Source: a virus
Direction: 5' to 3' (one strand)
IMG/VR virus record: IMGVR_UViG_3300044634_002377
Location: 1-20,864 of that record
Length of the DNA stretch: 20,864 bases
Made by a program: the position numbers and the translations under genes. This document shows, piece by piece, positions 1-20,864 of this stretch. Position 1 is the stretch's first letter. Each line of letters begins with the position of its first letter. The notes beneath the pieces are model-generated. The model saw only the letters and a program-made list of their open reading frames with translations, was not told the origin of the DNA and made no database searches.

Positions 1-182
1 TGACAATCAACGACAAGTTGTATCAGGTAGGCGATTTATTCACTACCCTTAAGTCAAAGAAAACAGGTGTGATTAAAGAAATCCACCCACAAACATCTGG
101 CTCGGTGCGTGTGCTATTGGAAATGCCAAACAAGGAAACTCGTTGGACTTCCGTATCCGCTCAAACACTACTAGGCGTATAA
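1..182 (+). CDS. 3' part of small protein of unknown function (start just outside window)
   Basis: The open frame runs from the left edge to TAA at 180-182 and gives 59 codons. The first two bases are TG, so an ATG beginning one base before the window would give a 60-residue protein starting M-T-I-N-D-K-L-Y. It has alternating hydrophobic and charged residues (VGDLF, TGVIKEI, VRVLLEM) suggesting a small beta-barrel of SH3/KOW type, but I do not recognise the family. It is followed after 7 bases by a GC-rich hairpin. Confidence 0.6.
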   Translation, partial: TINDKLYQVGDLFTTLKSKKTGVIKEIHPQTSGSVRVLLEMPNKETRWTSVSAQTLLGV

Positions 183-189
183 TCTAAAG

Positions 190-223
190 GCAGGGGGGTC
201 GCAGAAATGTCAGACCTCCCTGC
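190..223 (+). repeat. 11-bp inverted repeat spanning promoter region
   Basis: GCAGGGGGGTC (190-200) pairs with GACCTCCCTGC (213-223), 11 pairs with a single G-T, around a 12-base loop. The loop plus right arm carries TGTCAG, and the TATAAT -10 starts at the very next base (224). It could be an operator on the promoter, or the terminator of the preceding gene, although no T-run follows. Confidence 0.6.
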
Positions 224-258
224 TATAATTACTTCATCAACCCAACCCACAACGAAAG
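208..258 (+). promoter_or_regulatory. Cassette promoter: TGTCAG box, TATAAT, AACGAAAG leader
   Basis: TGTCAGACC (208-216) lies 7 bases before TATAAT (224-229), and the leader holds AACGAAAG at 251-258 with GG at 261-262. Spacing is identical to the six TGTCAGTGG copies in this window, but only the TGTCAG half of the box is kept. The -35 position carries no good TTGACA match. Confidence 0.6.
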
Positions 259-268
259 AAGGAAACAA

Positions 269-691
269 ATGGCTAGAGGAAAAGCAATCTCGGTGAAAAT
301 CCCAACTCAGCGAGTAATCAAGGCTTTGGAAACAAAGTTGGCACAACTAAATAAAGACTTCGCATCACAAGAAGCAAACGAAGCAAAGTATAACAAGCAG
401 GTAGAAGCGTGGAAAAAGGAAATTGGAAAGTGGGCTATTGCTAACTTCTCAAAGGCTGAAAACCTACGCACAAACTATCGCAACTGGAACAACACTCTCA
501 ATGTTGATTTTGACATCATCACAAAGGAAGGAAACTTCCCTGCTGAACCTGAGAAGGACTACGAAGTAATCCACCGCCACTCATACAATGAGATGAAAGA
601 GGAAATGGAAAACGCAATTCGTATTCTTAAAATGACAGATGAGGAAGTTGTTAATACCAGCACTTACAATGCGGTTGCTCGTTATCTGTAA
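269..691 (+). CDS. Lysine-rich helical protein of unknown function, 140 aa
   Basis: The start is ATG at 269 with GAAGG 7 bases upstream, and the gene is preceded by a cassette promoter. The N-terminus (MARGKAISVKIPTQRVI) is basic. Residues about 15-60 are a charged, probably coiled-coil helix (KALETKLAQLNKDF...AWKKEI) and the C-terminal third is acidic. There are no Cys residues, membrane segments or signal peptide. I do not recognise a characterised family. It resembles the small cytosolic early proteins of actinobacterial phages only in general style. Confidence 0.75.
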   Translation: MARGKAISVKIPTQRVIKALETKLAQLNKDFASQEANEAKYNKQVEAWKKEIGKWAIANFSKAENLRTNYRNWNNTLNVDFDIITKEGNFPAEPEKDYEVIHRHSYNEMKEEMENAIRILKMTDEEVVNTSTYNAVARYL

Positions 692-762
692 ATAATCCAA
701 CGACCTGAGTATGTCGCCAAACTGCTCTCCCTTTTGGGACAACTACTAACAAAGGCAACAAA

Positions 763-1017
763 ATGAAAAATCGTTTCAGAGTAGAAATCTATGATGAGAA
801 CAAGTTAAATGATGTAACAATTTATTCAGAGCAAGGCGTTGATAAGGAATACTTAACTGAATTAGCATTCTCTAATCGCCGTAACTTTTTTGGTGATGTT
901 CGTGCTTATGTGTATGATACATTGAAGAAGACTAAGACAACTGCTCTTTATCTTCCCGCCGAAGTTATTAACTTCAATCGAAAGAATCAATTAACCAGGG
1001 ATGAGTTAGGTCTGTAA
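763..1017 (+). CDS. Hypothetical protein, 84 aa
   Basis: ATG at 763 has AAAGG about 6 bases upstream. The protein starts MKNRFRVEIYDENKLNDVTIY, which looks like a beta-strand pair, and continues with a mixed helix carrying FSNRRNFFGDVRAYVYDTLKKTK. No metal-binding motif or membrane segment is visible. It lies 71 bases after the preceding gene without its own recognisable promoter, so it is probably co-transcribed. Function unknown. Confidence 0.65.
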   Translation: MKNRFRVEIYDENKLNDVTIYSEQGVDKEYLTELAFSNRRNFFGDVRAYVYDTLKKTKTTALYLPAEVINFNRKNQLTRDELGL

Positions 1018-1063
1018 AGATCTAACACTAGCTGCATATCCTGCAGCTGGCCCGTAAAGGTAA

Positions 1064-1110
1064 GGGGTTATCCACAGGGTTACGACTGCCTGTGGATATC
1101 CCTGGAATTT
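1064..1110 (+). repeat. Three-block intergenic repeat, copy 1
   Basis: GGG at 1064, TTACGAC at 1080-1086 and CCTGGAATTT at 1101-1110. GGG to TTACG is 16 bases and TTACG to CCTGGAA is 21 bases, as in the other copies of the family. Confidence 0.6.
1068..1099. repeat. Inverted pair of DnaA-box-like sequences
   Basis: TTATCCACA at 1068-1076 matches the classical DnaA-box consensus. TGTGGATAT at 1091-1099 is the opposite orientation with one mismatch. Together TATCCACAGG / CCTGTGGATA form a perfect 10-bp inverted repeat with a 10-base loop that contains TTACGAC. Confidence 0.6.
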
Positions 1111-1126
1111 TGTGAGATTAATCACA
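1111..1126. promoter_or_regulatory. CRP/FNR-type palindrome upstream of DUF932 gene
   Basis: TGTGA-GATTAA-TCACA is a perfect TGTGA-N6-TCACA palindrome, the consensus bound by CRP and by actinobacterial CRP homologues such as GlxR. It sits about 55 bases upstream of the -10 at 1181, a position suited to activation. No protein of this family is encoded in the window, so the regulator would be the host's. Confidence 0.5.
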
Positions 1127-1157
1127 TGGATCAATTCGGACATATTGTATCTAATCC

Positions 1158-1206
1158 TAGACAATGTCAGTGGCACCTGTTATACTTATGACTAATCAAA
1201 CGAAAG
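1158..1206 (+). promoter_or_regulatory. Cassette promoter of the DUF932 gene
   Basis: -35-like TAGACA (1158-1163), 17-base spacer containing TGTCAGTGG (1165-1173), then TATACT (1181-1186) exactly 7 bases after the box. The leader carries AACGAAAG (1199-1206) plus G, giving an AAAGG ribosome site 10 bases before ATG 1218. Confidence 0.7.
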
Positions 1207-1217
1207 GTAAAAAATAT

Positions 1218-2225
1218 ATGGCTCACAATCTAGAAATGGAAAACGGCGAAGTTGCTTTCGCTCTCCGTGGCGCACCTGCTTGGCACAACCTAGCAAATCG
1301 CATCTTCACAAAAGATGAAGAAGTTACTACCGCCCTAATGCTTGAAGAAGCAAAGTTGGCAAATTGGAATGTTCGTCTATCTCCAATCACTGAGCACATT
1401 CCAGAATCTTGGAATGATGTCTCTACCGCATCTCTTGTCATTCGTGACAATCCATTCAATAAGGGAACTGATGTTCTTGCCACTGTTGGCAAGCGTTACA
1501 AGCCTGTACAGAATGAAGAATTATTCGCATTCGCTGATGCTATTCATGATGCGAACGCTGACTGCCGTTGGGAATCTGCTGGCTCATTGAAAAAGGGCAA
1601 AGTTGTATTCGGCACTGTTGATATTCCTCGCACAATGGTTCTTGACCCACAAGGTGCCAACGATGAAACTAAACTCTATTTAATTGTATGGACATCACAT
1701 GACGGGTCAGTTGCTGTTCAGGCTGCTGTTACTCCTGTTCGTGTTGTATGCCAAAACACATTGAATCTTGCCATGCGTAACGCTAAGCAATCTTTCAAGA
1801 TTCGTCATACGCAATCTGTTGAAGGTCGCATTCAAGTTGCTCGTGAAACTCTTGGGCTTGCTCTTGGTTACTTTGATGAATTCGAGAAGGAAGCGCAAGC
1901 ACTTTATTCTCAGTCAATTACTGATGCTGAATTCTCAAAGTTAATTCACACAATTTATCCAAAGCCTGCTGATGATGCTGCTAAAGTTGCGCTAACTAAA
2001 TGGGAGAATAAGGTCGTGCTACTTGATGACCTTTACCATAACTCACCAACTAATGCTAACATCAAGGGAACTAAATGGGGTGCGTTTAATGCTCTCACCG
2101 AACGCCTTGATTACTATCGCTCAGGTCGTGGAAATTCTGAAACGCTTATGGCTGGCGCATCAGGATTTGACCCAGTGCTAACCGCTGAGAAAAACAAAAT
2201 CAAGAAATTGATTTCTGCTTTCTAA
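1218..2225 (+). CDS. DUF932 family protein (phage/plasmid-like protein TIGR03299)
   Basis: A 335-residue protein starting MAHNLEMENG. The family hallmarks are visible: APAWHNLA near residue 20, a central VVCQNTLNLAMRNA segment and a C-terminal helical region. DUF932 proteins are common on phages and plasmids; their biochemical role is unsettled, although some annotations link them to DNA or single-strand binding. The frame is open upstream to 1164, but that would start inside the promoter. ATG 1218 has a good AAAGG site and is preferred. The gene stands alone between its own promoter region and a terminator before tRNA-Asp. Confidence 0.88.
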   Translation: MAHNLEMENGEVAFALRGAPAWHNLANRIFTKDEEVTTALMLEEAKLANWNVRLSPITEHIPESWNDVSTASLVIRDNPFNKGTDVLATVGKRYKPVQNEELFAFADAIHDANADCRWESAGSLKKGKVVFGTVDIPRTMVLDPQGANDETKLYLIVWTSHDGSVAVQAAVTPVRVVCQNTLNLAMRNAKQSFKIRHTQSVEGRIQVARETLGLALGYFDEFEKEAQALYSQSITDAEFSKLIHTIYPKPADDAAKVALTKWENKVVLLDDLYHNSPTNANIKGTKWGAFNALTERLDYYRSGRGNSETLMAGASGFDPVLTAEKNKIKKLISAF

Positions 2226-2238
2226 ATAAAAATAATCC

Positions 2239-2269
2239 TGAGCAAGATTTAAAACTGCTCACATTTTTT
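2239..2269 (+). terminator. Rho-independent terminator after DUF932 gene
   Basis: TGAGCA (2239-2244) pairs with TGCTCA (2256-2261) across an 11-base AT-rich loop, followed by C, A and a run of six T. It lies directly before the tRNA gene, whose transcription could either be read through or start separately. Confidence 0.55.
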
Positions 2270-2272
2270 CTT

Positions 2273-2349
2273 GGTCCATTAGCTCAGTTGGTTAGAGCGC
2301 TACCCTGTCACGGTAGAGGCCGACGGTTCAAGTCCGTTATGGATCGCCA
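2273..2349 (+). tRNA. tRNA-Asp (anticodon GTC), CCA encoded
   Basis: A full cloverleaf can be drawn. Acceptor GGTCCAT pairs with ATGGATC, with one G-T. The D-arm GCTC/GAGC surrounds AGTTGGTTA. The anticodon stem CTACC/GGTAG encloses CTGTCAC, giving anticodon GTC. The T-arm GACGG/CCGTT encloses TTCAAGT. Discriminator G is followed by genomic CCA. Length is 77 with CCA. Phage-carried tRNAs are thought to support translation under altered host tRNA pools; only this one is present in the window. Confidence 0.95.
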
Positions 2350-2366
2350 AGCGCCCTCAAAGCTAA

Positions 2367-2412
2367 GGGGGCAAAAAGTGTGTTACGACTCACATTTAAA
2401 TTCCCTGGAATC
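2367..2412 (+). repeat. Three-block intergenic repeat, copy 2
   Basis: GGGGC at 2367, TTACGAC at 2383-2389 and CCTGGAATC at 2404-2412, with 16- and 21-base offsets. TTACGAC is flanked by TGTG and CACA arms. It lies just upstream of the promoter at 2415. Confidence 0.6.
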
Positions 2413-2414
2413 TA

Positions 2415-2443
2415 TTGTAAATGTCAGTGGGGTCCTGTATAAT
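2415..2443 (+). promoter_or_regulatory. Promoter P1 with TGTCAGTGG box, apparently leaderless
   Basis: TTGTAA (2415-2420), TGTCAGTGG (2422-2430), then 7 bases and TATAAT (2438-2443). The next ATG is at 2451, only 7 bases after the -10, so the transcript would begin at or next to the start codon. It is the only cassette copy without the AACGAAAG leader. Confidence 0.65.
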
Positions 2444-2450
2444 TCTGTAC

Positions 2451-3125
2451 ATGACCAACGAACTAGTATCAAGCGTGTACACATTTGTCTGTGACCCAGA
2501 TGAGTGTGATTGTTTAATCCAATTAACATCATCTGATGGATTTGGCTTTCCATCAGGTGTGACAGAACTCACATGCCCGTGTGGCCGTAAGACCACATTA
2601 GTGTCAGTGGAGCATGCTACAATTACATCCTTAAACCAAACGAAAGAAGGAAGCAATATGGACGGAATGACAGTAGAAAACCTGCCTCTATCAGATGCAG
2701 AGAAGTACAACCCTGACCAATTAGTTACATACAAAGTAATCCGTGGTTATTCGGATGCTGAATATGCTACAGATAAAGTTCGCAACATTGAATACGAACT
2801 GCATAATGGTCGCACAAATTCTAAGGCAGTCTCATCTTTACAGAATAAGATTGGCTTAGTTAAAGATATTATTTCAGAGGCATATGCTGATTCAGAAGAC
2901 CAAGAAACTTTGCAAGCAATTGCAGAAGCGCTTGAGATTGAATTAATTAGAGAGATTGAATGGTCTGCATCTATTGAAGTTAGCGGAACTATTTCAGTCA
3001 ACCTACTTGAGGATACTCATTTTGACTTAGATTCAGAAATTGAAGATGCTCTTTATGCTGATTCACACAATGGCAACATTGAAGTTGTTGACCAAGAAAT
3101 CTGCAACATTAGGGAGAACTGCTAA
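2451..3125 (+). CDS. Long form: zinc-finger-like N-terminus fused in frame to acidic protein, 224 aa
   Basis: One uninterrupted frame runs from ATG 2451. Residues 1-55 form a compact Cys module (C14, C19, C21, then the CPCGR motif with C42 and C44) around the segment SSDGFGFPSGV, which looks like a zinc ribbon. Residues 70-224 are an acidic helical protein that also has its own promoter, ribosome site and ATG at 2658. The two parts could be one protein, or two genes of which the first has lost its stop codon. The Cys module is probably structural zinc binding; substrate and partner are unknown. Confidence 0.6.
   Translation: MTNELVSSVYTFVCDPDECDCLIQLTSSDGFGFPSGVTELTCPCGRKTTLVSVEHATITSLNQTKEGSNMDGMTVENLPLSDAEKYNPDQLVTYKVIRGYSDAEYATDKVRNIEYELHNGRTNSKAVSSLQNKIGLVKDIISEAYADSEDQETLQAIAEALEIELIREIEWSASIEVSGTISVNLLEDTHFDLDSEIEDALYADSHNGNIEVVDQEICNIRENC
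2602..2646 (+). promoter_or_regulatory. Internal cassette promoter P2 inside the long frame
   Basis: TGTCAGTGG (2602-2610), 7 bases, TACAAT (2618-2623), then AACGAAAG (2639-2646) and AAGG before ATG 2658. The promoter bases simultaneously encode V-S-V-E-H-A-T-I of the long protein. Confidence 0.65.
2658..3125 (+). CDS. Short form: acidic protein of unknown function, 155 aa
   Basis: ATG 2658 has GAAGG about 6 bases upstream and a complete cassette promoter, so this is probably the main product of the frame. The protein starts MDGMTVENLPLSDAEKYNPDQL. It has a helical middle (VSSLQNKIGLVKDIISEAY; ETLQAIAEALEIELI), a beta-like stretch (SASIEVSGTISVNL) and an acidic C-terminus. There are only two Cys residues, near the end. 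It overlaps the next ATG by one base (TAATG), indicating coupled translation. Family not recognised. Confidence 0.7.
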   Translation: MDGMTVENLPLSDAEKYNPDQLVTYKVIRGYSDAEYATDKVRNIEYELHNGRTNSKAVSSLQNKIGLVKDIISEAYADSEDQETLQAIAEALEIELIREIEWSASIEVSGTISVNLLEDTHFDLDSEIEDALYADSHNGNIEVVDQEICNIRENC

Positions 3126-3328
3126 TGTATTTTGAGTTGACTGCTCCTGATAGGCTATCCATGGAGATGGCCTATTGGGATGCACAAATTATTGGGCTGG
3201 ACCCGCAAGCAATGTCACCGTTGACATTCAACATTGGAACTGGTAGTATTGAGAAAGTAAGTAGAATTCGTGATAAGTATAACTTAACTGAATCTTACAT
3301 ATCAGACTACGAAACCACAGGTTATTAA
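3125..3328 (+). CDS. Hypothetical protein, 67 aa
   Basis: ATG at 3125 shares its A with the upstream TAA, so translation is probably coupled. The sequence begins MYFELTAPDRLSMEMAYWDAQIIGLDP and contains a helix-turn region followed by KVSRIRDKYNLTESYIS. No metal site or membrane span. Function unknown. It belongs to the small-gene operon from 2451 to 4057. Confidence 0.65.
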   Translation: MYFELTAPDRLSMEMAYWDAQIIGLDPQAMSPLTFNIGTGSIEKVSRIRDKYNLTESYISDYETTGY

Positions 3329-3337
3329 GGAGAAATT

Positions 3338-3484
3338 ATGTCAGACTATAAAGATGGTTGGGACGATGGGTATAAGTTTGCCCGTGATGAAATCATGGAA
3401 AAGTTATCAGAGATTGATATCAACGACATTGATTCCTGGATCCTTGATCGTCTTTCTGAGATGATTGAAGGTGGAGCACTATGA
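3338..3484 (+). CDS. Acidic microprotein, 48 aa
   Basis: ATG 3338 has a strong AAGGAGA ribosome site 5 bases upstream. The protein MSDYKDGWDDGYKFARDEIM continues into an amphipathic helix (LSEIDINDIDSWILDRLSEM). The YxxGWDDGY pattern is seen in many short phage proteins of unknown role. Its last codons overlap the next gene by four bases (ATGA). Confidence 0.7.
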   Translation: MSDYKDGWDDGYKFARDEIMEKLSEIDINDIDSWILDRLSEMIEGGAL

Positions 3485-3690
3485 CAATGGAAGATCTAAC
3501 AAGATGGATAGCATGTGACCAATGTGGCACAGCCCAAGCAATGTATATGGTTAAACTAGTAGATGGTGAGCTTTTCTTTTGCGGTCACCACTACAACGCA
3601 AGCAAGCGTGGCCTTGACAAGGTCGCATACGAAGTGATAGAATTAAACAAAACGGAAGAAGCAATCCCTCAACTAGAAACGGCGGAATAA
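3481..3690 (+). CDS. DUF7455-like zinc-binding protein, 69 aa
   Basis: Residues 12-15 are CDQC and residues 33-36 are CGHH, in the arrangement CxxCG...A...(V/M)KLVDGELFFCGHHYN. This matches the small actinobacterial family (DUF7455) with one zinc bound by CxxC plus C and H from CGHH. Role unknown; the fold implies a structural zinc. The start overlaps the preceding stop (ATGA), so it is translationally coupled. The family's near restriction to Actinobacteria and their phages supports the host guess. Confidence 0.75.
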   Translation: MTMEDLTRWIACDQCGTAQAMYMVKLVDGELFFCGHHYNASKRGLDKVAYEVIELNKTEEAIPQLETAE

Positions 3691-3691
3691 A

Positions 3692-4057
3692 ATGGGCGAC
3701 AGAGCAAACTTTGGATTCAGAGATTCCAAGGAGAATGTACTATTTCTATATGGACACTGGGCTGGGCATAATATGCTAGCCAAGTTGGCCAATGCTGTGC
3801 AGGCTGCAGAGCCTCGCTGGCAGGATGAATCATATGCAACACGCATTGCTATATCTAATCTAATTGGAGAAGACTGGACTGAAAAAACAGGCTGGGGTAT
3901 CTACATTAATCAATTAGGAGATAATGAGCATAAGGTGCCTGTTATTGATTGGTCCAATCAAACTTTTACACTGTATGAAGAGGACCTGAGCACGGTAGTG
4001 TTTACCTCGTCCCTTGCAGCATTCGTAGATAAATACAGTCGACTAGTTATGGTATAA
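3692..4057 (+). CDS. Phage hypothetical protein with MGDRANFGF start, 121 aa
   Basis: The start is ATG 3692, one base after the preceding stop, with GGCGG upstream. Conserved-looking blocks are MGDRANFGF, LYGHWAGHNMLAKLANAV, YATRIAISNLIGEDWTEKTGWGIYIN and the acidic C-terminus. The combination resembles a family of uncharacterised proteins in actinobacterial phages. Two His in GHWAGHN could bind metal, but nothing else supports an enzyme. It is the last gene before the terminator pair at 4063 and 4180. Confidence 0.75.
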   Translation: MGDRANFGFRDSKENVLFLYGHWAGHNMLAKLANAVQAAEPRWQDESYATRIAISNLIGEDWTEKTGWGIYINQLGDNEHKVPVIDWSNQTFTLYEEDLSTVVFTSSLAAFVDKYSRLVMV

Positions 4058-4062
4058 TTAGA

Positions 4063-4084
4063 CTAGGACTTTGGTCCTGGTTTT
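4063..4084 (+). terminator. Terminator after the 2451-4057 operon
   Basis: CTAGGAC (4063-4069) pairs with GTCCTGG (4074-4080) over a 4-base loop, followed by TTTT. It begins 5 bases after the stop codon. Confidence 0.6.
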
Positions 4085-4179
4085 AATAGGAAATGAAATG
4101 GTGCGTCTATTAGTCTTTAGGGCCAGGCGCTAAGTAAAGCGGTTTATTTCTTTCGTTGGAAATCAGCAGCCATATTCAT

Positions 4180-4204
4180 AACCCCCAGCATAGCTGGGGG
4201 TTTT
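4180..4204 (+). terminator. Strong hairpin terminator
   Basis: AACCCCCAGC (4180-4189) and GCTGGGGGTT (4193-4202) form a perfect 10-bp stem with loop ATA, followed by TT. The 95 bases between this and the preceding terminator hold no gene I can support; an 11-codon frame at 4098 is too short to call. Confidence 0.8.
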
Positions 4205-4225
4205 CTATTGCCCGCAAAGACTTGA

Positions 4226-4275
4226 GGGTAGCATGTTTGTTTTACGACGTCAAGTTAATTTTCCCAGGAATTTGT
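4226..4275 (+). repeat. Three-block intergenic repeat, copy 3
   Basis: GGG at 4226, TTACGAC at 4242-4248 and CCAGGAATTTGT from 4264, with 16- and 22-base offsets. The third block is continuous with the CRP-like site that follows. Confidence 0.6.
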
Positions 4276-4317
4276 GTGATCTTGACCACAAAGCTGAATC
4301 ATGTGGCATGTATCACA
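4275..4317. promoter_or_regulatory. Two CRP-like palindromes upstream of the Api92-like gene
   Basis: TGTGA-TCTTGA-CCACA (4275-4290) and TGTGG-CATGTA-TCACA (4302-4317) each match TGTGA-N6-TCACA with one mismatch, with centres 27 bases apart. The second overlaps a perfect inverted repeat GGCATGT-ATC-ACATGCC (4305-4321). The -10 is at 4352, so they lie at activator-like distances. Confidence 0.45.
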
Positions 4318-4335
4318 TGCCAATTCTATTCCATT

Positions 4336-4376
4336 TGTCAGTGGTCCAATGTATAATTATCACATATCAACGAAAG
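4336..4376 (+). promoter_or_regulatory. Cassette promoter of the Api92-like operon
   Basis: TGTCAGTGG (4336-4344), 7 bases, TATAAT (4352-4357), then AACGAAAG (4369-4376) followed by G, 9 bases before ATG 4385. The -35 position (TTCCAT) is poor, so the box or an activator probably compensates. Confidence 0.68.
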
Positions 4377-4384
4377 GATATAAA

Positions 4385-5119
4385 ATGCCAAATTGGGTAT
4401 TTAATGGATTAACAATTGAAGGTAATCCTGAGCAAGTAAAATCTCTAATCAAGCAAATGAATAAGCCATTTGTTTATTCTATTACTGCAGTAGGTGATTT
4501 ATCATATGATGTCAAGCAGACTAAGTATGTTAATCCTATCTTTGCTTTTCATAATATATATAACTATAGAGATGCTGGTATTACTGATGAGGTATATCAT
4601 GGACAACCTCCTCGTTCCACCGATTTTTCTCAGGCAATGAAGTTTGAGACCAATGACTGGTACAACTTTAATGTGCGTGAGTGGGGAACCAAGTGGGATG
4701 TTGCTGTAGCCGAGGGTAATAAGTATCCTGATACAACTATTGAAGAAGCAGAAAACGGTGAGAACTATGTAGTTCATTACAACTTTAACACTGCATGGTC
4801 ACGACCTCTCGGTGCTATCTCTAAACTATCTGCACAATACCCCAATCTACTATTTACTTTATCATATGAAGAAGAAACAGGTTGGGGTGGGGAAATGGAA
4901 TTCCTCCGTGGAGAAGTTATCTCAGAATCAGAATACGATAATATGTGCCGTGATTGTGATGCAACCGACCAAATGGAATACTGCGACAATGACTGCGGTG
5001 AAATCTGTGGCAACTGCAACTGGCTAGGCAATGCTGACCTAGAGGCTGTAGCAATTTGTCAGACCCATAAGATATACTTAGACACTAAAGTACCCGAATA
5101 TAGAAAGGCGGAAGCATAA
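4385..5119 (+). CDS. Api92/DUF1281-like ferredoxin-fold protein with C-terminal Cys domain, 244 aa
   Basis: The protein starts MPNWVFNGLTIEG. It carries family blocks: the NW-V-N-L-I-G start, WGTKWDV near residue 102, FNTAWSRP near 140 and LSAQYPNLLFTLSYEEETGWGG near 155. These match the Api92-like ferredoxin-fold domain (DUF1281) of phage and mobile-element proteins; its role is unknown. Beyond about residue 188 there is an added Cys-rich tail with CRDC, YCDNDCGEICGNC and ICQTH, likely binding one or two zinc ions. ATG 4385 is chosen because the longer frame would start upstream of the promoter. It overlaps the next gene by one base. Confidence 0.8.
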   Translation: MPNWVFNGLTIEGNPEQVKSLIKQMNKPFVYSITAVGDLSYDVKQTKYVNPIFAFHNIYNYRDAGITDEVYHGQPPRSTDFSQAMKFETNDWYNFNVREWGTKWDVAVAEGNKYPDTTIEEAENGENYVVHYNFNTAWSRPLGAISKLSAQYPNLLFTLSYEEETGWGGEMEFLRGEVISESEYDNMCRDCDATDQMEYCDNDCGEICGNCNWLGNADLEAVAICQTHKIYLDTKVPEYRKAEA

Positions 5120-5331
5120 TGGAAGCATTTACAGATACAGTAGGAGAACATATCCTTGGAGCAATTCAAGTAGATATTGAGCAAGCATTATTTGAAGATT
5201 GGAATCAATCTAACTTAGATGAGGGTGAAGCATATGCTGAGTGGAGATTTATGCAATTTGCTCCTGATAACTTAAAACAATCATACAATGAATACTATGG
5301 TTATATTGAAGGAGATGAGTATTGCTTATGA
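5119..5331 (+). CDS. Acidic hypothetical protein, 70 aa
   Basis: ATG 5119 shares a base with the upstream TAA. The protein is strongly acidic and aromatic-rich (ALFEDWNQSNLDEGEAYAEW; YNEYYGYIEGDEY) with no metal or membrane motif. Small acidic phage proteins sometimes mimic DNA or inhibit nucleic-acid enzymes, but nothing specific supports that here. It ends in an ATGA overlap with the next gene. Confidence 0.65.
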   Translation: MEAFTDTVGEHILGAIQVDIEQALFEDWNQSNLDEGEAYAEWRFMQFAPDNLKQSYNEYYGYIEGDEYCL

Positions 5332-5474
5332 TTACCAGCCAAGAACTAATTGATTATATTTATGATGACAACTTAATCCATTTTGATGACAGAGACACAT
5401 CTGATGATTGTGATTGTCACATTCACATAACATTAAACACTATGATTAAATATATGGAGGCAATAGAATGCTAG
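5328..5474 (+). CDS. Hypothetical microprotein with DDCDCHIH motif, 48 aa
   Basis: ATG 5328 overlaps the preceding stop by four bases. The protein begins MITSQELIDYIYDDNLIHF and contains CDCHIH at residues 28-33, a possible metal-binding cluster, followed by a helix. It overlaps the next gene's ATG by 7 bases. Function unknown. Confidence 0.6.
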   Translation: MITSQELIDYIYDDNLIHFDDRDTSDDCDCHIHITLNTMIKYMEAIEC

Positions 5475-5617
5475 GTTATACATTAGATGATCTTGATGAA
5501 ATGAGGGCTGTTGTTACTAAGGCTCTATATGATTCTAAAGGACTGCCGACTGAAAAAGGATTAGAAAAGACAGCAGACTTTTTAGACGGGCTTTGGGCGG
5601 AGGGTTACTTTGACTAA
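5468..5617 (+). CDS. Hypothetical microprotein, 49 aa
   Basis: ATG 5468 has GGAGG (5456-5460) 7 bases upstream, inside the preceding gene. Sequence: MLGYTLDDLDEMRAVVTKAL then a short hydrophilic helix ending LDGLWAEGYFD. No known family; likely helical. It overlaps the next gene by 8 bases. Confidence 0.6.
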   Translation: MLGYTLDDLDEMRAVVTKALYDSKGLPTEKGLEKTADFLDGLWAEGYFD

Positions 5618-5816
5618 GTCATCACATTTTATGGAGTATCTAAAGATACATAAGATTAGTTTAGAACAAGATTTAGAAGATGCTAGAAATAATATTCCTA
5701 TTCCTGAAGATGAATACTTCGAATCAGATAGTTATTATATGGGTGCCATTGATACTATGGAACATATTTTGTCAGTGGCTACTGATATAATGATTGATAA
5801 CGAAAGGGTATATTAA
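5610..5816 (+). CDS. Hypothetical acidic protein, 68 aa (TTG start)
   Basis: The frame begins at TTG 5610 with GGAGGG about 6 bases upstream; an ATG at 5631 is a weaker alternative. The sequence MTKSSHFMEYLKIHKISLEQ leads into charged helices and a DSYYMGAIDTMEHIL segment. The last 16 codons also contain a complete TGTCAGTGG promoter for the next gene. Function unknown. Confidence 0.6.
   Translation: MTKSSHFMEYLKIHKISLEQDLEDARNNIPIPEDEYFESDSYYMGAIDTMEHILSVATDIMIDNERVY
5770..5806 (+). promoter_or_regulatory. Cassette promoter embedded in a coding region
   Basis: TGTCAGTGG (5770-5778), 7 bases, TATAAT (5786-5791), then AACGAAAG (5799-5806) followed by GG and ATG 5816. All of it lies within the 3' end of the upstream gene. 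Confidence 0.68.
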
Positions 5817-6019
5817 TGAACATATCATCTAGAGAAGTTACTTATCGTTCCGCCGTTGAACAAATATTTTTTGAGGACGGGACAGAATTGGTAATCACAA
5901 TTGGTGCTCCTGCCGAAGGCGGAGGAGATATCGATATTGAATATGATTGGGTAGAAGGAAAGCCTGATTGGGCAAACAACTTAAATGAATCAACACTAGT
6001 GAACTATGAGGTAATATAA
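5816..6019 (+). CDS. Hypothetical acidic beta-rich protein, 67 aa
   Basis: ATG 5816 shares a base with the upstream TAA and follows GAAAGGG. The sequence alternates strands (SREVTYRSAVEQIFFEDGTELVIT split over about 25 residues) with an acidic loop GGGDIDIEYDW. No catalytic motif. It overlaps the next gene by one base. Function unknown. Confidence 0.65.
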   Translation: MNISSREVTYRSAVEQIFFEDGTELVITIGAPAEGGGDIDIEYDWVEGKPDWANNLNESTLVNYEVI

Positions 6020-6309
6020 TGAATCAAGAAGACATTGGGCTCCCTCCGCACCTACAGCGTTTGGTTAATGCGGGTGTTAGCGGATTAGATATAATGCACG
6101 GAGAACTAAAGAACTTAATGCTAATTGCCGAGCAAGATTTAAAGGACGCATTAGCACAGGAGGAGTTGTCTGAAGAGGCAATGGATTCTATGGTCCGAAC
6201 AGAATGTGAAGGACGACTAGATACTCTAGTCGAACTATATCAACTAACATATGAACTATCATTTGCAATTCAATCAAGAATAGATTTGGAGTTTGCTAAT
6301 GAAGCCTGA
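6019..6309 (+). CDS. Helical acidic protein, 96 aa
   Basis: The start overlaps the preceding stop (TAATG). After MNQEDIGLPPHLQRLVNAGV the protein is almost wholly helical (LKNLMLIAEQDLKDALAQEE; TLVELYQLTYELSFAIQSRI). It lacks Cys motifs apart from one Cys. Function unknown. It overlaps the next gene by 11 bases. Confidence 0.65.
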   Translation: MNQEDIGLPPHLQRLVNAGVSGLDIMHGELKNLMLIAEQDLKDALAQEELSEEAMDSMVRTECEGRLDTLVELYQLTYELSFAIQSRIDLEFANEA

Positions 6310-6613
6310 CGATAAAGATAAACTAAACAAGTGTTTAGAGATTCTAGACAGCACTGACCTAGGTCTATCATTAGTTTGGTTGTGGACTTGGTCAACAATT
6401 AACAACATATTTGAGGATGAGACCTACAAGCAGAACTGCACCCTAGATGACATGTGGGGCCACCTCTGTGAGGCTGTGGAGGCTGGACAAGGGTTCTCCC
6501 TGGAATGGGGAGCAGAACAGCACCAAGAAGAAGTTTTAGAATGGATGTTAAACAGGGACTACATCGTAGACCCTGAAGATGAAGAAGAGGAGGACGAAGA
6601 TGAAGATGAGTGA
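6299..6613 (+). CDS. Acidic-tailed phage hypothetical protein, 104 aa
   Basis: ATG 6299 (MKPDDKDKLNK) is preferred over the in-frame TTG at 6293, with TTGGAG upstream as ribosome site. The central block CTLDDMWGHLCEAVEAGQGF and EWGAEQHQEEVLEWMLNRDYI looks like a conserved helical domain in actinophage proteins. The last 14 residues are nearly all Asp and Glu. The tail could mask basic surfaces or interact with DNA-binding proteins; this is inference. Confidence 0.65.
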   Translation: MKPDDKDKLNKCLEILDSTDLGLSLVWLWTWSTINNIFEDETYKQNCTLDDMWGHLCEAVEAGQGFSLEWGAEQHQEEVLEWMLNRDYIVDPEDEEEEDEDEDE

Positions 6614-6743
6614 TAAGTACTTAAACGATCAACTTAGTAAGGCCCAAGCTTTGCTGTGGGGTGGCAGCGAAACAGAAAACATCGAGGCCCATAACATAAT
6701 TGCTAAACTAATTAAAGACAAGATAGAACAGGTGGAACTATGA
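6606..6743 (+). CDS. Hypothetical microprotein, 45 aa
   Basis: Starts at ATG 6606 (MSDKYLNDQLSKAQALLWGG) or two codons earlier at ATG 6600, both inside the acidic tail of the upstream gene. Helical, soluble, no motif. Ends in an ATGA overlap with the next gene, which supports a real coupled frame. Confidence 0.6.
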   Translation: MSDKYLNDQLSKAQALLWGGSETENIEAHNIIAKLIKDKIEQVEL

Positions 6744-6928
6744 CTAAACAGTTTAAAGTATATGGCGACATCATTCAGGAATTTTACATTGTAGTAGAAG
6801 CCAAGGACAGTGATGAGGCATGGTACAAGGCAGTGGCCACACCTAAGAAAGAATGGCAAAAGGGTGTCAATCGTAAAGATAAGATAGAACCTTATCAAGT
6901 AGAAGAACTAGAACTTACAACTAAATAA
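6740..6928 (+). CDS. Hypothetical protein, 62 aa
   Basis: ATG 6740 overlaps the upstream stop by four bases and has AGGTGG upstream. The sequence MTKQFKVYGDIIQEFYIVVEAKDSDEAW (seen as strand, strand, helix) resembles small beta-alpha phage proteins in which an EAxDxDEAW helix follows two strands. Role unknown. Last gene before the Lsr2 regulatory gap. Confidence 0.65.
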   Translation: MTKQFKVYGDIIQEFYIVVEAKDSDEAWYKAVATPKKEWQKGVNRKDKIEPYQVEELELTTK

Positions 6929-6938
6929 AGATAGGTTA

Positions 6939-6969
6939 GGCCGTTATGGACAATTCGGACATAACGGTC
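6939..6969. repeat. Inverted repeat upstream of the Lsr2-like gene
   Basis: CCGTTATG (6941-6948) and CATAACGG (6960-6967) are a perfect 8-bp inverted repeat, extended by one G-T and one G-C pair. The interior holds CAATTCGGACATA (6951-6963), a 13-mer also present at 1132-1144. It is either an operator or a weak terminator without T-run. Confidence 0.55.
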
Positions 6970-6984
6970 ATAATCTAAGGGCAC

Positions 6985-7028
6985 GGGCAAAAATTTTGCT
7001 TTACGGCACCTATTTACAAATCGCCGAA
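6985..7028 (+). repeat. Three-block intergenic repeat, degenerate copy 4
   Basis: GGGC at 6985, TTACGGC at 7001 and a CGCCGAA block at 7022. The 16- and 21-base offsets are kept, but the third block matches only in part. Confidence 0.4.
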
Positions 7029-7041
7029 ATTCGGATATAAT
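7013..7041 (+). promoter_or_regulatory. Promoter of the Lsr2-like gene with palindromic operator
   Basis: TTTACA (7013-7018), 17-base spacer, TATAAT (7036-7041). The spacer holds the perfect palindrome CCGAA-A-TTCGG (7024-7034), well placed for a repressor. It lacks the TGTCAGTGG box and the AACGAAAG leader, so it is a different promoter class from its neighbours. Confidence 0.65.
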
Positions 7042-7074
7042 ATATATAACAAAGATCTAGAAAGGATCAAACAA

Positions 7075-7227
7075 ATGACATCAACACCAACAACAACTCG
7101 TGAGTACCTCAAGACCCAGGGAATTTCTGTGGGCAAGCGTGGCCGCTTTTCAGCTGCAGCTCTAGGCGTTATCAGCAAGGCAGCACAAGAAGGCGTAGTC
7201 TTCACAGACAAGAAGAACGTCAAGTAA
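7075..7227 (+). CDS. Lsr2-like DNA-binding microprotein, 50 aa
   Basis: The sequence TREYLKTQGISVGKRGRFSA with a following A-L-x-V-I-S-K-A helix matches the C-terminal DNA-binding domain of Lsr2, the actinobacterial xenogeneic silencer. The RGR at residues 22-24 corresponds to the AT-hook-like loop that enters the minor groove. The N-terminal dimerisation domain of full Lsr2 (about 110 residues) is absent. It may therefore compete with host Lsr2 for AT-rich DNA, or hetero-associate. AAAGG lies about 10 bases before ATG 7075. A hairpin follows the gene. Confidence 0.75.
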   Translation: MTSTPTTTREYLKTQGISVGKRGRFSAAALGVISKAAQEGVVFTDKKNVK

Positions 7228-7240
7228 TAAACTAAGTGTG

Positions 7241-7283
7241 GGGTTCCTCCTCTCTGTGGGAAAACGGGAAAGGGGAGGAACCT
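7241..7283 (+). terminator. Hairpin after the Lsr2-like gene
   Basis: GGTTCCTCC (7242-7250) pairs perfectly with GGAGGAACC (7274-7282), with a few more wobble pairs inside. No T-run follows (TCGCTTCATTT), so termination may be weak or the hairpin may protect the 3' end. Confidence 0.5.
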
Positions 7284-7290
7284 CGCTTCA

Positions 7291-7331
7291 TTTACAAATG
7301 TCAGTGGTCAATGGTATAATCAAAACGAAAG
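7291..7331 (+). promoter_or_regulatory. Cassette promoter of the 7341 gene
   Basis: TTTACA (7291-7296), TGTCAGTGG (7299-7307), 7 bases, TATAAT (7315-7320), then AACGAAAG (7324-7331) and GCGG before ATG 7341. The leader is very short, about 14 bases. Confidence 0.7.
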
Positions 7332-7340
7332 GCGGAACTC

Positions 7341-7685
7341 ATGGCTAAAGCGAACGAATTCAAAGCAGCAGAAAAACTAACAGACTATCTAAACAATGCT
7401 AACTTCTCCCCTGCCGTAATGGCAAATGTATTAACAACTGAACATACCTTATACACCCAAGACAGGCTAATGGAACTAGTTAGATATATTATCCAATACA
7501 ATTCCCTTAGATTAAAGTCAGAATGGGATAAGGGATATACATCCGAAGGATTGCTTCTGGCTGATGCTCTCAACGATATGATTGAGGCAAAATACGGGGC
7601 GGTGGATAGAAACCTAACAATTAAATCCCTTGAAGAAACAAGAGTAAGAGACCCTAAGTACATAATGGATCTAGATTCATTCTAA
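7341..7685 (+). CDS. Helical hypothetical protein, 114 aa
   Basis: ATG 7341 follows AAAGGCGG. The protein MAKANEFKAAEKLTDYLNNA continues as several amphipathic helices (AVMANVLTTEHTLYTQDRLM; LADALNDMIEAKYG), soluble and mildly acidic. No catalytic or metal motif. It has its own promoter and a strong terminator, making it a single-gene unit. Family not recognised. Confidence 0.7.
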   Translation: MAKANEFKAAEKLTDYLNNANFSPAVMANVLTTEHTLYTQDRLMELVRYIIQYNSLRLKSEWDKGYTSEGLLLADALNDMIEAKYGAVDRNLTIKSLEETRVRDPKYIMDLDSF

Positions 7686-7700
7686 TATAATTTCCCCTAT

Positions 7701-7736
7701 GGGGCATATGGCTTTCCAGCTATATGTCCCATTTTT
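7701..7736 (+). terminator. Rho-independent terminator closing the plus-strand block
   Basis: GGGGCATATGGC (7701-7712) pairs with GCTATATGTCCC (7719-7730), 12 pairs including two G-T, over a 6-base loop, followed by ATTTTT. Confidence 0.85.
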
Positions 7737-7749
7737 GTATGCCCATCTT

Positions 7750-7801
7750 ATGGGCCAAATTTCTTCTTTACGACGCATATAAAAATACGCTGGAATTTGT
7801 A
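7750..7801 (+). repeat. Three-block intergenic repeat, copy 5
   Basis: ATGGGCC at 7750, TTACGAC at 7768-7774 and GCTGGAATTTGT from 7789. It aligns over about 50 bases with copy 6, 145 bases downstream, including the ATGGGCCAAA start. Confidence 0.7.
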
Positions 7802-7812
7802 TGCATATTGAT

Positions 7813-7868
7813 CAAAATCTGTCAAAATCTGTATAGAATATCTCATTATATGAGACAAATTATACAGA
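7813..7868. repeat. Tandem 10-mers and two-tier palindrome
   Basis: CAAAATCTGT occurs twice in direct tandem (7813-7822, 7823-7832). Overlapping it, TCTGTATA (7828-7835) pairs with TATACAGA (7861-7868). After symmetric 5-base bulges, TCTCAT (7841-7846) pairs with ATGAGA (7850-7855) over loop TAT. Confidence 0.7.
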
Positions 7869-7894
7869 ATTAGACATAATTTTTTGCCATAAAT

Positions 7895-7944
7895 ATGGGC
7901 CAAAATTGCTCTTTACGAACAAATAAAAAAATTTCCTGGAATAT
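7895..7944 (+). repeat. Three-block intergenic repeat, copy 6
   Basis: ATGGGCC at 7895, TTACGAA at 7913-7919 and CCTGGAATAT from 7935, with 16- and 22-base offsets from GGG and TTACG. The third block runs directly into a TTGACA hexamer at 7948. Confidence 0.65.
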
Positions 7945-7947
7945 CTA

Positions 7948-8048
7948 TTGACAAATATTGGCCAATATGCTTTATATGGGCGCTATTGACATTATGACCC
8001 ATCATATGGTAACGTTCCATTACATAGATATGTTTAGATAGTTATAAT
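7948..8048 (+). promoter_or_regulatory. Candidate plus-strand promoters in the noncoding region
   Basis: TTGACA (7948-7953) with TTTATA 17 bases on (7971-7976), and TTACAT (8020-8025) with TATAAT 17 bases on (8043-8048). Neither leads to a gene before the minus-strand block, so they would make noncoding or antisense RNA. AT-rich DNA gives such matches by chance. Confidence 0.35.
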
Positions 8049-8081
8049 GATAGTATTTAGACCTAAATTGATAGTATGATT

Positions 8082-8107
8082 CTCCACTTTACTCCACAAT
8101 ACTCCAC
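8082..8107. repeat. Three CTCCAC units at exact 10-bp spacing
   Basis: CTCCAC at 8082, 8092 and 8102, embedded in 10-bp units of form (T/A)ACTCCACWW. One-helical-turn spacing places all three on the same face of DNA, as in iterons. Confidence 0.55.
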
Positions 8108-8113
8108 TAAATA

Positions 8114-8128
8114 AGCCTCTAGGAGGCT
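8114..8128 (-). terminator. Terminator-like hairpin for the minus-strand block
   Basis: AGCCTC (8114-8119) and GAGGCT (8123-8128) form a perfect 6-bp stem with a 3-base loop. Read on the minus strand it is followed by TATTTAG, a weak U-tract, 68 bases after the stop of the last minus gene. Confidence 0.45.
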
Positions 8129-8195
8129 GATACAAGGGAGATAAAAGGGAGGGGGGATATAATGGGTAAGGACCCAATTGCTTAAATTTCTACAG

Positions 8196-8330
8196 CTATT
8201 TTGCTGAGCATGTAAGGCATATGAATGGGTCATCATCTTGCTTAACATAGAGTTGCTTACATTGAGTACATGCTACCTTATATGGCTCTGTATTTACATA
8301 CTTCTCATAGGATGATTGAAACTTATCCAT
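8196..8330 (-). CDS. Zinc-ribbon microprotein, 44 aa
   Basis: Starts MDKFQSSYEKYV at 8330, overlapping the stop of the glycosyltransferase by 8 bases. It has two CxxC knuckles, CTQC at residues 21-24 and CLTC at 38-41, separated by 13 residues, a classic zinc-ribbon layout. It is too small for an enzyme and may bind nucleic acid or a protein partner. Last gene of the minus block. Confidence 0.75.
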   Translation of the reverse strand: MDKFQSSYEKYVNTEPYKVACTQCKQLYVKQDDDPFICLTCSAK

Positions 8331-9375
8331 TGGTTCCCCCGCCCTCACCTTTTCCAACCAGGTATTCTCTCTTTGATATAAAGTATTTAGATAAATCTAT
8401 CCCTATCTTATTATAATACTCAGCAATTGATTCCTTGTTTGGTGCTCCCCAATATCCTAGATATTCCCCAGAAAATATTTCAGTTTGATCAAATTGAGAG
8501 TTAACTTCGTTAAATTTTCCAATTTTGCCTCTATCAAGAGTTCTCCAGTCATCGTCAGACAAAAGCTTACCATCGTTAAACTTGTCTTTAGACCACATTA
8601 TACACTTCTTGATTGAGAACATTCTGTATCCTCTAGTGCCCGCTCTAAAAGATAGATTAATTTGATCACCGTTGAAAGGGTTTGCTGGATCATGCATCAG
8701 CTCACGAGTAAAACCAAATTTTGTAAACATAAATGAAGCAAATATCAGTCCGTGCTCAACAAAATCTTGCCCCTCTTGCCAATCCACATGACAACCCTCA
8801 ATAAAAGCATAATCCATCATTTCTTCGCTTGGTACTTGAGCGTTTGCATACGAGGAAGCATTTATGGAAATAACCTGTATTTTTAATGAACCAAAATTTT
8901 CATCAGTTTTAAAATCAAATGGGTCTACCGCTATACCCCTCAAATTGTTATGCAGAAATACCTCTTTATTTGGTCCATCTATCCATCTAAGAGGATTTGT
9001 AGATATGATAGGCTTATCACAAATCTTTAACAGATCGTTATAATGTTGCTTTAGGGTAGTGTCCCATCCTTTTTCAAAAACATTGTGTGCGTCAACTTGC
9101 AGCAAATACTCATGGTCTCTATAATTTATAATAGAGGCCATCATCCTACCAATACCAGTGCCTAGTGGGCGCTCATGCTTTATATCTACATAGGTTAGTC
9201 TGGGATGATTAAATATTGGATCTGACAAAAAGTCTTTTTGATCTATAACCATATTGGCTATTCCAAAATACAATAGGTCTGGATTGTCTGCGTTAGCTAG
9301 TGCGCTTTTGATTGTTTGAACTAAAAACTCTTCTTTGCATGCTGCTATAGATATATAAATTGTTTCGTTGTTCAT
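8323..9375 (-). CDS. GlcNAc-family glycosyltransferase (PF11397-like), 350 aa
   Basis: The N-terminus IYISIAACKEEFLVQTIKSA is the nucleotide-sugar strand of a GT-A fold. Residues 69-105 (PLGTGIGRMMAS, then YLLQVDAHNVFEKGWD) match the GlcNAc glycosyltransferase family, with D95-A-H97 as the metal-binding DxD-type motif. These enzymes transfer a sugar to hydroxyl groups, in eukaryotes on the hydroxyproline of Skp1. That link is notable because several hydroxylase-like genes lie upstream. There is no signal peptide or membrane anchor, so it is cytosolic. It overlaps the membrane-protein gene upstream by four bases (ATGA). Confidence 0.85.
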   Translation of the reverse strand: MNNETIYISIAACKEEFLVQTIKSALANADNPDLLYFGIANMVIDQKDFLSDPIFNHPRLTYVDIKHERPLGTGIGRMMASIINYRDHEYLLQVDAHNVFEKGWDTTLKQHYNDLLKICDKPIISTNPLRWIDGPNKEVFLHNNLRGIAVDPFDFKTDENFGSLKIQVISINASSYANAQVPSEEMMDYAFIEGCHVDWQEGQDFVEHGLIFASFMFTKFGFTRELMHDPANPFNGDQINLSFRAGTRGYRMFSIKKCIMWSKDKFNDGKLLSDDDWRTLDRGKIGKFNEVNSQFDQTEIFSGEYLGYWGAPNKESIAEYYNKIGIDLSKYFISKREYLVGKGEGGGTNG

Positions 9376-9599
9376 AGATGAATCTCATTTACTGGCTCTT
9401 TCGACCAGTGTATGTAAGATCTAATATAAACTGCTGCATATGCTATTGCTGAGGCTATAAATCCATATTGCTTTGTTATTAGGGCATATGCTATCCACAA
9501 AGCCTCATTAAATAATAAAACCCACCATCCCCATATTGTCTTTCGACCAACAAAGAATATGCCTGTTACACCTATAATAGCTAATACCCATGACCACAT
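9372..9599 (-). CDS. Small membrane protein, 75 aa, PnuC-like character
   Basis: Three hydrophobic segments span about residues 2-17, 24-41 and 46-63, rich in Trp and ending in SYIHWSKE, with a short charged tail. The layout W-G-W-W-x5-N-x3-W-x-x-Y and a later AYAAVYIRSY resembles one half of PnuC-type transporters or small phage membrane proteins. It is too short for a full transporter and could be a holin-like or accessory protein. Starts in a TAATG overlap with the upstream gene. Confidence 0.65.
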   Translation of the reverse strand: MWSWVLAIIGVTGIFFVGRKTIWGWWVLLFNEALWIAYALITKQYGFIASAIAYAAVYIRSYIHWSKEPVNEIHL

Positions 9600-9745
9600 T
9601 ATTTGTCACCCCGTTCTTTTTCCCAATACGGGATCCCGTTTTTATCACGATCATTCCACTTTTCACCGCTCATATCAATATCTTTAAGCATCTCTTCTAT
9701 AACTAATTTAAGACGCATTGATCTGTCAGGATCAATATCGCTCAT
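9599..9745 (-). CDS. Hypothetical microprotein, 48 aa
   Basis: Reads MSDIDPDRSMRLKLVIEEML, then a charged segment with MSGEKWNDRDKNGIPYWEKE. Both ends overlap neighbouring genes by one base (TGATG and TAATG), strong evidence for a translated, coupled frame. Likely helical and soluble. Function unknown. Confidence 0.65.
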   Translation of the reverse strand: MSDIDPDRSMRLKLVIEEMLKDIDMSGEKWNDRDKNGIPYWEKERGDK

Positions 9746-9957
9746 CAGTATCCACCAAGACATTCATTACGAGTATGATATAGCCTGATCTTAGTCAATA
9801 TCTTTTTAGTTGGAGCGTTTAATGGCTCTTGGCATGCACCGCATTCCATATCCCATTCACCGCTAAAGAAGTCATATCTAGCACCATATTTTTGTTTTGC
9901 GTATTTTGCTATACGAAAAGCAGTAAATGGATCAGGTATCTCTAAACTCTGCAACAT
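9745..9957 (-). CDS. Zinc-binding-like small protein, 70 aa
   Basis: Begins MLQSLEIPDPFTAFRIAKYA. Residues 39-42 are CGAC (within MECGACQEPL) and H61 with C65 follow near the C-terminus (LYHTRNEC), a possible single zinc site. The ATG lies 6 bases after TATACT of a minus-strand promoter, so the mRNA is probably leaderless. First gene of the sub-operon ending at 8196. Confidence 0.7.
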   Translation of the reverse strand: MLQSLEIPDPFTAFRIAKYAKQKYGARYDFFSGEWDMECGACQEPLNAPTKKILTKIRLYHTRNECLGGY

Positions 9958-9963
9958 GTATTT

Positions 9964-9992
9964 AGTATATCATTTATGTCAGGTACTGACAA
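9964..9992 (-). promoter_or_regulatory. Minus-strand promoter with overlapping palindrome, leaderless
   Basis: Reading leftwards: TTGTCA (9992-9987), 17-base spacer, TATACT (9969-9964), then 6 bases to ATG 9957. A palindrome TGTCAG-N3-CTGACA (9977-9991) overlaps the -35 and could be an operator. Confidence 0.7.
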
Positions 9993-10040
9993 GGGGGTCT
10001 CTACTTTTCGACTTCACTTTTCGGTCAATATTAGATTATA

Positions 10041-10208
10041 TTATGAGCTTAACCCTTTAAATGAATGGCATTCACATACGCCTACTACATCATATCTACA
10101 TGTATCTACTTCTGCTAAATCATTATACTTAGCTGCTTTAGTGCAGTAATGACATTTTTCTGGCTCTTCCGCCTCTAGATAGGCTTCAAGGTTATCTAAT
10201 ATGCCCAT
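10041..10208 (-). CDS. Zinc-finger microprotein, 55 aa
   Basis: Start taken at ATG 10208 (MGILDNLEAYLEAEE), one base past the upstream stop, with AAGGA 9 bases before it. The frame is open to 10253, but that would bury the upstream gene's end. It carries CHYC, then C, CEC and H in the order C-x2-C...C-x7-C-x-C-x-H, a compact zinc site resembling zinc fingers in actinophage small proteins. Role unknown. Confidence 0.7.
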   Translation of the reverse strand: MGILDNLEAYLEAEEPEKCHYCTKAAKYNDLAEVDTCRYDVVGVCECHSFKGLSS

Positions 10209-10209
10209 G

Positions 10210-10437
10210 CTACTTATTCCTTGGGATGAGACTCTGTGGTCCTTCTGTGCCAAATAGAGACTTCTTTACTGGTACACAGTTAGGGACTTTCTTTCCGCCC
10301 TTATCTTTCATACCAACCTGCTTGTATCCGCTCCAGCAAGCCTTTTCTAGGTTGTCCCATTTATCTTCATCTGGGTTATCTGATTCATATCCCTTTGAGA
10401 TCTCTTCATCTGTTAAATTAATATCATTATTGTCCAT
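10210..10437 (-). CDS. Small protein with phage CWxGYxQVGMK...VPNCVP motif, 75 aa
   Basis: The second half holds CWSGYKQVGMKDKGGKKVPN followed by CVP, a motif I associate with many phage proteins, often near structural or prohead components, whose function is not settled. The N-terminus (MDNNDINLTDEEISKGYES) is acidic and disordered. Start ATG 10437 is preferred over 10443 because TATAAT (10449-10444) ends 6 bases before it, giving a leaderless mRNA. The -10 contains the stop codon of the upstream DUF1232 gene. Confidence 0.72.
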   Translation of the reverse strand: MDNNDINLTDEEISKGYESDNPDEDKWDNLEKACWSGYKQVGMKDKGGKKVPNCVPVKKSLFGTEGPQSLIPRNK

Positions 10438-10443
10438 AATCAT

Positions 10444-10449
10444 ATTATA
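10444..10449 (-). promoter_or_regulatory. -10 element TATAAT, 6 bases before ATG 10437
   Basis: TATAAT on the minus strand also encodes the terminal TAA of the DUF1232 gene. The -35 position is poor (AAAAGA), so this promoter is supported mainly by its spacing to the ATG. Confidence 0.45.
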
Positions 10450-10816
10450 TCATATTCTTAGGTTTATCTTTTGACACTTGCTCTAAGTATATTTTAGCTG
10501 AAATTGCAAGCTCTTCGTATGTCATTGCTGTATGCTTATGCTCTTTATCTTTTCCAAACAAGTTTTTTAATAGCTCTATAGGGGTGATAACCTTATCTTC
10601 TGGCAACCCGCCGTGTTTATAAAGCATTTTAAGCAGGACGCCTGCAATAAATATATCATCGGTAAATGCAGCCCAAGGGAAAAGTATATCGAATAGGTCA
10701 ATCGGTGAAGCCAGCCAGACAACACACAAGATAGAAATAACCTTTATGTGTCTTGGTGATCTATCAAATTGTGCCCTATACGGCTTTAATAATATCTTTA
10801 ATTTGTTATACTTCAT
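10445..10816 (-). CDS. DUF1232 family membrane-associated protein, 123 aa
   Basis: Residues 22-65 (RHIKVISILCVVWLASPIDL, then FDILFPWAAFTDDIFIAGVL) show the DUF1232 signature: a hydrophobic helix ending in SPIDL, a P-containing turn and a T/LDD motif. The family (YkvA-like) is small, probably membrane-associated and of unknown function, occasionally found in phages. The polar C-terminal half is variable. The start overlaps the upstream zinc protein by 11 bases. Confidence 0.8.
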   Translation of the reverse strand: MKYNKLKILLKPYRAQFDRSPRHIKVISILCVVWLASPIDLFDILFPWAAFTDDIFIAGVLLKMLYKHGGLPEDKVITPIELLKNLFGKDKEHKHTAMTYEELAISAKIYLEQVSKDKPKNMI

Positions 10817-10949
10817 CTATTGGCATTACCATTCTTATTTGATTTTCATGATACTGAATATGATAATCTCTTAGTTGATGTGTTACTGCACAATAGCATA
10901 TTGGACAGCTGGTGATCCATTGAGATTTATCCTCCCAATGTTTAGGCAT
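10806..10949 (-). CDS. Cys/His microprotein, 47 aa
   Basis: Reads MPKHWEDKSQWITSCPICYC then AVTHQLRDYHIQYHEN. C15, C18 and C20 with nearby His (H24, H30, H34) suggest one zinc ion held by a CPxCxC knuckle and His from the following helix. It overlaps both neighbours (8 and 11 bases), supporting a real coupled frame. Function unknown. Confidence 0.68.
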   Translation of the reverse strand: MPKHWEDKSQWITSCPICYCAVTHQLRDYHIQYHENQIRMVMPIDEV

Positions 10950-11208
10950 CTGCCCTTTTTAACCATTGATCTTCCCACAATCCAATGAGAGACTTATTGC
11001 CAATGTCATCAAAATAGTAACGCTTGGCGTTACTATCGTAGTTCCAGCCATACCACATGTCGCCTTCCATCCAGCTAGATGATGCAATCTTCATTCCTTC
11101 TGGGTCATTAACAATTGTATCTAGATGATCGTAAAGGTGAACTTCATCAAAAATATATTCTCTGAGATTAGTCCAGCTAAATATGCGCCTTGCTATCCAT
11201 TCAATCAT
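10942..11208 (-). CDS. Hypothetical Trp-rich protein, 88 aa
   Basis: Start set to ATG 11208 (MIEWIARRIFSW), which overlaps the upstream TGA by 8 bases. The longer frame to 11241 would lie inside the previous gene. The N-terminal helix is basic and aromatic; the middle has SSSWMEGDMWYGWNYDSNAK and the end GLWEDQWLKRADA. No Cys. It could be membrane-interfacial because of the Trp content, but no span is predicted by eye. Confidence 0.6.
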   Translation of the reverse strand: MIEWIARRIFSWTNLREYIFDEVHLYDHLDTIVNDPEGMKIASSSWMEGDMWYGWNYDSNAKRYYFDDIGNKSLIGLWEDQWLKRADA

Positions 11209-11305
11209 CTTTTGGATCCTTTTCCCATGTAAGCTTTCCATCTTTATATACTGGCCAATATCCTAAAGGACGCCAGTCCATTTTCATTATCTTAGGCTCT
11301 TTCAT
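11201..11305 (-). CDS. Microprotein, 34 aa
   Basis: Reads MKEPKIMKMDWRPLGYWPVY then KDGKLTWEKDPKDD. The start ATG 11305 overlaps the upstream TGA by four bases. Although the frame is open to 11416, the upstream part is occupied by a zinc-ribbon gene in another frame. Small, basic N-terminus, acidic end. Function unknown. Confidence 0.6.
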   Translation of the reverse strand: MKEPKIMKMDWRPLGYWPVYKDGKLTWEKDPKDD

Positions 11306-11433
11306 TGCGCCGCCTGAATTGGTATCATTAATCTGCATCTCTCGCAGTACTGATAAGTTGATCCTGTATATGGGCATGAGCCTGCTGCTACGAGAATGTG
11401 TCCCTTGATGCGACAAATTATTTTATTTATCAT
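11302..11433 (-). CDS. Zinc-ribbon microprotein with CP-TG-TY-YCxRC pattern, 43 aa
   Basis: Reads MINKIICRIKGHILVAAGSC, then PYTGSTYQYCERCRLMIPIQ. Cys at 7, 20, 30 and 33 with H12 form a ribbon seen in several small actinophage proteins, in which GH, CP-TG and C-x2-C recur. ATG 11433 lies 8 bases after a consensus TATAAT, so the transcript is leaderless or nearly so. It is coupled to the next gene by ATGA. Confidence 0.7.
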   Translation of the reverse strand: MINKIICRIKGHILVAAGSCPYTGSTYQYCERCRLMIPIQAAQ

Positions 11434-11441
11434 TATAGTTC

Positions 11442-11470
11442 ATTATATAATATGAACTAAATGTTGTCAA
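11442..11470 (-). promoter_or_regulatory. Consensus minus-strand promoter inside the end of a hydroxylase gene
   Basis: TTGACA (11470-11465), 17-base spacer, TATAAT (11447-11442), then 8 bases to ATG 11433. The -35 lies in the last codons of the 11457-12257 gene. Confidence 0.8.
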
Positions 11471-12257
11471 TAGTATTATTGTTATTAAAACTTATTAGCT
11501 TTTCTTCCATATTTTGGTAAGGCTCTCCAAGAGCTGAAGTTATTCCTGTTCCAGTATGCATAAACAAAAATATATAAGTTTTGTTTCCAGAAATCACTTC
11601 ACTAACTTCATGAGAAACCAAGCATGGAAGAAAAACTATGCTCCCAGCTGAAGGCTTTATTGAATATCCTAGCTGATCAAACACTAGTTCTCCGCCTTCG
11701 TAGTCATCATTTAAATATATGAGAGACGTCCAGTCCATCGAATTTTTTGGGTTTAAAATGTTTCTGTCTATGTGTGGCCCCATGAAACCACCAATTCTAT
11801 ACTTTCTAATACAGTAGTTTCTGGTTATGTGATGCGGTAGATCATTGTTTGTCTTTTCTGACCAAATTTTTAAAGCGTTAATATAATCATCTTCTATCAT
11901 TTTGATAGCTGGCAATGCCAATTGATGAGCTTTGCTTTCTTGAGCATAATTAGAAATATCTTTGCGGGGCCAATATTGATTGTCTTCATTATAAGAAAGG
12001 TCCCAGTCTAACATCTTAGCAACTCCTGCTAAGGCTCCTTCGTTGTCTGGAAATATCTGTTCCCATTTTGTCAAATCATTTTCGTCTAAGCTAACTGGAT
12101 AGCCGTTAATCCATGTGCTCCATGAAGGGAAAACTTTTAAAATTTCAGGGTTTTGATCATTTGATTCCACAAAATCTAAAAACTCTTTAGATTTAGGAAA
12201 TGCATTCTCAATGTATATTACGCCACCAGGCATATCGTGAATTATTGGAGTAGTCAT
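11457..12257 (-). CDS. 2OG-Fe(II) oxygenase, prolyl-4-hydroxylase-like, 266 aa
   Basis: The double-stranded beta-helix core is clear. GFMGPHIDRN gives the H162-x-D164 iron ligands. SLIYLNDDYEGGELVF is the signature strand after it. KPSAGSIVFLPCLVSHEVSE gives the distal H216, and K226 in GNKTYIF would hold 2-oxoglutarate. The family hydroxylates protein side chains or small molecules with Fe(II), O2 and 2-oxoglutarate. No signal peptide, so it acts in the cytosol. The -10 is 6 bases before ATG, suggesting a leaderless mRNA. Substrate unknown; phage structural proteins or the neighbouring small proteins are candidates. Confidence 0.85.
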   Translation of the reverse strand: MTTPIIHDMPGGVIYIENAFPKSKEFLDFVESNDQNPEILKVFPSWSTWINGYPVSLDENDLTKWEQIFPDNEGALAGVAKMLDWDLSYNEDNQYWPRKDISNYAQESKAHQLALPAIKMIEDDYINALKIWSEKTNNDLPHHITRNYCIRKYRIGGFMGPHIDRNILNPKNSMDWTSLIYLNDDYEGGELVFDQLGYSIKPSAGSIVFLPCLVSHEVSEVISGNKTYIFLFMHTGTGITSALGEPYQNMEEKLISFNNNNTIDNI

Positions 12258-12263
12258 GAATTA

Positions 12264-12269
12264 ATTATA
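12264..12269 (-). promoter_or_regulatory. -10 element TATAAT, 6 bases before ATG 12257
   Basis: TATAAT (12269-12264) contains the TAA stop of the upstream gene. A weak -35 (AAGACG at 12293-12288) lies 18 bases upstream. The spacing to ATG implies a leaderless transcript. Confidence 0.5.
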
Positions 12270-12453
12270 GCATTTCTTTGTTTATTGCGTCTTTAATCAC
12301 TGGATCAAGTCTGTCCCAATGTCCTTTTTCGCTTCCCTGGTAAACCTGACCAGTTTCTCTATCCACAAGAAGCCACTTTTCTGGACACTTAGTTTTAACA
12401 GTTAAATTGACAGATTTTAAAATTGTTTTAAACTTAAATTGTTTACGCAACAC
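12265..12453 (-). CDS. Small basic protein of unknown function, 62 aa
   Basis: GTG at 12453 directly abuts the GroES stop, with AAAAGGA just upstream; TTG one codon later is an alternative. The C-terminal half KWLLVDRETGQVYQGSEKGH, followed by WDRLDPVI, looks like a compact beta-hairpin plus helix, a pattern seen in short phage proteins. No catalytic motif. Probably translated with GroES. Confidence 0.62.
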   Translation of the reverse strand: MLRKQFKFKTILKSVNLTVKTKCPEKWLLVDRETGQVYQGSEKGHWDRLDPVIKDAINKEML

Positions 12454-12750
12454 TTATCCTTTTATTGCAAGCACACTTTTTGTATTTAAAAGTAAGTACT
12501 TTTCTCCATCTGTATCTTCAATATCTGTTCCGCTATTTTGGTTGTAATAAACTATATCATTAACATTGAGGCCCGTTATAGGAATGAGCTCGCCTTTATA
12601 GTTATATTCTCCGTTTCCCATTTCTACAATCTTACCAGTTCTAAGGTTAGATTCACTTAATGATGCCATAAGAACTATGCCAGACGTTGTGGTTCTGTCC
12701 TCAACTTTATCTTCTTTTACTAACAACAAGTTGCCAAATGGTTTAATCAT
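12454..12750 (-). CDS. GroES/Cpn10-like co-chaperonin, 98 aa
   Basis: Full GroES length. The matching blocks are PFGNLLLVKED at the N-terminus, the mobile loop SGIVL at residues 23-27 that docks on GroEL, TGKIVEMGNG (38-47), NVNDIVYYN (61-69) and KSVLAI at the end. Phage GroES homologues such as T4 gp31 replace or complement host GroES to fold large capsid proteins. No GroEL is in the window, so it would work with host GroEL. AGGAG lies 9 bases before ATG. Confidence 0.85.
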   Translation of the reverse strand: MIKPFGNLLLVKEDKVEDRTTTSGIVLMASLSESNLRTGKIVEMGNGEYNYKGELIPITGLNVNDIVYYNQNSGTDIEDTDGEKYLLLNTKSVLAIKG

Positions 12751-12756
12751 TTGTTA

Positions 12757-12918
12757 TTACTCCTCAAAAGATTCTTGTGTTTCCCAAAAGCTATCCTTTT
12801 TGAACTGCTCTTGTATTCTTTTTGCATCTAAAATTACAGACATTTCTCTATAAAGTTTTATTCCCATGTAAACACACACTGCAAATATAGCTGCGGCAAA
12901 TATAATAAAGTTATTCAT
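12757..12918 (-). CDS. Single-span membrane microprotein, 53 aa
   Basis: Start ATG 12918 (MNNFIIFAAAIFAVCVYMGI) is 6 bases after a consensus TATAAT, so it is leaderless. The frame extends to 12954, but that upstream part is the promoter. One hydrophobic segment at residues about 4-21 is followed by KLYREMSVILDAKRIQEQFK and an acidic tail, giving N-out/C-in topology with a cytosolic helix. It could be a small holin-like or regulatory membrane peptide. Precedes GroES by 6 bases. Confidence 0.68.
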   Translation of the reverse strand: MNNFIIFAAAIFAVCVYMGIKLYREMSVILDAKRIQEQFKKDSFWETQESFEE

Positions 12919-12924
12919 ATCTAT

Positions 12925-12954
12925 ATTATACAGCACTATAAGTAAAGCTGTCAA
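12925..12954 (-). promoter_or_regulatory. Consensus leaderless promoter before the membrane microprotein and GroES
   Basis: TTGACA (12954-12949), 18-base spacer, TATAAT (12930-12925), 6 bases to ATG 12918. The TGA inside TTGACA is the stop codon of the upstream oxygenase gene. Confidence 0.8.
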
Positions 12955-13631
12955 TCCTTATATATATTTTTTAATACTTCTCTAGAATCAAAACCTTTAA
13001 ATTCATATTCCTTTTCTTTAACAAGCCATAGAATTACAGCATACTTAGTTCCGTCTGATATCATCCTGCCACCGTGCCACTGATCGGCTGGGAAAACAAA
13101 TGCGTCCAAGGCTCTTGGCTTGCACACAAGACCGCCTGCGCCATCTTTATATAAATAAAATGTATCACCGTACCGCGCTGCATGTGGAGATTCTTCAAAA
13201 TCAGCTTCGTCAAAGCTCTCCAAGAAAACAACTTCTCCGTCTGAATAATTATCGTTAAGGTATATAACACAGCTCCAAACTAAAGATGAGAAATCGTTGT
13301 GGACGTCCTGATGTATTCTAAGCTGTATATCTTTTGATAGTTTTGTTATAGAAACTCCATAAAAATATAAATCTTGATCTATTTTATATTCTGATTTAAC
13401 AGTGTCTATAAATTTTTTAGAATACTTATTTATAATTGGCTCTAGATCTTTAAACAAATACGGTGGCTTCTGGTCTGGGAATATTGCTCTAGATGCCAAT
13501 CCTTTATTTACTGCTATGCCAACTCTACTTTTAAACTTTAAATCATCATCCGAATTTTTATTAATCCAGTCTATTAAAAACAAAGAGTCTTCCTCAGATA
13601 TAAAGTTGTTAATTAATTTTATATCTTTCAT
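12951..13631 (-). CDS. 2OG-Fe(II) oxygenase, 226 aa
   Basis: Iron ligands are H107-x-D109 (RIHQDVH) and H186 (ADQWHGGRM), with K196 (DGTKYAVILW) as the likely 2-oxoglutarate anchor. SCVIYLNDNYSDGEVVFLES is the typical strand after the HxD. The N-terminus KLINNFISEEDSLFLIDW is the standard helical lead-in of prolyl-4-hydroxylase-like enzymes. Between them KPRALDAFVFPA is the conserved turn before the distal His. Cytosolic, complete length. It overlaps the next gene upstream by four bases (ATGA), so the oxygenases are translated as a set. Confidence 0.85.
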   Translation of the reverse strand: MKDIKLINNFISEEDSLFLIDWINKNSDDDLKFKSRVGIAVNKGLASRAIFPDQKPPYLFKDLEPIINKYSKKFIDTVKSEYKIDQDLYFYGVSITKLSKDIQLRIHQDVHNDFSSLVWSCVIYLNDNYSDGEVVFLESFDEADFEESPHAARYGDTFYLYKDGAGGLVCKPRALDAFVFPADQWHGGRMISDGTKYAVILWLVKEKEYEFKGFDSREVLKNIYKD

Positions 13632-14230
13632 TGATTAACTGAATCTGGGAATATGTCTATTAATAAATGAACTCTGTCTATGCTGCTATCATTTAAAACA
13701 GAATGTGGCTTTAAGTTATTTATCTCCCAACATTCCCCGCACTTCATGTTAATTTTTTCTCCATTAACAGTATAATAAACACTATCATTTGTTATAATCG
13801 GTATATGGAATCTCTTTACAGTAGATAGGTAATCTCCTTTATCGGTATGCTCTGGAACATCCTTATTAGATTCAAGCTTAATTAGAAGGACTCTTCCAGA
13901 AGTGCCGCCGTAGATTGACTCTAGATCTTTTACTATAGGTGACACTAAGTCAAAAATGTTTTGATCCTTAATGACTGTATCTATTTTTGTTCCAAAGTCC
14001 CACTGTAGGCTGTGGTCTTGTACTATAAATGTTTGTGTGTGTGCGTGTGGATTTGCTCTGCCTGCGTAAACCACATTTTGCCTATTCTGATCAATTAGCC
14101 ATTCAGAGCTAAATTTTTGTAAGGCATCTTCAATATGAACTACATCATAAGTTTTATTAAATCTAAAATTAAAATCTTCTAATTCTTTTTTTGGAGTTAG
14201 ATCTCCTCTAAGAAATGCCATTTGTCTCAT
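13628..14230 (-). CDS. Aspartyl/asparaginyl beta-hydroxylase-like protein, about 200 aa
   Basis: The core reads RVLLIKLESNKDVPEHTDKG (H128-x-D130), then KRFHIPIITNDSVYYTVNGE, MKCGECWEINNLKPHSVLND (H176) and DRVHLLID (R186). This HxD...H...R pattern with HIPIITN matches the Asp/Asn beta-hydroxylase family, a cupin-type Fe(II)/2OG dioxygenase acting on proteins. Residue numbers assume ATG 14230; 14221 is equally possible and 14263 would extend far into the upstream gene. It overlaps the sulfotransferase gene by 23 bases. Confidence 0.8.
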   Translation of the reverse strand: MRQMAFLRGDLTPKKELEDFNFRFNKTYDVVHIEDALQKFSSEWLIDQNRQNVVYAGRANPHAHTQTFIVQDHSLQWDFGTKIDTVIKDQNIFDLVSPIVKDLESIYGGTSGRVLLIKLESNKDVPEHTDKGDYLSTVKRFHIPIITNDSVYYTVNGEKINMKCGECWEINNLKPHSVLNDSSIDRVHLLIDIFPDSVNQ

Positions 14231-15077
14231 TATCCCTAACATAGTTATAAATAAAGTAATCAATGTTGTTATTCTTTATAATCAATTCAGCGTCTTCTTC
14301 AGATATAAGAGACATTAGGTACTCAGTAGTAATGTTTTTCTCATCTCCGTATGAAAAAGATCCGTAGTTTATAATATTGTTTTGGTCAAACTCTACCTCT
14401 ATTTGATAGTTATTATTAAACCAATCGCTGATATTTTTTTCAAACATAGCAATATTGTCTAAAGAGTTTACAATTTTAAACTTTTTTATCGCCTCCATTG
14501 CATTTTCTTGAGAAGTTTTTTCGTTTCCAACAAACCAAGTAAACGCCTCTCCCTTTTTAAAAAATGGATCCATCATTTCTTCATGATTTTTTGTGTAAAA
14601 GCTTCTAGGATCAAATGAACGCTCATCAGCTGAATTGCAAATAAACCTGGATTGATAGTTATTGTGTAGCTTAAAATTTGGATCTTCAAAAAGATAGTAT
14701 CTTAATTTTTCCAGCGTGGACTTTCTTTCAATATACTCATCTCTTAAAAAAAGAGCACGATTATATATAAAATTAAAATAGCTTAGTCTAGCTTCAACTG
14801 GGTGTCTTACTACAACAGCAACATCTAAAGAGTCTATTAGATCAATTGGATAGGTACCAGCATGCATAGATATGTAAGCCTTGTTAACAAAATTTTTATT
14901 GTTTGGATAGTGTGTACTTATATAGTAAGGTATATTATTTTTATCTAAAGATTTCTTTATATTTGCAGATACATATTTACCAGCAGTTTTTGGTATGTGC
15001 AAAAAATATAGCTGCTTTAGACTTCCTTCTTGATTAAGTTCTTGTTCCAGCCGTTCTCGATTATTTTCTCGTTCCAC
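14208..15077 (-). CDS. Sulfotransferase-family protein, 289 aa
   Basis: Residues 24-36 (YFLHIPKTAGKYV) form the 5' phosphosulfate-binding loop of the Sulfotransfer_2-type family. VVVRHPVEARLSYFNFIYN at 88-106 is the 3' phosphate motif (R91 and S99). Known enzymes move sulfate from PAPS to sugars or tyrosine. No membrane anchor, so cytosolic. GTG 15077 is chosen because AAGGAG sits 9 bases upstream; this places the first 20 codons within the upstream gene (61-base overlap). Substrate unknown, but sugar is plausible given the glycosyltransferase. Confidence 0.82.
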   Translation of the reverse strand: MERENNRERLEQELNQEGSLKQLYFLHIPKTAGKYVSANIKKSLDKNNIPYYISTHYPNNKNFVNKAYISMHAGTYPIDLIDSLDVAVVVRHPVEARLSYFNFIYNRALFLRDEYIERKSTLEKLRYYLFEDPNFKLHNNYQSRFICNSADERSFDPRSFYTKNHEEMMDPFFKKGEAFTWFVGNEKTSQENAMEAIKKFKIVNSLDNIAMFEKNISDWFNNNYQIEVEFDQNNIINYGSFSYGDEKNITTEYLMSLISEEDAELIIKNNNIDYFIYNYVRDNETNGIS

Positions 15078-15883
15078 TTATTAAGGCTCCTTCCTTGATT
15101 ATAAGAGCCTTCCTTGTGTCTTTCACGAAGAATTTCTGTCCACTCTTCTTCAGAGTGTTGAGCTTTTTCAGAATGCCAGGCTTCTGATCCTGGGTACTCG
15201 TATCTCCAGTAAGCTCTAATTAGCGCTTTAGATCCGCCCTTAGCAATCATTGGGCTATGGTAAAAAGGGTGACCAGAAGGGAACATTATTAAGTCACCAG
15301 CATTTGGCTTGTAGTATACGTGACTAAGTAGATCTTCCTTATCATCACTTAGCTCTATGATGTTTACTCCACCATCTTCATAATCATCATTCAAATAGAA
15401 TAAGCATGTTGTTCCAAACTTTAGGCCAGGATCTTCTCTTCTTTCTTCTTGGAAATCAGTGTGGTAGTTCATGCCCTGGAAATCGTTAACTCCCATTCCG
15501 TCTTTATAGTAAGCTATATCAACCGAATCCCAGCACCAGTTATCGTAATCCACTTTAACTGAGCCAAAGTACTGAACTGAAGATTCATGAAACACTTTAA
15601 ACAAATCTTTAACGTACTCATTATTTGTAATTCCAATTTCTTTATCAGAAAAATTTTCATCCATAAACTTTTGCCAATCATCTTTGCTGGGAAATGATTC
15701 AAAGTATCCTCTAGATGTTGGTATTATTATATGAAAACCAAACGTATACCAAGGAATTGATTTATCTTCATGGTTACTTAGGTAATATTCTAGCATCTCT
15801 TTAGAGTTACTTAGGGCATTTTTAAATACCCAAACTTTTTCATGAAGTTTTTCTACCTCAATCTCTTTACCATTTATAATCAA
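15017..15883 (-). CDS. 2OG-Fe(II) oxygenase, 288 aa
   Basis: The core motifs are NYHTDFQ (H141-x-D143), TTCLFYLNDDYEDGGVNIIE, KPNAGDLIMFPSGHPFYHSP with the distal H209, and R223 in KALIRAYWRYEY for 2-oxoglutarate. The N-terminal 100 residues form a family-variable helical domain. The start is TTG 15883 with GTAGGAAC upstream; no ATG is close by in frame. It is the largest of the five oxygenase-like proteins and sits immediately before the sulfotransferase. Substrate unknown. Confidence 0.83.
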   Translation of the reverse strand: MIINGKEIEVEKLHEKVWVFKNALSNSKEMLEYYLSNHEDKSIPWYTFGFHIIIPTSRGYFESFPSKDDWQKFMDENFSDKEIGITNNEYVKDLFKVFHESSVQYFGSVKVDYDNWCWDSVDIAYYKDGMGVNDFQGMNYHTDFQEERREDPGLKFGTTCLFYLNDDYEDGGVNIIELSDDKEDLLSHVYYKPNAGDLIMFPSGHPFYHSPMIAKGGSKALIRAYWRYEYPGSEAWHSEKAQHSEEEWTEILRERHKEGSYNQGRSLNKWNEKIIENGWNKNLIKKEV

Positions 15884-15919
15884 TTGATAGTTCCTACCTT
15901 TAGAAAGATAATAGATAGT

Positions 15920-16057
15920 CTATTTCTTTGGATGTTTTGGAGAGTAATCTCCTACGATAGCTTTTATTCTACCGTCTTTTCTTAATCTCACAATTTTACC
16001 ATCACGAATAATCGTGTCGTTAAAAGGTACTTGCCTGCCAAATTTTTTTGGAGGCAT
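15920..16057 (-). CDS. Basic microprotein, 45 aa
   Basis: Reads MPPKKFGRQVPFNDTIIRDG then KIVRLRKDGRIKAIVGDYSP and KHPKK. Strongly basic, with a predicted beta-hairpin (TIIRDGKIVRLRKDG). The start overlaps the upstream stop by one base (TAATG). The basic charge suggests nucleic-acid or acidic-protein binding. Family unknown. Confidence 0.65.
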   Translation of the reverse strand: MPPKKFGRQVPFNDTIIRDGKIVRLRKDGRIKAIVGDYSPKHPKK

Positions 16058-16239
16058 TATACTTTCTTTCTTCCAGTTTTTCTAGGTGCTTGAGGAACAG
16101 CTGGTGTTTCTCTTCTAATACCGTGCTTGTTGACATCGATTTTCATTGGAGGTCTTTTAGGCTGTACGCCAGATTTAAATTTACCCTGAGAAGGATTCTT
16201 TTTTGTTGCTTCTCCAGAGCTTACAACGTTTTCTGACAC
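16057..16239 (-). CDS. Basic disordered protein, 60 aa (GTG start)
   Basis: Starts at GTG 16239 within a TAGTG overlap. Composition is Lys/Arg/Pro-rich and low in hydrophobics (KFKSGVQPKRPPMKIDVNKH; RKTGRKKV end), so it is probably disordered and nucleic-acid binding. No known family. Part of the coupled chain from 16592 to 15920. Confidence 0.62.
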   Translation of the reverse strand: MSENVVSSGEATKKNPSQGKFKSGVQPKRPPMKIDVNKHGIRRETPAVPQAPRKTGRKKV

Positions 16240-16346
16240 TACGCTCCCTTAATTTGTGAGATAGTTACAACATTATTGTTAGCTGGTGATGGAGCTGATT
16301 CATACTGAATTTGCTCGTCTTTACCGCATGCACAATCTTTACACAT
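16239..16346 (-). CDS. MCxxCxC microprotein 3, 35 aa
   Basis: Reads MCKDCACGKDEQIQYESAPS then PANNNVVTISQIKGA. Cys at 2, 5 and 7 match the CXXCGC-type N-terminal metal-binding motif known from HypB, with A in place of G. The rest is acidic or polar and disordered. One-base overlaps at both ends (TAATG, TAGTG) support expression. One of three paralogue-like peptides downstream of the radical SAM gene. Confidence 0.72.
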   Translation of the reverse strand: MCKDCACGKDEQIQYESAPSPANNNVVTISQIKGA

Positions 16347-16438
16347 TATTGATCCCTTTGATCTGATACATCCTGGATATTAACTTCTTTAATTCCAGTT
16401 TCGCTTCCTACGCTTTCGCAACCGCATTCAAAGCACAT
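16346..16438 (-). CDS. MCxxCGC microprotein 2, 30 aa
   Basis: Reads MCFECGCESVGSETGIKEVN then IQDVSDQRDQ. C2, C5 and C7 form the exact HypB-type CXXCGC motif. A possible N-terminal amine plus three thiolates could bind Ni(II), Zn(II) or Fe. It begins one base after the preceding stop and ends in a TAATG overlap with microprotein 3. Confidence 0.7.
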   Translation of the reverse strand: MCFECGCESVGSETGIKEVNIQDVSDQRDQ

Positions 16439-16439
16439 A

Positions 16440-16592
16440 TTACTTTGGACCCTGAGCCTGCGCTTGGTTTGAAACGTCTGTTGATGGGAATGCTGCCTTT
16501 GGGTCAGCTGCGTACTGCTCGTTGTTACCCCATACTGTTGAATCGTTTACTTTTGGTGATGTAAATCCGTTTAAATCTTTTCCGTCTGACAT
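16440..16592 (-). CDS. Disordered microprotein, 50 aa
   Basis: Reads MSDGKDLNGFTSPKVNDSTV then WGNNEQYAADPKAAF and a Gln-rich tail. No Cys. TAGGAGC lies about 9 bases before ATG 16592. Low hydrophobicity suggests disorder. It sits between microproteins 1 and 2 in the same operon. Function unknown. Confidence 0.65.
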   Translation of the reverse strand: MSDGKDLNGFTSPKVNDSTVWGNNEQYAADPKAAFPSTDVSNQAQAQGPK

Positions 16593-16639
16593 GTTATTGC
16601 TCCTATAGGTTATTTATTTAAGCGGGACTAGTATTCCAC

Positions 16640-16744
16640 TTATGAATCTATTATATCATTTAGTTGATTAGGATCAACCTCTGCCTCTGTGGGCCTCTCA
16701 TTGCCAAGACCCACGTGGTCTGCACATCCGCATATCCAACACAT
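16640..16744 (-). CDS. MCxxCGC microprotein 1, 34 aa
   Basis: Reads MCWICGCADHVGLGNERPTE then AEVDPNQLNDIIDS. C2, C5, C7 and a nearby H10 give a HypB-like CXXCGC site with an added His. It starts 5 bases after the stop of the radical SAM gene. The acidic C-terminus is shared in character, not in sequence, with the other two peptides. Confidence 0.7.
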   Translation of the reverse strand: MCWICGCADHVGLGNERPTEAEVDPNQLNDIIDS

Positions 16745-16749
16745 CTGCG

Positions 16750-17748
16750 CTAGCCCCAGATGGCCGCTGAGCACTTGGTACACATATTAGAGTATGAGTC
16801 TTCTATCATGCTTGTTCTCTCTTTGCTAAACCATATATCTTTAATTGTAGATTTATTAGAATTTCCGTACACTGTCTTAAAATCAAAATCAGCACAGCAG
16901 ATAAATAAGTCACCATTTGGGTTAATATGTATCCACTCATTAGTTCTGCTTCTTACGCCTAATCCACCATTGCATCCTATTACCTTCTTGCCTTCTCCCG
17001 CCAAATATTTATTAATAGCTGAAGTCTGATCAATTATTCCTGAATCAGCAAGGTGGCCTGCTCTGTCGTATAAATGGTGGGCTGGGAAAACTTCAATTGA
17101 AGGAAATATAGATTTTAATAGCTTAACCTCTTGAGCTAAATCTCCAGACTCTACATCTAAATTTAAATCTGGGGCCCCAGGAAGTATGTCTAACCACCCA
17201 CCATTTTCAACTAATGAATTATTATTTAGACCATTAACCATTAAAAAAAATCTATTTTCTAAAACTAATTCATTTAGTTCTTCTGCAGCATATAAAACAT
17301 TATCTACCATTTTATCAAACATTTTTTCATTTAAATTTACATACTTAGACCATCTGGTTTTATCTCCAGATGGTATATTTAAAAGAATTCCACCAATCAC
17401 ATCGATATTTTTTTTAATTATATCAACTTTTTTCTTGGTAAGTGGAGTACCATTTGTAAGTATGTTTATTGTAAAGTTATATTTTCTATACAAATCAAAC
17501 ATCTCTTCAAAGTTTTTATACAATAGCACTTCGTTGTAATTAGCTGTATAAATGTTTTTTAGATTAGGGTCTACAAAATCACTTTTGCCATTATGAAGTT
17601 GAGAGAGTATATTTTCTAACTCCCCCAACTCCATATCTCTAATAGCAGATTTTGGGTTTCCTTCATAAGAAACTGGGCAAAACCAACATCCAGCATTACA
17701 TAGACCGTTTACATCTATTTGTACTGCGCTGATCTTGTATTGTGACAA
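16750..17748 (-). CDS. Radical SAM protein with SPASM-like C-terminus, 332 aa
   Basis: C17-x3-C21-x2-C24 (CNAGCWFC) is the [4Fe-4S]/SAM motif that cleaves S-adenosylmethionine to a radical. The barrel follows, with INILTNGTPL near residue 95. The C-terminal third carries Cys at 259, 284, 285, 323 and 326, with NPNGDLFICCADFDF and MCTKC, typical of a SPASM or twitch domain that holds auxiliary Fe-S clusters. SPASM enzymes often modify peptides (RiPPs) or proteins. The start is TTG 17748, one base after the upstream stop. The substrate is not shown; adjacent Cys-rich microproteins are candidates. Confidence 0.85.
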   Translation of the reverse strand: MSQYKISAVQIDVNGLCNAGCWFCPVSYEGNPKSAIRDMELGELENILSQLHNGKSDFVDPNLKNIYTANYNEVLLYKNFEEMFDLYRKYNFTINILTNGTPLTKKKVDIIKKNIDVIGGILLNIPSGDKTRWSKYVNLNEKMFDKMVDNVLYAAEELNELVLENRFFLMVNGLNNNSLVENGGWLDILPGAPDLNLDVESGDLAQEVKLLKSIFPSIEVFPAHHLYDRAGHLADSGIIDQTSAINKYLAGEGKKVIGCNGGLGVRSRTNEWIHINPNGDLFICCADFDFKTVYGNSNKSTIKDIWFSKERTSMIEDSYSNMCTKCSAAIWG

Positions 17749-17749
17749 C

Positions 17750-18220
17750 TTAGTCTTTTAGTGACTTCCATGGGTTAGGAGGAAGCTTTAGGCTTGACTC
17801 CAAGAACCAGTTCCATTCTTGATGGGCTGAAAGTCGTTCAGATAGATATGATGATAGTCCGTACTCTTTGTTTTCATTTGCAACAGAGATAAGATTTTTA
17901 ATCTCTTCGATCATCTTCTTATTAATTGGAACTAAGTGAATTGCCATTTCCACGCCACAGTATGTATCTGGCTTAACATTTCCTAGAGTTTGGTTGGATG
18001 CATACTCTTCTAGGGTGTAAGGCGCTTCTCCGCCTAATCGGCGAAGCCATGTTGAGGTGTTGTGTACGCCATCTTCAGAGTCTAAATAGATATCCTCATA
18101 GACAATTCGTGATTGACGCATCAATACAGATTCTGTATTCCAGAAGAACCCTCTTACAAGGTTTGTATAAACAACCGAGTTAGCTTGGAAGGTCTTCAAT
18201 AGATTGATTAGCTTTTCCAT
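17750..18220 (-). CDS. Dps-like ferritin-fold protein lacking ferroxidase residues, 156 aa
   Basis: The start MEKLINLLKTFQANSVVYTN, VRGFFWNTES, a central helix and LRRLGGEAPYTLEEYAS follow the Dps layout and length. Dps ferroxidase ligands would lie at the FFWN, MRQSR and DGVHNTSTW positions, but the usual His, His, Asp and Glu appear as F, Q, H and T by my alignment. The protein may keep the four-helix shell or DNA-binding role without iron oxidation. Ends one base before the radical SAM start. The assignment rests on motif-level similarity. Confidence 0.65.
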   Translation of the reverse strand: MEKLINLLKTFQANSVVYTNLVRGFFWNTESVLMRQSRIVYEDIYLDSEDGVHNTSTWLRRLGGEAPYTLEEYASNQTLGNVKPDTYCGVEMAIHLVPINKKMIEEIKNLISVANENKEYGLSSYLSERLSAHQEWNWFLESSLKLPPNPWKSLKD

Positions 18221-18236
18221 TTTTTTCCTTTTACGA

Positions 18237-18359
18237 TTACCTTTTATAAATTTTATTATAACAGGTCTTACATACTTGAATCATTTTGGTTTCTGTAGAA
18301 GTTATATATTTTGCTTCTTCAAAACAATCTTTAATTTCACATTTATCTAAATCGGTCAT
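18237..18359 (-). CDS. Zinc-binding microprotein, 40 aa
   Basis: Reads MTDLDKCEIKDCFEEAKYIT then STETKMIQVCKTCYNKIYKR. C7 and C12 with CKTC at C30 and C33 make a four-Cys zinc site. Starts 8 bases after the stop of the DUF2061 gene. Basic C-terminus. Function unknown. Confidence 0.68.
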   Translation of the reverse strand: MTDLDKCEIKDCFEEAKYITSTETKMIQVCKTCYNKIYKR

Positions 18360-18367
18360 TAATTTAA

Positions 18368-18583
18368 TTACTTAGCCTTAATCTTTTCCCAGATTTTTTC
18401 ATGAATATAATAAAATGACATCTCTACAAGCAAATATGAAATTGCCCCAATGCCAATATACTCCCATTCAGCTTCTCCTGTGAGAAGCTTAGTTACAATA
18501 TAAAGTAATCCACCTACAAAGAATACATGTACAAATGGCCATGTGATTGATTTGTATAGACTTTTCTTCTTTGGGTCGATCAT
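18368..18583 (-). CDS. DUF2061 family membrane protein, 71 aa
   Basis: The sequence KSLYKSITWPFVHVFFVGGL, LYIVTKLLTG, then ISYLLVEMSFYYIHEKIWEK matches the DUF2061 pattern of two transmembrane helices joined by a short loop and ending in YY-x-HE-x-W. The family is of unknown function and occurs in bacteria and some phages. The start overlaps the upstream stop by four bases (ATGA). Confidence 0.78.
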   Translation of the reverse strand: MIDPKKKSLYKSITWPFVHVFFVGGLLYIVTKLLTGEAEWEYIGIGAISYLLVEMSFYYIHEKIWEKIKAK

Positions 18584-18795
18584 GCTACTGAGTTACCCTT
18601 TGATCCCGCCGATTTCTTGGCTGGTGCCTTCTTGGCTGGTGCCTTCTTTGCTGGTGCCTTCTTGGCTGGTGCCTTCTTGGCTGGTGCCTTCTTGGCTGGT
18701 GCCTTCTTAGCCGAAGTCTTAATTTCTTCTAGCATGGCTTCAACCTGAGATTCAACTGAATTGAATCCTAACCAATTTTTTAAATTCTTTAACAT
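18580..18795 (-). CDS. Histone-H1-like basic-tail protein, 71 aa
   Basis: An N-terminal amphipathic segment (MLKNLKNWLGFNSVESQVEA) is followed by six tandem A-P-A-K-K units and a short SAGSKG end. Lys/Ala/Pro repeats of this kind occur in histone H1-like and HU-extended nucleoid proteins and bind DNA without sequence preference. Here the tail has no globular domain, so the N-terminal helix may bind membrane or a partner. Start ATG 18795 overlaps the upstream stop by 7 bases. Confidence 0.75.
   Translation of the reverse strand: MLKNLKNWLGFNSVESQVEAMLEEIKTSAKKAPAKKAPAKKAPAKKAPAKKAPAKKAPAKKSAGSKGNSVA
18616..18705 (-). repeat. Six tandem 15-bp repeats encoding the APAKK tail
   Basis: Units of form cttggctggtgcctt on the plus strand, at 18616, 18631, 18646, 18661, 18676 and 18691. 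They differ only at one base in the third unit. Near-identity at DNA level points to recent expansion; a diverged seventh unit follows at 18706. Confidence 0.9.
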
Positions 18796-18956
18796 GATTC
18801 CTCTTTTTCTTTTAATTTTCTAATTACTAAACTCAAGACCTCTCTTGGTCTCCAGTCTGGCGGTATTTCTAAACTTTCCATATCTTTAATCAATTCACCT
18901 AAAACTTTTTTTTGTATTACGTGAAAGTGATCCCATTCATTATTTAATTGTACCAT
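18789..18956 (-). CDS. Hypothetical protein, 55 aa
   Basis: Reads MVQLNNEWDHFHVIQKKVLG, then a helix with IPPDWRPREVLSLVIRKLKE and a KEESC end. Its ATG lies 2 bases after the oxygenase stop and its end overlaps the H1-like gene by 7 bases, supporting expression. No known motif. The middle and C-terminal parts are helical and basic. Confidence 0.65.
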   Translation of the reverse strand: MVQLNNEWDHFHVIQKKVLGELIKDMESLEIPPDWRPREVLSLVIRKLKEKEESC

Positions 18957-18958
18957 TA

Positions 18959-19588
18959 TTAAAGATCATCCGCAATAGGATTATTTCTATCAGCATTTAC
19001 TAGAAAACCTGTCCTTGGGCCAGGGGCCCAAACACGATGTGTTGTTTTTTTAGGGAAAAACAATAGGTCTCCCTCTTTTAACTCATAAGTTGTTGTTGAG
19101 TTTTTTCCTTTTATTTCCCAAAAAGAAGTACCAATTGATTGAAGGTAGCAAGCTGGCCAAGGGTCGCTATGCTCTCCTACAGATTTTTCTCCCAATGAAA
19201 CTTTTATGCCTTCTGTGTGCCACAAAGCTCCGCAGGTACATCCTCTGGCATCCCATTCTTTATAATAATTACAATTTGAAAAGTCTGCATTAAAACCTGA
19301 TTCTTTATTTATCTTAACTAAAAAATCTTTCATTTCAGGAAAATGTTCCCAAACTAATCCAGTTTGAGGAGCAAGCCACATAGGTTTTTGGGCTAGAATA
19401 TTACCGTATGTGTCTACGCCTGGGCCCTGTTCCTTATTTTTTGATTCCAGGTCGGGGTTATTTATTTTTGTTTGATCGTATACAAAATCTAAAACATTTT
19501 GCCAAGTAAATTCTGTTTTAAAATAATCTTTAATCAAAACAGCTTCTTCATTTATGGCTGCTTTTTTAAATTCTAAAAGTAAATTCAT
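18959..19588 (-). CDS. Cupin-type putative Fe(II)/2OG oxygenase, 209 aa
   Basis: VGEHSDPWPACYLQSIGTSF supplies H140-x-D142, KEGDLLFFPKKTTHRVWAPG the distal H184, and R192 (GPRTGFLVN) a basic residue for 2-oxoglutarate. The fold is JmjC/cupin-like and differs from the prolyl-hydroxylase-type genes further left. An internal CTCGALWHTEG segment may bind metal or be structural. Cytosolic. Enzyme activity is inferred; a non-oxygenase cupin is an alternative. Upstream lies a hairpin that isolates it from the secreted-protein gene. Confidence 0.7.
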   Translation of the reverse strand: MNLLLEFKKAAINEEAVLIKDYFKTEFTWQNVLDFVYDQTKINNPDLESKNKEQGPGVDTYGNILAQKPMWLAPQTGLVWEHFPEMKDFLVKINKESGFNADFSNCNYYKEWDARGCTCGALWHTEGIKVSLGEKSVGEHSDPWPACYLQSIGTSFWEIKGKNSTTTYELKEGDLLFFPKKTTHRVWAPGPRTGFLVNADRNNPIADDL

Positions 19589-19602
19589 ATTAGTTTCCCT
19601 AA

Positions 19603-19632
19603 TTAAGGGCAGTGGTTTCCCACTGCCCTTAA
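19603..19632 (-). terminator. 13-bp GNRA-loop hairpin between secreted protein and cupin genes
   Basis: On the minus strand TTAAGGGCAGTGG and CCACTGCCCTTAA form a perfect 13-bp stem with tetraloop GAAA. It begins 4 bases after the stop of the secreted protein. The T-run precedes rather than follows, so termination may be partial. Confidence 0.6.
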
Positions 19633-19636
19633 AAAA

Positions 19637-20864
19637 TTACTTAACTAGGGTTACCTTAGCTTTTGGATTCTTTGCATTCCACTTTGTAGCGAGTGCATTG
19701 AATGACTTCTTTAAAGAAGCAAGTGCTTTAGCATTGTCTGCTGTCAGCTTAGCAATAGTTGCATCCTTAGCAAGGACAACTGCATCGTGTGCAGTCTTTG
19801 CATCAGCAAGTGCCTTAGCAGAAGCAGCCTTCTCAGCAGCAAGTGCTGCATCTGAAGCAGTCTTTGCATCTGCAAGTGCTTTATCTGAGGCAGTCTTGGC
19901 AGCCACTGCATCTGCAGCAGCCTTTGCAAGAGCAGCATCTGAAGCAGCCTTAGCAGCAACTGCATCCGCAGCAGCCTTTACAACTGCAGCATCTGATACA
20001 GCCTTAGCGGCGAGTGCTGCATCTTTTGCAGCCTTCTCAGCAGCAAGTTCTGATACTAGATCACGAACTGCAATCTCTGCGAATGGCGCTAGTACACGAG
20101 CAGGTAGACCAACTACATCGGTAGTGGTTGCATCTCCAGCAGTTGTTGGACTAAATGTGATTAGTGATCGTGTTCCAGCAGCTGGAAGCGTTGCCTTAAA
20201 TGTTGCAACTCCAAAGTCTGAAAGAGTTGCACCAGTTGTTGCTGTTGCTGTATCCATAACTGCTGTAGCAGCAAACACTGTTGCAGTAATTGACTTACCA
20301 GACACCTTGTTGCCAAATACATCTGTTGCAGATACTGTAATATCTTGTCTTGTTCCTGCAGCGCCTGTAGCAGGAGCAGAAACTGTTAGATTATTAATAA
20401 GACCAGCAGTACCTTGAACATAGTATGTCAAAGTTACTGGGCCATTTGTAATTACAATTGTTCCAATTGCTGTTGTCTTTGTGTAGACATAAAATGTTGC
20501 TGTTGTTCCTGTACCAGTTGCAACTGTCAAAGATGATGATCCTGATGTTGCTCCTACTGGTGCAGCAGTTGAGTGTAGTGCAGATACGATTGTTGCATTT
20601 GTTGAAGTCGCAGTAACTGATGTTCCTGCTACTACTGTTGCCACGATCTGAACAACGTCTGTATTGTCAACAGTGTTGTCTGCAGGTACTGGACGTACGA
20701 TTGCAGTCGTTAGCGCTGTTCCAGCAGTTGCTGGAGTGTCGTACCCTGCGCCACCTGTTTTTGCAGCATTCCATGTGGATGCTACAACTGACATGGTGTT
20801 AGCACTTGCAGGTGTTGCTACCATTGTGCCCAAAGTCATGGCTGCAACCATGGCTAGTGCGATT
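19637..20864 (-). CDS. Secreted Ig-like/coiled-coil surface protein (N-terminus cut by window edge)
   Basis: The N-terminus in view, IALAMVAAMTLGTMVATPAS then A, is a hydrophobic signal-peptide core with an AxA-type cleavage site; its start lies beyond the edge. The middle (about 230 residues) is Thr/Val/Ala-rich beta structure with repeats like GTRQDITVSATDVFGNKVSG, as in bacterial Ig-like domains. The C-terminal 130 residues are an Ala/Lys/Asp heptad coiled coil (SDAALAKAAADAVAAKTASD and similar). It would be exported, possibly as an S-layer or spike-like protein. Host-derived origin is plausible. Confidence 0.75.
   Translation of the reverse strand, partial: IALAMVAAMTLGTMVATPASANTMSVVASTWNAAKTGGAGYDTPATAGTALTTAIVRPVPADNTVDNTDVVQIVATVVAGTSVTATSTNATIVSALHSTAAPVGATSGSSSLTVATGTGTTATFYVYTKTTAIGTIVITNGPVTLTYYVQGTAGLINNLTVSAPATGAAGTRQDITVSATDVFGNKVSGKSITATVFAATAVMDTATATTGATLSDFGVATFKATLPAAGTRSLITFSPTTAGDATTTDVVGLPARVLAPFAEIAVRDLVSELAAEKAAKDAALAAKAVSDAAVVKAAADAVAAKAASDAALAKAAADAVAAKTASDKALADAKTASDAALAAEKAASAKALADAKTAHDAVVLAKDATIAKLTADNAKALASLKKSFNALATKWNAKNPKAKVTLVK

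Follow-up and report, generated by a model that had tools for sequence, protein, structure and literature searches.

A radical SAM enzyme gene and the gene of a 34-aa cysteine-headed microprotein (P1) form one unit in this DNA of an uncultured phage, and two further microproteins with similar heads (P2 and P3) belong to a second, separate array; these are two units, not one. P1 is a dedicated partner gene of the enzyme, whereas P2 and P3 are distributed independently of it. The heads carry the cysteine positions of the HypB nickel site, and the enzyme is most similar, in sequence and in predicted fold, to BtrN.

Organization of the locus

In the window (the whole stretch of DNA that was analysed, 20,864 nucleotides), the genes of the enzyme, P1, A50, P2, P3, B60 and a 45-aa protein are all encoded on the minus strand, in that order. 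The features, with the evidence for them in brackets, are as follows:

17750-18220, minus strand: Ferritin/Dps-like protein upstream of the enzyme (Pfam Ferritin, 2e-6)
16750-17748, minus strand: radical SAM enzyme, 332 aa (Pfam, alignment, AlphaFold2, fold comparison)
16640-16744, minus strand: P1, 34 aa, MCWICGCADHVGLGNERPTEAEVDPNQLNDIIDS, head MCWICGC (ATG 5 nt after the enzyme stop)
16650-16658, minus strand: extended -10 promoter element TGATATAAT within the P1 tail (consensus matches)
16593-16649, minus strand: 5' leader of the array, with a 7-bp hairpin, CTAG loop and RBS CCTATAGGAG (covariation, covariance model)
16440-16592, minus strand: A50, 50 aa, cysteine-free, first gene of the array (motif near P2)
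16346-16438, minus strand: P2, 30 aa, head MCFECGC, array member (pattern search, selection)
16239-16346, minus strand: P3, 35 aa, head MCKDCAC, array member, start overlapping the P2 stop (sequence, selection)
16057-16239, minus strand: B60, basic, 60 aa (NKHGIRRE, GRKKV end), GTG start overlapping the P3 stop
15920-16057, minus strand: basic 45-aa protein after B60 in this subclade, with a start/stop overlap with B60

A sequence-only reading of this DNA had given the peptide lengths correctly as 34, 30 and 35 residues and had placed all three as a set behind the enzyme. The tie to the enzyme was confirmed for P1, but P2 and P3 fell into the separate array; the 50-aa gene, the promoter motif and the hairpin leader between P1 and P2 had been overlooked.

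The ferritin-like gene is a variable companion. It was considered as an obligate third member of the module and rejected, being present in only 23 of the 41 close enzyme loci, some of which are fragmentary. Further upstream, a 71-aa protein with a KKAPAKKAPA repeat tail is encoded at 18580-18795 (minus strand). Several Fe(II)/2OG oxygenase, Asp/Asn hydroxylase and cupin/JmjC genes occupy positions 11457-15883 and 18959-19588 (minus strand), and by eye a sulfotransferase-like gene lies amid those oxygenase genes, in one 8-kb stretch. Genes of the Fe(II)/2OG oxygenase type are frequent across these phages, clustering near P2 in 44 of the 72 loci listed, so nearness to them proves little.

P1 is a dedicated partner gene of the enzyme

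Searching by the enzyme alone yielded 78 loci, comprising 41 close ones (L001-L040 and L043; at least 62% identity) and 37 distant ones (36-45%). P1 was present in 40 of the 41 close loci, directly after the enzyme in 34 and behind a PLP gene in six (L023-L028); the one such PLP protein scanned was of the Cys/Met-metabolism type. Searching by P1 alone gave 46 contigs, all of which carried the enzyme (46/46); 40 were known from the enzyme search, and the enzymes of the other six showed 61-65% identity. The sole close locus without P1, L014, keeps the enzyme and the promoter-bearing tail DNA (2343-2460) with the head deleted, and shares a 95% identity group with L012, which carries P1. Moreover, L019 and L022-L028 retain P1 together with the enzyme, with neither A50 nor B60 detected there. 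Most records are fragments, and the 29 enzyme representatives that were clustered fell into 24 groups at an identity of 95% and into 12 at 80%; these counts are therefore not independent events. P1 was found in none of the 37 distant-enzyme loci, in which the enzyme neighbours are mostly glycosyltransferase-like or fibre-like genes (by eye, in the 11 of 37 loci read).

The P1 head is under purifying selection, and the tail is not conserved. Specifically, in the enzyme-picked loci, pN/pS was 0.10 for codons 2-16 (pS 0.83, pN 0.08), 0.17 for the same stretch minus the pattern-fixed codons (pS 0.77, pN 0.13) and 0.75 for codons 17-23. Positions 1-3, 5-8, 10 and 12 were invariant in the 21 distinct peptides from these loci, and 12 of the first 16 positions, including the W and the three Cys, varied in at most one of the 21. 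Positions 1-3 and 5-7 were fixed by the search pattern; yet 40 of the 41 close loci meet this pattern, and the remaining one has no P1. The conserved DII end of P1 was considered as a further trace of protein selection and rejected, because it corresponds to promoter-like TGNTATAAT, with the frame kept open in the 28 coding sequences that carry it. No division into leader and core was visible in P1. In an AlphaFold2 model of the in-frame enzyme-P1 read-through, P1 had a pLDDT below 50 and no docking was predicted.

P2 and P3 belong to an array that occurs without the enzyme

The 72 distinct P2 peptides, which are the distinct forms among the loci listed (some shorter than 2.5 kb), have a different company. 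Among the matches listed, the genes within 2.5 kb of P2 included B60 in 66 of 72 cases, A50 in 47, members of the P4 family in 23 and the enzyme in 11. One more P2 (L111) comes from a short locus whose record was known to carry the enzyme, which leaves 60 of the 72 with no enzyme found nearby among these matches. None of 16 long records (55-125 kb) that have P2- or P4-type genes contained the enzyme. These records were hand-picked, 15 having the MC..CGC motif in the fetched locus and L185 having P4 only, and as a control the enzyme query matched 7 of 7 enzyme-bearing records. Because P2 is mostly found with no enzyme nearby and the long records have none, P2 and P3 are not its dedicated substrates. 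The three peptides as one substrate set, a candidate we had considered, was rejected on this independence. Since records that lack the enzyme still have heads of the P2 and P4 types, the class as such has no need of it. The question raised earlier, whether the peptides are widespread without the enzyme, thus has two answers: yes for P2 and P3, no for P1 (46/46 and 40/41).

The P4 family (MCxxCGxC[ST]xEHxxxIDDAxDxxLDSPI, about 26-45 aa) is very widespread (L125-L201; for example, L018 6646-6729), with at least about 100 distinct forms among the matches listed, a few unrelated chance matches included. The P3 head reads CxxCAC in the window and CxxCGC in many relatives, and several dissimilar tails were seen by eye behind P2-type heads. 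In two records, ORFs around the array (L352 1825-2127, 8548-9596 and 11714-12004; L351 7250-9292) look by eye like genes of thioredoxin, peroxiredoxin, AhpD, glutathione peroxidase and KatG and may outline a phage peroxide-defence region.

With the codons fixed by search patterns and end motifs left out, the free head codons had a pN/pS of 0.35 in P2 and 0.68 in P4, and the middle part had 0.59 in P2, 0.24 in P3 and 0.66 in P4. Further along, the ratio was 0.37 for codons 29-45 of P2, 0.06 for the tail of P3 and 0.49 for codons 19-25 of P4. Judged from such ratios, P1, P2 and P3 are translated, selected proteins, and P4 is probably another. The head is not especially conserved in P4 and only moderately so in P2, which leaves P1 as the one member whose head is clearly conserved.

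Pfam had no family for P1 or P2 and gave P3 a sub-threshold CIAPIN1 match (E 0.032). No PHROG model matched P1-P4 better than E 0.03, profile searches being low-powered on 30-aa proteins, and INPHARED gave no hit to P1 or P4 and a single weak one (E 2) to P2, in a search whose short queries may miss diverged copies. The peptides are apparently an undescribed protein class, with no family model found that covers them.

Promoter and hairpin leader of the array

The promoter element inside the P1 tail has TTGATC 16 nt upstream of TATAAT. Of 32 distinct P1 coding sequences, 28 contained the extended -10 element TGNTATAAT, and the remaining four encode 23-25-aa forms and overlap the following PLP-type gene. 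The motif occurred 10 times in the window versus 1.95 expected. In five related phages (L251, L253, L257, L259 and L270), the module is absent from the site and the promoter element is kept; there, a 40-aa gene runs straight into the DNA that encodes the P1 end in the window.

The leader that follows was compared across 24 leaders chosen from 61 of 101, found by a search that fixed the -10 and the RBS but not the stem. All pair cells (100%) were standard pairs, and 39 cells were changed on both sides versus 12.9 in shuffles. The leader model (71.2 bits, E 3e-17) found one strong copy (E <1e-15) in each of 9 of 9 long records, with an additional weaker match in G004 (E 1.6e-4). Rfam had no entry at the leader, the search finding only a tRNA. 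Since a promoter element and a hairpin leader precede A50, the array seems to be transcribed as a separate unit, directly downstream of the enzyme-P1 module. From its match to consensus, the array promoter is presumably active, and the leader could regulate or stabilise the array mRNA.

The radical SAM enzyme resembles BtrN

The enzyme matches Pfam Radical_SAM (1.4e-9) and SPASM (3e-9). Its radical SAM core CxxxCxxC (CNAGCWFC; C17, C21 and C24) was invariant in 22 aligned sequences, as were C259, C284, C285, C323 and C326 in the C-terminal part. These cysteines are expected to suffice for one auxiliary cluster, in a twitch-like arrangement. The seven-cysteine SPASM motif, given as CX9-15GX4C-CX2CX5CX3C-C in the available part of PMC6231123, was not found in the alignment, which has C259-X19-G-X4-C284 and C323-X2-C326, the protein ending six residues later. 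The enzyme chain has no N-terminal RRE domain, the first cluster cysteine being residue 17.

The AlphaFold2 model (pLDDT 88) predicts a radical SAM barrel with a twitch domain of the BtrN type. Among the PDB matches listed for this model, BtrN (4m7t) ranked first (Z 19.3, 225 aligned residues, rmsd 2.8, 22% identity), followed by anSMEcpe (Z 16.6), ChlB (16.6), SuiB (16.5) and SkfB (16.0), with DesII also among the next-ranked folds (range Z 16.3-16.6). BtrN was also the sole PDB sequence match (1.3e-8); it is described as a twitch enzyme that oxidises an aminocyclitol (PMC9012708, in the part available). By alignment and model, the enzyme is thus not a full SPASM protein, with BtrN as its best match in both sequence and fold. 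The earlier assignment to the SPASM type that modifies Cys-rich precursors therefore holds as far as the Pfam SPASM match goes, but not for the seven-cysteine motif or the closest relative.

In GTDB contigs, none of 88 pattern stretches was confirmed by tblastn as an enzyme relative, and INPHARED contained no relative at 1e-5. PHROGs gave weak radical SAM matches at best, and no NCBIfam model reached its cut-off.

The cysteine head and its other carriers

MCxxCxC was matched 57 times and its reversed pattern once in 24 records (about 1.34 Mb), three of the 57 matches being located some 20 kb away from the cluster. In the 41 enzyme-picked loci, ATG ORFs of 20-70 aa contained MC..CGC 82 times, versus 0 for five permuted motifs; neither it nor the permuted motifs occurred in the 37 distant-enzyme loci. 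A chance origin of the head motif is excluded, and together with the pN/pS values this bears out the earlier claim that the peptides are real.

The HypB-type head MCxxCGC is exact in P1 and P2, and the likeness to the HypB nickel site proposed by the sequence-only reading agrees with the cysteine positions in the available part of PMC7055735. According to that source, HypB of E. coli binds Ni(II) via Cys2, Cys5, Cys7 and the N-terminal amine with a sub-picomolar Kd. Pfam found no GTPase (cobW/HypB) domain in P1-P3.

The P2 head pattern was found in seven stretches of GTDB contigs: one HypB-type GTPase (cobW 4e-22), one truncated His-rich protein, one chance match and four 80-aa proteins with no Pfam match at 1e-3. 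Two of these four, when rescanned, gave HMA at 0.0015 and 0.013, under the Pfam cut-off. The 80-aa proteins come from Selenomonadales (L335, L336, L337 and L339) and join an MCxECGC head to an HMA-like stretch; on this architecture, they are possible undescribed metallochaperones. In addition, a head of the form MC[NT][ST]CGC is carried by a 238-aa protein in two phages (L093 2488-3204; L085 from 1848), and Pfam identified the L093 protein, the one scanned, as an Fe(II)/2OG oxygenase.

Possible functions of the microproteins

We tentatively favour, with rather less than even confidence, the explanation that the heads bind metal and that P1 is the dedicated metal-binding accessory of the enzyme, with P2 and P3 in a separate array. 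The weight given here to each explanation follows from the pairing of P1 and from the company that the head keeps. The MCxxCGC and MCxxCGxC microproteins would be a phage class with an N-terminal HypB-type metal-binding head, in which the Cys2, Cys5 and Cys7 thiolates and probably also the N-terminal amine would be the ligands, and variable tails would address the common head to different partners. P1 would be the member dedicated to the BtrN-like twitch radical SAM enzyme: translated directly after it, P1 would dock on it by the head (W3, G6, A8, H10 and G12) and hold or deliver a metal ion for it. The P2/P3 array would be expressed from its own promoter and hairpin leader. Metal binding, docking and delivery are what we infer from the likeness of the head and the pairing of the genes. 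Counting against this explanation, the near-invariant W3, D9 and N15 of P1 exceed the needs of a metal site and would suit a substrate equally well.

That P1 is the substrate is the strongest competing explanation, if somewhat less probable: the enzyme would oxidise or cross-link a residue of the CWxCGCADH head, giving a RiPP-like modified peptide or a modified metal site, and P2 and P3 would have no part in this step. The pairing and adjacency of the two genes are consistent with this, as are the head, more invariant than metal binding needs (W and the three Cys included), and an enzyme fold close to those of the peptide-acting anSMEcpe, ChlB, SuiB and SkfB. However, BtrN outranks these folds and is the only PDB sequence match, the seven-cysteine SPASM motif is missing, there is no space for an N-terminal RRE, and P1 has no visible leader/core division; the distant relatives of the enzyme, moreover, lack P1 (0/37 loci) and mostly sit beside glycosyltransferase-like or fibre-like genes (11 read). 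The metal-carrier option fits the class as a whole better than the substrate option. A broader combination of the two strikes us as unlikely: actinobacterial phages would carry undescribed free-standing metal-head microproteins as a metallochaperone set, with one leader per genome, and in one lineage a BtrN-derived enzyme would covalently modify P1 (for example, by oxidation of a head cysteine or a W3-C5 link) to give a modified metal site.

Improbable, in our estimate, is that the heads are thiol redox or peroxide-handling modules in an oxidative-stress region instead of metal carriers. By eye, array-adjacent ORFs in two records resemble thioredoxin, peroxiredoxin, AhpD, glutathione peroxidase and KatG, and the KatG-like protein of L030 matches Pfam peroxidase; yet three thiols at fixed spacing, two of which flank a G, together with an H conserved in P1 and P4, have the look of a metal site, and the bacterial carriers of the head that were found resemble metal proteins. 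We consider it very improbable that P1 is a mere coupling or attenuation ORF, with its cysteine codons as sensor for the downstream genes and an irrelevant product. The array promoter does overlap the P1 tail, and cysteine-responsive leader ORFs are known in mycobacteria, but the P1 head codons change mostly synonymously, P1 is kept with the enzyme where neither A50 nor B60 was detected (L019 and L022-L028), and the array carries a promoter motif of its own.

Host and significance

The TIGR03299 gene of the window has relatives in 609 named phage records, the best near 50%, and at least 530 of these are named after Mycobacterium, Streptomyces, Microbacterium, Arthrobacter, Gordonia or Rhodococcus. 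Additionally, among 394 genomes from the class to which an actinomycete assembly belongs, one matched the first 200 residues of a surface-like protein (36%). An actinobacterial host is therefore likely, judging from these similarities. Four named Streptomyces phages, among the closest by the TIGR03299 gene, have no in-frame MCxxCGC ORF; the two pattern matches in NootNoot are both out of frame at the last cysteine. A search with Terminase_6N found no terminase in five long records.

Phage proteins of fewer than 50 residues are seldom explained, and here a large set of them shares a known nickel-site head; the peptides are short enough for synthesis, making phage metal handling testable. The locus also carries a promoter motif within the tail-coding part of a gene. 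Should the enzyme modify P1, the two would form a radical SAM peptide pair encoded by a phage, from a lineage without a match in INPHARED.

Comparison with known systems

As the sequence-only reading had supposed, no described system with this layout was found in the literature, judged by titles and the beginnings of abstracts. The heads are like that of HypB in having Cys2, Cys5 and Cys7 right after Met1, with a G between the last two Cys, a likeness at the level of sequence. Unlike HypB, the phage proteins stand alone at 23-68 aa with differing tails and no GTPase domain found, and up to three or four such genes occur per phage locus.

With SkfB, SuiB and ChlB, the enzyme shares a related fold (Z 16.0-16.6) and a gene that adjoins the gene of a short conserved Cys/Trp peptide, but here there is no N-terminal RRE region, no seven-cysteine SPASM motif and no leader-core precursor to be seen. 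anSME (anaerobic sulfatase-maturating enzyme), whose target is a Cys or Ser within a peptide and whose substrate carries a sulfatase motif, is the second-ranked fold (Z 16.6) among the matches listed. In contrast to the enzyme here, it carries two auxiliary clusters, according to the available part of PMC6231123. The closest likeness is to BtrN, a radical SAM dehydrogenase acting on 2-DOIA, which has the same predicted fold class, the enzyme having cysteines for one auxiliary cluster; at 332 residues, the phage enzyme differs in exceeding the solved BtrN chain (246) by about 80 and in having a dedicated microprotein partner.
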